The position numbers and the translations under genes are program-made. The notes under the pieces were generated by a model. That model ran no database searches, was not told the origin of the DNA, and saw only the letters and a program-made list of their open reading frames with translations. From assembly GCA_937876775.1 (NCBI GenBank), contig CALEFA010000070.1, positions 1-64,000 of the forward strand: a DNA stretch of 64,000 bases. Reading direction: 5' to 3'. Source of the DNA: an uncultured Rhodobiaceae bacterium. GTDB lineage: Bacteria; Pseudomonadota; Alphaproteobacteria; RS24. Every line of letters starts with the position of its first letter. Position 1 is the stretch's first letter. This document shows, in pieces, positions 1-64,000 of this stretch.

Positions 1-3
1 ATT

Positions 4-291
4 ATGAAATTTCGTCCTTTGCATGATCGCGTATTAGTGCGTCGCTTAGATGAAGACACAAAAACAGCAGGTGGGATTATTATTCCTGACTCTGCAAAAG
101 AAAAGCCTTCGCAAGGTGTTGTTGTTGCAACTGGCGCCGGTGTGCGCGGTGAAGACGGCAAAATTGCCCCGCTTGATGTCAAAGCCAAAGATAAGGTTCT
201 GTTCGGCAAATGGTCAGGCAGTGAAGTAACGATTGATGGCGAAGAACTGCTCATCATGAAAGAAAGCGACATTCTCGGCATTATTGGCTAA
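4..291 (+). CDS. groES: Co-chaperonin GroES
   Basis: This is the 10-kDa co-chaperonin that caps the GroEL ring and closes the folding chamber in the cytoplasm. At 95 residues it has the family's usual length. It opens with the typical [10 protein letters not shown] strand, carries the mobile-loop segment GGIIIP at residues 23-28 that docks on GroEL, and ends in the ESDILGII strand. The gene starts three bases into the window, so its promoter and any heat-shock operator (CIRCE or RpoH type) lie outside the view. groEL follows after 26 bases, which indicates one transcript. Confidence 0.97.
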
Positions 292-308
292 CGCCATTGC
301 CCTGTTAG

Positions 309-1958
<1,650 letters not shown>

Positions 1959-1980
1959 TCGCCCCAAATAACAATATGAA

Positions 1981-2008
1981 AAGGCCGTCCAATTGGGCGG
2001 CCTTTTTT
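1981..2008 (+). terminator. Rho-independent terminator of groESL
   Basis: A 10-bp stem (AAGGCCGTCC against GGGCGGCCTT, one G-T wobble) with an AATT loop runs straight into six T residues, 22 bases after the groEL stop. This is a textbook intrinsic terminator. The rest of the gap up to the convergent permease gene at 2191 is AT-rich and holds nothing else I recognise. Confidence 0.9.
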
Positions 2009-2190
2009 GTTGAAATTCTTCTAGCCAGTTTTCCTCCTTTCTGTTAATTTCCGCCAACTCTGCAAAGAGTGCTCTAGAATAAAAATAAAAATAATCGGAC
2101 TCGGCCTTTCATTTTGTGAAAAGCATTAACCAAAAAATAACGTCTGGGCTTCAAGTTAGCTCTTGTTTGGTTGTGTTCCGCGAAAATTAA

Positions 2191-2946
2191 TCAGCCGCTG
2201 GCCAACATTAGCTGAATGGCGCGGGCTATCAGCAGGGCGCCCATGGTCAATAGAATGCGTTGAGTCCATGAGAAGAATGTCGCGTCTTGCATATTGTCCA
2301 GTGCAAATTTACCGACGCGGGTGCCAAGCATAGAGGCAATAATCGCCAATATCAGCAGGTCTAGGGTCGGCCAATTAGCGAGGCTAGCGGTCGACACTAG
2401 CGCCCCAAAGAAAATAATTTTGGCGCTATGGCCGATGCCAGACAACACCGCTTTGGTGGCCACCACTTGATGTCGGGTCAGCGCCGTTTTCTGGAAGAAT
2501 AAATCTAAAACCGGCCCCGAAACTCCGGTCAGCAAATTGATAAACACGACCAACCAGCCGGCCACAAAAGCGACCGGTTTCTTCGTGACATCAAGTGCCC
2601 AGGCCTTTGGAATGGCGATGATAATATAGGGCATGAGGCCGAGGCCAAATAAAACCACAATGCGATTAGGCGAGAAGTCGATAATTTTCAAAATCGCCAG
2701 AGCAATTATCCCGCCAATAGAAAAATATCCAATAATATCCCATTTGATATCGCGCCGATTGAGCCAAGCGCGATAAACATTGGCCGTTAATTGCAAAATA
2801 CCGTGCAGCACCATGGCGGCACCAATTGGCATAACATTGGCTAACACAGCGAATAAAGTCATGCCGCCCAACATGCCGAACATGCTCGACATAAAGGCCG
2901 TAACGAAAGTTGCCACAACAATTAGCGCGACAATCAGAGCACTCAC
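2191..2946 (-). CDS. TauE/SafE family membrane permease
   Basis: This is a 251-residue polytopic inner-membrane protein with about seven to eight hydrophobic segments, starting with the MSALIVALIVVATFVTAFMS helix. It resembles the TauE/SafE (sulfite exporter-like, DUF81) family: two halves each open with a helix carrying a Gly/Pro-rich turn (SSMFGMLGG early, LTGVSGPVLD near residue 140). Family members move sulfonates, sulfite or organic acids; the substrate cannot be read from the sequence. The start is a GTG that overlaps the hisG stop (GTGA), so it is translationally coupled as the last gene of the hisS-hisZ-hisG run. No intrinsic terminator is evident after it. Confidence 0.82.
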   Translation of the reverse strand: MSALIVALIVVATFVTAFMSSMFGMLGGMTLFAVLANVMPIGAAMVLHGILQLTANVYRAWLNRRDIKWDIIGYFSIGGIIALAILKIIDFSPNRIVVLFGLGLMPYIIIAIPKAWALDVTKKPVAFVAGWLVVFINLLTGVSGPVLDLFFQKTALTRHQVVATKAVLSGIGHSAKIIFFGALVSTASLANWPTLDLLILAIIASMLGTRVGKFALDNMQDATFFSWTQRILLTMGALLIARAIQLMLASG

Positions 2947-3950
2947 AGCAGGGCGCCAGCCAGACGCTCATATAAGTCATTGCGCCTTTGAAAAATGAAA
3001 TCAGCTTGTGTAACAACGGCTTGGTCATAGTTAAACCGCGCCATCCAATGATCAATCATGGCCTGTAAATTAGCTTCGGGGACGAAAAACCGATCGACTT
3101 CAGCGGCAATTGATATGGCTTGCTCATCATCCAGTCTTTGGGCCCCGAAACGGCGCGCGGCATCGTCATAATCGTTTTGGTTCGGCTGTTGTTTGGTGCG
3201 CCGCCCACTGCTGGCTTCAGCGATAAACTGCACTTGCCTAGTGACACCAGCACTGCGATAGGCGGCCAAACGGGCCAGTAAGGTTTTCGCGGCCGTGCGG
3301 GCTGTTTCTGACCAATCGGCCCGCAAAGAGGCGGCCAAATTGGCTTCGCTTTTCAGTATGACGCCGTCTTCGGGCACCCGTAATTGATTGGCCGTTAGCG
3401 TGGCGCCGGTCGAGGTGATGTCAACAATGGCTTCAGCGGCGCCGACATTAGGGGCCGCCTCTGTGGCGCCAAAGCTTTGCACAATGACATAATCGTTGAC
3501 CCCGTGACGGGCAAAAAAATCTGCACATAATTGTGTGTATTTTGTCGCCACCCGCAACCGTTGACCATGCCGTGCGCGATAATCGGCCGCCACTTCCGCC
3601 AAATCGGCCATGGTCGAGACATCCGCCCAAGCGTTAGGAATGGCCACCACCACATCGGCGCGACCAAAACCCAAGGGGAGAACCAGTTGAATGACGCTCT
3701 CCATATCGGCGACTTCTTCGCGCAATAAATCTTCGCCAGTAATACCAAAATGCACGCTGCCATCAGCCAGTCGGCCAGCGATTTCGGAAGCCGAAATATA
3801 TTGCACATCAATATCGTCAATACCCTTTACCAGGCCGGTATAACCACGCGCACCGGCCCGTTTCAGGTTAATACCGGCTTGGGCAAAAACATCGGCGGCA
3901 TTTTCTTCCAAACGGCCTTTCGACGGCACGCCTAAAATCAAGCTGCTCAT
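2943..3950 (-). CDS. hisG: ATP phosphoribosyltransferase, catalytic subunit
   Basis: This enzyme performs the first step of histidine synthesis, joining ATP and PRPP to give phosphoribosyl-ATP. Visible features are the N-terminal GVPSKGRL motif, the YISASEIAGRLADG segment, and the PRPP-binding loop DITSTGATL near residue 172. At 335 residues it is longer than a minimal short-form HisG (about 210-230) because of an extra C-terminal region of roughly 100 residues, as in several alphaproteobacteria. Short-form enzymes need HisZ for activity and feedback control, and hisZ lies directly upstream with a 4-base overlap. A strong Shine-Dalgarno (AAGGAGGTG) precedes the ATG. The tauE-like gene overlaps its stop. 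Confidence 0.93.
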   Translation of the reverse strand: MSSLILGVPSKGRLEENAADVFAQAGINLKRAGARGYTGLVKGIDDIDVQYISASEIAGRLADGSVHFGITGEDLLREEVADMESVIQLVLPLGFGRADVVVAIPNAWADVSTMADLAEVAADYRARHGQRLRVATKYTQLCADFFARHGVNDYVIVQSFGATEAAPNVGAAEAIVDITSTGATLTANQLRVPEDGVILKSEANLAASLRADWSETARTAAKTLLARLAAYRSAGVTRQVQFIAEASSGRRTKQQPNQNDYDDAARRFGAQRLDDEQAISIAAEVDRFFVPEANLQAMIDHWMARFNYDQAVVTQADFIFQRRNDLYERLAGALL

Positions 3951-5314
3951 GCGGCACCTCCTTGCTGTTGGCTGGCGGCTCGCAGGCGCTCTAAGGCGAT
4001 GGCGCCGCCAACGGCGGCCAAGGGTGTTGACGCGCCGAGGCTTTGCAATAAATCATCATAGCGCCCGCCACTGGCGATCACCCGTTGGGCATTGAGTGCT
4101 GGCACGTGAATTTCAAATGCCAAGCCCGTGTAATAGGCCATTTTGCGGCCCTGTGCCGTGGCTAAAAATACCGGCTTTTGAGGGTTTTCTCGATTAAGCT
4201 CGGCGGCTGTCAGTAAGCCTTGCCAGTAATCTTGCAAGGGCGCCATGGCACCCGCGCGACCAAGCAGAGTTTCAATGTCTTGCAGTACGCGCTCTATGGG
4301 GCCGGATAATTTCATAAACTGCACGATTGCTCTGGCTTGCTTTGGTGTCAAACCGGCATCGGCTTCGCTTTGTAAGCGCAGAATTCGAGCGTTAATATCA
4401 CCGATCGTGCGGCCAACAATTTCGGCCTGCGGGTCGCCGTTAATAAAAGCAATGTCGCGCGGCGGCTGTGGGTTCTCTGCCTCATCCAAAAGCGTCTGCA
4501 GCACAGCATCAAAATTGGCGCTCTGGTGATAGGCTCGCTCAAGCCGTTTGGTGGTGCCTTGCGATAAATCAAGCGCCGCCAAAAATCGGCTGAACATGGT
4601 CAAATTATTGACGATGATTTGATATTGCTGGACCCCTGCCGTTTCTACCGCCTGCACGATTGTTTTCAAGACATCGGCTTCATCGGTCAAATGGTCGTCC
4701 GGTGGGCTGGCCAATATTTCAATGCCGGCCTGATAAAATTCTTCTGGCTTGCCAGCACCGCGCGACTGATAGCGAAAGGCAAGCCCCTCATAGGCGAGGC
4801 GCGCTTTCGGGGTGTTTGGGTTATTGGCCAAATAGGCCAGGGCCGTAGGAATGGTTAAATCTGGACGCAAACATAATTGCTCGCCGCCAGGGTCGGTGAA
4901 TAAATAAAGGCGGCGGCGCATTTCTTCACCCAAACGGTCGATGAACGGTCCGGCTGGTTGCATGATCGGCGTATGGCATGGCTCAAAACCCTGCGCGGTG
5001 AACATTGACAGAGCTGCCGTTTGGCTCGCCCGTGCCGCTGGCCGCTTGGCCGAGGTGCCGGGCGTTGCAACACCGCCAAATACCGCGTCGGCGACATCAA
5101 GGCCATGCGTTTGGCAAATTTTGGCGAGGGTAAAATAGGCGCGCGCTGGAAACCCGAGACGGCGATAATTGGAGACTGAAGAAGCGCCAACACCCAGAAG
5201 GTCGGCCACTGCCTTCGTGCCGCCCAAGGCGTCAATCACCGCATTGGCCGTGGTTAACCGCCCGAGCGGTGCGCGGTTTGCTGGTTCAACAGGGAGATTT
5301 GTGTGATAAGCCAT
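3947..5314 (-). CDS. hisZ: ATP phosphoribosyltransferase regulatory subunit with N-terminal helix-turn-helix
   Basis: HisZ is a catalytically idle paralogue of histidyl-tRNA synthetase that forms a hetero-octamer with short HisG and gives it histidine feedback sensitivity. From about residue 105 the protein looks like HisZ: a class II core with RPDLTIP (motif-2-like region), EFYQAGIEI, AYYTGLAFEIHV and ASGGRYDDL. Residues 20-80 are unusual: GGTKAVADLLGV-GASSVSNYRRLG is a classical helix-turn-helix like small Cro/YdaS-type DNA-binding proteins, joined to HisZ by an Ala/Pro-rich linker. That makes 455 residues, well above the usual 320-390. The ATG chosen is the first after an in-frame TAA six codons' distance upstream; its Shine-Dalgarno is weak. 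A DNA-binding role is inferred. Confidence 0.9.
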   Translation of the reverse strand: MAYHTNLPVEPANRAPLGRLTTANAVIDALGGTKAVADLLGVGASSVSNYRRLGFPARAYFTLAKICQTHGLDVADAVFGGVATPGTSAKRPAARASQTAALSMFTAQGFEPCHTPIMQPAGPFIDRLGEEMRRRLYLFTDPGGEQLCLRPDLTIPTALAYLANNPNTPKARLAYEGLAFRYQSRGAGKPEEFYQAGIEILASPPDDHLTDEADVLKTIVQAVETAGVQQYQIIVNNLTMFSRFLAALDLSQGTTKRLERAYHQSANFDAVLQTLLDEAENPQPPRDIAFINGDPQAEIVGRTIGDINARILRLQSEADAGLTPKQARAIVQFMKLSGPIERVLQDIETLLGRAGAMAPLQDYWQGLLTAAELNRENPQKPVFLATAQGRKMAYYTGLAFEIHVPALNAQRVIASGGRYDDLLQSLGASTPLAAVGGAIALERLRAASQQQGGAA

Positions 5315-5319
5315 AGAGA

Positions 5320-5454
5320 TTTATGGCATAAAAATTAATAAAAAGAAAATGAAAATGACACATAATGGCGAATTTATATAATTTGAATATGTTTTAAATT
5401 AAATAGTGGCGTAATTTCCCAAAAATACTTCATTTTATTCATATTATATGAATA
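5320..5454. promoter_or_regulatory. AT-rich hisS-hisZ spacer with two palindromes
   Basis: The 150-base spacer between the hisS stop and the hisZ start is far richer in A+T than its surroundings. It contains a perfect 9-1-9 inverted repeat at 5436-5454 (TATTCATAT-T-ATATGAATA) and a 6-1-6 repeat at 5320-5332 (TTTATG-G-CATAAA) just ahead of the hisZ ATG. Both are odd-length dyads of the size bound by dimeric helix-turn-helix proteins. Because HisZ itself carries such a domain, autoregulation is an attractive but unproven reading. An internal promoter for hisZ-hisG is also plausible; I could not place -35 and -10 boxes with confidence. Confidence 0.35.
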
Positions 5455-5464
5455 TAAGCGATTG

Positions 5465-6961
5465 TTAGGCTAGTATTTGCTTAATTGTGTCAATTAGGGC
5501 GTCGCGCGGCACTTGTTGCTGCGCATGAGCCGAGGCGCGCCATTCGGCATTGTCCTCGATTTCAGCGGATTGCTGCTTGCCCAATTCGAGATCTTTCAGC
5601 GTGACCACACCAGCTTGGCGCTCGTCCTCGCCTTCAATGATCACCAGTCGGGCATCGCGCAAGTCGGCATAGCGCAATTGCGCCTTCATGGCACTGTCGC
5701 CAATATAGAGCTCGGCTCGCAGGCCAGCCTGCCGCAAACCCTGCACCAATTGCATGAGTTCTGGGCGGGTTTCTTTGTCCATAACCAGAACAACAATCAG
5801 CGGATCAGTCTGGCTGCCTTGGGTTTTGCCCAACATGGTGAGGGCGGCGGCCAAACGGCTCACACCAATTGAAATGCCAGTGGCGGGAATTTCAACGCCT
5901 TTGAAGCGCTTGACCAAATCATCATAACGGCCTCCGCCGCCAACTGAACCAAATCGCGTGATGTCGCCATTCTCATCTTCGGCGTCAAAAGTCAGTTCAA
6001 TTTCATAGACGGGGCCGGTGTAATAGCCGAGGCCGCGCACAATACTCGCGTCAACCGCCAGCCGGTCTGCCTGATAGCCAAGGGCGGTGAACAGTGCATC
6101 CATTTCACGTAATTCGCCAACCCCATCGGCGCCAGCTTTTGTGCTGCCAACCAGAGCTTCCATGGCATCAATCACCGCTGGTCGGTTGTTGGCCTGAATC
6201 GAGACCATGGCTGCCACTTGCTCAATCTGTTGGTCGTCAAGACCCGCACCTTTGGTGAAATCACCGCTGTCATCTTTGCGTCCGGCGCCTAATAAATCAC
6301 GCACCCCATCGAGCCCGAGACGGTCAAATTTATCCATTGCGCGCAAGATCGTCAGTCTTTGGCTTTCATAATCATCGCTATCGCTATTGAGCCCAATGGC
6401 TTGCAACAGACCGTCCATTATTTTGCGGTTATTAATGCGCACCAAGTAATCACCGGTCTCAATCCCAAGCGCTGCCATACAATCGGCTGCCATCATGCAT
6501 ATTTCTGCGTCAGCTGCCATGTTGCCGGCGCCGACTGTATCAGCGTCAATCTGTAAAAATTGACGATAGCGGCCGGGGCCCGGCTTTTCATTGCGCCATA
6601 CGGGGCCCCATTGAAAACGCCGCAACGGTTTGGGTAAAGCGTCGTAATTCTCTGCCACATAGCGCGCCAATGGCGCCGTTAGGTCATAGCGCAGGCTCAT
6701 CCACTGGCCATCATCGTCGGCCAGTGCAAACACGCCTTCATTGGGGCGATCATCATCGGGCAAAAATTTGCCCAGTGCGTCAGCATATTCAAACGCCGAC
6801 GTATCTAATGCGCCAAAGCCATAACGTTCATAAACAGAAGAGATCGTTGCAATCATAGATTGCTGGAGGCTCAATTCATCGCCTGACATGTCGCGAAAGC
6901 CGCGTGGCTTACGGGCTTTCGGCTTAAAGATCTTCTGCTTTTTGGCTTTACGATTCGACAT
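5465..6961 (-). CDS. hisS: Histidyl-tRNA synthetase
   Basis: This class II aminoacyl-tRNA synthetase charges tRNA-His with histidine. Motif 2 is seen as FQWGPVWRNEKPGPGRYRQF, the histidine-specific region as RGLGYYTGPVYEIEL, and the ATP-binding motif 3 region as GGGGRYDDLVKRF; a C-terminal anticodon-binding domain follows (LIVVLVMDKETRPELM onward). At 498 residues it belongs to the long HisRS type common in alphaproteobacteria rather than the 420-residue E. coli type. A Shine-Dalgarno (TAGGAA) precedes the ATG. It leads a hisS-hisZ-hisG set, so tRNA charging and the histidine committing step are linked. Confidence 0.96.
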   Translation of the reverse strand: MSNRKAKKQKIFKPKARKPRGFRDMSGDELSLQQSMIATISSVYERYGFGALDTSAFEYADALGKFLPDDDRPNEGVFALADDDGQWMSLRYDLTAPLARYVAENYDALPKPLRRFQWGPVWRNEKPGPGRYRQFLQIDADTVGAGNMAADAEICMMAADCMAALGIETGDYLVRINNRKIMDGLLQAIGLNSDSDDYESQRLTILRAMDKFDRLGLDGVRDLLGAGRKDDSGDFTKGAGLDDQQIEQVAAMVSIQANNRPAVIDAMEALVGSTKAGADGVGELREMDALFTALGYQADRLAVDASIVRGLGYYTGPVYEIELTFDAEDENGDITRFGSVGGGGRYDDLVKRFKGVEIPATGISIGVSRLAAALTMLGKTQGSQTDPLIVVLVMDKETRPELMQLVQGLRQAGLRAELYIGDSAMKAQLRYADLRDARLVIIEGEDERQAGVVTLKDLELGKQQSAEIEDNAEWRASAHAQQQVPRDALIDTIKQILA

Positions 6962-7014
6962 GGTGATTTCCTATCGCGTCATTTCCTTCAGGGCAAGTAT
7001 TTTGCGTCATGACA

Positions 7015-8460
7015 TTAAAATCCGAAAGGTGAGAGGCCGCGCACATGTTCGTCAAGCCGCAGGTCGCGATTCACTGAAGGTGTGGCGCGTTGATTGCAGT
7101 CGGATCTTTCGCACAGCCGACAATTAACCCCAATCGGCGTGTCACCTTCTTCTTTCTCGAGGCTGGCACCACGCGCGTAGACGAGTTTGTCAGCGTGTTT
7201 AATCTCGCAACCGAGGGCAATAGCGAATTGATTATCCGGCACGCCAAAGCCGGAGTTGTCGCGGCTTACTGTGCGGGCGATGGAAAAATAGCGCGTCGCA
7301 TCTTCCATTTGCACAATCTGCGTGGAGATTTTGCCGGGAATCCGAAAGGCGTCATGCACATGCCATCGCGGACAGGTACCACCAAAGCGGGCGAAGTGAA
7401 AGCCGCCGGCTGAAAAACGTTTGGAAATATTGCCCGCATTGTCGACGCGGATGAGAAAAAACGGAATGCCTCGGGCGCCGGGTCGCTGCAAAGTCGTCAG
7501 GCGATGGCAGACTTGTTCAAAACTCGTGCCAAAGCGACGCCCCAGCAGCGTGATGTCATAATGGTTAATTTCTGCGGTTTTCAAAAAAGAGTCATAGGGC
7601 ATGAGCACGGCGGCTGCAAAATAGTTTGCCAGCGAAATGCGCGCCACAACCCGCGTCTCTTCTTTTTCCATACCAGCTTGGCGGATAATCTCCTCAATCG
7701 CCGGCATTTGCTCGAAATAAGCCAATTGATAGGCCAGCTGAAAAGATCGCCCTGGCTGGTCGAGCAATTCCGACAGAAAAATTGTCTGCCGATGCCGGTC
7801 ATAGCGGCGCAGGGTGTTTTCCATTACTTCAACTGGCGCGATCCGCGTGCTCACCCGATGGCGTTCTTCCAGCCTTGCCCGCAAGGCCAAATAAGGCTCA
7901 TCATGTTCAGCCACTGAGGCGCGATAGACAGCCTCGGCTTCTTCATCCAGAGCGGCGAAATGATTGTTTTGATGGGTGATGAAATCGCGCACCTCTTCCA
8001 GCGCCATAACCGCACCTGGATTATCAGCCGGGCCGCTGCCGGCCAATTGCTCAGCCAATAAAGAATTATTTGACCGACTTTGCAAAAACGCCTGATACAG
8101 ACGCGCTACGGCATCGGCCGCGGCTGGGCTGGCGGCGGCGAAATCTTTCAACTCATCCTTTGGCAGCGGCGCATCGCGAAACATCGGGTCAGAGAACACT
8201 TCGTGCAATTGAGCCTGGGCGCGCGCTTCTTCGTCGCCAGCCAAGCCACGTGGGTCAATATCGAAGACGTCGATTAATTGTAAAAGAATCTGTGCTGAAA
8301 TCGGTCGTTGGTCGCGTTCAATGAGGTTTAGATAGCTGGTTGAGATGCCAAGTGCCTCAGCCATTGCGGCCTGTGTCAGTCGTTGTTCGCGTCTAAGGCG
8401 ACGCACACGGGCGCCTGCGAAGAGTTTTCGTTCGACTAGTTTATTCGTCGCATCAGCCAT
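7015..8460 (-). CDS. ScfR/RamB-type short-chain acyl-CoA responsive regulator
   Basis: This is an XRE-type transcription factor of 481 residues. The N-terminal helix-turn-helix is at about residues 18-72 (RRLRREQRLTQAAMAEALGIS-TSYLNLIERDQRPIS). It is followed by an ImmA/IrrE-like domain (around FQLAYQLAYFEQMPAIEEI) and the Cys-containing C-terminal domain of short-chain fatty acyl regulators, with GVNCRLCERSDCNQRATP near the end. RamB of Corynebacterium, MccR-type and ScfR-type regulators share this architecture and control glyoxylate, propionate or acetate genes. It is divergent from isocitrate lyase, so control of aceA and of itself is the likely job. hisS lies 53 bases downstream on the same strand. 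Confidence 0.88.
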   Translation of the reverse strand: MADATNKLVERKLFAGARVRRLRREQRLTQAAMAEALGISTSYLNLIERDQRPISAQILLQLIDVFDIDPRGLAGDEEARAQAQLHEVFSDPMFRDAPLPKDELKDFAAASPAAADAVARLYQAFLQSRSNNSLLAEQLAGSGPADNPGAVMALEEVRDFITHQNNHFAALDEEAEAVYRASVAEHDEPYLALRARLEERHRVSTRIAPVEVMENTLRRYDRHRQTIFLSELLDQPGRSFQLAYQLAYFEQMPAIEEIIRQAGMEKEETRVVARISLANYFAAAVLMPYDSFLKTAEINHYDITLLGRRFGTSFEQVCHRLTTLQRPGARGIPFFLIRVDNAGNISKRFSAGGFHFARFGGTCPRWHVHDAFRIPGKISTQIVQMEDATRYFSIARTVSRDNSGFGVPDNQFAIALGCEIKHADKLVYARGASLEKEEGDTPIGVNCRLCERSDCNQRATPSVNRDLRLDEHVRGLSPFGF

Positions 8461-8480
8461 ATTAAGCCTTTAGTTACAGT

Positions 8481-8568
8481 GGTTTGTAAACCTCATGGAG
8501 CCACTATGTCGACCGTAAAGTTTACAAGTTTTACATATATAACAAAATTTACCTGTTTGTGTGTAAAC
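8481..8568. promoter_or_regulatory. Probable operator cluster for the ScfR-like regulator
   Basis: The 210-base divergent spacer carries repeated TGTAAA/TTTACA elements: GGTTTGTAAACC at 8481-8492 (5-2-5 palindrome), GTAAAGTTTAC at 8515-8525 (5-1-5 palindrome), TTTACAAG at 8521-8528, TTTTACA at 8529-8535 and TGTAAAC at 8562-8568 within a GTTT-N6-AAAC dyad. The published RamB box of Corynebacterium has a similar AACTTTGCAAA character. I infer that these are binding sites for the neighbouring regulator, placed to govern both promoters. Confidence 0.5.
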
Positions 8569-8600
8569 TTTTTTACTTTAATTTTTTCAAGGGCTTGTTC

Positions 8601-8631
8601 TTGACTCGACATTGGCCTGTCAAAATTGTAT
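8601..8631 (+). promoter_or_regulatory. Possible aceA promoter
   Basis: A good -35 box TTGACT lies at 8601-8606. The best -10 candidate is TTGTAT at 8626-8631, at a 19-base spacing, which is longer than ideal; AATTGT at 8624-8629 fits the spacing but not the consensus. TTGAC at 8601-8605 also forms a dyad with GTCAA at 8619-8623, so this stretch may be an operator as well. Transcription start would be about 30 bases ahead of the aceA ATG. Confidence 0.3.
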
Positions 8632-8670
8632 CTCACAGCCATTAGTCACCCTTATGAATAGGAACCTCCG

Positions 8671-10275
8671 ATGACAAAATATACCGATCTGGTCGCCCAG
8701 AACGCCAAAACGCTGAATGAAAACGGCAGTGCGTGGGCCGCCCTTAACCCAGAATATGTAACTCGTATGCAATTGCAAAACCGCTTCAAAACTGGTCTCG
8801 ATGTTGCCCGTTATACAGCTGATATTATGCGCAAAGATATGGCTGATTATGATGCCAATAGCGCTGATTACACACAATCTCTCGGCTGCTGGCACGGTTT
8901 CACCGCGCAGCAAATGATGATGGCTGTGAAACGTCATGAAAAAACAACCAGCAAATCATATGTCTATTTGAGTGGCTGGATGGTTGCCGCGCTACGCTCT
9001 GATTTCGGCCCTCTGCCAGATCAGTCGATGCACGAAAAAACCACTGTGCCAAATTTGATTGAAGAAATTTACACATTCCTGAAACAGGCTGATGCGCGTG
9101 AGTTGCGTCACTTGTTCAAAGATCTGGATGAAGCCCGCGCAAGCGGTGGCGACGTTGATGCGGCTTTGGCTAAAATCGACAATTTTGAAACCCATGTTGT
9201 GCCAATCATCGCCGATATTGATGCTGGTTTTGGTAACGAAGAAGCCACTTACTTGCTGGCCAAGAAAATGATCGAAGCCGGTGCTTGCTGCATCCAAATC
9301 GAAAATCAAGTTTCTGACGCCAAGCAATGCGGTCACCAAGATGGTAAAGTGACCGTGCCGCATGAAGACTTTTTGTCAAAAATTAACGCCGTTCGTTATG
9401 CTTTCCTTGAGCTTGGCGTTGAAAATGGTGTGATTGTTGCCCGTACCGATTCACTCGGCGCTGGCCTGACACAAAAAGTGCCTGTGTCACAAACACCTGG
9501 CGATTTGGCTGACCAATATAATGCTTTCTTAAAAGTCGAGCCGGTTGAAAATATTAGCGACATTGGTCATGGCGAAATGACCCTGACTCAAGGTGGCAAG
9601 CTGGTGAAACCAGTGCGTCTGCCAAATGGCCTGTATGCCTTTAAAGATGGTTCAGGTGAAGACCGCGTTGTTCTTGACTGCGTTAATTCTCTGCAAAATG
9701 GTGCCGATTTGTTGTGGATTGAAACCGAGAAGCCAAATGTTGCGCAAATTGCTGGCATGGTGAACCGCGTGCGTGAAACCATTCCAAATGCCAAATTGGT
9801 GTATAACAACTCACCAAGCTTCAACTGGACACTGGCCTTCCGCGAGCAAGTCTATGGTGAATGGGTTGCTGCTGGCAAAGATGTGTCAGCTTATCCAGAT
9901 CCAGCTTCAACCCCACGTGGTTTGATGGATGTGAAATTTGACTCCAGCGAATTGGCCGTCGAAGCTGATAATCTGATCCAAAGCTTCCAAAAAGATGCGG
10001 CACGTGATGCCGGCATTTTCCACCATTTGATCACCCTGCCGACCTATCACGAAACCGCTTTGGGTACAGATATTCTGTCTGAAGGTTATTTCGGTGATCT
10101 GGGCATGTTGGCTTATGTTCGTGACATTCAGCGTCAGGAAATTCGCCGTGATCAAGCCTCTGTGAAACACCAGGATTTAGCTGGTTCGAACATTGGTGAT
10201 GACCACAAAGAATACTTCTCAGGCGACAATGCACTTTTGGCCTCTGGTGAAGACAACACAATGAACCAATTCTAA
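8671..10275 (+). CDS. aceA: Isocitrate lyase (large, Pseudomonas-type)
   Basis: Isocitrate lyase splits isocitrate into succinate and glyoxylate, the first reaction of the glyoxylate shunt, needed for growth on acetate and fatty acids. The active-site cysteine is in KQCGHQDGKVTVPH at residues 218-222, where the E. coli class has KKCGH; this form and the 534-residue length match the subgroup known from Pseudomonas and Acinetobacter. Other landmarks are ADIDAGFGN and YNNSPSFNW. It is divergent from an ScfR-type regulator with repeated motifs between them and ends in a strong terminator. Malate synthase is not in the window. Confidence 0.95.
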   Translation: MTKYTDLVAQNAKTLNENGSAWAALNPEYVTRMQLQNRFKTGLDVARYTADIMRKDMADYDANSADYTQSLGCWHGFTAQQMMMAVKRHEKTTSKSYVYLSGWMVAALRSDFGPLPDQSMHEKTTVPNLIEEIYTFLKQADARELRHLFKDLDEARASGGDVDAALAKIDNFETHVVPIIADIDAGFGNEEATYLLAKKMIEAGACCIQIENQVSDAKQCGHQDGKVTVPHEDFLSKINAVRYAFLELGVENGVIVARTDSLGAGLTQKVPVSQTPGDLADQYNAFLKVEPVENISDIGHGEMTLTQGGKLVKPVRLPNGLYAFKDGSGEDRVVLDCVNSLQNGADLLWIETEKPNVAQIAGMVNRVRETIPNAKLVYNNSPSFNWTLAFREQVYGEWVAAGKDVSAYPDPASTPRGLMDVKFDSSELAVEADNLIQSFQKDAARDAGIFHHLITLPTYHETALGTDILSEGYFGDLGMLAYVRDIQRQEIRRDQASVKHQDLAGSNIGDDHKEYFSGDNALLASGEDNTMNQF

Positions 10276-10292
10276 TCGAATTGCGTTATATT

Positions 10293-10331
10293 AGGGTTCG
10301 CGAAGGATAACCTTTGCGGACCCTTTTTTTT
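10293..10331 (+). terminator. Rho-independent terminator of aceA
   Basis: A 14-bp stem (AGGGTTCGCGAAGG with CCTTTGCGGACCCT, two wobble pairs) closes an ATAA loop and is followed by eight T residues. It sits 18 bases after the aceA stop, so the following RraA-like gene probably relies on read-through or its own promoter. Confidence 0.9.
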
Positions 10332-10354
10332 GGCTGCTGCATAGGAAATCGGCA

Positions 10355-10849
10355 ATGAGTGACACAGGCTTTTACGCAACCACAGATTTATCAGATAAAT
10401 ATGATGGCAAATTACGCCATTTGGCGCCCAACTATCATGATTATGGTGGCCGGGTACGGTTTCATGGGCCGGTGAAGACGTTGCTGACGCAGGATGACAA
10501 CACCAAAGTACGGGCCGCAGTGGAGCAAGCGGGTGAAGGTCGCGTTTTGGTCGTCGATGGCGGCGGCTCCATGCAATGCGCTCTATTTGGCGGCAATCTC
10601 GCGCAATTGGCAGCGCAAAATGGTTGGGCTGGCATTGTCATTCACGGTTGTGTGCGTGACCGCGCCGAACTAGCGGCTGAGGCTGTTGGCATTAAGGCCT
10701 TAGCCAGCCACCCGAAGAAGAGCCAAAAGAATGATGGCGGCACATATGATGTGACGCTTACCTTTGGTGGCGTGACCATTGCGCCTGGCGATTGGCTCTA
10801 TGCCGACGAGGATGGTGTACTGATTGCCGACCAAACTCTATCGCTGTAG
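10355..10849 (+). CDS. RraA-like family protein
   Basis: This 164-residue protein matches the RraA / 4-hydroxy-4-methyl-2-oxoglutarate aldolase fold. The conserved motif VIHGCVRDRAEL near residues 98-109 and the metal-associated GDWLYADEDGV near residue 147 are present. Family members are either class II pyruvate aldolases (also oxaloacetate decarboxylases) or the regulator that inhibits RNase E in E. coli; sequence alone does not separate these. A Shine-Dalgarno TAGGAA lies 8 bases ahead of the ATG. It sits behind the aceA terminator and converges with the next gene, with only six bases between their stops. Confidence 0.85.
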   Translation: MSDTGFYATTDLSDKYDGKLRHLAPNYHDYGGRVRFHGPVKTLLTQDDNTKVRAAVEQAGEGRVLVVDGGGSMQCALFGGNLAQLAAQNGWAGIVIHGCVRDRAELAAEAVGIKALASHPKKSQKNDGGTYDVTLTFGGVTIAPGDWLYADEDGVLIADQTLSL

Positions 10850-10855
10850 TACCCA

Positions 10856-11794
10856 TTAAAAGCTGCTGGCTGACGCCAATTGCCCCATGCGCCCCGCAAT
10901 GGTGTGAAACTCAGCAATCATTTCTTCGATAATTTCAGCTACTGGCTTAACCCCATTAATCAATCCAGCGGTTTGTCCGGCGAGACCGACCGAGGCTTCC
11001 ATATCGCCACCAAAATAAAGGTCGAGAATATTGCCAAATGTATCGGCAGGCATCAGACCTTCGTCATAAATTTTATGGGTGCGCTCGGTTTTTAGAGCGC
11101 GAATGCATGGCGAGGCTTTCTTATTCAACATATAGGTGCCCGTGGTTGGGGCGTCGACAATGGCGTTCTTGTAATTATTGTGCACTGGGCTTTCGGCCGA
11201 TGAAACAAACCGTGTGCCCATTTGAACAGCTTCGGCACCGAGCGCAAAAGCAGCCGCCATGCCGCGTCCATCGCAAATACCGCCGGCGGCAACCAAAGGC
11301 ACATCAACGGCGGCGCGAATGGCTTGCAACAGCACCAAAGTTGAGACTTCTTCAGGGTTTTTGAAGCCGCCGCCTTCGGCGCCTTCGACCACCAATCCAT
11401 CGACACCGGCTTCGACACAGCGAATCGCCGCTTCAACCGTTGGTACGGCGTGATAGACAATAATTCCAGCTTCTTGCAGCGGGCCGACAAATTTACTTGG
11501 GCTACCGGCTGAGGTGGTGACAAATTTGACGCCGCTATCGCAGATATATTTCAGCATGGCGTCGTCTTTGAGGAATAAAATGGGCAGATTCACGCCAAAC
11601 GGGGCGTCGGTCAGCTCGAACATTTTCTCAATTTCCGCCTTGCAATTATCAGTTTCGCCGGATGATGTTTCAATAATGCCAAGGCCGCCAGCCTTGCACA
11701 CGGCTGAGGCCAATTGTGAGCGGGCAATCCATCCCATGGGGGCTTGAATAATTGGATATTTGGCGCCCGTTTGGTCTAAAAATCTGTTGTTCAT
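10856..11794 (-). CDS. Nitronate monooxygenase / FabK-like flavoprotein
   Basis: This is a 312-residue TIM-barrel FMN protein of the 2-nitropropane dioxygenase family. The start PIIQAPMGWIARSQLASAV, the GVDGLVVEGAEGGGF loop, VPLVAAGGICDGRGMAAAFALGAEAVQMGTRF (phosphate-binding end of the barrel) and the C-terminal GQTAGLINGVKPVAEII all fit. Members oxidise alkyl nitronates or act as enoyl-ACP reductase (FabK) or related flavin enzymes; physiological substrate unknown here. A clear Shine-Dalgarno (AGGGAG) precedes the ATG. It is a single gene flanked by convergent rraA and by the HupE-like gene on the same strand. Confidence 0.86.
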   Translation of the reverse strand: MNNRFLDQTGAKYPIIQAPMGWIARSQLASAVCKAGGLGIIETSSGETDNCKAEIEKMFELTDAPFGVNLPILFLKDDAMLKYICDSGVKFVTTSAGSPSKFVGPLQEAGIIVYHAVPTVEAAIRCVEAGVDGLVVEGAEGGGFKNPEEVSTLVLLQAIRAAVDVPLVAAGGICDGRGMAAAFALGAEAVQMGTRFVSSAESPVHNNYKNAIVDAPTTGTYMLNKKASPCIRALKTERTHKIYDEGLMPADTFGNILDLYFGGDMEASVGLAGQTAGLINGVKPVAEIIEEMIAEFHTIAGRMGQLASASSF

Positions 11795-11841
11795 TTTTGT
11801 CTCCCTAAATGATTGGCAAGAGGGTAATCATTTTTGACTAA

Positions 11842-13056
11842 TTAAAAAAGGGTGCGCTGCACAAAAAGAAATATTCCGAAACAAGCCAGTCCGCTGGCTG
11901 TGGCATCAGCCCATGTTAATTTGCCTTGCTGCAACCGCGGCCCTAGATAGCGCATCGCCAGCAAGACAGGTATAATGAATAATATTTGTCCCGCTTCCAC
12001 GCCAAGATTAAAGCCAATGAGCCCGCCAATCACTTGTTCTTGTGGTAGGCCAATGTCAGTCAGTAGGCCGGCAAAACCAAAACCATGAAACAGGCCAAAG
12101 CCAAAGGTCATAATCGGGGCCACTTGGCTGGCGTCAGCCGAGGAGCGAATGCGTAAACCATAACACAGGCAAAACAGCATCAAACCGGCCCATCCGGTTA
12201 GCGTAATTTCGCCGCCGCGTATGACGGAGACGCCTGATAGGACAAATAAGACAAGCACACTAATCATGGCGACTTTGGCCATGGCGTTCTGCCGCGCCAA
12301 AATATATTCACTGGCGACCAAGGCAATCGAGCCGCCAATCATTGCTTCAACAAAAACCGAATTTGGGGCGATGAAGCCAAGCACCGCTAGACCGAGGGTT
12401 AAACTATGACCGACCGTGAAGCCGGTGATAAGAATGAACAATTGTCGCCGGTTTTGTGCCAGCAACACTAAGCATAAAACAAAGGCCAAATGATCAACGC
12501 CGGTCAAAATATGTTGCAGGCCGAGTTTGAAATAATTGCCCAGCGTGTCGCCTAAATCGCTTTGGCTGACCAATTGACCCTGATCATTGCGGGTAATGTG
12601 GTGCTGGCGTTGGGTGGCAGTGAATAAAAACTCTTGGCTGGTTTCAAGGCTTTGCGTGGCCAGCCGCATGCGCGCAAAATGCACGTGACTGCGCGCCAGA
12701 TTAAAAAACGCATGATTGCGCAATCTGAGAGTCGCAGCGCCGTCAAAACATTCATAGCTGGCGACCATTTTAATATAGTCGCCATGTGCTGGCGCGCGTT
12801 GATAGGGGCGGCTCAAAAGGCAATTTTTGCCCAATTGCTGTAGCTCTATGAATTGCGTCAAATGTGTTGCCAGTGCCTCATCAATGGAGGTGGCGGTAGC
12901 GACGTCGGGTAATAATGTGGCATCGCGCAAGGGCACGGTGAAACTCACCGAAATGCTATTGTCCTGCCACAGCCAGTCAGAAAAACTCAAACTTTTATTA
13001 TGCGCCAGCGATGGCGTCATCATTAAAACCAGCCAAATCAGCGCCTGTCGGATCAT
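11842..13056 (-). CDS. HupE/UreJ-like membrane protein with periplasmic domain
   Basis: The protein has 404 residues: a signal peptide (ALIWLVLMMTPSLAHN), a periplasmic beta-rich domain of about 150 residues with a Cys pair, and a C-terminal membrane part of about seven helices with the family motifs HILTGVDHLAF, GFTVGHSLTL and FGLFHGFGFAGLL. These His/Asp motifs are those of the HupE_UreJ_2 family. HupE/UreJ proteins carry nickel or cobalt, but no hydrogenase, urease or cobalamin gene is nearby, so metal and role are open. Its ATG overlaps the stop of the upstream PPIase gene by four bases, showing coupled translation. Confidence 0.85.
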   Translation of the reverse strand: MIRQALIWLVLMMTPSLAHNKSLSFSDWLWQDNSISVSFTVPLRDATLLPDVATATSIDEALATHLTQFIELQQLGKNCLLSRPYQRAPAHGDYIKMVASYECFDGAATLRLRNHAFFNLARSHVHFARMRLATQSLETSQEFLFTATQRQHHITRNDQGQLVSQSDLGDTLGNYFKLGLQHILTGVDHLAFVLCLVLLAQNRRQLFILITGFTVGHSLTLGLAVLGFIAPNSVFVEAMIGGSIALVASEYILARQNAMAKVAMISVLVLFVLSGVSVIRGGEITLTGWAGLMLFCLCYGLRIRSSADASQVAPIMTFGFGLFHGFGFAGLLTDIGLPQEQVIGGLIGFNLGVEAGQILFIIPVLLAMRYLGPRLQQGKLTWADATASGLACFGIFLFVQRTLF

Positions 13057-13955
13057 TGCGGTGCGTCTGCCGCAAGGTCAATATCGGCGCGCGCACGTAA
13101 CCAGTTAATATAATCGCGCAAGGCTTGGTCATCGCGGCTGCGCGACAGCGCCTCCATTAGTTGCGGGCGCATGGTCTCGAAAGCAGGCGTCTGGCTTGGT
13201 TGATTGGCAATGACTTGCAAAAATTGCCAGCCCTGATCGGTAACCAAAGCATCAGTGATGCTGCCTTGCGGTAAAACTGCGACGGCTTCGGTTAAATCGG
13301 GGCCGAGATAATCTATCATTTTAGCGCGCGGCAAAAGAACTTGCGGCAATTGCGGCAATAAACGGTCGCCCAATTGGTCTGCGACTTGGGCAAAAGGCGT
13401 ACCAGAGCGTAACGCTTGGCGCACGGCTTCGAGACGTCGCGCATCATCGCTCTCGGCCTCACTTCCACCATTAGCTGATCGGCGAATGAAAATGCGGTTG
13501 ATATGCAAGCGCGCGGCGGGGCTAAAGCGGATTTTGTTTTCTTGGTAATAGGTGCGTAAATCATCCTCGCTGATGGGCTGATTGTTATTTTGTGCCAGAA
13601 CAAATTGAATTACCGCACTGGCCACCGCTTTGCGCACGGCGGCGTCGCCTTCCAACAGACCAATTTCAAGCCCGCGTTGAACCAATAATTCTTCTTCAAT
13701 CAGCCGATCGAGCGCCATTTTTTTATCGGCGGCTGTGGGGGCTTTGTTTTTGTCGGCCAATAACGCTTGATAGGCGCTGGCGAAGGCCGTGCGGTCAATG
13801 TGCTGATGATTGATACGGGCAACCGCTCCATCACTGTTTAGGTCAGCGTCAGAACGCGGTACGGCGGCGAGGGCGGCGATTAAAAGGCCAACCAAAGCAC
13901 CAGCAAGCAAGGCACGATTGGCCCATGTTTCGCTGTGGTCTATTTGTTCAGACAT
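13053..13955 (-). CDS. Membrane-anchored parvulin-type peptidyl-prolyl isomerase
   Basis: This 300-residue protein has one N-terminal transmembrane helix (residues about 14-32) and a periplasmic part resembling PrsA/SurA/PpiD foldases. A SurA-N-like segment (FASAYQALLADK ... ALDRLIEEELLVQRGLEIGLL) is followed by a parvulin-like PPIase domain from about residue 140 (YYQENKIRFSPAARLHINRIFI to TDQGWQFLQVIANQP). Such proteins help fold secreted or membrane proteins. The tight overlap with the HupE-like gene suggests that this isomerase matures that transporter or its cargo. Shine-Dalgarno GGGAG lies 7 bases before the ATG. Confidence 0.82.
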   Translation of the reverse strand: MSEQIDHSETWANRALLAGALVGLLIAALAAVPRSDADLNSDGAVARINHQHIDRTAFASAYQALLADKNKAPTAADKKMALDRLIEEELLVQRGLEIGLLEGDAAVRKAVASAVIQFVLAQNNNQPISEDDLRTYYQENKIRFSPAARLHINRIFIRRSANGGSEAESDDARRLEAVRQALRSGTPFAQVADQLGDRLLPQLPQVLLPRAKMIDYLGPDLTEAVAVLPQGSITDALVTDQGWQFLQVIANQPSQTPAFETMRPQLMEALSRSRDDQALRDYINWLRARADIDLAADAPQ

Positions 13956-14093
13956 TTTACTCTCCCAATCGGCGCTAATTTAGCAATTGGGTTTTGAAGT
14001 GCAAGCATAACTACTGTTCAATATACCAGCCGTTGGCTAAACTCAGGGCTTGGCGATAGATTCGTCGGCTGTCACATATGCGGAGATAAATAT

Positions 14094-15374
14094 ATGCGCC
14101 AAATAGTTGATCATGCTTTGTGTCCTGCCAGCCAAAATGGGTTTTCTCAGTTTGTGCAAAAGCTGACGCCACGCATTGAGGCCTATCGTCAAAATCCGTT
14201 GCCCCATTTTCTCCTGCCGCAAAAAACCGATGATTTGGCATCAATGCAAGATTTGGCGGCCAGCCTAGCTGAAGGTGCATCGCGGCTGATTATCTTGGGC
14301 ACTGGCGGATCCAGCCTTGGGGCGCAAGTCTTGGCGCAAATTAACGGATATTTGACCCCAGCTGATGCGCCATTGCGGCCGCAAATAATCTTTGTCGATA
14401 ATTTAGACGCTGACAGTTTCACCGCTATTTTAGCACAAGACCTCTCGGCGACACGGTTCCTCGTGGTCTCGAAATCAGGCAATACGTCGGAAACATTAAT
14501 GCAATTAGGCGGCGTCATGCTGGCCCTCAACGCCGCCGAGCTGCCGCTGCGCGATCATATTGCGGCAATCGTTGGCGAGGGTGACAATGCGCTATCGACT
14601 TTGGCGCAACGACATGGCCTGCGTTGCTTGCCGCATGAGCAAGCGATTGGTGGGCGGTTTAGCGTCTTGACCAATGTCGGGCTGCTGCCAGCTATTTGGG
14701 CCGGTTGCGATATCGCTGCCATTCGAGCTGGCGCGCAAGCGGTGCTTGATGGCTTTTATACCAATGCGCCGGCCGACAATCAGCCCCTGCTTGGCGCAGC
14801 TATGCATTTGGCGCATATGCAAGCTGGTAGAATGATAGCGGTGATGATGCCCTATGCCGACCGATTACAGAGATTGTCTTTCTGGTATCGGCAGTTATGG
14901 GCCGAAAGTTTGGGCAAAAATGGCCTCGGTTCGCTGCCAAGCAATGCGCTGGGGCCGGTAGACCAGCATAGTCAAATGCAGCTTTATCTCGGCGGCCCTG
15001 ATGATAAATTCTACACGCTGATCACACAGCCCACGCGTGACCAGGGCACTGGCGTGCCAGATGAATTTGCCAGCTTACCAGCGACCGCCAATCTGACCGG
15101 TCGCACCATGGGGGATTTGGTGTCGGCTGAAGCGATGGCGAGCTATGACACATTGGCTGCCGCCGGACGTCCGGTGCGTTTGTTCGAGCTATCGGCGATA
15201 AATGAACTGGAGCTTGGTGGCTTATTGATGCACTATATGTTGGAAACCATTTTAGCAGCTGACGGCATGGCGATTGACGCTTTCGACCAGCCGGAAGTCG
15301 AGGCCGGCAAAGTGCGGGCCAGAGATTATATGCAAGCTATGAATGATGCAGGCAAAGCTAAGACAGCCAAATGA
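14094..15374 (+). CDS. pgi: Glucose-6-phosphate isomerase (short form)
   Basis: The enzyme interconverts glucose-6-phosphate and fructose-6-phosphate in the cytoplasm. SIS-domain landmarks are present: [12 protein letters not shown] near residue 68, [14 protein letters not shown] (phosphate binding) near residue 126, the catalytic-region [14 protein letters not shown] near residue 185, and the [15 protein letters not shown] segment near residue 287. At 426 residues it is far shorter than the 540-residue enteric enzyme but close to compact bacterial forms. A CGGAGA Shine-Dalgarno precedes the ATG. Its stop overlaps the mutL start by four bases, an odd metabolic/repair pairing that suggests co-transcription. 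Confidence 0.92.
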
Positions 15375-17212
15375 CCAGAATACATCGCTTATCTGAAGAA
15401 ACCATCAATCGCATTGCTGCCGGCGAAGTGGTTGAGCGGCCAGCCAGTGCGGTGAAAGAATTGGTCGAGAACGCCATTGATGCGGGCGCCACACAAATTG
15501 ATATAAGTTTGGGTGAGGGTGGTAAGGCACTGATTCTAATAGAAGATAATGGTTGCGGCATTAGCGCAGAAGAGCTCACACTAGCGATTGAACGCCATGC
15601 CACCTCAAAATTGCCGGACGGCGATGAGGGCGATCGGTTGTTTCGCATCACCAGTCTGGGGTTTCGTGGAGAAGCCTTACCGAGCATTGGTGCGGTTGCA
15701 CGTTTGAGCATCACCAGCCGCCCTGAGGGGGCACAAAGCGCCCAAAAGATTCGTGTCGAAGGCGGGAAAAATCTGGGCTTGTCACCAGCCGCTGGCGGAC
15801 AGGGCACAAGGGTTGAAGTACGCGACTTATTCTATGCGACGCCAGCGCGGCTCAAGTTTTTGAAATCAGATCGCGCCGAAACAACGGCGGTGAATGACAT
15901 CGTCAAACGCTTGGCCATGGCGCACCCGGAAATCGCTTTTAGCCTGACCAGTGATGGACGCCGAAATTTTACCTACCCTAAGGAGACCGGCGACACGGCC
16001 CAACTCGACCGCCTGACGGCCATTATGGGCAGTGAGTTTGGCGACAATGCAGTGCCCGTGATGGTCGAGCGCGAGGGCGCGCGGCTTTACGGTTTTGCCG
16101 GATTGCCGACCTATAATCACGCCACAGCGCAAAAGCAATATCTCGTGGTCAATGGCCGTCCAGTACGCGACCGCTTGCTCAATGGGGCGGTGCGTGGAGC
16201 CTATCAAGATTTTTTGGCTGGCAATCGTCATCCGGCCTTGGCTTTATTTCTCGACATTGATCCCGCGCAGCTTGATGTCAACGTGCACCCGGCCAAAACC
16301 GAAGTCCGGTTTCGTGATGCCGGCCTCGTGCGCTCAATGATTGTCGGGGCTTTGCGCGCCGCCCTTGGCAATGCCGGCCATCGCGCTGCCACAACAGTTG
16401 CCGACCAGACGCTGGCTGCCTTTCGTCCGGGAAATGGCGCTTATGTGAGCCCAACGCTGTATCAAGCGGCGGCCCAATATCAAGCGCCAATCGATCCACA
16501 AACGCCGCAAACAGCCGATCAACAAGCCCGCACCCTTGCCTTGGCTGAAGCGGCGGCCGAGTGGCTCAGCGCGCCCAATAGTTTTGGTGGCAACATGGGC
16601 GCCACGCCTGATGCCAGCTTGCCGCTTGGGTTGGCGCGCGCGCAATTGCACGAGACCTATATTTTGTCGCAGACCCATGATGGTTTTGTGATCGTCGATC
16701 AGCACGCTGCCCATGAGCGTTTGGTTTATGAGCGGATGAAAAAACAAATTGCCGAACAGGGCATCCGGCGACAAATTTTATTGGTGCCGGATATTGTCGA
16801 ATTACAAACCGATGACGGCGAGACGATTTTGGCGCGGGCCAATGAGCTGGCAGATTTGGGCTTTGTTGTTGAACGCTTTGGCCCCGGCGCCAATGGCCGC
16901 ATTGCGATTATGGTGCGCGAAGTCCCCGCTATGATGAAAGACGGCGATAGCGCCGCTATGCTGCGCGATATGGCCGAAGAAATGCAGCATTTGGGTCAAG
17001 GTCTGGCCTTGAAAGAAAAACTGGAAGAAATCTGCGGCACTTTGGCCTGCCACACTTCGGTGCGCGCTGGTCGCCGATTGAGCGTTGAAGAAATGAATGC
17101 GCTCTTGCGCGATATGGAAGCCACGCCGCATGCCGGTCAGTGCAATCATGGCCGGCCGACTTATGTTGAGCTTAAGTTGAACGATATCGAACGCCTGTTT
17201 GGGCGCCGCTAG
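15371..17212 (+). CDS. mutL: DNA mismatch repair protein MutL with endonuclease motif
   Basis: MutL couples mismatch recognition by MutS to strand incision. The N-terminal GHKL ATPase shows [22 protein letters not shown]-type motif I, DNGCGI and [11 protein letters not shown]. The C-terminal domain carries [12 protein letters not shown] at about residue 443, which fits the DQHA(X)2E(X)4E metal site of MutL proteins that nick DNA themselves, together with ACHTSVRAG and QCNHGRPT. This is the state expected in bacteria lacking MutH, and fits the CcrM-type methylation seen later in the window. Length 613 residues. It starts inside the pgi stop and is followed by a hairpin terminator. Confidence 0.95.
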
Positions 17213-17244
17213 GGCAAGATAAAGGCTCAAACTCAATCGGACAT

Positions 17245-17277
17245 AAAAAAGGGCACCGGCGCTGGCCGATGCCCTTT
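17245..17277. terminator. Bidirectional terminator between mutL and the acyl-CoA dehydrogenase
   Basis: A 13-position stem (AAAGGGCACCGGC with GCCGATGCCCTTT, one mismatch) with a GCTG loop lies between two convergent genes. On the minus strand it is followed by six T residues (plus-strand A run 17245-17250), giving a strong terminator for the dehydrogenase gene; on the plus strand the T tract is short (TTTCTATTTA), so it is weaker for mutL. Confidence 0.8.
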
Positions 17278-17296
17278 CTATTTAATTGCGCCTAAC

Positions 17297-18559
17297 TTAG
17301 CTACGCGGCACGTCGAGGGTTTTCATCTCACCCGCGCCAGCCTGCGTTAAGTCAGCATATTTTTTGAACTCAAGACGCGCGATGGTGCGGTTGTGCACTT
17401 CATCTGGGCCGTCAGCCAAACGCAGGGTACGAATACCTGCATACATTTTAGCTAGACCGAAGTCTGACGTCACACCGCCGCCGCCATGGGCTTGGATGGC
17501 ATCGTCAATGATTTGCAGAGCAATACGTGGGCCAGCCACTTTGATTTGCGCAATCTCGCTTTTGGCAAATTTATTGCCCACTGTGTCCATCATATAAGCG
17601 GCTTTCAGTGTCAGCAGACGGCTCATTTCAATGTTGGTGCGGGCTTCAGCAACGCGTTGCTCCCATACGCTATGGTCGGCAATGCGCTTACCAAAAGCTG
17701 TACGGGTAAGAAGGCGTTCGCACATTTTTTCCAAAGCACGCTCAGCGACACCAATAGTGCGCATGCAGTGGTGAATGCGGCCAGGGCCAAGCCGGCCTTG
17801 AGCGATTTCGAAGCCACGGCCCTCGCCGAGAAGCAAGTTCTCTGCTGGCACGCGAACATCTTTCAGCACCACTTCGGCGTGACCGTGCGGCGCATCGTCA
17901 TAACCAAATACTGGCAGCATGCGAACAATTTCAATGCCCGGTGCGTCGAGCGGCACGAGAATTTGAGATTGTTGTTGGTGCAAAGGTGCGTCTGGGTTTG
18001 TTTTGCCCATAACAATGGCAATCTTACAACGTGGATCGCCAACGCCTGAAGACCACCATTTACGGCCATTGATGACATAGTCATCACCATCGCGCACGAT
18101 GCTGGTCTCAATGTTGGTTGCGTCGGAAGAAGCAACAGCCGGCTCGGTCATCAAAAAGGCAGAACGGATTTCGCCAGCAAGCAACGGCTCCATATATTCT
18201 TTTTTGTGACGCTCATTACCATAGCGTTCCAGAACTTCCATATTGCCGGTGTCGGGTGCTGAGCAGTTGAAAACTTCAGAGGCAAAACCAACGCGCCCCA
18301 TCACTTCGCACAGGGTTGCATATTCGACATTTGAAAGGCCGCCACCGCGCTCGCTTTCAGGCAAGAAAAGATTCCATAAACCCTCTTCGCGGGCTTTAAT
18401 TTTCAACTCTTCCAAAATAGCTGGAACTTGCCACCGATTGGCGCCGAAATCTTCCATTTGCTTGGCATAGGTTGCCTCGTTTGGATAAATATATTTATCC
18501 ATAAAGCTCTCAAGGCGAGCCAGAAGCTCTTTGGTCTTATCATTATGTTCGAAAATCAT
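17297..18559 (-). CDS. ACAD10/ACAD11-like acyl-CoA dehydrogenase
   Basis: This is a 420-residue FAD-dependent acyl-CoA dehydrogenase family protein. The order is the normal helical N-terminal domain, the middle beta domain ([28 protein letters not shown]) and the C-terminal helical domain with RTAFGKRI and [12 protein letters not shown]. The sequence style (ASSDATN, GGGGV) matches the group related to human ACAD10/ACAD11 and to LvaC-type enzymes rather than straight short-chain dehydrogenases. An aminoglycoside-phosphotransferase-like gene of the partner type lies about 3 kb upstream on the same strand (21358-22434). A GGGAGA Shine-Dalgarno precedes the ATG. Confidence 0.9.
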
Positions 18560-18636
18560 GTGTTTCTCCCAACTTACATTCTTCCATAAATTCGAAGGCT
18601 ATTAAGCACCAACTAATCAGCCTTGGCTAGTATGAA

Positions 18637-19119
18637 TTATGAATTTATCTCGCCATTTCGCCGCACTCGGAAGAAATCGGTGAGCAAGGCTGCGCACTCG
18701 CTTTCGCGCAAGCCGCCATATACTTCCGGGCGATGGTGGCAGCTCGGTTGGGCAAATAGCGCCACCCCATGATCGACGGCACCGCCCTTAATATCAGCGG
18801 CACCATAATAGACCCGTCGAATGCGGGCTTCGGCAATTGCACCGGCACACATTGGGCACGGCTCAAGCGTCACGTAAAGGTCGCAGTCGGTCAGGCGTTC
18901 ATTGCTTAGTGCGGCACAAGCCGCCCGAATGACCCGCATTTCAGCATGGGCGGTGGCATCATGGGCTTGCCGCATGGCATTGCCCATTGCCGCCAGCACC
19001 GTGCCATCAGCGGCCACTAAAACTGCCCCGACCGGCACTTCGCCCGCCGTCGCCGCTTTTTCGGCCTCGGCAAGTGCCATTTGCATATAATCTTTTTGCT
19101 TTGAATGTTTGTCACTCAT
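18637..19119 (-). CDS. tadA: tRNA-specific adenosine deaminase TadA
   Basis: TadA converts A34 to inosine in the wobble position of tRNA-Arg(ACG). The zinc and catalytic motif HAEMRVIRAA lies near residue 57 and PCPMCAGAI near residue 86, the cytidine/deoxycytidylate deaminase signature. The 160-residue length is normal. The start has no obvious Shine-Dalgarno; ATG codons at residues 12 and 14 are alternatives. It is followed by the acyl-CoA dehydrogenase after 77 bases and is divergent from rluB; tadA facing rluB and rsmD is a common bacterial arrangement for RNA modification genes. Confidence 0.94.
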   Translation of the reverse strand: MSDKHSKQKDYMQMALAEAEKAATAGEVPVGAVLVAADGTVLAAMGNAMRQAHDATAHAEMRVIRAACAALSNERLTDCDLYVTLEPCPMCAGAIAEARIRRVYYGAADIKGGAVDHGVALFAQPSCHHRPEVYGGLRESECAALLTDFFRVRRNGEINS

Positions 19120-19164
19120 CGTTCAACACTAGCATGGTGGCATATGCACGTGCTACAGGAGAGC

Positions 19165-20190
19165 ATGACAAAAACACCACCATCTCATTCATCCTCACGC
19201 AGAGGCCCGAAAGCGCCAAGCCAGACCAGTCGGCCTGCATCTAAGTCGACATCCAAGCCTGGCCAAAGGCAGGAGGGCACATCTGACTATGCCGGCGAAC
19301 GAATTGCAAAAGTTTTGGCGCGTGTCGGTGTCGCCTCGCGCCGCGATGCGGAAAAAATGATTACCGATGGTCGCGTCAGCGTTAATGGCCGCAAGCTCAA
19401 CACGCCCGCTTTTAACGTCACCGACAAAGATCACATTAGTGTCGATGGCAAGCCTATTGGCGAGGCCGATCCGCCGCGCCTATGGCGCTATTATAAAGCG
19501 GCGGGTCTGGTAACCACTGAGCGCGACCCAGATGGTCGCCCCACTGTGTTTCAAAAATTACCGGCCGGATTGCCGCGTCTTAACAGCGTTGGCCGTCTTG
19601 ATATTAACACTGAAGGGCTTTTGCTGTTCACCAATGATGGCGGCTTAAAACGCTATCTTGAATTGCCAAGCACGGGCTGGTTGCGCCGCTATCGGGTGCG
19701 CGCCTTTGACGGGCAAAAGGGTAAAGTCGACGATAAGCGTTTGATCAGCCAGTTAGAGGCGCTCAAAGACGGCATTAGTGTTGATGGGGTGAACTATAAA
19801 TCCATTGATGCCAGTTTGGAGCGTCGGGTTGGCGGCAATGTCTGGATTACTATGTCATTGCGCGAAGGCAAGAACCGCGAGATTAAAAAAGTGCTCGAAC
19901 ATTTGAATCTGAAAGTGAACCGGCTCATTCGCCTGTCGTTCGGGCCATTCCAATTAGGGCAATTGGAAGAGGGTAAGATTGAAGAAGTGCCACGCCGTAT
20001 TTTGCGCCAACAATTGGGCAAACAGTGGCACGAATTAATTGACGAGGAAGCGCCACCAAGCGGCCGTTCCGAAGCAAAAACAGAGCCGAAAAGACAGCCG
20101 CAAACCACGCGACGCCCATCATCACCCGATCGGCCAAGCGGTGGCAAAACATTCAAAGGCACGCCGAGCCATGCGCGTCGTCAGCGGTAG
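19165..20190 (+). CDS. rluB: 23S rRNA pseudouridine synthase (RluB-type)
   Basis: This RsuA-family enzyme isomerises a uridine of 23S rRNA (U2605 in E. coli RluB). It has an N-terminal basic tail, an S4 RNA-binding domain (ERIAKVLARVGVASRRDAEKMI ... GRVSVNGR), then the catalytic domain with the aspartate in GRLDINTEGLLLFTNDG and the REGKNREIKKVLEHL motif. The C-terminus is a basic, disordered tail. I chose the ATG at 19165 because AGGAG lies directly upstream; a longer frame from 19105 would overlap tadA antisense. The last 20 bases overlap the rsmD start. Confidence 0.92.
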   Translation: MTKTPPSHSSSRRGPKAPSQTSRPASKSTSKPGQRQEGTSDYAGERIAKVLARVGVASRRDAEKMITDGRVSVNGRKLNTPAFNVTDKDHISVDGKPIGEADPPRLWRYYKAAGLVTTERDPDGRPTVFQKLPAGLPRLNSVGRLDINTEGLLLFTNDGGLKRYLELPSTGWLRRYRVRAFDGQKGKVDDKRLISQLEALKDGISVDGVNYKSIDASLERRVGGNVWITMSLREGKNREIKKVLEHLNLKVNRLIRLSFGPFQLGQLEEGKIEEVPRRILRQQLGKQWHELIDEEAPPSGRSEAKTEPKRQPQTTRRPSSPDRPSGGKTFKGTPSHARRQR

Positions 20191-20734
20191 GTTCGGCGGC
20201 ACGCCGCTTGCTGTCCCTAAAGGGCGCGGTACACGGCCAACTTCCGATCGTACGCGTGAAGCGTTGTTTTCTATTCTGACGTCGCACCCTGACTGCGACT
20301 TTGAAAATGCCCGCGTACTCGACCTTTTCGCCGGAACCGGTGCGTTGGGTCTGGAGGCTTTATCGCGCGGCGCTGGCTTTTGCTTATTCGTTGAAACCGA
20401 AGTTGCCCCGCGCGGCATTATTCGGGCCAATAGCGAAGCCTGTGGCGCATTGGGATTGTCAAAAATCTATCGCCGCGACGCCACCCGTCTTGGGCCGCGA
20501 CCAGCCAGCGCTGGCCCGGCTTTTGATATTGTCTTTGCTGATCCGCCCTATGGCAAAAAAATGGCTGAGGCGGCGTTACAGGAATTGCTGAGCGGAGACT
20601 GGCTGGCGGCGCAGGCGCTGATTATCGTTGAAGAAGATAAGCGATCGCAATTTGAAGCACCAAAAGGTTTGCGCCAGATCGATCGACGCCAATATGGCGA
20701 CACAGAGCTTGTTTTTTTGGCGCGAGACCGCTAG
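20171..20734 (+). CDS. rsmD: 16S rRNA (guanine966-N2)-methyltransferase RsmD
   Basis: RsmD methylates G966 of 16S rRNA using S-adenosylmethionine. The protein begins MRVVSGRFGGTPL, the family's usual start, shows the SAM-binding segment VLDLFAGTGALGLEALSRG and the catalytic FADPPYGKKM motif, and has 187 residues. The open frame extends further upstream, but that extension is unlike RsmD and lies inside the rluB tail, so the ATG at 20171 is preferred. The 20-base overlap with rluB suggests translational coupling of two rRNA modification genes. Confidence 0.93.
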   Translation: MRVVSGRFGGTPLAVPKGRGTRPTSDRTREALFSILTSHPDCDFENARVLDLFAGTGALGLEALSRGAGFCLFVETEVAPRGIIRANSEACGALGLSKIYRRDATRLGPRPASAGPAFDIVFADPPYGKKMAEAALQELLSGDWLAAQALIIVEEDKRSQFEAPKGLRQIDRRQYGDTELVFLARDR

Positions 20735-20768
20735 CCTAAAACTGTCGCAAACAAAAAAATAAAATGAC

Positions 20769-21344
20769 ATGCAATCTGACCATTATTCTTCTCAGCGCCT
20801 GATGATGCGCCCTTTTAAACAGACAGATAGTGATGCGCTGACGCTTGGGTTGCAGGAGCCGCTGGTGAGTTGCCAATTAGCCAATGTGCCCGATGACTAT
20901 CAACCGCAGCACGCCCAGCAATTTATCGCCGCATTTGGCACGCCGGATAGCCAAAACTTTGCTTTGGCTATCTGTTTGACCAAGCGACCACAAATGCTTA
21001 TTGGCGGTTTTGGGGTGCGTCCCCTGCCGATACAAGCAAGTGATTTTATCTGCCAACGGTTGCATGTAGGTGAGGAAGATAAGCCATTGCTCAGCCTTGG
21101 CTATTGGATTGCCCACCCGCATTGGGGACATGGCTATGCCAGCGAAATGCTAAATGTCATGCGCCCTGCCGTGGCTAAAAAATTCAATCGAAGCGTCATT
21201 GGCGCCATTGTTTTGCAACATAATATAGCGTCGCTGCGGGTGCTGGCAAAGTCTGGCTTTAGCAATCATGGCATGACACGCCCGAGCGAAAGCAAACAAG
21301 CTGGCCAAATGGCTCATGTTTTGGCTTGGCAGTCGCACTATTAA
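20769..21344 (+). CDS. GNAT family N-acetyltransferase (RimJ/RimL-like)
   Basis: This 191-residue protein resembles the RimJ/RimL branch of GNAT acetyltransferases. It opens with SQRLMMRPFKQTDSDAL, shows the beta-4/acetyl-CoA region LGYWIAHPHWGHGYASEMLN (a variant of the Q/RxxGxG/A motif) and the late motif NIASLRVLAKSGF. Substrates in this family include protein N-termini and small amines; none can be assigned here. It follows rsmD after 34 bases and converges with the phosphotransferase gene; TTAACCGGTTAA spans its stop. Confidence 0.85.
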   Translation: MQSDHYSSQRLMMRPFKQTDSDALTLGLQEPLVSCQLANVPDDYQPQHAQQFIAAFGTPDSQNFALAICLTKRPQMLIGGFGVRPLPIQASDFICQRLHVGEEDKPLLSLGYWIAHPHWGHGYASEMLNVMRPAVAKKFNRSVIGAIVLQHNIASLRVLAKSGFSNHGMTRPSESKQAGQMAHVLAWQSHY

Positions 21345-21357
21345 CCGGTTAACGGGT

Positions 21358-22434
21358 TTAAACAGCGCCTGCTTTTTGCGCATAATGCCAACCGACATCG
21401 GCCAAAGGCTTGACCCGATCGGCCATAGCGGCGGCATGGGCATTCGATGCGGTGCCATCGCGCACGCGGCCTACAATGCCCTGCAAGATGCCAGCCAAGC
21501 GGAACATATTATAGCTGATATAATAGTCCATATTCTCAATGCCATCGCGCTGCGTATGTTGGCAATATAAGCGGGTGTATTCTTCAGCCGTCGGAATGTT
21601 CAGTGCTTCGAAATTGGCGCCATTGAGGGTTTGTGTCGAGGCACCATCGGCCGGCATATACCATTGCATCAGGTGATAAGTGAAATCACCCAGCGGGTGG
21701 CCCAAAGTCGACAGTTCCCAATCCAAAACGGCGGCCACTTTCGGCTCGGTCGGATGCAAAACCATATTGTCGAGGCGATAATCACCATGCACAATTGAAT
21801 TGGCGTCATCATGCGGAATATTTTTTGGCAACCATTCAATCAATTTGTTCATCGTGTCGATGTCTTGCGTCTCAGATAGCTGATATTGCTTGGTCCAACG
21901 CGAGATTTGCCGCTCGAAATAATTGCCCGGCTTACCAAAGTCACCAAGGCCAATGGCTTCATAATCAGCATTATGCAATTGCGCCAAAGTGGCGATTTTT
22001 GCCTCAAAAATTGGGCGGCGCCCCTCTTTGGCAATATCTGGCAGGCATGGGTCCCACAAAATGCGGCCCTCAACCATATCCATGACATAAAAAATTGTGC
22101 CAACGACGCTTTCGTCCTCGCACATGCAATATGTGCGCGGCACGGGAAAACCTATTTTGCCCAAAGCGGTGATGACTTTATATTCGCGGTCCACTGCATG
22201 AGCCGATGGCAACAGTTTGCCCGGTGGTTTACGACGCATCACATATTTTTTCTTAGGCGTGACGAGCTGATAAGTTGGGTTTGACTGACCGCCCTTGAAC
22301 TGACGAACCTCTAGCGGCCCCTCGAAACCTTCGACATGCGCTTCGACATATGCCTCAAGCTTTTTTTCGTCAAATTTATGCGAGTCGGCGACGTCTTTTG
22401 TGCCGCCAAACTTTTCAATGCCTTCATCTTGCAT
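21358..22434 (-). CDS. ACAD10-type phosphotransferase (APH-like kinase)
   Basis: This is a 358-residue aminoglycoside-phosphotransferase-fold kinase. It has the nucleotide loop region RQFKGGQSNPTYQL, the Brenner motif IVHGDYRLDNMV and the metal-binding LDWELSTLGHPLGD. It resembles the kinase domain fused to the dehydrogenase in human ACAD10/ACAD11 and bacterial LvaA, which phosphorylates 4-hydroxyacyl-CoA, rather than an antibiotic-resistance enzyme. The ATG at 22434 is preferred because GAGGGAG precedes it and longer starts would run into purD. It is 13 bases downstream of purD. The matching dehydrogenase gene is at 17297-18559. Confidence 0.87.
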   Translation of the reverse strand: MQDEGIEKFGGTKDVADSHKFDEKKLEAYVEAHVEGFEGPLEVRQFKGGQSNPTYQLVTPKKKYVMRRKPPGKLLPSAHAVDREYKVITALGKIGFPVPRTYCMCEDESVVGTIFYVMDMVEGRILWDPCLPDIAKEGRRPIFEAKIATLAQLHNADYEAIGLGDFGKPGNYFERQISRWTKQYQLSETQDIDTMNKLIEWLPKNIPHDDANSIVHGDYRLDNMVLHPTEPKVAAVLDWELSTLGHPLGDFTYHLMQWYMPADGASTQTLNGANFEALNIPTAEEYTRLYCQHTQRDGIENMDYYISYNMFRLAGILQGIVGRVRDGTASNAHAAAMADRVKPLADVGWHYAQKAGAV

Positions 22435-22447
22435 GGTCGTCTCCCTC

Positions 22448-23740
22448 TTAACCCTGTTCGCGTTGAATTTCGCGCCAGCCAATATCTTGACGGCAGAATC
22501 CCTCAGGCCAGTCAATCTTATTGACGCCAATATAGGCATTGTCGCGCGCTTGCGCCACTGTTTTACCTTTTGCCGTCACATTCAACACCCGCCCGCCAAT
22601 CGCCGTAATCGTGCCTTCTTCATCGCGCGCAGTGCCCGCGTGAAAGACCATTGTGTCGTCTGTATTGACAGTTTCCAATTGCGAAATCACCGAACCCTTT
22701 TCATAGGCTGCGGGATAATTATTGGCCGCCATGACAACCGTCATGGCCACTTCATCACGCCAATTTAATGATACATTGGCCAAAGATCCATTGGCCGCGG
22801 CCTGCAGAGCCGGCACTAAATCGCTGTCGAGGCGCTGCATGAGAACCTGACATTCAGGGTCACCAAAGCGGCAATTATACTCGATTAATTTCGGCCCCTG
22901 CGGGGTCAGCATCAGGCCGGCAAACAAAACCCCGCGATAAGCGGCGCCGCGAGCGGCCATGGCTTTCATTGTCGGCAGAATAATGTCTTGCATGGTCTGC
23001 TCAACCAGGGCTGGCGTCATAATTGAGGCCGGTGAATAAGCACCCATGCCGCCGGTATTGGGGCCGGTGTCGCCATCGCCGACGCGTTTATGGTCTTGCG
23101 CTGTGGCCATAGGCAGGGCGTTTTCGCCGTCACAGAGCACGAAAAAACTGGCTTCTTCGCCGGTCAAAAACTCTTCAATGACCAATTCGGCGCCAGCCTG
23201 ACCAAAGGCGCCGCCAAAAATATCATCAATCGCCTCATGTGCCTGCTGCAAAGTCTCGGCAATAATTACCCCTTTGCCAGCCGCTAACCCGTCGGCTTTG
23301 ACGACAATCGGCGCGCTTTGCGAGGCAAGATAATCATGCGCCGCTTGCGCATTGTCAAACCGACCATAGGCGGCCGTAGGAATATTGGCTTGGGCACATA
23401 AATCTTTCGTATAGCCTTTTGAGCCCTCCAATTGCGCGGCCTCTTTACTGGGGCCAAAAGCAGCAATACCGGCAGCGGTCAGCGTATCTGCGAGACCCGC
23501 CACCAAGGGCGCTTCCGGCCCAATGACGACAAGCGCAATATGTTGTTGCTGACAAAAGTCAACGACCGCCTGATGGTCGTCCATATTCAAATCAATATTC
23601 TGCGCTACATCGCCAGTGCCGCCATTGCCGGGCGCACAAAATAAATTTGCGAGCATTGGGCTTTGTGCGATTTTCCAGCACAGCGCGTGTTCGCGCCCGC
23701 CGCTGCCGAGAACCAGAATGTTGAGTTTGTTTTCTGTCAT
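22448..23740 (-). CDS. purD: Phosphoribosylamine-glycine ligase
   Basis: PurD (GAR synthetase) joins glycine to phosphoribosylamine in purine synthesis. It starts with [17 protein letters not shown], contains the ATP-grasp fold with [32 protein letters not shown] and [12 protein letters not shown], and has about 430 residues, the usual length. The ATG at 23740 is preferred over a TTG one codon earlier. It is divergent from xseA with about 57 bases between starts. The kinase-like gene follows closely and is probably co-transcribed. Confidence 0.95.
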
Positions 23741-23796
23741 CAAAATGCCATTATGTTTGTCAGTTTAGTGCGGAATCGCTGGTAGAATCTTGTATC

Positions 23797-25269
23797 ATGT
23801 TTTCTAGCACATTTTCTATGCTAGGGGGCAGCGCGTCGACAAATATGAGCGAGATGCAAACAAATTTAGTTGAAGTGAGTGTCAGTGAGCTTTCGGGCGC
23901 TATTAAACGGCAAATCGAAGAAAATTTCGATCGCGTTCGTGTGCGCGGTGAGTTGGGGCGTGTGTCGCGGCCCGGTTCTGGGCATTTATATTTTGATTTA
24001 AAAGATGACAAAGCGGTTCTGGCGGCGGTTGCGTGGAAAGGCACAGCTCAGAAAATGTCCGTGCAACCCGAGCAGGGGCTGGAGGTCATAGCCACGGGTA
24101 AGCTAACAACTTTTCCCGGTCAATCGCGCTATCAATTAATTGTCGACAGCATTGAACCAGCCGGCGAGGGCGCTTTGATGGCCTTGCTGGAGGCGCGCAA
24201 AAAACAAATGGCCGCCGAGGGTCTGTTTGACGCTGAAGCCAAGAAACCTCTGCCATTTTTACCCGAGGTCATCGGCGTCGTAACCAGCCCCAGCGGCGCG
24301 GTTATTCGCGATATTTTGCATCGTCTCGCTGATCGGTTTCCGCGCCATGTTTTGGTCTGGCCGGTGCGCGTACAAGGCGAAACCTGCGCCGAAGAAGTAG
24401 CGCGCGCCATTGCTGGCTTTAATGCCCTGCCGAGTGATGGGCCGGTGCCACGACCCGATGTCATTATTGTCGCGCGCGGTGGCGGCAGTTTGGAAGATTT
24501 ATGGCCATTCAATGAAGAAATCGTTGTTCGCACTGTGGCGCAATCTGACATTCCGTTGATTTCGGCCATCGGCCATGAAACCGATACAACCTTAATTGAT
24601 TATGCTGCCGATCAGCGCGCCCCAACGCCTACGGCTGCGGCTGAACTGGCGGTGCCCGTGCGGGCTGATTTAATGGCCAATATGAATGATTTGAAAACCA
24701 GAAAAATGCGGGCGCAGAACCGACTTTTTGAACAGGCCGCTAGTAACTTGAACGGTTTGGCGCGCGGTCTGCCCAAGCTCGAAGATATCCTTGCTTTGCC
24801 GCGCCAACATTTAGATGGTTTGGGCCAACGCCTTGCATTTGGCTTGCAGGCGAATGTGCAGCACCATCGTTTTGCCAAGGAACGCATTGGTGCGCGCCTA
24901 ACCCCGCTGGCTTTACGCCAGCGTGCGCAACAAAGCCGCCAGCATGTCTATGATCTGGAGCGGCGCGGGCAGGGGCAAATCAAGGCGTTGCTTGAACGCC
25001 AAGCGGTGCGCCTAACGGCGGCGGCGCGCGAGCTTAATTTATTGAGCCATGAATCGATTTTACAGCGCGGTTTTGCGCTGGTTCTGGATGCCGCGGGGGC
25101 ACCCGTACGCCGCGCCGATGCGGTTCAGGCGGGTGATCTGCTGACCGTGCAATTGGCGCGACAAGAAACCCTGAAAACGCGTGTCGAGGGCGCAAGGCCA
25201 GTGACTCCCAACAAGCTAAAGCGCAAAAAATCCACCACTGATGATGGCGAACAAGGTACATTGCTGTAA
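23797..25269 (+). CDS. xseA: Exodeoxyribonuclease VII large subunit
   Basis: XseA is the catalytic subunit of the single-strand exonuclease VII. It has the OB-fold N-terminal domain (SVSELSGAIKRQIE ... GHLYFDLKDD), the nuclease core with VIGVVTSPSGAVIRDI, RGGGSLEDLWPFNEE and ISAIGHETDTTLIDYAAD-type motifs, a long coiled-coil segment, and a C-terminal RGFALV strand. The start is uncertain: none of the ATGs at 23797, 23818 or 23845 has a good Shine-Dalgarno, and homologues generally begin close to residue 17 of this frame (23845). The small subunit gene xseB is not in the window. Confidence 0.94.
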   Translation: MFSSTFSMLGGSASTNMSEMQTNLVEVSVSELSGAIKRQIEENFDRVRVRGELGRVSRPGSGHLYFDLKDDKAVLAAVAWKGTAQKMSVQPEQGLEVIATGKLTTFPGQSRYQLIVDSIEPAGEGALMALLEARKKQMAAEGLFDAEAKKPLPFLPEVIGVVTSPSGAVIRDILHRLADRFPRHVLVWPVRVQGETCAEEVARAIAGFNALPSDGPVPRPDVIIVARGGGSLEDLWPFNEEIVVRTVAQSDIPLISAIGHETDTTLIDYAADQRAPTPTAAAELAVPVRADLMANMNDLKTRKMRAQNRLFEQAASNLNGLARGLPKLEDILALPRQHLDGLGQRLAFGLQANVQHHRFAKERIGARLTPLALRQRAQQSRQHVYDLERRGQGQIKALLERQAVRLTAAARELNLLSHESILQRGFALVLDAAGAPVRRADAVQAGDLLTVQLARQETLKTRVEGARPVTPNKLKRKKSTTDDGEQGTLL

Positions 25270-25291
25270 CAGCATGAAGAAGGAATTGAAC

Positions 25292-25486
25292 ATGGGCGGC
25301 GAAGCAAAAATAAAATATCTCGATGGCGATTTCGATGTCATCTTGCCGGGCAATCACGTGATTTGTGCGGTCACCGGCAAAACCATTCATCTTGAGGACT
25401 TGCGCTATTGGAGCGTTGACCGGCAGGAGGCTTATGTTGATGCCGAAGCGTCTGCGCAGGCCGAATTGGCGTCGCGGCAAAAATGA
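25292..25486 (+). CDS. DUF2093 family small protein
   Basis: This 64-residue protein matches the alphaproteobacterial DUF2093 family: AKIKYLDGDFDVILPG, VICAVTGKTIHLEDLRYWSV and RQEAYVDAEAS are its hallmarks. Function unknown. The ATG at 25292 is chosen because AAGGA lies 7 bases upstream; longer frames exist but lack support. Its stop overlaps the following M23 peptidase start (ATGA), and it follows xseA closely, so the three genes form one operon. Confidence 0.87.
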   Translation: MGGEAKIKYLDGDFDVILPGNHVICAVTGKTIHLEDLRYWSVDRQEAYVDAEASAQAELASRQK

Positions 25487-26376
25487 AAACTGGCTTTTCA
25501 CGATTATTTTTTGCCTTCTTCCCAATGGCGGCAATGTTCGCATCGGCCGCTATGGCCGCCTCGACTGTCGACTTACCCAAATCATTTGTTGAGCACCATC
25601 GCGGGCAATTTACCCAAGGCGGTCTGATTGTCATGCAGCTGCGACCGCATACGAAGGTTTTTCTTAATGGCGCGCCGATTGATGTTTTGGATAATCAGGC
25701 GGTTATCGGATTTGGTCGCGACGCGCCTTTGCAGCAGCAATTGAAATTTGTTGATGCAGCGGCAAAGACCCAAACCGCAGAGCTTGAGGTTAATTTGCGC
25801 CCGCGCGACTACAAGATTCAACGGATTGAAGGCCTGCCGCAAAAAATGGTTACGCCCCCGGCAGAGGCACTCGAAAAAATTCGTCGCCAAGGCAAAATAA
25901 AACGTGCCGCCCGGGCTGAATCGGTGCGCCAAACTTGGTTTGCCGAGCCGTTTGTTTGGCCGGTAGAAGGTCGAATTTCCGGTGTCTATGGCAGCCAGCG
26001 GTTTTACAATGGCGAACCACGGCGACCACATTTTGGTATCGATATTGCCGCGCCTCGTAAAACCCCTGTGCGGGCGCCGGCCAGCGGGCGCGTCAGCCTC
26101 GCTGAGACCGATATGTATTTTGAGGGTGGGTTGATTTTCATTGATCACGGATTATCCGTGACCTCCGTGTTTATGCATTTGGATAGCATTCATGTGGCGG
26201 TTGGCGACGTTGTGCAACAGGGCGATGTGATTGGCCGCGTCGGTTCCACCGGACGCTCAACCGGCCCGCATCTTGATTGGCGTATGTATTGGCAGCAGCA
26301 ACGCGTTGATCCGGCGCTTTTGGTGCCGCCGATGAAGGCCAAAGCGAGCACTGCCAGCTCAGGCAAAAAGCCTTAG
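25483..26376 (+). CDS. Periplasmic M23 (LytM-type) peptidase
   Basis: This 297-residue protein has a signal peptide (MKTGFSRLFFAFFPMAAMFA with cleavage likely after AMA), an N-terminal beta-rich domain of about 120 residues, and a C-terminal M23 domain. The zinc ligands H183 and D187 are in HFGID, and a further conserved His lies in FMHLDS. The final motif is GPHLDW at 262-266 where classical LytM enzymes have HLH, so one ligand is Asp or the site is altered; many proteobacterial relatives share this form. It would act on, or regulate hydrolysis of, peptidoglycan cross-links. Its stop overlaps the convergent lpxK stop. Confidence 0.88.
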   Translation: MKTGFSRLFFAFFPMAAMFASAAMAASTVDLPKSFVEHHRGQFTQGGLIVMQLRPHTKVFLNGAPIDVLDNQAVIGFGRDAPLQQQLKFVDAAAKTQTAELEVNLRPRDYKIQRIEGLPQKMVTPPAEALEKIRRQGKIKRAARAESVRQTWFAEPFVWPVEGRISGVYGSQRFYNGEPRRPHFGIDIAAPRKTPVRAPASGRVSLAETDMYFEGGLIFIDHGLSVTSVFMHLDSIHVAVGDVVQQGDVIGRVGSTGRSTGPHLDWRMYWQQQRVDPALLVPPMKAKASTASSGKKP

Positions 26377-27410
26377 TAAGATTTATAGCTCTGGTTGGCT
26401 TGTCGCGCGTCAATCGTTTTGTCGATGAGCGCGGTTAATTTATCGGCCTCATCAATCTCGACGTTGATTTTCAATACATGGCTTTGCTCGGCCAAGGTCT
26501 TGAGTGCAGAACCTTCGGTTGCGTATTTCAGGCGTGCCATATCTTTCTCTGTGGTGATGAAAATCTGAGCCTGTCGCAGTAAGTCAACCGCATCGGCCTC
26601 GGTGTAATGATGATGATCAGCAAAAGCACGGTGTCCAGCCAGCGCCACATCACAAGCCGCCAAACTAACCAGAAATTTTTCTGGTTTAGCAATGCCGCAA
26701 TAGGCAAAAGGTTTTTCTTGCGACGACAAGGCTGGCAGTGTGGCCAATGTGCGGCCATAAAACACCGCCACATCATGCGCTTGGCAAGCGGGCAGCAGAT
26801 CAGCAAAACTGTCATGTGTGGCTGCACCCATCACCAATAGGGCATCGGCTTTTGCAAGGGCAATTGGTAGCGCTTGGCGCAGTGGCCCGGCTGGCAGTAA
26901 TTGTCCATTGCCAATGCCGCTGGCGCCATCAATGACCACGAGGTTAAAATGATGCGCCATAGATGGATTTTGAAAACCATCGTCTTTCAAAGCAATATGG
27001 GCGCCATCAGCGACCGCTGCGCGCAGGCTGGCAAAGCGGTCGGGGCAGATATAGACTGGCCAATCGGCGGCCAGCATCAATGGTTCATCTCCGACTTCTT
27101 TCGCACTATGGCAATGGCTGTCGACGCGCACGGCCGATGATTTGTCGGATAATGTGCCGCCATAGCCGCGCGACAAGATTGCTGGCTGGCGTCCAGAGGC
27201 AGAAAAATGCCCAGCAAGAAATCGTACCACTGGTGTTTTGCCGGCACCACCGGCGGTCAAATTGCCGACGCAAATGACCGGCTTGCCCGGGTGCTGCGGT
27301 TTGACGAAAAAGCGGTTGCTAGCCTCTAATAGGTGATAAGCCCAAGACACCGGACGCAAGCCCAAGCTCAGTGGGTGAGTGGCATTGTTCCAATATTTTG
27401 GCTCAGCCAT
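26373..27410 (-). CDS. lpxK: Tetraacyldisaccharide 4'-kinase
   Basis: LpxK phosphorylates the 4' position of the lipid A disaccharide at the inner membrane. The P-loop GGAGKTP is at residues 54-60 after a membrane-associated N-terminus, followed by ILSRGYGG, EVGDEPLMLA and the ALKDDGFQNPS motif, all standard. Length 345 residues. It is the last gene of the minus-strand run pmbA, msbA-like, waaA, lpxK and overlaps the waaA end by eight bases. Its presence implies a lipopolysaccharide-bearing outer membrane. Confidence 0.95.
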   Translation of the reverse strand: MAEPKYWNNATHPLSLGLRPVSWAYHLLEASNRFFVKPQHPGKPVICVGNLTAGGAGKTPVVRFLAGHFSASGRQPAILSRGYGGTLSDKSSAVRVDSHCHSAKEVGDEPLMLAADWPVYICPDRFASLRAAVADGAHIALKDDGFQNPSMAHHFNLVVIDGASGIGNGQLLPAGPLRQALPIALAKADALLVMGAATHDSFADLLPACQAHDVAVFYGRTLATLPALSSQEKPFAYCGIAKPEKFLVSLAACDVALAGHRAFADHHHYTEADAVDLLRQAQIFITTEKDMARLKYATEGSALKTLAEQSHVLKINVEIDEADKLTALIDKTIDARQANQSYKSY

Positions 27411-28695
27411 GCACGCCCCCGCAATAGGGTTGCAAGGCCTTTAGCACTTGGCGCCGCGCACCAATTTGGGTTTCAACAAAAGCCAAAGCTTGTTCGCTCA
27501 AGATTTTTTGCTGGCTCGGTTCTTGCAATAATTCATAGAGCTGGCTCGATAAAGCGGCGCTATCTTTAATCTTCAACGCCCCTTGCATATTGTGCAGGTC
27601 AGTAAAAATTTCAGTGAAATTATGCGTATGAGGCCCATGCAAAATCGCACAGTCCAAGGCGGCGGCCTCAATTGGGTTCTGCCCGCCATGCGGCACTAAT
27701 GTGCCGCCAATAAAAACGATATTTGTCGCGTGATAAAACAGTCCCAATTCGCCCATTGTGTCGGCCAAGTAAATTTGCGTTTGCGCACGCGGCTGTTGAC
27801 CATGACTGCGTTGCGCAAGATGTGAGGCATCGGGCAGGCGGCGGATTAATTGCGCCGCAATAGCGTCACCGCGATTGGCATGCCGCGGCACAATGATGGT
27901 CATAAGGTCGGGAAAATCTGTTTGTACGCGCTTGTGCACGTCAAGCATGACGGACTCCTCGCCATCATGCGTGCTGGCCGCCAGCCAAACGGGGCGTCCT
28001 ACGAAGCTTTGCATGAGGGTCGAGAGGGCGGTTTCATCGGCTCCCAATGGCGGGGTGTCGAGTTTCAGATTGCCAAAAACCTCAACCGCTTCGGCCCCTA
28101 AAGCACGCAAACGTTTGGCGGTGGTTTGATCTTGCGCCATGACGAAAGAAAAACATGACAATAGCTTGCGCGCAACCGGAGCGATTTTTTGCCAACGGGC
28201 AAAAGAACGATCTGACAATCGGCCATTAATCATCACCAAAGGAATGTCTCGCTCGGCACAGGCCAGCACCATATTCGGCCAAATTTCGCTCTCGACCCAG
28301 CCAGCCATATCGGGGCGCCAATGATCCAAAAACTTCGCCGCCCATGCCCGCCGATCGAGCGGTGCGAATTGATGGATGAGCTTGGGCGTTTGGCTGTTTT
28401 GCGCCATCGCGACGCGTTCGGCCGAAGTTGTTGTGCCTGTGGTTAGTAGGATGTTTATGTCGGTATCGGCAGCGAATATATCGGCAATTAGCGGCAGAAT
28501 GGAATTGGTTTCGCCGACGCTGGCGGCGTGGAACCAAATTAAGCGACCTTTCGGGCGGGTGGCTTGTGTCACCCCACGTCGTTCAGCTAAGCGGGCCGAA
28601 TTTTCGCGTCGGCGTCGTGCCCTTGCCGCCAAGCTGAGCAGAAGAAAAGGGCCGGCGATAAAAGCTATAAATCGGTATAGCCGCAAGGCCCACAT
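27403..28695 (-). CDS. waaA: Kdo (3-deoxy-D-manno-octulosonate) transferase
   Basis: WaaA/KdtA adds Kdo from CMP-Kdo to lipid IVA. The 430-residue GT-B protein has an N-terminal membrane anchor, the acceptor motif IWFHAASVGETNS (with the catalytic Glu), VESEIWPNMV, and the donor-domain segments RHANRGDAIAAQL and GGTLVPHGGQNPIEAA. Its ATG overlaps the stop of the msbA-like gene (TAATG) and its end overlaps lpxK, so three lipid A genes are translated in coupled fashion. Confidence 0.95.
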   Translation of the reverse strand: MWALRLYRFIAFIAGPFLLLSLAARARRRRENSARLAERRGVTQATRPKGRLIWFHAASVGETNSILPLIADIFAADTDINILLTTGTTTSAERVAMAQNSQTPKLIHQFAPLDRRAWAAKFLDHWRPDMAGWVESEIWPNMVLACAERDIPLVMINGRLSDRSFARWQKIAPVARKLLSCFSFVMAQDQTTAKRLRALGAEAVEVFGNLKLDTPPLGADETALSTLMQSFVGRPVWLAASTHDGEESVMLDVHKRVQTDFPDLMTIIVPRHANRGDAIAAQLIRRLPDASHLAQRSHGQQPRAQTQIYLADTMGELGLFYHATNIVFIGGTLVPHGGQNPIEAAALDCAILHGPHTHNFTEIFTDLHNMQGALKIKDSAALSSQLYELLQEPSQQKILSEQALAFVETQIGARRQVLKALQPYCGGVHG

Positions 28696-30563
28696 TAGGC
28701 GTCCCCATCGGCAAATTGTTTTTTATGAAGCTCGGCATAAACGCCGTCTTGAGCCAGTAATTGTTTATGGGTTCCTGACTCACATACCTGACCGTCACGC
28801 ATGACGTAAATATTATCGGCGTGCATAATGGTCGACAATCGGTGGGCGATAACCAAAGAGGTGCGCCCTTTCATCAACTCTGACAGTGCCTGTTGAACCT
28901 GTTGTTCCGAGGCTGTATCGAGTGCCGAGGTGGCCTCATCGAGCAGCAGAATGGGAGCGTTTTTCAGCATGGCGCGGGCAATGGCGACGCGCTGTTTCTG
29001 GCCACCAGATAAGCGAGCACCACCTTCGCCAACGCTGGTTTCATAGCCGTCGGGCATTTCCATAATAAAGTCATGCGCTGCTGCTTGACGCGCGGCGGCC
29101 TCAATTTTCGCCATGTCAAAAGTCTCTTGCCCATAGGCAATATTATTGGCGATGGTATCGTCGAATAAAAACGGGTCTTGCGTGACCAAAGCACTGGCGG
29201 CGCGCAAAGACAGCAAAGAAACGTCGCGCACGTCTTGTCCGTCAATTTCAATTTTGCCTTCATCTGTATCGAAAAACCGTAACACAAGATTGAGTAAGGT
29301 GGATTTGCCTGAGCCAGAGGCGCCGACCAAAGCAACAGTTTGGCCTGCTGGCACCTCGATTGAGACGTCATACAAAGCGGGTGTGACGCGGCTGGCATAT
29401 TTGAAAGTGACGGCGTCGAATTTCAAGGCGCCTTGGGTCACGGTTAAGGTCTGGGCATCGGGCTTGTCGAGAATATGGTCTTCCTGGTCGAGGATAGAAA
29501 AAACCCGCTCACCGGCCGAGACGCCTTCTTGCAAAACGGTTTGCATATTGGCAACCGAGCGCAGCGGTTGATAGACGGCCAATAAAGCGGTGATAAAGCC
29601 CATGAACTCACCGGCCGATAAATTGCCCTGCATGGATTGATAGCCGCCAAAGAAAATAACCGCTCCAACGGCCACGCCAGCTAAAGCTTCAATTGCTGGA
29701 CTGGCAGCTGCACGGGCGCGTAGAGCAGTCATGGTGAATTGCAACACACGATCGACGACCGAACTTGCCCGCTCAATTTGATCATCTTCTTGGCCATAGG
29801 CCTTAACAATGCGCAGGCCGCCCAAGGTTTCGGCAATCAGCGTTGACAGGCCGCCAGTTTCTTCCAAGCCCTGGCGCGAAGCTTTGCGGGTGACCCGACC
29901 GAGGCGGCGCATGGACACAACACCCATGGGCACAACGATTACTGTATAAATCATCGCCAAGTGCCAATTAATGGTGAACATGAAACCAATAAGGGCAAAA
30001 ATCGTCAGCAAATGACGCGCCAGAGCGACAATTATCGTGCTGACAGTGTCGCGCAGGCGGGTCGCATCATTCATAAAAATCGAAATATATTCGCCAGTAT
30101 GCTGGCTACCGACATAAGCTAAATCGCCACGCACCAAACGGGCGAACAAGTCGCGTTGCAAATTGGCCGTGCTGCGCTGGCCAACATAGCTCATAATAAT
30201 ATTTGATCCATAAGTCGCCAAACCCTTAATAATCGACACAATGATGACGCCGGCAGGAATCAAAACCAACATGTTTTCATCGCGTTCGGTGAAGACTTTG
30301 TCGATGGCTTGCTGAATAAACCATGGCAGGGCGCCGGTTGTGGCTGCGACAATAATATTGGCGAAAATGGAAATGCCAAGCAGCCAAAGATAAGGCCGCA
30401 AATAGCTTCGCAACATCCGTTCAATCAGCCCATAAGAACGTGACTTGCGCTGGTAATAGCGCGCTTTCACATCATGACGCTGGTTGTGCGTCGCCAATGC
30501 TGATGTTGGTTGGGTGTCCTGGCTCACAATACTCACTTCCAATTTGTCATTCGCTTTTAACAC
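28695..30563 (-). CDS. msbA: ABC transporter of the MsbA lipid A flippase type
   Basis: This is a 622-residue half-transporter: six transmembrane helices in the first 350 residues, then an ATP-binding domain with Walker A GASGSGKST near residue 414, signature LSGGQKQRVAIARA, Walker B ILLLDEATSALD and the H-loop IAHRLST. The position directly before waaA and lpxK points to lipid A-core flipping across the inner membrane, as for MsbA. The start is GTG at 30563 with no clear Shine-Dalgarno; a GTG at 30527 is an alternative. A role in exporting another lipid cannot be excluded. Confidence 0.9.
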   Translation of the reverse strand: MLKANDKLEVSIVSQDTQPTSALATHNQRHDVKARYYQRKSRSYGLIERMLRSYLRPYLWLLGISIFANIIVAATTGALPWFIQQAIDKVFTERDENMLVLIPAGVIIVSIIKGLATYGSNIIMSYVGQRSTANLQRDLFARLVRGDLAYVGSQHTGEYISIFMNDATRLRDTVSTIIVALARHLLTIFALIGFMFTINWHLAMIYTVIVVPMGVVSMRRLGRVTRKASRQGLEETGGLSTLIAETLGGLRIVKAYGQEDDQIERASSVVDRVLQFTMTALRARAAASPAIEALAGVAVGAVIFFGGYQSMQGNLSAGEFMGFITALLAVYQPLRSVANMQTVLQEGVSAGERVFSILDQEDHILDKPDAQTLTVTQGALKFDAVTFKYASRVTPALYDVSIEVPAGQTVALVGASGSGKSTLLNLVLRFFDTDEGKIEIDGQDVRDVSLLSLRAASALVTQDPFLFDDTIANNIAYGQETFDMAKIEAAARQAAAHDFIMEMPDGYETSVGEGGARLSGGQKQRVAIARAMLKNAPILLLDEATSALDTASEQQVQQALSELMKGRTSLVIAHRLSTIMHADNIYVMRDGQVCESGTHKQLLAQDGVYAELHKKQFADGDA

Positions 30564-30595
30564 AAATGTGGCCTAACTGCGGGTTTTATATGAGC

Positions 30596-31933
30596 TTAGA
30601 GACCCGCTAATGTCATATTTTCGACCAAAACCGTCGGCGCATTAACGCCGCGCCGGAATGTCAAATCATCGGCCGGTGTCATCTGCATGAACATATCGCG
30701 CAAATTACCGGCAATGGTCATCTCGCTGACGGGAAACGATATTTCGCCATTCTCAATCCAAAAGCCAGAGGCGCCGCGACTATAATCGCCGGTCACGCCA
30801 TTGACCCCCATGCCGATTAGCTCGGTCGCATAAAAGCCAGTGCCAATATCTTTCAACATATCGGCCACACTGCGCGCGCCAGCAGCCATGTATAAATTAG
30901 TCGGTGATGGCGACGGCGGGCCGCCGGTGCCCCGTCCAGCGCGTCCATTAGATTGTAAATTCAATTGCCGAGCCGTGCCGCTGTCGAGAAACCAGCCGGT
31001 CAAAACGCCGTTTTCTATCGGGGTTAATTTTTCTGGTGCCACACCCTCGCCGTCAAAAGAGGTCGAACGCAAGCCGCGTTGAATATGTGGGTCGTCGATT
31101 ACTTGAATGGTTTCGGCCATAATCTGCTTGCCCATATCATCGCGCAAAAACGATGTGCCGCGGGCAATTGAAGTGCCTGAAATGGCACCCGCCAAATGCC
31201 CTAATAGCGAGGCGGAAATACGCTGATCAAACACCACATGGGTTTTGGTGCTTTTCATTTTGCGTGGATTAAGCCGCGCTAAAGTGCGTTCAGCAGTGCG
31301 CTTGCCAATGTCTTGCGGCGAGTCCAAATCAGCCATAAAGCGGGTTGAGTGGCTGGCATAATCGCCCTCCATGGCATCGCCAGTGCCGCCAATGGCTGAG
31401 CAACTCATAGAAAAGCTCGTGCTCGTATAACTGCCGGCAAACCCGTGGCTAGTGGCCAGCGCTGTTGTGCCACGTCCCCAGCTTGCGCCGGCGCCTTCAG
31501 AATTGGTAATGCCCGCATGGCTGCGCGCTTCGGCTTCGCAGGCCAGAGCCATATCGCGTAATTCGTCGGCGCTCGGCTCATAACTGTCAGCCAGATCGAG
31601 GTCGGGCCAGCTGTCGGCCAAAAGCTCTTGCGGTGCAAAGCCACAAAAACGATCGGCCGGTGTGGCGCTGGCCATATCGACAGCTCGTTGGGCTAATTGT
31701 TGTAAGGCATCATCGTCAATCGCTGTCCCCGACACAAAGGCTTGTTGCTGGCCAATCATCGCCCGCAGACCAAGATCTCGGCTTTCCGCACGTTCACTAT
31801 CTTCTAAATGGCCATTGCGGGCAGATATGGATAGTGAGGCACTATCGCTGACCAGCGCGTCGGCTGCATCCGCGCCGCATTTGAGCGTCATATCAATTAT
31901 TTTTTGAGCAAGCTCAAGATTGGCGTCTGACAT
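30596..31933 (-). CDS. pmbA: Metalloprotease subunit PmbA/TldE
   Basis: PmbA (TldE) is the non-catalytic half of the TldD/TldE heterodimer that degrades unfolded peptides and processes modified peptides in the cytoplasm. The 445-residue protein shows ESRDLGLRAMIGQQQAFVSG, HLAGAISGTSIARGTSFL and the C-terminal GVNGVTGDYSRGASGFWIENGE, all typical of this subfamily, and lacks the HExxxH motif of TldD. The tldD gene is about 5 kb away at 36288-37712. It lies 33 bases ahead of the msbA-like gene. Confidence 0.93.
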   Translation of the reverse strand: MSDANLELAQKIIDMTLKCGADAADALVSDSASLSISARNGHLEDSERAESRDLGLRAMIGQQQAFVSGTAIDDDALQQLAQRAVDMASATPADRFCGFAPQELLADSWPDLDLADSYEPSADELRDMALACEAEARSHAGITNSEGAGASWGRGTTALATSHGFAGSYTSTSFSMSCSAIGGTGDAMEGDYASHSTRFMADLDSPQDIGKRTAERTLARLNPRKMKSTKTHVVFDQRISASLLGHLAGAISGTSIARGTSFLRDDMGKQIMAETIQVIDDPHIQRGLRSTSFDGEGVAPEKLTPIENGVLTGWFLDSGTARQLNLQSNGRAGRGTGGPPSPSPTNLYMAAGARSVADMLKDIGTGFYATELIGMGVNGVTGDYSRGASGFWIENGEISFPVSEMTIAGNLRDMFMQMTPADDLTFRRGVNAPTVLVENMTLAGL

Positions 31934-31968
31934 AAATCATTCCCGTCACAAATTTGGTTACAAGTCGG

Positions 31969-33015
31969 TTAAGCGGTCGGCGGCTCGGCGAAGCCTTCAG
32001 TAAAATTGCCGCTCACGCGACGGCGGCCATCATGGACAATTTTGCCCGGCCGGTCTTGGTCGTCAGATTTGGAACAGGCTTTACGTAAAACAGTGAGATA
32101 ATTTGGCGCAATTTCCATTTTATCGCCATAGCCGGCCGCCAGCAAAGCCTTGTGCATGGCCCGCAATCGATAGCAAGGCACATGCATAAGTAAGTGGTGT
32201 TCGACGTGATAATTGACCCAATAGGGGGCTAGAAAAAGCCGCGCCAACGGAGAAGCTAGTGTGGTGCGGGCATTGCGATAGGGGTCGTAATTATCACGCA
32301 CAACCGCATGTTCAGCAATGTTACGCAAACGGGTAATGGCCATGTGATAGGTGATCAATGGCAAGACCCAAAACATCAGGTAAAAGCTCCAGTGAAACAG
32401 GCTTGCGAGCAGGGTTAAAATCACCACATTAGCGACCACAGAAGGGCCTAGTTTTTGCCAAAAATGCTTCAGGCGACCCATTAATGGCGCGTCAGATGGG
32501 CCAAAGGCTGAAATGATTTGCGCTTTGCGCTGCTGGTAGCCGGTTTGTCCAGTCAAATCACGAACCATCTTGCGACGCAGGCTTTTGCCGGTGATGGGAA
32601 AGGGAGCGGAAAGAATAAGGTCGGGGTCGTCGGCTTGTTGGGTGCGCGCGTGATGCTGCAAATGATACCGCCGATAAGCATCGGTGCGCGCCATTTGCGG
32701 CCAGGCGCAGAAAATATCCGACATAATTAAATTGAACTTATTGGTTTTGAATAATGCATTATGCGCCGCATCATGCATGAGAATCGCCAAGCCCAATTGC
32801 CGGGCGCCAATTATCATTACCGCGAGAATAAAAGTCAGCGGATTTGGAAACGCGGCAAAAAGTGCCATGGCAGCAAAGATCAACCCCCAAGCATGAAAAA
32901 TCAGGCCGAAGGCAATCCAGTCGGAACGCGATTGGATATGCTTAAGAACGTCAGGGCTCACGAGAGAACGCGCCGGCACACGTTGTGCGGAAGGGTTGGT
33001 TCGTTGCTTTGTCAT
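31969..33015 (-). CDS. Membrane fatty acid desaturase family protein
   Basis: This 348-residue membrane protein has the three histidine boxes of di-iron desaturases: HDAAH near residue 95, HLQHH near residue 134 and HVEHH near residue 265, with hydrophobic helix pairs between them. It is closest in style to bacterial fatty acid or polar-lipid desaturases; related hydroxylases and ketolases share the boxes, so the exact oxidation is uncertain. The ATG at 33015 is preferred because the longer frame would start inside ubiA. It lies 49 bases after ubiA and 35 before pmbA on the same strand. Confidence 0.85.
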   Translation of the reverse strand: MTKQRTNPSAQRVPARSLVSPDVLKHIQSRSDWIAFGLIFHAWGLIFAAMALFAAFPNPLTFILAVMIIGARQLGLAILMHDAAHNALFKTNKFNLIMSDIFCAWPQMARTDAYRRYHLQHHARTQQADDPDLILSAPFPITGKSLRRKMVRDLTGQTGYQQRKAQIISAFGPSDAPLMGRLKHFWQKLGPSVVANVVILTLLASLFHWSFYLMFWVLPLITYHMAITRLRNIAEHAVVRDNYDPYRNARTTLASPLARLFLAPYWVNYHVEHHLLMHVPCYRLRAMHKALLAAGYGDKMEIAPNYLTVLRKACSKSDDQDRPGKIVHDGRRRVSGNFTEGFAEPPTA

Positions 33016-33064
33016 GTCACGAATATAGGTGCTTTTAAGCCGCCGTGCACCCCTTTTGCAAAAA

Positions 33065-34009
33065 TTAAAAAGTACCCAATAAAATGCTGGCGCTGACAAT
33101 AATGCCGGTGTCGCGATTGCTGCGAAACAGGCGCAAGCAAATATCCGGTCGGTCAATGTTGAGCTGGTGGAGCTGCATCGCCAAATGCCAAGCGGTGACG
33201 ACCATGCCAATGTAAAATAAGTAGCTCAACTGGCCAAAAAACCCGGCCAGCGATAGCAGAGCCAACATGGCTAAATAGAAACCGCTGATAGCTAATTTGG
33301 AATATTTGCCAAGCCGCAGAGCCGAGCTTTTGACGCCAACCAAAGCGTCGTCCTCTCGGTCTTGGTGGGCATATATTGTGTCATAGCCCAGTGTCCAAAA
33401 AATACCGGCTCCATAAAGCGCCACCGCGGCGGGCAACAGGCCGCCTGCTAGGGCGCTATAGCCCATTAACGCGCCCCAATTAAAGGTCAGGCCAAGAAAA
33501 AATTGCGGCCACCATGTTACCCGTTTCATATATGGATAGCTGGCCACCAAAACCAGAGACGCCACGCCGAGCCAAATGGTGTAAAGGTTGAATTGTAGCA
33601 AAATCAGCAGGCCGAGCAGGCTTTGAAAAACCATAAACGCCCAGGCCTGTTTCAGGCTCACTTGTCCGGATGGCAATGGCCGATTGGCCGTGCGCGCGAC
33701 TTTGGCGTCAATCTCATGATCGGCAATATCGTTCAATGTGCAGCCGGCGCCGCGCATAATCAGCGCTCCCAGCGCGAACAAAACAATGTATGAAGCCGGC
33801 GGATAGCTGTGCAAATCGGCACTGGCCATCGATAGGCCCCAGAAGCATGGCAGGAATAAAAGCCAAGTGCCAATCGGCCTGTCGAGTCTTGCCAGTCGGG
33901 CATAAGGTAACCAAGATGCCGGCAAAATGCGCATCACGCCGGCGTCGATTTGGGCATCCGAAATGGCTTGCGGGTTTTGATTTTTTCCCTCGCCATGTGG
34001 TTCAGGCAT
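33065..34009 (-). CDS. ubiA: 4-hydroxybenzoate polyprenyltransferase
   Basis: UbiA prenylates 4-hydroxybenzoate in ubiquinone synthesis. The 314-residue protein has about eight to nine membrane helices and both Asp-rich motifs: NDIADHEID and YDTIYAHQDREDD. It begins with a 40-residue soluble stretch ahead of RLARLDRPIGTWLLFLP. I chose the ATG at 34009 because AGAGGA is placed six bases upstream; longer starts at 34015 and 34036 are possible. It is divergent from rsmE with 51 bases between starts, which must hold both promoters. Ubiquinone fits the aa3 oxidase chain encoded nearby. Confidence 0.94.
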   Translation of the reverse strand: MPEPHGEGKNQNPQAISDAQIDAGVMRILPASWLPYARLARLDRPIGTWLLFLPCFWGLSMASADLHSYPPASYIVLFALGALIMRGAGCTLNDIADHEIDAKVARTANRPLPSGQVSLKQAWAFMVFQSLLGLLILLQFNLYTIWLGVASLVLVASYPYMKRVTWWPQFFLGLTFNWGALMGYSALAGGLLPAAVALYGAGIFWTLGYDTIYAHQDREDDALVGVKSSALRLGKYSKLAISGFYLAMLALLSLAGFFGQLSYLFYIGMVVTAWHLAMQLHQLNIDRPDICLRLFRSNRDTGIIVSASILLGTF

Positions 34010-34060
34010 TTGCATTCCTCTAAACTTGTGGCACAACCAAGTAAGTGTTCAGAGGTAGTC

Positions 34061-34807
34061 ATGCCACGACCAAATCAATCCGTCCAGCGGCTCTATTGCG
34101 AAGCCGAGCTAACCGAGCAAGCGGTTATCAGCTTAGGCGATAACCAAGCGCATTATTTGCGTTCAGTGGTGCGCATGGCTATTGGCGACGCGGTTCTTGT
34201 TTTCAATGGCCGCGATGGCGAATGGCTGGCGGAAATCACCGAATTGGGCAAAAAACGTGCCGCATTGGTTTTGCAAACCCAAACCCGCCAACAAGATGAG
34301 GCAAACGATATTATGCTTTTGCTGGCACCGATTAAACGCGATCGGTTGGATTATTTGGCGCAAAAAGCCACTGAAATGGGCGCCAGCCATTTGCTGCCCG
34401 TGGTCACCAAACGAACGCAAAATAGCAAACTGAATATTGAGCGTTTGCAAGCCAATGCCATTGAGGCGGCTGAGCAATGCAATTTATTGCACGTGCCAAA
34501 GGTTGAGGCGCCGAGCCGTCTTGACCATGTGTTGGCTGACTGGCCGGCTGACCGGTGCATTATTTTTTGCGACGAACACGCTGACCTTGAGCAAGGCCTA
34601 AGCGATCTTCAGCACTTAAAGGGTCAGAAAATCGCGATTTTAATCGGCCCTGAGGGCGGCTTTGATGAAGAAGAGCGGGCTGTGTTACTGGCGCGCAAAG
34701 ATACTTTGGCGATAAGTTTGGGCCCACGTATTTTGCGCGCCGATACAGCTCTTGTGGCCGCCTTGGCCTTGGTGCAGAGCCAAATTGGCGATTGGCGTCA
34801 GGGCTGA
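34061..34807 (+). CDS. rsmE: 16S rRNA (uracil1498-N3)-methyltransferase RsmE
   Basis: RsmE methylates U1498 of 16S rRNA. It is a 248-residue SPOUT-fold protein with an N-terminal PUA-like domain (HYLRSVVRMAIGDAV) and the C-terminal knot region ILIGPEGGFDEEE and ISLGPRILRADTA, which bind SAM. The ATG at 34061 is preceded by AGAGG; an upstream ATG at 33950 would run through the ubiA gene and is rejected. gshA follows after 99 bases. Confidence 0.94.
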   Translation: MPRPNQSVQRLYCEAELTEQAVISLGDNQAHYLRSVVRMAIGDAVLVFNGRDGEWLAEITELGKKRAALVLQTQTRQQDEANDIMLLLAPIKRDRLDYLAQKATEMGASHLLPVVTKRTQNSKLNIERLQANAIEAAEQCNLLHVPKVEAPSRLDHVLADWPADRCIIFCDEHADLEQGLSDLQHLKGQKIAILIGPEGGFDEEERAVLLARKDTLAISLGPRILRADTALVAALALVQSQIGDWRQG

Positions 34808-34854
34808 CCTAACTTTTCACAGCAGCGTGAGAATTGTTGAAGAGGCGCACGAAT

Positions 34855-34894
34855 ATGTCTACAAATAGCTCAGAACACGCCTGATTCTGCGTGT
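34855..34894 (+). promoter_or_regulatory. Leader hairpin and short reading frame ahead of gshA
   Basis: A six-base-pair hairpin (ACACGC at 34875-34880 with GCGTGT at 34889-34894, eight-base loop) ends one base before the gshA Shine-Dalgarno. A nine-codon frame (34855-34884, MSTNSSEHA) with AGAGG upstream ends inside the hairpin. Together they could couple leader translation to access of the gshA ribosome site, but each element is short enough to arise by chance. Confidence 0.25.
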
Positions 34895-34906
34895 AGGAGA
34901 AACACC

Positions 34907-36280
34907 ATGTCCGACACGCCAGACTCCCCTGAACATTTCGACTCGCCGACGCATCTAAAGACTTGGATGGAAGCTGGTAGTAAGCCTATTGAACAATGGC
35001 GCATTGGCACTGAGCATGAAAAATTTGGTTTTCACGCCAAAGATCTCACGCCGCTCAGCTATGACGGGCCGGATGGTATTCGAGCCATGCTTGAGGGACT
35101 CATGGCGTTTGGTTGGGAAGGGCACTATGAGGGCGATAATGTTGTTGCTTTGACTCGGCCTGATGCCGATGGTGGTGGCTCGGTGACACTAGAGCCGGGC
35201 GGGCAATTGGAATTATCCGGCGCGCCGTTAGAAAATATTCACCAGACCTGTGGCGAAATCAGCACCCATTTACATCAAGTCGGCAGCGTTGCCAAAGAAT
35301 TGGGACAGTCCTATTTGGGCGCTGGCTTCTCCCCCCTTTGGGGACTGAAAGAAGCCCCGCAAATGCCCAAGGGGCGCTATTTGCTGATGAATGATTATAT
35401 GCCAACGCGTGGCGCGCGCGGGCTGGAAATGATGTATTTATCGGCCACAGTGCAGGTTAATTTGGACTTCGGCTCTGAGGCCGATATGGTTGAAAAACTG
35501 AGAATTTCATTAGCCCTGCAACCACTGGCGACGGCTTTATTTGCCAATTCGCCGTTCAAGGATGGCAAGCCCTCAGGCAATGTTTCGGAACGCTCTAAAG
35601 TGTGGCTGGAGACCGATAATCAGCGCACGGGCATGTTGCCATGGGTGTTCGAAGAAGGTTTCGGCTTCGAACAGTATGTCGATTATGCGCTTGATGTACC
35701 GATGTATTTCGTCGTGCGTAATGGCGCCTATATCAACGCTTTGGGAATGAGCTTCCGCGATTTTATGGATGGTAAATTGCCAGCTTTGCCGGGTGAGAAG
35801 CCAACAAAAGTTGATTGGGAAAACCACCTCACCACTTTATTCCCAGAAGCTCGGGTGAAGCGCTTTATTGAAATGCGCGGCGCCGATAGTGGGCCAACGC
35901 AATCTTTGTGTGCGCTCTCAGCTTTCTGGGTTGGCTTGCTTTATGATGCAGACACACAGAAACAAGCGGCGGCTATGGTTGCCGATTGGACAGCCGATGA
36001 ACGCATGGCCCTGCGGCTTGGCGCACCGGTCACCGGTCTGGCGACGCCGTTTCGCGGTGGCACATTACTAGATGTTGCCCGCGAGGTAATGGTGTTGTCA
36101 GAACAAGGCCTGCGGGCACGCGGGCGCTCAGATGGGTCGGGCGGGGATGAAACGCAATTTTTAGCTTATTTACAGGCAGTTGTTGCTGATGGGCGCTCGC
36201 CGGCTATGGCTCTGCTGGATAAGTATCATGGCCCGTGGGGCGGAGACGTGCGTCCGATTTTCCAAGAAATGAAATTCTAA
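34907..36280 (+). CDS. gshA: Glutamate-cysteine ligase (alphaproteobacterial/plant type)
   Basis: This enzyme makes gamma-glutamylcysteine, the first step of glutathione synthesis. The 457-residue protein fits the GCS2 class shared by alphaproteobacteria and plants: RIGTEHEKFGF near residue 33, VTLEPGGQLELSGAPL near residue 90, MMYLSATVQVNLDF, and IEMRGADSGPT near residue 318. A strong TAGGAGA Shine-Dalgarno precedes the ATG. It follows rsmE and converges with tldD, with only seven bases between the stops. Confidence 0.95.
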   Translation: MSDTPDSPEHFDSPTHLKTWMEAGSKPIEQWRIGTEHEKFGFHAKDLTPLSYDGPDGIRAMLEGLMAFGWEGHYEGDNVVALTRPDADGGGSVTLEPGGQLELSGAPLENIHQTCGEISTHLHQVGSVAKELGQSYLGAGFSPLWGLKEAPQMPKGRYLLMNDYMPTRGARGLEMMYLSATVQVNLDFGSEADMVEKLRISLALQPLATALFANSPFKDGKPSGNVSERSKVWLETDNQRTGMLPWVFEEGFGFEQYVDYALDVPMYFVVRNGAYINALGMSFRDFMDGKLPALPGEKPTKVDWENHLTTLFPEARVKRFIEMRGADSGPTQSLCALSAFWVGLLYDADTQKQAAAMVADWTADERMALRLGAPVTGLATPFRGGTLLDVAREVMVLSEQGLRARGRSDGSGGDETQFLAYLQAVVADGRSPAMALLDKYHGPWGGDVRPIFQEMKF

Positions 36281-36287
36281 CGGGCGC

Positions 36288-37712
36288 TTAGCCGGTGCCG
36301 CCGACAGTGATGCCATCAAGCCGCAAGCTTGGTTGACCAACACCCACCGGCACGCCTTGACCGGCTTTACCGCAAGTGCCAATGCCCTCGTCGAGCTGCA
36401 TGTCATTGCCAATCATTGAAATCCGCTGCATGGACTCTGGGCCAGTGCCAATCAATGTCGCGCCTTTGAGGGGGGCGCCAAGTTTACCATTTTTAATCTC
36501 ATAGGCTTCTGTGCAGGAGAAGACGAATTTGCCGGAGGTGATGTCGACCTGCCCGCCACCAAAGGATGTGGCGTAAATACCGTCTTTGACACTGGCCAGA
36601 ATTTCTTCCGGCTCCTTATCGCCGCCAAGCATATAGGTGTTGGTCATACGCGGCATGGGCTGGCAGGCAAAGCTCTCGCGCCGACCATTACCCGTGGCAG
36701 CCATGCCCATCAACCGAGCATTCATCCGGTCTTGCATATAGCCTTTCAAAATACCGTCTTCGATAAGCACGGTCTTTTGCGTTGGCGTGCCTTCGTCGTC
36801 AATGGTCAGTGAACCGCGACGGTCAGGCAAAGTGCCATCATCAATAACCGTCACCCCCGGAGAGGCCACGCGCTCGCCAATGCGATCGGAAAAGGCAGAT
36901 GTTTTTTTGCGATTGAAATCGCCTTCCAAACCATGGCCAACCGCTTCATGCAGCAAAATACCCGGCCAACCCGGGCCAAGCACGACCGCCATTTCGCCGG
37001 CTGGGGCAGGAATTGATTCCAAATTGGTCAGCGCTTGGCGCAGGGCGTCATGCACTTGCCCTTGCCAATTTTCAGGCGCTAGCCATTGCGCATAATTGGC
37101 TCGTCCACCGCGCCCACTATGTCCAGTTTCTTGGCGATCGCCCTCGCCAACAACCACCGACACATCAAGCCGCACCAGCGGCCTTACATCGAACAAAGGC
37201 CCGGTATCGGGGCGAATAATACTCACCGCTTGCCATTCACCGGCCAAGGAGACCGAGACTTGGCGGACACGATTGTCCTTCGACCGCGCATAGGCGTTAA
37301 TTTCTTCCAATAATTTGACCTTATCGGTGAAAGCAGCGCCATCAAGCGGGTTTTCCGCCATATATAAAGCCGCTCCAGGGGCGATTGGTGCCTCGGCCCA
37401 TTGTCCCGCATGACCAGAAAGAACTGGCGACAGGCTTTCTGAGGCGCGCTTTAAGGCTGCCATGCTCAAATCCGTCGCATGCGCATAGCCAACGGTCTCG
37501 CCGCTGACGGCCCGCAGACCAAAGCCTTGCGCCGTATCAAAACTGGCTGATTTCAGGCGATTGTCATCAAATGAGAACCCTTCTGACAGCGTATATTCGA
37601 GAAACAATTCGCCATCATCTGCCCCGGCCAAGGCTTGCTCGGTAAAGCGGTGGGTTTGCTCAAGGTCGAGGTCTGATTTGGCAAAAAATAGCTCGCGTGG
37701 ATTATGCGTCAA
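36288..37712 (-). CDS. tldD: Metalloprotease TldD
   Basis: TldD is the catalytic subunit of the TldD/TldE protease. The zinc-binding motif HEAVGHGLEGD (HExxxH form) lies near residue 255, and the C-terminal KPSIIF-like cysteine region is represented by FSCTEAYEIKNGKLG and GTCGKAGQGVPVGVGQP. I assign a TTG start at 37712: CAGGAG lies six bases upstream, the resulting protein begins MTHNPRELFF and has 474 residues, matching E. coli TldD (481), whereas the frame from the first ATG carries an unrelated 73-residue extension. It is divergent from coxB. Confidence 0.93.
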   Translation of the reverse strand: MTHNPRELFFAKSDLDLEQTHRFTEQALAGADDGELFLEYTLSEGFSFDDNRLKSASFDTAQGFGLRAVSGETVGYAHATDLSMAALKRASESLSPVLSGHAGQWAEAPIAPGAALYMAENPLDGAAFTDKVKLLEEINAYARSKDNRVRQVSVSLAGEWQAVSIIRPDTGPLFDVRPLVRLDVSVVVGEGDRQETGHSGRGGRANYAQWLAPENWQGQVHDALRQALTNLESIPAPAGEMAVVLGPGWPGILLHEAVGHGLEGDFNRKKTSAFSDRIGERVASPGVTVIDDGTLPDRRGSLTIDDEGTPTQKTVLIEDGILKGYMQDRMNARLMGMAATGNGRRESFACQPMPRMTNTYMLGGDKEPEEILASVKDGIYATSFGGGQVDITSGKFVFSCTEAYEIKNGKLGAPLKGATLIGTGPESMQRISMIGNDMQLDEGIGTCGKAGQGVPVGVGQPSLRLDGITVGGTG

Positions 37713-37931
37713 AATAGGCTCCTGTGAATGCACGTTATCGCGCAGGCTTCTAATATGTCTGCGCCACGCCGCTGAGGCAAGGGGGCAGTGCAGAAAACCC
37801 AATTGGCATGATTGATTTCCTGTGGTCATAAGGTCGCATGTGTTGCGCAGACCGTGCTTTTTTGCTGTTTTACCTATATAAAATGGTGACGGAGAAAAAG
37901 AATCTCCGAAAGATTTCGTGGGGAATAACAA

Positions 37932-40402
<2,471 letters not shown>

Positions 40403-40419
40403 GCAGTTGGAGGGGCAGT

Positions 40420-41343
40420 ATGTCTCAAGTTAAAAACGAGACTTTGAATCAGGCTCAAGAACCAGCATCTTTGGATGCTGGTTCGGCAGCTGATTATATT
40501 GCTCTGATGAAACCACGTGTCATGTCTTTGGTGGTGTTCACTGGCCTGATTGGCATGGTGATGGCACCAGGGACAATGCACCCGGTTATGGTGATTTCAG
40601 CGATTGTACTGATCGCTGTCGGGGCGGGTGCCTCGGCGGCTTTGAACATGTGGTATGACGCGGATATTGACGCCGTGATGAGCCGCACACTTGACCGACC
40701 AGTGCCGTCAGGACGGGTCGATGGGGATGCCGCCTTGTCGTTTGGCTTGTGGATGTCCGGTTTGTCAGTGCTGAGCATGGCGGTGCTCATCAATTATTTG
40801 AGCGCCGCGCTTTTGGCCTTCACGATTTTCTTTTATGCGGTGGTTTACACCATGTATTTGAAACGCCGAACGGCGCAAAATATCGTCATTGGTGGCGCCG
40901 CTGGGGCTTTGCCTCCGGTGATTGGCTGGGCCGCTGCCAGCAATAGCGTGAGCTTGGAGCCACTGATTTTCTTCGCCATTATCTTCATTTGGACACCGCC
41001 GCATTTTTGGGCTTTGGCCTTGGTGAAAAACGAGGATTACAAGACCGCCAATGTGCCGATGTTGCCGGTTACGGCTGGCACGGCGGCAACCTTGAACCAA
41101 ATTGTTGCCTATTCCGTCGTTCTCATTGGCGTTGTCATGCTGCCTTATATTATGGGTTTTTCTGGCATGCTGTATGCGGCTGGGGCGGCAATATTAAACC
41201 TTATTTTCATCTCTCTGGCGGTGCTTTTACGCTTTGCCAATGAGACACAACGCAATCGGTTGGCGACGATGTTATTCGCCTATTCGATTTTCTATCTATT
41301 TTTAATCTTCACCTTGCTTCTGGCAGATCGGTTGGTGGCCTAA
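40420..41343 (+). CDS. ctaB: Protohaem IX farnesyltransferase (haem O synthase)
   Basis: CtaB converts haem B to haem O, the precursor of the haem A used by the oxidase. The 307-residue UbiA-superfamily membrane protein has the Asp-rich motifs NMWYDADIDAVMSRT and the second cytoplasmic loop around KNEDYKTANVPMLP, plus LKPRVMS-like start (ALMKPRVMSLVVFTG). A strong GGAGGGG Shine-Dalgarno precedes the ATG. Its stop overlaps the start of the next small gene. Haem A synthase (ctaA) is not in the window. Confidence 0.95.
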   Translation: MSQVKNETLNQAQEPASLDAGSAADYIALMKPRVMSLVVFTGLIGMVMAPGTMHPVMVISAIVLIAVGAGASAALNMWYDADIDAVMSRTLDRPVPSGRVDGDAALSFGLWMSGLSVLSMAVLINYLSAALLAFTIFFYAVVYTMYLKRRTAQNIVIGGAAGALPPVIGWAAASNSVSLEPLIFFAIIFIWTPPHFWALALVKNEDYKTANVPMLPVTAGTAATLNQIVAYSVVLIGVVMLPYIMGFSGMLYAAGAAILNLIFISLAVLLRFANETQRNRLATMLFAYSIFYLFLIFTLLLADRLVA

Positions 41344-41510
41344 TGAGTGATACTGAACAAAAAGACGCGAATGGGTGGACGCCCACATTGTTGAAACAAC
41401 GTCGTCGTCGCGCCGCCATTATGGGCATCGCGCTGGCGATTATGGTCACCATGTTTTTTCTGGTTACTGTGGTGCGTTTGAGCGCCAATATTGCTGGGTC
41501 TGGTCAATAG
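41343..41510 (+). CDS. Small membrane protein between ctaB and ctaG (CoxF-like)
   Basis: This is a 55-residue single-span protein that begins inside the ctaB stop (TAATG). It reads MSDTEQKDANGWTPTLLKQR, then a run of arginines followed by a membrane helix at about residues 25-47 and a short tail. Position, size and topology (positive cytoplasmic N-terminus, one helix) match the CoxF-type small proteins encoded at this place in rhizobial cox operons. Function is unknown, presumably in oxidase assembly. It ends nine bases before ctaG. Confidence 0.82.
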   Translation: MSDTEQKDANGWTPTLLKQRRRRAAIMGIALAIMVTMFFLVTVVRLSANIAGSGQ

Positions 41511-41519
41511 GAAACCCGC

Positions 41520-42110
41520 ATGAGTCAGAATTCGCCCATTGATCAACAAACACAAGAGCGTCGCAACCAAAAGGTTGCAAGTGGCGCGGCCTTGATGGCG
41601 GTCATGATGATTGGTGCCGCCTATGCGGCGGTGCCACTATATGATTTATTTTGTCGCGTCACCGGCTTTGGTGGCACCACACAAGTCGCCAGTGCTGCTC
41701 CCGGGGCAACCTCTGAGCGCTTGGTCACTATTCGATTTGACGCGAGCCTAAATCGCAATATGCCATGGGCTTTTGATGCCCCAGAAGCGCCAATGACGGT
41801 CAAGGTTGGCGAGTCCAATTTGGCGTTTTATCGGGCCAGTAATTTGACCAATGAAACCATCACCGGCACGGCTACATATAATGTGGCGCCGGAAAAAGCC
41901 GGGATTTATTTTTCAAAGATTGATTGCTTCTGTTTCACCGAACAAGTGCTCGAGCCAGGGCAGAGCATTGATATGCCGGTCAGCTTTTTTGTTGATCCGG
42001 AAATTTTAACTGACAAAGAAATGGATGATGTCAAAACCATCACTTTGTCGTATACATTCTTTAAGGCGCAACAACAAACAAGCGTCAAATTAACGTCTCC
42101 GAAGGGGTAA
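41520..42110 (+). CDS. ctaG: Cytochrome c oxidase assembly protein CtaG (Cox11-type)
   Basis: CtaG/Cox11 delivers copper to the CuB site of subunit I. The 196-residue protein has one N-terminal membrane helix (about residues 20-40), a periplasmic immunoglobulin-like domain, and the copper-binding CFCFTEQ motif near residue 138, with the family segments [15 protein letters not shown] and [11 protein letters not shown]. It lies between the small CoxF-like gene and coxC, the normal alphaproteobacterial order. Confidence 0.96.
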
Positions 42111-42115
42111 ATATC

Positions 42116-42949
42116 ATGGCCGACAGTCACGCTAAAAATCACGATTACCATTTGGTGGATCCAAGTCCTTGGCCGGTTGTTTCGTCGATTAGTGTTTTCA
42201 TTCTTGCTGTTGGCGCCGTGCAATATATGCATGACTCGACCCCGTGGATCATGTTGGTCGGCCTAGCAGGTGTGCTTTATTCCATGGTTGTTTGGTGGCG
42301 CGATGTTTTGCGCGAAGCCAACCAAGGTGACCATACGCCGGTTGTGCAATTGCACCATCGCTACGGCATGATTTTATTTATTGCCTCGGAAGTGATGTTC
42401 TTCGTCGCTTGGTTCTGGGCCTATTTTGATGTCAGCCTGTTTCCAGGTGAGGCGATTCAAGAATCGCGAGCTGCCTTGACAGGTGGCACATGGCCGCCAC
42501 AAGGCATTGAGACATTTGATCCATGGCATTTGCCATTGATTAACACATTGGTTCTGTTGACCTCGGGCACCACCGTGACGTGGGCGCATCATGCGCTGCA
42601 ACACGGCGACCGTCAGGGGTTGAAATGGGGTCTGATCTTAACCGTTGCGTTGGGTGCGCTTTTCACAGTCTTCCAGGTCTATGAATATCAGCACGCCGCC
42701 TTTGGTTTTTCTGGCCATATTTATGGCTCTACCTTTTATATGGCGACAGGCTTTCATGGCTTCCATGTGCTGGTTGGCACCATCTTCCTATTGGTGTGTT
42801 TGATGCGCGCCATGGCTGGTCAATTTACCCAACAGCAGCACTTTGGTTTTGAAGCGGCGGCTTGGTATTGGCATTTCGTTGACGTCGTCTGGTTGTTCTT
42901 GTTTGTCGTGATTTATATCATTGGCAGCGGGCCGGCTGGCGCCCATTAA
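42116..42949 (+). CDS. coxC: Cytochrome c oxidase subunit III
   Basis: Subunit III stabilises the oxidase and its proton uptake. The 277-residue protein has seven hydrophobic helices and the familiar motifs [14 protein letters not shown] at the start, [22 protein letters not shown]-like [16 protein letters not shown], and a C-terminal [24 protein letters not shown] serves as Shine-Dalgarno. It follows ctaG by five bases and precedes surf1. Confidence 0.97.
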
Positions 42950-42988
42950 TAGGTCTGCTGAGTTTTTGAGAACGCGGGGTTGTGCATA

Positions 42989-43732
42989 ATGGCGGCTCCG
43001 CGTTTTCTTATGCCTGCGATTCTAACTCTGGTCATGCTTATCGGTTTGCTGGGGCTTGGCACTTGGCAGATGCAACGTCTGCAATGGAAATTGCAGCAAA
43101 TTGCCAAAATCGAAGCGCGGCAAAACACGCCTCCCATGAGCCTGCAAAACCAAACAGATGTGGACGCCCTTACAGAAGCGAAGCACCATTACCACCCAGC
43201 GCGTTTGCGCGGCTCTTTTGGGCCACAGCAGGGTTTTTGGTATACCCAAATTCATAACCCGCCAAGCGGCATAACCCCACAACAGCGGCGCGGGTTTCAC
43301 GTTTTGTCGCCATTTTATTTGGTCGATGGTGGGGCGATTTTAATCGACCGCGGCTTTGTGCCAGCCAGTGCAAAAGAGGCGCTACCAGCGCCGTCTCAAG
43401 CCACACAAGAGATCGATATTATTCTGCGTTGGCCAGATAAACGCGGCCTGTTTGATGCGGATGACGCGCCGTCTCAGAACTTATTTTATGTGCGCGATCC
43501 AGAAGCCATTGGCCAGCATTGGCAGCTCGCGTTGCCGCCTGTGATTGGTGAAATGGTGGCCAGCCGTCAAGCTATGCCGACATGGCCATTGGCCGGACAA
43601 ACCCGTCTGGTGCTCAGCAACCGGCATTTGCAATATGCGGTGACTTGGTATGGCTTGGCGCTGGTTCTTGTGTTTATCTCTGGTCTGTGGCACATCCGTG
43701 CTTTGAAACAGCATAAACGGCAAGGAAATTAG
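42989..43732 (+). CDS. SURF1 family oxidase assembly protein
   Basis: SURF1/Shy1 proteins help insert haem a into subunit I. The 247-residue protein has the expected two-helix hairpin topology: a first helix at about residues 8-27, a large periplasmic domain (FHVLSPFYLVDGGAILIDRGFVP is its hallmark) and a last helix near residues 218-236 (YAVTWYGLALVLVFISGLW). The ATG at 42989 is preferred over a TTG three codons upstream. thrC begins two bases after its stop. Confidence 0.93.
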   Translation: MAAPRFLMPAILTLVMLIGLLGLGTWQMQRLQWKLQQIAKIEARQNTPPMSLQNQTDVDALTEAKHHYHPARLRGSFGPQQGFWYTQIHNPPSGITPQQRRGFHVLSPFYLVDGGAILIDRGFVPASAKEALPAPSQATQEIDIILRWPDKRGLFDADDAPSQNLFYVRDPEAIGQHWQLALPPVIGEMVASRQAMPTWPLAGQTRLVLSNRHLQYAVTWYGLALVLVFISGLWHIRALKQHKRQGN

Positions 43733-43734
43733 GC

Positions 43735-45129
43735 GTGAAATATATCAGCACCAGAGGGCAGGCACCGCGTTTGTCATTTGAGGACGCTTTATTGGCTGGT
43801 CTGGCCAGTGACGGCGGCCTTTATGTGCCCGAGTCATGGCCGCGTTTAAGCGACGCGACATTGCGCAGTTTTGTTGGCGCAGATTACGCAACCGTTGCCA
43901 AAGCGGTATTGCATCCATTCATGGCCGATGATGTCAGCGCTGAGAGATTGAGCGATATTGTCGACGAAGCCTATGCTTGTTTTAACAACCCAGAAATCGC
44001 ACCGCTCGTTGCCCTTGAAGAAGGACATTACTTGCTGGAATTATTCCACGGCCCGACACTGGCTTTCAAAGACGTCGCTATGCAGCTTTTGGCTCGTTTG
44101 ATGGATGATGCACTGACCCGTCGTGGCCAGCGCGCGACCATTATTGGTGCGACATCGGGTGACACGGGCGGCGCGGCGATTGAGGCCTTTAAGGGGCGTG
44201 AAGCGGTCGATATTTTCATTCTTTATCCGGATGGCCGTGTGTCGGATGTCCAGCGCAAGCAAATGACCACATTAAAAGACGCCAATGTTCATACTTTGGC
44301 GGTTGATGGCACATTTGATGATTGTCAGGCTCTCGTTAAAGCTATGTTTAACGATGAAAGCTTCCGCCAAGACATGTCACTGGCCGGGGTCAACTCTATC
44401 AATTGGGCGCGGGTAATGGCCCAAACTGTTTATTATTTCACGGCAGCGGCCAAATTGGGTGCTCCCGACCAGCCCGTAGCCTTTTCGGTGCCAACCGGTA
44501 ATTTTGGCGATGTTTTCGCTGGCTATGTGGCGGCTCAAATGGGACTGCCTGTGGCGCATCTCATGGTCGCGACTAATGTGAATGATATTTTGGCGCGGAC
44601 CATGGACAGCGGAGTTTATCAAACCGGCGATGTGGTCGCCACGAGCAGCCCAAGTATGGATATTCAGGTCTCCAGCAATTTTGAGCGCCTATTGTTTGAA
44701 CTCACGGGGCGCGATGCCTCGCGGGTGCGCGGTTATATGGACGCGTTGACGCAATCCGGGCGTTTTGAAATGGCCAGCGATGAACTGACGTTGATGCGGG
44801 CACTATTTGGCGCAATACGTATCGACCAGCAGCAAACCCTTGACGTGATGCGCCAAGTGAAGGCCGAACATCACATGCAAATCGATCCTCATAGTGCAAT
44901 TGGCGTTGGCGCGGCGCGGCAAGCGGTTCTGGCTGATGGTGTGCCGATTGTCTCTTTGGCGACGGCGCATCCGGCGAAGTTTCCCAAAGCCGTGGTGCAG
45001 GCCTATGATGAACAGCCCGACACGCCACAGCGCGTGGTGGAGATGCTGACGCTGGAAGAAAATTTTATTCCCGTGGCAAATAAATTAGCCAATGTTCAGG
45101 CGCTAATACGCGCCAAGGCACAGGCCTAA
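43735..45129 (+). CDS. thrC: Threonine synthase
   Basis: ThrC converts O-phosphohomoserine to threonine with pyridoxal phosphate. The 464-residue protein belongs to the class I form: MKYISTRGQAP start, the PLP lysine in GPTLAFKDVAMQ near residue 107, the phosphate loop GATSGDTGGAAIEAF and PTGNFGDVFAGY. The start is GTG, with AAGGA eight bases upstream. It closes the cox-surf1-thrC cluster common in alphaproteobacteria; homoserine kinase (thrB) is at 48525-49499 on the other strand. Confidence 0.96.
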   Translation: MKYISTRGQAPRLSFEDALLAGLASDGGLYVPESWPRLSDATLRSFVGADYATVAKAVLHPFMADDVSAERLSDIVDEAYACFNNPEIAPLVALEEGHYLLELFHGPTLAFKDVAMQLLARLMDDALTRRGQRATIIGATSGDTGGAAIEAFKGREAVDIFILYPDGRVSDVQRKQMTTLKDANVHTLAVDGTFDDCQALVKAMFNDESFRQDMSLAGVNSINWARVMAQTVYYFTAAAKLGAPDQPVAFSVPTGNFGDVFAGYVAAQMGLPVAHLMVATNVNDILARTMDSGVYQTGDVVATSSPSMDIQVSSNFERLLFELTGRDASRVRGYMDALTQSGRFEMASDELTLMRALFGAIRIDQQQTLDVMRQVKAEHHMQIDPHSAIGVGAARQAVLADGVPIVSLATAHPAKFPKAVVQAYDEQPDTPQRVVEMLTLEENFIPVANKLANVQALIRAKAQA

Positions 45130-45140
45130 AGGCAATGTTG

Positions 45141-46070
45141 ATGGCCCATTTTAGCCGAATGTTTTTGGTTTCTCTGGCGCTATTTTTCAACCTGTTGGTG
45201 CCCGTTCAGGCTTCTGATGTGCTGCGTCTAGAGGATAGTTTTCGTACGCTGGATTTGACGCCTTTCATAAAAAACATTAATCAAAATGACTATGAATTTT
45301 CCATTCAAAACGCGACCAACCAGTCGGTCGATTTGCTGCTACACCGTCTGGAACCACCCAAACTGACAACGGCTCTCGGTCTCAGCAGCCCCTCTGTGAT
45401 ACCGCTGCGCTTGTTCTCATCGAATGACAATGAGTTTGTTGCCACCCCAGAACAGCCGAATTTAGTGCGCCTCAATGTGCCGGCCAATCAAGTGCAAACC
45501 TTCTTGTTAGCCGATGCCGTTGGCTGGCAGCCAGTTTATCTATGGTCGGAGAATTATTACGCTTCCTATCAAAGTCGTCTTTATACCGTCCAGCTGAGCC
45601 TTTTATCCATGCTGTCAGGATTGTTGCTGATTGCAGTTATTGTTGCTGTCTTGCGCCGGTCGCGCCGCGCCGGTTATGCGGTGGTCATGGCCATGGGGTT
45701 AATTACTCTGCAAGGTAGTCTGTGGAGCGATGATTTGGTGAAAGGTCTAGGCACTGAAGTGACTTGGCTCGTCGGCAATGATTTGCTGATTCCCATAGCC
45801 TTTGCCTTAGGCCTGCTGATGACGGGTGTCGGCCATTTAAATCTTTTATTCCGCCGCGTGATTAATCGCAATTATTGGACGCAGGTGATTATTCTTACCG
45901 ATATTTGTTTGATAGCGACCGCATTCCTATGGAGTTTGGCTTATGCCTTGCCAAATTTCGCTGGCGTGATCGGAGGTGAAATGCCTCATGTCGGCCTGAC
46001 ACTTACGATTGCCTGTATTTTACTCGGGGTGGTCTTTTTGCCCGATCGGCGCGACACACATATGGAATAG
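45141..46070 (+). CDS. Membrane protein with 7TMR-DISM-like layout, no output domain
   Basis: I do not recognise a specific family with certainty. The protein has a signal peptide (MFLVSLALFFNLLVPVQA), a periplasmic beta-rich region of about 130 residues, then about five membrane helices, the first preceded by YASYQSRLYTVQLS and followed by a basic loop (RRSRRAG). This layout recalls 7TMR-DISM sensor proteins, but there are fewer helices and the protein stops after the last one with no GGDEF, kinase or other output domain. The ATG at 45141 is chosen for Shine-Dalgarno spacing; 45135 is the alternative. It follows thrC closely, so it is co-transcribed. Confidence 0.6.
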   Translation: MAHFSRMFLVSLALFFNLLVPVQASDVLRLEDSFRTLDLTPFIKNINQNDYEFSIQNATNQSVDLLLHRLEPPKLTTALGLSSPSVIPLRLFSSNDNEFVATPEQPNLVRLNVPANQVQTFLLADAVGWQPVYLWSENYYASYQSRLYTVQLSLLSMLSGLLLIAVIVAVLRRSRRAGYAVVMAMGLITLQGSLWSDDLVKGLGTEVTWLVGNDLLIPIAFALGLLMTGVGHLNLLFRRVINRNYWTQVIILTDICLIATAFLWSLAYALPNFAGVIGGEMPHVGLTLTIACILLGVVFLPDRRDTHME

Positions 46071-46085
46071 ATTTGGCTGATGGCT

Positions 46086-46664
46086 TCATGCTTCGCCGCC
46101 ATCATTGCTCAATATTGCCAAATCAATCCCCAAAGACGCCAAGAGCCCGGAATAGAGATTGCTGTAATCTGCGCTGAACAATAAATCGACATCGCCGGGC
46201 GCTACCAGCCACGCATTATCTTGTAATTCATCTTCCAATTGGCCAGGCCCCCAACCTGTATAGCCGAGGAAAAGCCGCAAATGACGAGGTCCGCGCCCAC
46301 GTGAGGTTTCATTCAAGATATCTACCGACTGCGTTAAATGAATGGGTAAGCCGTCGGTCAACTCGGAGGCGGTTGGGGCATAATCATCGGAATGCAGCAC
46401 ATAGCCGCCATCGCCGCCAACCGGCCCGCCAAAATATACTGGCAGGTTCATCAGACCAGTTTTGGCGATTTGATTGGGTAGATTGCGCGCAACATCTCCC
46501 AAGGTCATGCCTTGGGCCGGCTGATTGACAATAAAGCCCATAGTGCCTTCGACATCATGGGCAATGATGTAAATCACAGATCGGGCGAAGCGTGTGTCCC
46601 CGATACTCGGCATAGCCAATAGGAATTGCCCGCGCAGACCCGAAATATTCTGGTTTCTTCGCAT
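46086..46664 (-). CDS. YqgE/AlgH family protein
   Basis: This 192-residue protein is a clear YqgE/AlgH member: GQFLLAMPSIGDTRFARSVIYIIAHD at the start, GFIVNQP, VYFGGPVGGDGGYVLHS and FLGYTGWGPGQLEDEL. Function is not settled; AlgH was first described as affecting alginate genes in Pseudomonas, and family structures suggest a redox or nucleotide-linked role. It is divergent from the DsbD-N-like gene with 72 bases between starts, and converges with the 7TM-like gene. Confidence 0.92.
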   Translation of the reverse strand: MRRNQNISGLRGQFLLAMPSIGDTRFARSVIYIIAHDVEGTMGFIVNQPAQGMTLGDVARNLPNQIAKTGLMNLPVYFGGPVGGDGGYVLHSDDYAPTASELTDGLPIHLTQSVDILNETSRGRGPRHLRLFLGYTGWGPGQLEDELQDNAWLVAPGDVDLLFSADYSNLYSGLLASLGIDLAILSNDGGEA

Positions 46665-46736
46665 AGATTAAATCTATCAAGACTGGCACATCTCGCAAGT
46701 GTCGAGTTGTGATGAAAAGTGGGCTAAGTTGTCTGT

Positions 46737-47579
46737 ATGAAACAATCCACCATATTGTCCATCGCGATGCTCACTATTGTCATTGTTGTGTCCGGCCTAT
46801 TGACGCTGCGAGCGGAAGCCAAGTCGGGCCCTTGGGTGCAGCTTGATGCAGGGCGCATTCGCTTGGTGGCGGCGCAAATTGACCAGCAGCATTTTCTCGC
46901 GGTTGATTTTCAATTGGCCGATGGTTGGCACACTTATTGGCGCCATCCCGGAGCCAGCGGTATTGCGCCCCAATTTGAGCTGATCGCGCCATCTGATGTC
47001 ACATTGAAACAAGCAATTTATCCAGCGCCAAGGTTTTTTGAAGATGGGGCCGGTGGGTTTAACGGTTATGATGGCGCCACCGGCTTTGTCTTGCCGTTTA
47101 CCATTGCGCCATCTGCCGCGTCGTCGTTAGGTAAGCCGCAGTTGCTGAAATTGCGGGCGATGATTGGCGTGTGCCGCGATATATGCATTCCCTTGTCTGT
47201 TGATTTATCGCTGAATATCGACGCCGCTGGCCTGCGGCAAAAGCCTAGCCAGAAACTTATCGCCAATCTTTTGGCGCAACGCCCGCAGCCGCCATCGGAC
47301 CACCTTTTTATTGCTGCTGCTGACTATGATGGGGCCAATTTATACTTGCGTATTAAAGGCAAGGCACTTCAGCAACCGCAAATCTTCATCGAGCCGACAG
47401 CCGATGATGTCATCGGCCCTCCAAGCCTGCTCACAAATACGCCGGGCGAACATATTTTTAAGCTTTCAGCTTGGTCTTCACTTGACCGCGGGCTGATTGG
47501 CCGTAAGCTAGCCATCGTCGTGCGCGATCAACATCGCGCAATTGAACAAAATATTGAGGTTATGAAGGCCTCAAACTGA
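46737..47579 (+). CDS. Periplasmic DsbD N-terminal-domain-like protein
   Basis: This 280-residue exported protein has an N-terminal hydrophobic segment (residues about 5-24) and a domain like the periplasmic N-terminal part of DsbD: GWHTYWRHPGASGIAPQFE, the PAPRFFEDGAG segment and the redox cysteines in MIGVCRDICIPL near residues 144-148. No membrane or thioredoxin domain follows, so it is a free-standing or membrane-anchored version. It would exchange electrons with a periplasmic thiol partner. A peroxiredoxin gene follows after 27 bases, which supports a thiol-redox role. Confidence 0.86.
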   Translation: MKQSTILSIAMLTIVIVVSGLLTLRAEAKSGPWVQLDAGRIRLVAAQIDQQHFLAVDFQLADGWHTYWRHPGASGIAPQFELIAPSDVTLKQAIYPAPRFFEDGAGGFNGYDGATGFVLPFTIAPSAASSLGKPQLLKLRAMIGVCRDICIPLSVDLSLNIDAAGLRQKPSQKLIANLLAQRPQPPSDHLFIAAADYDGANLYLRIKGKALQQPQIFIEPTADDVIGPPSLLTNTPGEHIFKLSAWSSLDRGLIGRKLAIVVRDQHRAIEQNIEVMKASN

Positions 47580-47606
47580 TTGTCATATTAACCAGAGAGA
47601 AACAAA

Positions 47607-48095
47607 ATGAGCATTCAACCAGGTGAAAAAATTCCAAGCGCGCAACTTATGCATTTGACCGATGCCGGCCCAACGCCAATCACAACCGAAGAGCTTTTTG
47701 GTGGCAAAGCTGTTGCCCTATTTGCCCTACCGGGTGCTTTCACACCAACATGTTCGAACCAGCATTTGCCCGGCTTCGTTGAGAAATCAGAAGAATTACG
47801 CGGCAAAGGAATCGATACCATCGTTTGCCTTTCCGTCAATGACGCTTTCGTTATGGGCGCTTGGGGCAAACAACAAGGCGCCAACGGCAAAGTAATGATG
47901 GTTGGTGATGGCAATGGCGAATTAACCGAAAAACTTGGCTTGTCCATGGATGGCTCTGGTTTCGGCATGGGCCTGCGCTCGCTGCGTTATTCGATGATCG
48001 TGCGCGATGGTGTGGTTGAAACATTAAATGTCGAAAGCAACCCTGGCCAAGCCGTTGACTCAGGCGTTGACAATCTGCTGTCGCAACTCGGCTAA
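47607..48095 (+). CDS. Peroxiredoxin (Prx5-like)
   Basis: This 162-residue thiol peroxidase reduces hydrogen and organic peroxides. The peroxidatic cysteine is C49 in [16 protein letters not shown], followed by [14 protein letters not shown], hallmarks of the atypical Prx5/AhpE-like redoxins. It has no signal peptide, so it acts in the cytoplasm. It follows the DsbD-N-like gene and converges with rnhA, the stop codons overlapping by four bases. Confidence 0.94.
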
Positions 48096-48523
48096 AGCAA
48101 ATAGGGTGCCATGCCAAGACGAGCCAATTCATCGGCCCGCTCATTGCCCGGGTGCCCAGCATGACCTTTGACCCATTGCCACGTCATTTGATGGCGTTGG
48201 CATTGGGTATCAAGGGCTTGCCATAAATCGACATTCTTGACAGGTTTCTTCGCGGCAGTTTTCCAGCCGCGTTTTTTCCAATTGGCCAGCCAGCTGGTCA
48301 TGCCGTCTTTGACATAAGTGCTGTCGGTGACCAAAGTTACATCACTATTGTCTGGCAAGCTTGCCAAAGCCTCAATAGCGGCTGATAATTCCATGCGATT
48401 ATTGGTGGTCTGGCCCTCACCACCCTTGATTTCGGTTACTTCGTCTGGGCCTTCAATGCGCGCACCCCAACCGCCTGGGCCGGGGTTTCCAGAACACGCG
48501 CCATCAGTGTAAATTACGAACAT
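48092..48523 (-). CDS. rnhA: Ribonuclease HI
   Basis: RNase HI cuts RNA in RNA-DNA hybrids. The 143-residue protein begins [17 protein letters not shown] (first catalytic Asp), has NNRMEL with the catalytic Glu, [10 protein letters not shown] with the second Asp and [14 protein letters not shown] near the C-terminus with the last Asp, plus the basic [13 protein letters not shown] handle region. It is the last gene of ispH-thrB-rnhA; its Shine-Dalgarno lies in the end of thrB. Confidence 0.97.
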
Positions 48524-48524
48524 C

Positions 48525-49499
48525 TCAACTCTCCAAACCGTAATCAGCCGAACTGTTTACATTTTTATGAAACCGCAAACGGCGTAGATAATCCGTCGGG
48601 TTTTTCGGGGTGACCAGCGCATCGGGCTTTTGATGTAGCCAGTCATATAAACGGGTCAACAAAAACCGCATAGCTGCACCGCTGGCCAGAATTGGCAGCG
48701 CCTGTATCTCGGCAGGTGATAATTTGCGGACACTTTGATAGCCTGCCATCAGGGCGCGGGCTTTGGTGATGTTGAAATTAATATCTGCTTCGAAACACCA
48801 AGCGTTAAGCATAATCGCCAAATCATAGGCATAAGCGTCTTCGCAGGCGAAATAAAAATCAATCAAGCCCGACACTTGGTCGTTCAGAAAAAACACATTA
48901 TCGGGAAATAAGTCAGCGTGAATAATGCCGCGCGGCAAATCATGCGGCCACTGGCTAATAATGCGCTGCAATTCAACTTCGATGGTTTGGCTCAATTCTG
49001 GCACTGCCTCATCGGCACGCGGCGCGCATTGGGCAAATAATCCCGGCCATTGCGCGAAGGCGTGGCCATTGACACGGCTCAATTCAAAGCCCGCGCCGGC
49101 CAGATGCATCTGCGCCAAAGCGGCACCCACAGCGCGGCAGTGTTTGGGCTGCGGTGTCGAGACGCTGCGGCCTTCGCGGAAACTGACTAAGGCAGCAGGG
49201 CGCCCAGCCAAATTGCCATATAAGGCGCCGTCATGACGTAAAATTGGTGTTGGGCATTGAATGTCGGCGGCCGCTAAATGCTGCATCAGGCCAAGAAAAA
49301 ATGGCAGATCCTTGGCTTCAACCCCAGTTTCTGTGTCTTCATATAGGGTGAGAATATATTTCGCATCCTGTGTGGTAACCAGATAGTTAGTATTCTGCAC
49401 GCCGGCCTGAATGCCGCGCGCTTCTTTTAACATCGCTATGGGGTAGTCGGCCAAAAAGCCGCTTAATTCCGCATCATCAATTTTTGTATAAACCGCCAT
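48525..49499 (-). CDS. thrB: Homoserine kinase (APH-fold type)
   Basis: This kinase phosphorylates homoserine for threonine synthase. The 324-residue protein belongs to the aminoglycoside-phosphotransferase-like ThrB class of alphaproteobacteria and pseudomonads, not the GHMP class: [13 protein letters not shown] nucleotide loop, [14 protein letters not shown] Brenner motif and [19 protein letters not shown] metal site. Its start overlaps the ispH stop (TAATG), and ispH-thrB-rnhA is a conserved run. The next enzyme, ThrC, is at 43735-45129. Confidence 0.95.
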
Positions 49500-50428
49500 T
49501 AGTCCTGTCTTAACCCACGTGGCAGCTTAAAGTGAACATTTTCTTCCACCCCATCCAAAATTTTCACACTCAGATCAAAACGCTGTTCAAACGCTGCAAT
49601 AACTTCCTGAATGATGTCCTCCGGTGCCGAGGCGCCAGCCGTAAGCCCGACATGTTGATATTGGCTGACATCATTCCATAAAATATCGTCGGCTTCGCCA
49701 ATCAATCGGGCATCTTGGCAACCGCTGATGCGCGCCACTTCCACCAAACGTTGTGAGTTGGATGAATTAGGCGCACCAATGACCAAAACCATATCAACAG
49801 TTTGTGCTAAATCTTGCACCGCCTGCTGGCGATTGGTTGTGGCATAGCAAATATCTTCTTTGTGTGGCGCTGCAATATCGGGAAACCTTTGTGTCAAAAT
49901 GCCGATAATGTCAGCCGTATCGGCGACGGATAAGGTGGTTTGTGTGGCATAGGCCAGCGGGCCCATCGGTGGCGTCACTTGGCGCGCGTCAGCTTCGGTC
50001 TCGATTAGGCTAATAGCTCCTTCAGGCACTTGTCCCATTGTTCCAATGACCTCTGGATGACCAGCATGCCCGATAAGCAAAATATGCCGCTTTTGTTCAT
50101 AATGGCGCTCGGTCTCAATATGCACTTTGGACACCAGCGGGCAGGTTGCGTCGAGCCAATTAAGGCCGCGCGCGTCGGCTTGTTGCGGCACTGATTTCGG
50201 CACGCCGTGAGCTGAAAAAACAACGGGTCGGTCATCTGGCACTTGCGAGACTTCATCGACAAACACCGCCCCCATGCCCGCTAAACGGTCAACCACACGG
50301 CGGTTATGGACAATTTCGTGACGCACATAGACGGGCGCGCCATATTTTTGCAATGCGCGCTCGACAATCTGCACGGCCCGATCTACTCCGGCGCAAAATC
50401 CGCGCGGTTGGGCGAGGGTCAGTTGCAT
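49499..50428 (-). CDS. ispH: 4-hydroxy-3-methylbut-2-enyl diphosphate reductase
   Basis: IspH performs the last step of the MEP isoprenoid pathway, giving IPP and DMAPP. The three iron-sulfur cysteines are C12 (GFCAGV), C96 (ATCPLV) and C194 (ICYATTNRQ), and the catalytic-region ANSSNSQRL is seen as [10 protein letters not shown]. The ATG at 50428 gives [12 protein letters not shown], matching the family start, with 309 residues; an earlier ATG at 50506 is possible but would add an unsupported extension. It heads ispH-thrB-rnhA and is divergent from the lipoprotein gene. Confidence 0.95.
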
Positions 50429-50576
50429 GGATGGCTTGTTTGTCGGCGAGGTTGGCACGGGGTTCCTGACTGTTACGTTGAGACAGATAAATAATGACCT
50501 ATGCATGGGTTCTGCGCAAACACATATCGGAGGTTTAGGCTTGCGTCAAAGCGCGCACAGGGGTAACAAAATACCT

Positions 50577-51062
50577 ATGAAAATTTTGTATCCTCGTCAC
50601 ATGTTAATTCTCATCTTGCTTCCTTTTCTTGCCGCTTGCGGCGCTTCGGAGAGCCTTACGAGAAGTCAATGTCCACCGATTTATCTCCTGTCGACAGCTG
50701 AAGTGCTGCCAGTGGATAATGCCGAAGTGGCGCGTCTGACAGATGTTGGAATCGCCTGTGCAAAAGACACAGATGCAGGGGTGTTTTTGGCCGAGGTCAG
50801 AGTTTCGGGCGCGGCACAGGCTAATGATGTGCGCCTGCCTATATTTATCGCCGTGCTGTCGGCTGAGGGGCAAGTGATCGCTCGCAGTCAAACAGTGATT
50901 GAGGCAGATGCGGGCAGTTTTTCGGAAAAACTATCAGATGTTGAGTATGGCAAAATCGACGACGGCCCAAAAGCCAATCGTTTGGTTGTTGGGTTTGTCC
51001 TCAACGAGGCGCAATTATTGCAAAATCGCGAAGGCTGGCTGAAAGCCATGGGACTCAAATAG
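50577..51062 (+). CDS. Putative lipoprotein of unknown function
   Basis: I do not recognise a family. The 161-residue protein starts MKILYPRHMLILILLPFLAACG, a lipoprotein signal with lipobox LAAC, so it should be lipid-anchored in the envelope. The mature part holds two more cysteines (SQCPPIY and GIACAKD) and a C-terminal strand-rich region ending VGFVLNEAQLL. The start is chosen at the ATG before the signal; the frame stays open upstream but into ispH's start region. It lies between divergent ispH and the glycine riboswitch promoter. Confidence 0.65.
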   Translation: MKILYPRHMLILILLPFLAACGASESLTRSQCPPIYLLSTAEVLPVDNAEVARLTDVGIACAKDTDAGVFLAEVRVSGAAQANDVRLPIFIAVLSAEGQVIARSQTVIEADAGSFSEKLSDVEYGKIDDGPKANRLVVGFVLNEAQLLQNREGWLKAMGLK

Positions 51063-51122
51063 CCATTCCCCGGCCGCCGGTGTTTCATACACAGTTTTTT
51101 AAGATGATTTTTTTTACAGAGT

Positions 51123-51150
51123 TTGACTCCGGACGACTCTGACGTATTTT
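51123..51150 (+). promoter_or_regulatory. Promoter of the glycine riboswitch-gcv operon
   Basis: TTGACT at 51123-51128 and TATTTT at 51145-51150 are spaced by 16 bases, close to the sigma-70 consensus. Transcription would begin near 51157, just before the first aptamer. A CCGG-rich hairpin and a T6 run at 51071-51100 upstream may end the lipoprotein transcript, but the stem is short. Confidence 0.55.
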
Positions 51151-51159
51151 ATGAGAACA

Positions 51160-51340
51160 GATGACCCGCACGGGAGAAGCTGTCTTTACGACAGTGCCGA
51201 AGGAGCAACCGCTCTCGGAAACTCTCAGGCAAAAGGACCGTGTGGCGATGTAACTCTGGAAAGCAGATCCATTGGATCTCACCGACGGGGTAAGGCATAG
51301 TAAATGCCGAAATCTCTCAGGTTCAAGCGACAGAGGAGAG
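51160..51340 (+). promoter_or_regulatory. Tandem glycine riboswitch
   Basis: Two glycine aptamers follow one another ahead of gcvT. The first (about 51160-51243) has CGGGAGAAGC, GCCGAAGGAGCAA and CTCTCAGGCAAAAGGACCG; the second (about 51252-51336) has CTCTGGAAAGC, CACCGACGGGGTAAG and CTCTCAGGTTCAAGCGACAGAGG-like cores, split by a GCGATGTAA linker of the kind that forms the interdomain kink-turn. Known glycine riboswitches of this type turn on glycine cleavage genes when glycine is plentiful. The expression platform lies in 51337-51382 next to the gcvT ribosome site; I could not decide between transcriptional and translational control. Confidence 0.94.
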
Positions 51341-51382
51341 CGTGGATTGGAATGAACCAGTCTATGTTTTTGGAGTCGCGCT

Positions 51383-52516
51383 TTGACAAACGAAAACTCA
51401 CCCTCCGAGCCGGTTTTGCAGCGCACGCCGTTGCATGGCTTGCATATTGAACAAGGTGCCAAAATGGTGCCTTTCGCTGGCTATGATATGCCGGTGCAAT
51501 ATGGCTTGGGGGTTTTGGGTGAGCATTTACATACGCGCGAAAAAGCCGGTCTGTTTGATGTCTCGCATATGGGCCAAGCCCGCCTTGTGCCGCTCAACCC
51601 CGAAGATGACGCGGCGGTTTTATTCGAACAATTAGTGCCCGGTGGCATTCAAACGCTGAAACATGGGCATATTCGCTATAGCCAATTAACCAATGACCAA
51701 GGCGGCATTCGCGATGATTTAATGGCCACGCGGTTTGGTCATGAATTGTGGCTGGTGGTTAATGCTGCCTGCAAACAAGATGATTTCGCCCATATCGCAT
51801 CGTGCCTCAGTGGCCACGCGACGCTTGAGGTTCAAGATCGCGCGCTAATAGCTCTGCAGGGGCCGGAAGCGGTCACGGTTCTGGCACGGTTTATCGACGG
51901 GGCTGCCGATTTGCGCTTCATGCAAGCCGCTTGGCTAAGCTGGCAGGGCGCCGATGTCCTAGTCTCGCGCTGCGGCTATACAGGCGAGGATGGTTTTGAA
52001 ATTTCAATTGCCAATCAACAGGCTGAAGCTTTTGCCTCGGCGCTTTTGGCGGAAACTGAAGTTGAAGCGATTGGCCTTGGTGCCCGCGATAGTTTGCGTC
52101 TTGAAGCCGGTCTCTGCCTCTATGGTCATGATATTGACACCAGCACGACGCCGGCAGAAGCCGATCTTCTATGGTCGGTGCCCAAGCGCCGCCGCGAGGA
52201 AGCGAATTTTCCTGGCGCGGCGATTGTTAATCAACAAATTAGCGATGGCGTGCGCCGCCGACGTGTTGGCATTCAACCGCAAGGCCGCGCACCGGCTCGC
52301 GAGGGCACAGAGGTGCAAAACAGCGCCGGTCAGACCATTGGTACGATCACCAGCGGCGGCTTTGCCCCCAGTCTTGGGGCGCCAATTGCCATGGGATATG
52401 TCGCTGCCGAAGCCAGTCAAATTGGAACCGAAGTTCAGTTAATCGTGCGGGGTAAGCCGATGCCCGCCATTGTCACCGCACTACCATTTGTGCCGCAACG
52501 CTATGCTAAGGGATAG
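51383..52516 (+). CDS. gcvT: Glycine cleavage system T protein (aminomethyltransferase)
   Basis: GcvT transfers the methylene group from lipoyl-bound aminomethyl to tetrahydrofolate and frees ammonia. The 377-residue protein shows LHGLHIEQGAKMVPFAGYDMPVQY, FDVSHMGQ, SRCGYTGEDGFEI and the C-terminal beta-barrel GTITSGGFAPSLG-AIAMGYV type region. The start is TTG with GGAG seven bases upstream; no ATG exists nearby in frame that keeps the N-terminus. It is first in the riboswitch-controlled gcvT-gcvH-gcvPA-gcvPB operon. Confidence 0.95.
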   Translation: MTNENSPSEPVLQRTPLHGLHIEQGAKMVPFAGYDMPVQYGLGVLGEHLHTREKAGLFDVSHMGQARLVPLNPEDDAAVLFEQLVPGGIQTLKHGHIRYSQLTNDQGGIRDDLMATRFGHELWLVVNAACKQDDFAHIASCLSGHATLEVQDRALIALQGPEAVTVLARFIDGAADLRFMQAAWLSWQGADVLVSRCGYTGEDGFEISIANQQAEAFASALLAETEVEAIGLGARDSLRLEAGLCLYGHDIDTSTTPAEADLLWSVPKRRREEANFPGAAIVNQQISDGVRRRRVGIQPQGRAPAREGTEVQNSAGQTIGTITSGGFAPSLGAPIAMGYVAAEASQIGTEVQLIVRGKPMPAIVTALPFVPQRYAKG

Positions 52517-52519
52517 AAA

Positions 52520-52894
52520 ATGAGCAAAAAATTTACCAAAGACCATGAGTGGATCAGCCTTGATGGCGATATTGCAACCGTTGGCATCACCGCCTATGCG
52601 CAAGAGCAATTGGGTGACGTCGTGTTTGTCGAAGTGCCTGAAGCCGGCCGCCAAGTGTCGCAGGGAGACGACGCGGCGGTGGTTGAAAGTGTAAAAGCGG
52701 CGAGTGAAGTTTACGCGCCCTTGAGTGGGGAAGTGGTCGAGGGCAATGGCGCCTTGGAAGCCAATCCTGAACTTGTCAATCAGTCACCAGACGAAGACGG
52801 CTGGTTTTTCAAAATGACATTATCCGACGCTGGTCAATTGGACGAGCTGATGGATGAGGCGGCCTATCAGGCCTTTGTGAAGGAGCTTGGCTAA
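52520..52894 (+). CDS. gcvH: Glycine cleavage system H protein
   Basis: GcvH is the lipoylated shuttle between the P, T and L proteins. The 124-residue protein begins [13 protein letters not shown] and carries the lipoyl lysine K59 in [13 protein letters not shown], with the conserved [14 protein letters not shown] helix and GWFFKM strand. It lies three bases after gcvT and its stop overlaps the gcvPA start (TAATG). Lipoylation genes are not in the window. Confidence 0.97.
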
Positions 52895-54243
52895 TGCGCT
52901 ATTTACCGCTTACTCAAACCGATCGCCAAGACATGCTGGCGACGATTGGTGCGGCGTCGGTTGATGATTTATTCGTCGACGTGCCGCATGCGGCCCACCG
53001 TGCTGAGAATGTAGACCTGCCCCGCCATCAAAGCGAAATGCAGGTCGAGCGGCAATTGGCGGCGATGGCAAATAAAAACACCAGCGCCTCGCAGGTGCCG
53101 TTCTTCTGCGGCGCCGGTGCTTATAAACACCATGTGCCGGCCACGGTTGACCATATTATTCAACGTTCTGAGTTTCTCACCAGCTACACGCCCTATCAGC
53201 CTGAGATTACCCAAGGCACGCTCCAATATTTATTTGAGTTCCAAACCCAAGTGTCAGAATTGACCGGCATGCCGGTGGCCAATGCGTCCATGTATGATGG
53301 CTCGACCGCCGCCGCCGAAGCCGTGCTTATGGCGCATCGGGTAACCCGCAAAACGCGGGCGGTATTATCTGGTCGTTTGCATCCGCATTACACCGCGGTG
53401 ATTGAAAACCTATCAGAAATGGGTGGTTTCCATGTTGCGCAAACGCCGTTGCAGTTTGATGATTTGGGCAATGATGATGTCTTGGCAATGATTGATGACG
53501 ACACCTCATGCGTGGTTATTCAAAACCCTGATTTCTTCGGCAATGTTTCAGATTTCTCGGCCTTGGCCGCAAAAGTGCAGGAAAAAGGTTGTTTGCTGAT
53601 TGCCGTTGTGCCGGAAGTGCTATCGCTGGGCTTATTGAAACGCCCGGGCGATATGGGCGCCGATATCGTGGTGGGCGAGGGGCAAAGCCTTGGTAATGGT
53701 TTGAATTTTGGCGGCCCTTATGTCGGCCTGTTTGCCGCGCGCGAAAAACACATACGGCAAATGCCCGGTCGGCTATGCGGCGAAACCGTCGATGCTGATG
53801 GCAAGCGCGGTTTTGTGCTGACACTATCGACGCGCGAACAGCATATTCGCCGTGATAAGGCGACCTCAAATATTTGCACCAATTCGGGCCTGTGCTCTCT
53901 GGCCTTCACCGCCCATATGACGCTGCTTGGCGGGCAAGGTTTGCGGCATTTGAGCAAACTCAATCACGCTCGTGCGGTGCAACTGGTTGAGGCTCTGACG
54001 TCGGTCGACGGGGTGAGCTTGATCAATCGTGCTTTCTTTAATGAATTCGCCATAAGACTGCCGCGGCCTGCCAATGAGGTTGTTGAAGCCTTGGCCGATA
54101 AAGGCGTTTTAGGGGGTGTGCCGGCATCGCGCTTGCTTCCGCATGGCCATGTCGATGACGTGCTGATTGTGGCGGCAACGGAAGTGACCACAGACGAAGA
54201 TATAGTCGCCTATCAACAGGCTTTGCAGGAGGTGTTATCATGA
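52894..54243 (+). CDS. gcvPA: Glycine dehydrogenase (decarboxylating) subunit 1
   Basis: This is the alpha half of the split P protein, which with GcvPB decarboxylates glycine. The 449-residue protein shows [56 protein letters not shown] and the C-terminal domain [20 protein letters not shown]. The two-subunit P protein is common in alphaproteobacteria and Gram-positives. The start lies within the gcvH stop and its end overlaps gcvPB by four bases. Confidence 0.96.
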
Positions 54244-55787
54244 GCACGACGAAGCAAACATATTCCGGCAATCAAGGGCTGGTTCTTGAAGAAGCACTGA
54301 TTTTCGAAATTGGTGTGGTCTCGAAATGTGGTGTCGATATGGAAGCGATTCCCGACACTGGCTCGATGCTGGGTGATTGCGCGGCTGAGCAAGCGGTCGA
54401 TTTGCCTGGCTTGAGCGAGCCAGAAGCAATGCGCCATTATGTGCGCCTGAGCCAGAAAAACCACTCAATTGATGCGGGACTTTATCCGCTCGGCTCATGC
54501 ACAATGAAGCACAATCCGCGCTTGAACGAGAAAATGGCGCGCCTACCGGGCTTTGGTGACATCCACCCCTTGCAACCACAATCAAGCGTGCAGGGAGCTT
54601 TGCAATTAATGGATACGCTGGCCCATTGGCTAAAAACGCTGACCGGTATGCCAGCGGTGGCGTTGTCGCCAAAAGCGGGAGCTCATGGCGAGCTTTGCGG
54701 CATGATGGCGATCCGCGCGGCGATTGAAGCCAAAGGTGAATTGGAAACGCGTAAACGCGTGCTGGTACCTGAATCGGCGCATGGCACCAATCCGGCAACA
54801 GCCGCTCTTTTGGGCTTTAAGGTTGATGGCATTCCTGCCGATGCTGACGGGCGGGTTGATTTGCAAGCCTTCAAAGCCAAGTTGAACGAAAACGGTGGCC
54901 AAGACGTCGCCGCTATTATGCTCACCAACCCAAACACATGCGGCTTGTTCGAGCGCGATATTATCGAGATAGCTGATGCGCTGCATGAAGTGGGGGGCTA
55001 TTTCTACTGTGATGGCGCCAATTTCAACGCCATTGTTGGCCGTGTGCGGCCCGGCGATTTGGGGGTTGATGCAATGCATATTAATTTGCACAAAACTTTC
55101 TCGACCCCACATGGCGGCGGTGGCCCAGGTTCTGGCCCGACCGTTTTGTCAGATCGTCTCGCCGCCTTTGCGCCGCTTCCTTTTGTGGTGGATGACGGCG
55201 ATGGCTTCAAACTCATTGAGGATGCCAGCCAAACCGATCAGCCAAGTTTTGGTCGCATGGTGGCGTTTCACGGACAGATGGGCATGTTTGTCCGCGCCCT
55301 GTCTTACATGATGAGCCATGGTTCCGACGGTCTACGGCAGGTCGCCGAGGATGCGGTTCTCAATGCCAATTACGTGCTGGCCAGTTTGAAAGATTTGATG
55401 AGCGCGCCATTCAATGGCCCGTGCATGCACGAAGCACTTTTCGACGATGGCTTTTTGAAAGGCACGGGCATTGATACGCTTGATTTTGCAAAAGCGATGA
55501 TTGACGAGGGCTATCACCCAATGACCATGTATTTCCCGCTGGTGGTTCATGGCGCCATGTTGATTGAACCAACTGAAACCGAAAGCAAAGCAACGCTCGA
55601 TTTGTTCATTGGCACCATGTGCGATTTGGTGGCCGGTGCGAAATCCGGTGATCTTGCACGCTTCAAACAAGCCCCTGAACTGGCCCCGCGACGGCGTCTC
55701 GATGAAACGCTGGCGGCGCGCAATCCGGTGTTGCGCTGGCGCCAGCCTGAGCCAGATGCGCAAGTGACGGGTCAAGCGGCCGAGTAG
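54240..55787 (+). CDS. gcvPB: Glycine dehydrogenase (decarboxylating) subunit 2
   Basis: This is the beta half of the P protein and holds the PLP cofactor. The Schiff-base lysine is in [18 protein letters not shown] near residue 283, with the earlier [12 protein letters not shown] and [16 protein letters not shown] motifs and the late [23 protein letters not shown] segment. At 515 residues it is normal length. It starts inside the gcvPA end (ATGA). rnhB follows four bases later. Confidence 0.96.
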
Positions 55788-55791
55788 CCGT

Positions 55792-56394
55792 ATGGCGCTG
55801 AATTGGCAGCTTGAATTTGACCAAGGCTGGCCTGATGTGCCGGTGTGCGGCGTCGATGAAGCCGGACGCGGCCCATGGGCAGGGCCGGTCACGGCGGCAG
55901 CGATTGTGTTGCCAGCCGGTTTTGATCTGGGCGTGGATGACAGTAAAAAACTGACGGAGAAAACCCGCGAGCGTCTGTTCGACGATTTACTGCGCCTGCC
56001 GCATGGCATTGGTTTTGCCAGCGTCGAAGAGATTGATGAGATGAATATTTTGCAGGCGACATTTTTAGCCATGCGGCGCGCCGTCGAAGCCATGTCGGTG
56101 ACCCCGGCTTATATTTTGGTTGATGGCAATCGTTTGCCGGCATGGGATTATCCATCGCAAGCGATTATTGGTGGCGATGGCGTGTCCCCGTCTATCGCTG
56201 CGGCTTCGATTTTGGCGAAAGTCGCGCGCGACCGCTTGATGCGGCAATTGCATGGAGCATTTCCGCAATATGGTTGGGCCAGCAATAAAGGTTATGGGGC
56301 CAAAGCCCATAGCGAGGGTCTGGCGCAACATGGGGTGAGCCCGCATCACCGAAAATCCTATGCACCAATCCGCAAGATATTGGGGCAAGAATAG
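55792..56394 (+). CDS. rnhB: Ribonuclease HII
   Basis: RNase HII removes single ribonucleotides and RNA primers from DNA. The 200-residue protein has the signature VCGVDEAGRGPWAGPVTAAA with catalytic Asp and Glu, DDSKKLTEKTRE, VDGNRLP with the third Asp and SIAAASILAKVARDRLM, ending in HGVSPHHRKSYAP. It follows gcvPB by four bases and precedes ccrM; rnhB next to ccrM is known in other alphaproteobacteria. Confidence 0.97.
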   Translation: MALNWQLEFDQGWPDVPVCGVDEAGRGPWAGPVTAAAIVLPAGFDLGVDDSKKLTEKTRERLFDDLLRLPHGIGFASVEEIDEMNILQATFLAMRRAVEAMSVTPAYILVDGNRLPAWDYPSQAIIGGDGVSPSIAAASILAKVARDRLMRQLHGAFPQYGWASNKGYGAKAHSEGLAQHGVSPHHRKSYAPIRKILGQE

Positions 56395-56444
56395 GCGAAA
56401 CACCCCCTATATAGCCCCTGTGGGCTCCTTTGTGGATAAGATGA

Positions 56445-58663
<2,219 letters not shown>

Positions 58664-58707
58664 TGTGCTATGCTAACCAAAATTAACTGAGGAGCAAGTC
58701 GCCAAAA

Positions 58708-59226
58708 ATGGCCACGAAACCACCTGAATTCAAACGCGATATTCCAGCGACTCAACCAGCACGCGGTTTTCAAGGTCGGTCGGTTGGTGCGGTGTTGGGC
58801 AAGATTATTGCTCCGACCATGCGCAAGCGCGGTTTTCGCGAAATTGATATTTTGGCGCATTGGCCAAATATTGTTGGAGAGCATATTGCCGCTTTGTCTT
58901 GCCCAGAGCGAATTAGTCGGCGTGGCGCTGATGGCGCGGTTTTGCTGGTTCGCGTCGAAGGCGCCATGGCTTTGGAAGTGCAGCACATGTCGCCGTTGAT
59001 TCTCGAACGCCTTAATCAGCATTACGGGGCTGGCTCCATTGCCAAAATATCAATCATTCAAGGGCCATTGCCTTTGGCGCCGCCTCAAAAGAAAAATCGG
59101 GCGCCGGACGCTGATGAGCTGGCCGAGGCAGAAAAAGCCTTGGTTGCTCTTCCGAGTGGTCGATTGAAACAGGCTTTGGCTCGATTGGGCGCGCGTATTG
59201 CCCGCCGCGAAAAGGCTGGCGGGTAA
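58708..59226 (+). CDS. DUF721 / DciA-like protein
   Basis: This 172-residue protein matches the DUF721 family: IIAPTMRKRGFREIDILAHWPNIVGEHIAALSCPERI and the later LLVRVEGAMALEVQHM with LERLNQHYG. DciA, the family's characterised branch, loads the replicative helicase in bacteria without DnaC or DnaI-type loaders; alphaproteobacterial DUF721 proteins are its probable equivalents. The C-terminal 60 residues are charged and probably disordered. It heads a plus-strand run followed by dsbA and smc. Confidence 0.86.
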   Translation: MATKPPEFKRDIPATQPARGFQGRSVGAVLGKIIAPTMRKRGFREIDILAHWPNIVGEHIAALSCPERISRRGADGAVLLVRVEGAMALEVQHMSPLILERLNQHYGAGSIAKISIIQGPLPLAPPQKKNRAPDADELAEAEKALVALPSGRLKQALARLGARIARREKAGG

Positions 59227-59357
59227 AAGTTTTCCACAAGCGCGGGCAAAAGCCGTTGTTTAGCTCCCGCGAATGGCGTCGGCTGGTTTATACTGGAATC
59301 ATCAAGTCGATTCGGTTGCCCTGCGCGGCGTATTGGCGAGTATTGCAGGAGAATTAA

Positions 59358-60068
59358 ATGTCACAACAAAATAAAATCATCATCGGCGTTCTCGTCGCAG
59401 TACTTATTTTGCTTGGTGCGTATATGTTGGCACCATCGCAAGACCAACAGGCTGAAAACCTTGCCTCCGGCGCCACTGTACAAGATTCATCACCAGCCGA
59501 AGTCGCCGGTGATTTGGGTGCTCTTGATCGCCCCAACCCGCTTGGCGAAATTGAACTGGGCGACCCAAATGCGCCAGTAACAATTGTCGAATATTCGTCT
59601 CTAACCTGCGGCCACTGCGGTGCTTTTCACACCAAGACATTGCCTCTATTGAAAGAAAAATATGTCGAAAAAGGTTTAGTGCGTTTTAAGTTCCGGCCAT
59701 TCCCATTCGACTCATACGCCACCGCCGGCGCAATGTTGGCGCAATGCGTGGCTCCGAAACAGCGCGTGGCGTTCTTAGATATTTTATTCCAGCGTCAAGG
59801 CCAGTGGCTGAGTAGCGAGAAGCCTATTGAGAATTTGCAGTCCTTGGCGCGCCAAGCTGGCCTGTCGGAAGGCGATTTTGTTGTGTGCTTGAAAGACGAG
59901 AACATCTTGAACGGCGTTCGAGAAATGCAAAAAGCGGCTTCAGACGAGCTCGGTGTGCGCTCAACCCCAACCTTCTTCATCAATGGCACCATGCTTGAGG
60001 GCAATCTACCGGTCGAAGAATTTGACGCGTTGATTATTCCTAATCTGCCAGCCGACGCAGCTAATTAA
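59358..60068 (+). CDS. DsbA family thiol-disulfide oxidoreductase
   Basis: This is a 236-residue membrane-anchored periplasmic thioredoxin-fold protein. One helix at residues 7-24 (IIIGVLVAVLILLGAYML) is followed by a linker and a DsbA-like domain with the active site C84-G-H-C87 (SSLTCGHCGAFH), the helical insert, and the cis-proline region RSTPTFFINGTMLEG. It resembles the DsbA/BdbD group (Thioredoxin_4) rather than E. coli DsbA and could oxidise or isomerise exported proteins. AGGAG lies ahead of the ATG, and TATACT at 59289-59294 could be a -10 element. smc follows after 14 bases. Confidence 0.92.
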   Translation: MSQQNKIIIGVLVAVLILLGAYMLAPSQDQQAENLASGATVQDSSPAEVAGDLGALDRPNPLGEIELGDPNAPVTIVEYSSLTCGHCGAFHTKTLPLLKEKYVEKGLVRFKFRPFPFDSYATAGAMLAQCVAPKQRVAFLDILFQRQGQWLSSEKPIENLQSLARQAGLSEGDFVVCLKDENILNGVREMQKAASDELGVRSTPTFFINGTMLEGNLPVEEFDALIIPNLPADAAN

Positions 60069-60082
60069 GAGGGGCCAAAGCC

Positions 60083-63000
60083 ATGAAATTTGATCGCTTG
60101 CGTCTTTCCGGTTTTAAGTCTTTCGTCGATCCGGTCGATCTCGATATTCTGCCGGGCATGACAGGCGTTGTTGGCCCTAATGGGTGCGGCAAATCAAATT
60201 TGCTGGAAGCCTTGCGTTGGGTGATGGGTGAAACATCCTATAAATCCATGCGTGGATCGGGCATGGAAGACGTTATTTTCTCTGGCACCAATGCACGCGC
60301 CTCGCGCAATCATGCTGAGGTAATGCTGGTGTTAGGTAATCAAGAACGCGACGCACCGGCTGAATATAATGATGGCGACACGCTTGAAGTAACGCGCCGA
60401 ATTGAGCGCGATGCTGGCTCCGCCTATCGCATTAATGGGCGCGATGTGCGGGCCCGTGACGTGCAGCTTTTATTCGCTGATGCTTCGTCAGGTGCGCGGT
60501 CGAATTCGCTGGTGAAGCAAGGCCAAATTGGCGAACTGATTAGCGCTAAGCCAGAAGCGCGGCGGCTCATTCTAGAGGAGGCTGCGGGTATTTCTGGTCT
60601 ACATTCGCGCCGCCATGAAGCTGAACTTCGGCTGCGGGCAGCCGATAGTAATTTAGAAAAACTTGACGACACGCTGACCTCGCTAGAGACGCAATTGCGT
60701 CAGCTCAAAAGACAAGCGCGCCAAGCCAGTCGCTATAAAGGCATTTCTGGGCAAATTCGCGAAGTTGAAGCATTGGCACTGCATTTGCGTTGGCAACAAG
60801 CACAGGATTTGGTCGAGAAAAGCGAAAGCGAGCTAATCGATATTCGCAAGCAAGTCAGCGAAGCGACCAGCCTCGCGAGTGCCGCCAATACTGCGCAAAT
60901 TGAGGCTCAACTGGCTTTGCCAGATTTGCGCAATAAAGAGGTTGAAGCGGCTACGGCGTTACGCCGTTTGACAGTCGAGCAAGAGGGGCTAAACACTGAA
61001 ATGCGTCGGGCCGAAGAAATGATTGCCCGACTGAACGCGCAAATCGCCACAGTTCAACAAGATAGTGCCCGCGAGCAGGCAGCTTTGGCCGAAGCCGAAC
61101 AGCAATTAACTGCCCTTGATGAGGAAGAAAAAACCATACGCGCCAGTATTTCTGACGATGAAAGTGCGGCCGAAAAATCAGCCAGTGAACAAGTTGATTT
61201 GGCGCGCCAAGCTTTGGATGAGGCGCAGAAAACATTTGATGATGCTAATGCTAAAGCGGCTGAGTTCCGAGCGCGTCAACAGGCTTTTGAATCCAATATC
61301 GCCAGCAATGAGGCGCGTCAGCGTCGCTTACAAGATGAGCAAACCAAGGTTGAAAAAGCGCGCGCCTACATTAAAGACGAGATGATGGCTGACTTTGATC
61401 TGGTCGCGCGACAAAGAGAAGTTGAAGATTTAGCGCAACAATATCAAGACGCCAGTGAAGCCTTGGCCGCCGCAGAAGAAAATTACCGCGCCGCCCGCGA
61501 TGCCCAGCAAGCAGCCAGTGAGCCGTCACGTGAAGCGCGTGCTGTGCTGGAACGTTTGGTGGGCGAGCGCGATGCATTGGCTGCCTTATTCGCCAATGCC
61601 GATGATGCCGATTATCCGGCCTTGCTCGATAAAGTCAGCGTCGACAATGGATATGAAGCGGCTTTGGGTGCGGCGCTGGGTGATGATCTGCAAGCCTCGT
61701 CGGAAACTGGCGCGCCAAGTTTTTGGCAGGCTATTGGCACGAAAGCAGCGGAACAAGAATTGCCACAGGGCGTCAATTCACTGGCACAATTTGTGTCGGG
61801 CACGAATTTACTACAACGCAGCCTGTCGCAGGTTGGGCTGGTTGATCAAGCCGATGGCGCGCGCCTGCAAAGCGCTTTATTGCCCGGCCAGCGACTGGTT
61901 TCCAAACAAGGCGATGTGTGGCGCTGGGATGGCTATTGCGCGACAGCCGATGCGCCCACCGCAGCGGCCAAAAGCTTGGCGCAACGCAATCGATTGGAGC
62001 AATTGGTTGGCGACATTGAGACCGCCGAAGGCAAGGCGGATGCCGCCTATGAAACCGTTGAGGCGGCACGGTTGGCTTTTGAAACCGCTGCCCAAGCGCA
62101 AGATAGCTGCCGCCTTACGGCACAAAATTTACAGCAAGAATTAACTTCGGCGCAAAAACAATTGGCGCAGGCCGAAGCTGGTGTGGCAACGCAAAATGCC
62201 AAACTGAACGCATTGGAAACCGCCCAGGCACGTTTGCTGTCTGATATGGATGAAGTGGCAAAACTGGAAGCGGTTGCGCAATCTGATTTGCAAGCCATGG
62301 GTGATGCCGCCGGTCTCGAGCAGGCCGTTGCCGCCGCCCGTGAACTGTTGGATGAGGGGCGCGCGCGCCATGCTGAAGCGCAAGCCAGTTTGCGCGGTTT
62401 GCAAAGCCAGCGCGAAGCACGCGATGCGCTTTTGCTACGGTTAACAGCCGACAAAACCCTTTGGGAACAGCGCCGTGAGGCCTCGACCGCGCAAGTGGCG
62501 GCGTTGAAAGACCGGTTGGAAGCCAATGTTGGTGAATTGCGCAAATTTGAAGCCGAGCCAAAGCAATTGGCTGAAAAGCGCAATGCGCTGGTTGATTTGA
62601 TTGCCGAGGCCGAAAGCAAGCGACAAATTGCGGCTGATCAGCTCAATGAGGCCGAGAAAAACAATGCCGAGGCTGATAAATTGGCTCGTGAAACTCAGGC
62701 CATTGTCTCGCAAACGCGCGAATCGCAAGCGCGTTTGGAAGCAACGCTCGATGCCAATAAAACCCGTCTTGATGAGACCGGCCAACGAATTAGAGAAGCG
62801 TTGCGCATTGAGCCGCAGCAAGCTCTGGCGGTTTCAGGCCATGACGTTGAAAAACCTTTTCCCGATGTCGAGAGCATGGAAAGCAAGCTTGAAAAATTAC
62901 GCCGCGAGCGCGAAAACCTCGGTGGGGTAAATTTACGGGCTGAAGAAGAAGCAACAGAGATTGCCGCGCAAATTGAAACCTTGACCGGCGAGCGCGATGA

Positions 63001-63592
63001 CTTGTCAGCCGCGATCAATAAATTGCGCCACGGTATTGGCCAGTTGAATCGCGAGGGGCGGCAACGCTTATTGGCGGCTTTTGATACAGTAAACGGCCAT
63101 TTTGGACGCCTGTTCTCGCAATTATTCGGCGGCGGTTCGGCCAGTCTGAAATTGACCGAAAGCGACGACCCCTTACAGGCTGGTTTGGAAATTATTGCTC
63201 ATCCGCCCGGCAAAAAGCCACAAGTCATGTCGCTATTATCGGGTGGTGAGCAGGCCTTGACCGCCATGGCTCTGATTTTTGCGGTATTTTTGACCAATCC
63301 ATCGCCGATTTGCGTCTTAGATGAGGTCGACGCCCCGCTTGATGATGCCAATGTGGAGCGTTTCTGCAATTTGGTGAAAGAAATTTCCGAACAAACCGGC
63401 ACCCGTTTTCTGGTCATCACCCACCATGCATTGACCATGGCGCGAATGGACAGATTATTCGGCGTGACCATGCAAGAACGCGGCGTAAGCCAACTTTTAT
63501 CGGTTGATTTGACGACGGCGGAACAATTTGCCGAAACTGGCCGCGACAAAATCGCATCCTCTGGAGAAAATGAAGCTAAATCAGTGGGTTAG
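60083..63592 (+). CDS. smc: Chromosome segregation protein SMC
   Basis: SMC is the ATPase of bacterial condensin, which compacts and separates chromosomes. The 1169-residue protein has an N-terminal head with Walker A GPNGCGKS at residues 31-38, two long coiled coils (about 170-500 and 660-1000) of Glu/Ala/Gln-rich heptads, a hinge domain between them (around residues 510-630), and the C-terminal head with signature LLSGGEQALTAMALIFA and Walker B PICVLDEVDAPLDD. Its partners ScpA and ScpB are not in the window. The dciA-dsbA-smc order matches other alphaproteobacteria. Confidence 0.97.
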   Translation: MKFDRLRLSGFKSFVDPVDLDILPGMTGVVGPNGCGKSNLLEALRWVMGETSYKSMRGSGMEDVIFSGTNARASRNHAEVMLVLGNQERDAPAEYNDGDTLEVTRRIERDAGSAYRINGRDVRARDVQLLFADASSGARSNSLVKQGQIGELISAKPEARRLILEEAAGISGLHSRRHEAELRLRAADSNLEKLDDTLTSLETQLRQLKRQARQASRYKGISGQIREVEALALHLRWQQAQDLVEKSESELIDIRKQVSEATSLASAANTAQIEAQLALPDLRNKEVEAATALRRLTVEQEGLNTEMRRAEEMIARLNAQIATVQQDSAREQAALAEAEQQLTALDEEEKTIRASISDDESAAEKSASEQVDLARQALDEAQKTFDDANAKAAEFRARQQAFESNIASNEARQRRLQDEQTKVEKARAYIKDEMMADFDLVARQREVEDLAQQYQDASEALAAAEENYRAARDAQQAASEPSREARAVLERLVGERDALAALFANADDADYPALLDKVSVDNGYEAALGAALGDDLQASSETGAPSFWQAIGTKAAEQELPQGVNSLAQFVSGTNLLQRSLSQVGLVDQADGARLQSALLPGQRLVSKQGDVWRWDGYCATADAPTAAAKSLAQRNRLEQLVGDIETAEGKADAAYETVEAARLAFETAAQAQDSCRLTAQNLQQELTSAQKQLAQAEAGVATQNAKLNALETAQARLLSDMDEVAKLEAVAQSDLQAMGDAAGLEQAVAAARELLDEGRARHAEAQASLRGLQSQREARDALLLRLTADKTLWEQRREASTAQVAALKDRLEANVGELRKFEAEPKQLAEKRNALVDLIAEAESKRQIAADQLNEAEKNNAEADKLARETQAIVSQTRESQARLEATLDANKTRLDETGQRIREALRIEPQQALAVSGHDVEKPFPDVESMESKLEKLRRERENLGGVNLRAEEEATEIAAQIETLTGERDDLSAAINKLRHGIGQLNREGRQRLLAAFDTVNGHFGRLFSQLFGGGSASLKLTESDDPLQAGLEIIAHPPGKKPQVMSLLSGGEQALTAMALIFAVFLTNPSPICVLDEVDAPLDDANVERFCNLVKEISEQTGTRFLVITHHALTMARMDRLFGVTMQERGVSQLLSVDLTTAEQFAETGRDKIASSGENEAKSVG

Positions 63593-63607
63593 AATATGTC
63601 CTACGGC

Positions 63608-63636
63608 TTGACAATCGGATGTTCTGAAAGTAGTGT
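63608..63636 (+). promoter_or_regulatory. Possible atp operon promoter
   Basis: A perfect -35 box TTGACA at 63608-63613 is followed, 17 bases later, by TAGTGT at 63631-63636, a weak -10. It would drive atpI and, presumably, the ATP synthase genes beyond the window. The first site is strong, the second is not. Confidence 0.35.
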
Positions 63637-63651
63637 GCGCCTCATCTGGAT

Positions 63652-63665
63652 CGCAGAATTCTGCG
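63652..63665. repeat. 14-base perfect palindrome in the smc-atpI spacer
   Basis: CGCAGAATTCTGCG is a perfect inverted repeat followed by CTTTTC. It may act as a weak transcription stop for smc or as a hairpin in the atpI leader, or be a protein-binding dyad. There is no proper loop or T tract, so I do not call it a terminator. Confidence 0.4.
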
Positions 63666-63681
63666 CTTTTCGGGGACATGA

Positions 63682-64000
63682 ATGAAACCGAAAAATCATC
63701 AGCCAGCAAATGATTGCCAAGATAAGCGTGATCGTCTGTCAGCTCTTGAAAGCGATATTTCTGAGATCCGGAAACGGCGGCAGCCGGTGCAGGAAAATCG
63801 CGCCAATGCGTCTATGCTAGGACTAGCGTGGCGCTTAACCATAGAAATGCTGGTTGGCATTGGGGTTGGTGGATATCTGGGCTGGTGGCTTGATCAGGCG
63901 ATGGGCACCAAGCCGATTATGATGTTGGTGTTGCTGATTCTGGGTATGGCAGCCGGACTACTGAATTCAGTCCGCACGGTTAGCGACATGCGCCGGAAGC
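63682..64000 (+). CDS. atpI: ATP synthase protein I (partial)
   Basis: This frame runs off the window end. The first 106 codons start MKPKNHQPANDCQDKRDRL, continue with a charged stretch (SALESDISEIRKRR) and then the AtpI pattern: WRLTIEMLVGIGVGGYLGWWLD as the first helix, MGTKPIMMLVLLILGMAAGL as the second and LNSVRTVSDMRRK. AtpI helps assemble the c-ring and imports magnesium. It would head the F0 genes (atpB, atpE, atpF) next door. GGGGA lies just ahead of the ATG. Confidence 0.88.
   Translation, partial: MKPKNHQPANDCQDKRDRLSALESDISEIRKRRQPVQENRANASMLGLAWRLTIEMLVGIGVGGYLGWWLDQAMGTKPIMMLVLLILGMAAGLLNSVRTVSDMRRK

Follow-up and report, generated by a model that had tools for sequence, protein, structure and literature searches.

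What is a DNA-binding domain doing at the head of HisZ, the regulatory subunit of HisG? HisZ is a HisRS-like paralogue, at least dimeric in known structures, and is a known feedback module acting on HisG. We know of no previously known HisZ that carries a DNA-binding domain. In the window, that is, the 64,000-nucleotide stretch from an uncultured Rhodobiaceae bacterium analyzed here, positions 3947 to 5314 of the minus strand form one intact, unbroken 455-aa reading frame comprising a helix-turn-helix (HTH) domain, a linker, and HisZ. Along the locus, hisS is followed by a 150-bp gap, the fused gene (HTH::hisZ), and hisG, with hisZ and hisG overlapping by 4 nt (ATGA) and likely co-regulated; a TauE-like gene also lies nearby.

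Features of the HTH::hisZ locus, in window positions
Feature	Position	Strand	Basis
HTH::hisZ, single ORF, 455 aa	3947..5314 (stop included)	-	ORF and profiles
Cro/carph-isopro-like helix-turn-helix domain, residues 19-81	5072..5260	-	profiles, alignment, predicted fold
Conserved turn and recognition helix of the HTH	~residues 43-53	-	alignment
Ala/Pro-rich linker, variable, low-confidence, residues 82-98	5021..5071	-	structure model, identity
HisZ body, residues 99-455; Q195/E199, YYTG, and GGRYD motifs retained	3950..5020	-	profiles, fold
Putative operator, perfect 15-bp palindrome TTCATAT-W-ATATGAA	5438..5452	.	pattern search
Additional ATGAA half-site beside the palindrome	5429..5433	-	half-site count
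TTCAT half-site close to the putative promoter	5349..5353	-	half-site count
Possible -10 box CATAAA, weak	5320..5325	-	inference, comparison with relatives; missed by strict promoter scan
hisS-hisZ intergenic region, AT-rich, houses the sites	5315..5464	-	sequence
hisG	2943..3950	-	ORF, profiles; overlaps hisZ
hisS (histidine--tRNA ligase), upstream of HTH::hisZ	5465..6961	-	ORF, profiles

The sequence-only reading had proposed a Cro/YdaS-like HTH, an Ala/Pro linker, and HisZ on one chain, and this architecture was borne out by profile searches, which returned HTH-family matches, and by the predicted fold. Residues 24 to 74 matched PHROG 8008 'DNA binding protein' (1.4e-8) and NCBIfam carph-isopro (NF046037; 8e-6, 26 bits, under the curated cut-off of 38 bits, which the match of the OCS116 member G294 exceeds). 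Pfam YdaS and P22_Cro matched the same residues of the single window sequence weakly; carph-isopro, P22_Cro, and YdaS were each matched independently by all 12 of the 12 relatives in alignment A3. Against solved proteins, the domain profile recovered Xfaso-1 Cro (3bd1, 1.1e-5) and P22 Cro (1rzs, 9e-4). The AlphaFold2 model of the domain was compact and helical (pLDDT 92), and its closest solved fold was again Xfaso-1 Cro (prob 1.00, TM 0.65-0.70), with a poor Foldseek E of 0.05 that is usual for a domain of only 60 residues. In the full-length model, pLDDT fell below 50 solely in the N-tail (1-15) and the linker (81-97). By profile and model, residues 19 to 81 are a P22-Cro-like HTH, with both a predicted Cro-like helical fold and a conserved recognition helix. 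Most carph-isopro (NF046037) matches in other Alphaproteobacteria, however, resembled membrane-protein N-termini (L192-L209 and similar), which we take to be HemX/COG4223-like, and some of these adjoin hemD-like genes; a regulatory role is thus not evident for every copy of the domain.

The rest of the chain is HisZ. The HisZ profiles NF008953 (1e-74) and TIGR00443 (6e-46) matched the window body, both under their curated cut-offs, and the best fold matches were the HisZ structures 3od1 and 1z7m. Across the locus, HGTP_anticodon was detected in hisS only and not in the HisZ body, and hisG is adjacent. Q195, E199, YYTG, and GGRYD persist in the body and, by position from HisRS, are expected to hold histidine. 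The description of the body as 'otherwise normal' HisZ does not hold throughout the family: in two genomes (L022 and L023, genus g4; 376 and 393 aa), part of the middle of HisZ is missing. Both retain the HTH and the adjacent hisG.

The window's family, the PS1 clade, comprised 28 genomes, with named relatives including alpha proteobacterium IMCC14465 and PS1 clade bacterium MED-G50. The HTH was present in 24 of these, in 6/6 genera, and every time on HisZ; the remaining four had no HisZ match (three nothing, one a weak match of hisS type only). PS1 genomes encoded a single HTH of this kind each (E<=1e-4), invariably on HisZ. The same extension was found on HisZ in 15 of 18 genomes of OCS116. 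This is a separate order, and OCS116 cluster bacterium AG-390-I16 and alpha proteobacterium MED-G09 are among its named members. Shared by 24 PS1 and 15 OCS116 genomes, the fusion is not an assembly accident. Across the class, HisZ (E<=1e-30) was identified in 39 of 289 sampled genomes, nine of which had the fused form: four belong to PS1, three to OCS116, and two to a third lineage, in which the HTH is divergent; the other HisZ N-termini inspected in this sample had no such domain. A scan of 84,980 species with the pattern VSNYR[KR][LQK]GF, which misses divergent HTH versions, returned 27 loci, all of the kinds seen in PS1 and OCS116. In a tree of the HisZ body, a branch supported at 95/71 left PS1 and OCS116 on the same side, on long branches.

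Conservation was concentrated in the HTH. Mean identity within PS1 was 72% for the HTH, 50% for the HisZ body, and 21% for the linker, and between PS1 and OCS116 it was 45% for the HTH and 29% for the body. S-x-x-S-N-Y-R and the following G-F-P were invariant in the HTH alignment, and the SxxSNYR recognition motif was nearly invariant overall; far from being lost in homologues, the residues of the recognition helix are conserved above all others in the domain. Compared with the close relative G002, the window genome has 22 silent differences and 1 amino-acid-changing difference in the 62 codons of the HTH, which indicates strong purifying selection, and 6 silent and 13 changing ones in the 36 codons of the N-tail and linker. 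That freely varying tail and linker would suit an HTH that is a functionless remnant. The conserved recognition helix, the 22-to-1 codon ratio, and the retention of the HTH even where HisZ is shortened all argue against a remnant, and the codon and conservation data strongly disfavour it, to the point that its probability is close to nil.

A matching DNA element accompanies the fused gene. A perfect 15-bp palindrome, TTCATAT-N-ATATGAA, was found upstream of it in both PS1 and OCS116. The window copy is the sole one in the 1.72-Mb genome, allowing up to 1 mismatch. In the window genome and the genus-3 genomes (e.g., IMCC14465), the palindrome or a near copy begins 136-138 nt before the start codon. 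In OCS116, where 13 of the 18 genomes have the exact palindrome upstream of the fused gene, its end lies 5-8 nt from the start codon and a second copy often follows hisS; one genome has a second, adjacent exact copy, and one has a further exact copy within an sdh coding sequence. Allowing for variation in the center, 21 of the 24 fused genes in PS1 had TTCA-N7-TGAA upstream (mean in shuffles 0.11), and the 24 upstream regions held 104 TTCAT/ATGAA half-sites against 16 expected from shuffles, making this the top-enriched pentamer; these counts come from related genomes rather than independent events and are inflated, and the agreement between the two orders is the stronger point. The three genus-5 genomes without an exact TTCA-N7-TGAA have other half-site layouts, e.g., ATGAAcTTCAT. 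None of 21 hisZ genes that lack this HTH, taken as controls, had TTCA-N7-TGAA upstream; of these, 19 are truly unfused as far as this test shows and two (L172 and L173) carry the divergent HTH; the comparison is supportive, not decisive, because most controls have GC-richer upstream DNA.

The other genomic matches to the operator pattern that were inspected lay inside coding sequences (rplK, aldehyde-dehydrogenase-like, sensor-kinase-like, and sdh genes), apart from one imperfect intergenic match ahead of an ihfB-like gene in L146 only, and a wider regulon is thus not supported. Under the strict scan, the coding strand yielded no sigma-70 promoter. What is present, on comparative grounds, is an operator-like site at a gene of the protein's own pathway, in the form of a conserved and essentially unique palindrome.

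The palindrome might instead act in RNA, as an attenuator or a hisS terminator. A small hairpin is possible in the window (-4.6 kcal/mol, z -2.4), and two OCS116 regions gave z -2.2 and -2.5. Its stem, however, is AU-only, the scan returned no terminator-like site, and the intergenic RNA taken as a whole is no more stably folded than shuffled versions (z +0.9). The site also ranges from about -137 to immediately beside the start codon; in genus 5 its symmetry is imperfect, and in some species of that genus it covers a TTGAC -35-like box. An RNA element is, on this evidence, highly improbable. Small HTH proteins abound, and the palindromes could serve another regulator, leaving the HTH on HisZ to do something else, e.g., tethering. 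Here the evidence points the other way as well: the palindrome tracks the fused HTH in two orders and is missing upstream of the 21 hisZ genes without this HTH, PS1 genomes hold no second HTH of this family at E<=1e-4, and a related HTH on CoaBC (below) is accompanied by a related palindrome. We regard a separate regulator as improbable, though less so than an RNA element.

We consider it likely that hisZG is autoregulated, with HTH-HisZ binding the promoter of its own gene, probably as a repressor that responds to histidine. Because a matching DNA target precedes its own gene, one protein probably controls both enzyme and gene. HisZ is at least dimeric, and pairs of Cro-like heads on flexible linkers would therefore be available for a palindrome, the TTCA and TGAA ends of which are separated by about one helical turn. 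By binding the 15-bp palindrome in the hisS-hisZ gap, the paired heads would control hisZ-hisG transcription. Histidine in the HisZ site, already feeding back on HisG, would also favour operator binding, such that one sensor would set both the activity and the amount of the enzyme. The simplest and most likely account is end-product repression, in which histidine-loaded HTH-HisZ represses hisZG. The dual role suggested in the sequence-only reading has thereby gained strong comparative support, in a conserved, essentially genome-unique palindrome tied to the fusion in two orders, and DNA binding is strongly favoured; its biochemical parts, namely binding, the histidine signal, and repression, are still what we infer.

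The main rival to histidine-loaded repression is release by HisG capture. The signal would then be assembly, not histidine: free HisZ would repress, and HisG would draw HisZ into the enzyme complex and lift repression, balancing the subunits. Autoregulation of an apparently single target and the hisZ-hisG overlap would both fit such control of stoichiometry, but the histidine-site motifs are conserved in the HisZ body, and HisZ is in general a feedback module. An assembly signal is therefore unlikely, if less remote than the alternatives above, and we prefer histidine as the ligand.

Enzyme/repressor fusions are already known in kind (BirA), and the new element here is the HTH on HisZ. BirA, NadR, and PutA are bifunctional enzyme/repressor proteins. 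In all of these, as is predicted for HTH-HisZ, a metabolic protein with a DNA-binding part targets genes of the pathway to which it belongs; this also holds for BzdR, a bifunctional protein of enzyme/repressor type (PMC3602430). HTH-HisZ differs from the four in that its metabolic part is the regulatory subunit HisZ, its HTH is of P22-Cro/carph-isopro type, and its sole predicted target is its own operon. It shares with the known HisZ and HisZG forms (Lactococcus lactis 1z7m, B. halodurans 3od1, and A. baumannii 8oy0) the HisRS-like fold, the adjacent hisG, and the histidine-site motifs, and is set apart from them by the Cro-like HTH fused at the N-terminus. That HTH resembles P22 Cro, Xfaso-1 Cro, and carph-isopro (NF046037) in sequence profile and predicted fold; the solved Cro proteins are small phage repressors, whereas here the domain is a constant N-terminal part of a housekeeping protein encoded on the chromosome. 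The known means of controlling histidine genes are RNA attenuators, T-boxes, and separate repressors (PMC9413887). Among the last, HisR, a stand-alone TrpR-family histidine repressor of his genes (PMC9413887), is likewise a DNA-binding protein controlling his transcription, as is predicted for HTH-HisZ, but it belongs to an unrelated family and is not fused to HisZ. Searches of open-access papers for HisZ with a helix-turn-helix, a DNA-binding domain, or a repressor role, and for carph-isopro, turned up no description of this arrangement, in keeping with the earlier impression that a dual role for HisZ is undescribed. If the proposal is true, repression of its own gene by an allosteric subunit would amount to a new arrangement, here in streamlined marine bacteria, and the locus provides a concrete candidate protein-operator pair.

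Related HTHs are fused to CoaBC and apparently to other enzymes, and the idea is wider than HisZ. In the order SAR116, a related Cro-like HTH lies N-terminal to CoaBC (phosphopantothenoylcysteine decarboxylase/ligase; L058, L059, L075-L104). HTH matches were present in 107 of 136 SAR116 genomes and in 42 of the 43 of high quality, and all 30 loci with the frame read were CoaBC. Upstream of these, TTCA-N7-TGAA occurred in 11 of 30 (shuffle mean 0.08), mostly as TTCACA-N3-TGTGAA, and several others had TTCAYATAAA repeats with a period of 10. Compared with the HisZ palindrome, this indicates that related heads accompany related yet distinct palindromes. The parallel in CoaBC suggests that metabolic proteins can be turned into regulators along a general route.

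The third HTH::HisZ lineage (L172, L173, and L222-L225, family f121), with its divergent HTH, has different upstream repeats, present in all 4 of 4 genomes from one genus: GTCCYG occurs at about -128 and -76 and CAGGAC at about -24, in steps of about 52 bp before the start codon. Two further candidates were observed. In L218 (G157), a P22-Cro-like HTH (Pfam P22_Cro 1.9e-7) lies in frame before another protein, presumably one resembling crotonyl-CoA carboxylase/reductase, as a candidate fusion. In L211 (G139), an HTH-like N-terminus lies in frame before a YjeF/Nnr-type NAD(P)HX repair protein (YjeF_N 1.8e-13).

A tentative extension, to which we give somewhat less than even weight, is that Alphaproteobacteria repeatedly grafted a Cro-like head onto metabolic proteins to yield self-regulating repressors, and that HisZG may bind several sites cooperatively. 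Such grafting would cover HisZ (three lineages) and SAR116 CoaBC, and apparently also the crotonyl-CoA-reductase-like and YjeF/Nnr-like proteins; for HisZ and CoaBC, at least, the upstream DNA holds matched elements. Cooperative binding by HisZG, e.g., at the -128, -76, and -24 sites of the third lineage, would make the histidine-controlled enzyme its own repressor.

Elsewhere in the window (7015-8460 and 8671-10275), a regulator that begins with an XRE-type HTH and has a large C-terminal portion is divergent from an isocitrate-lyase-like gene; we take this regulator to resemble those of short-chain fatty acids.
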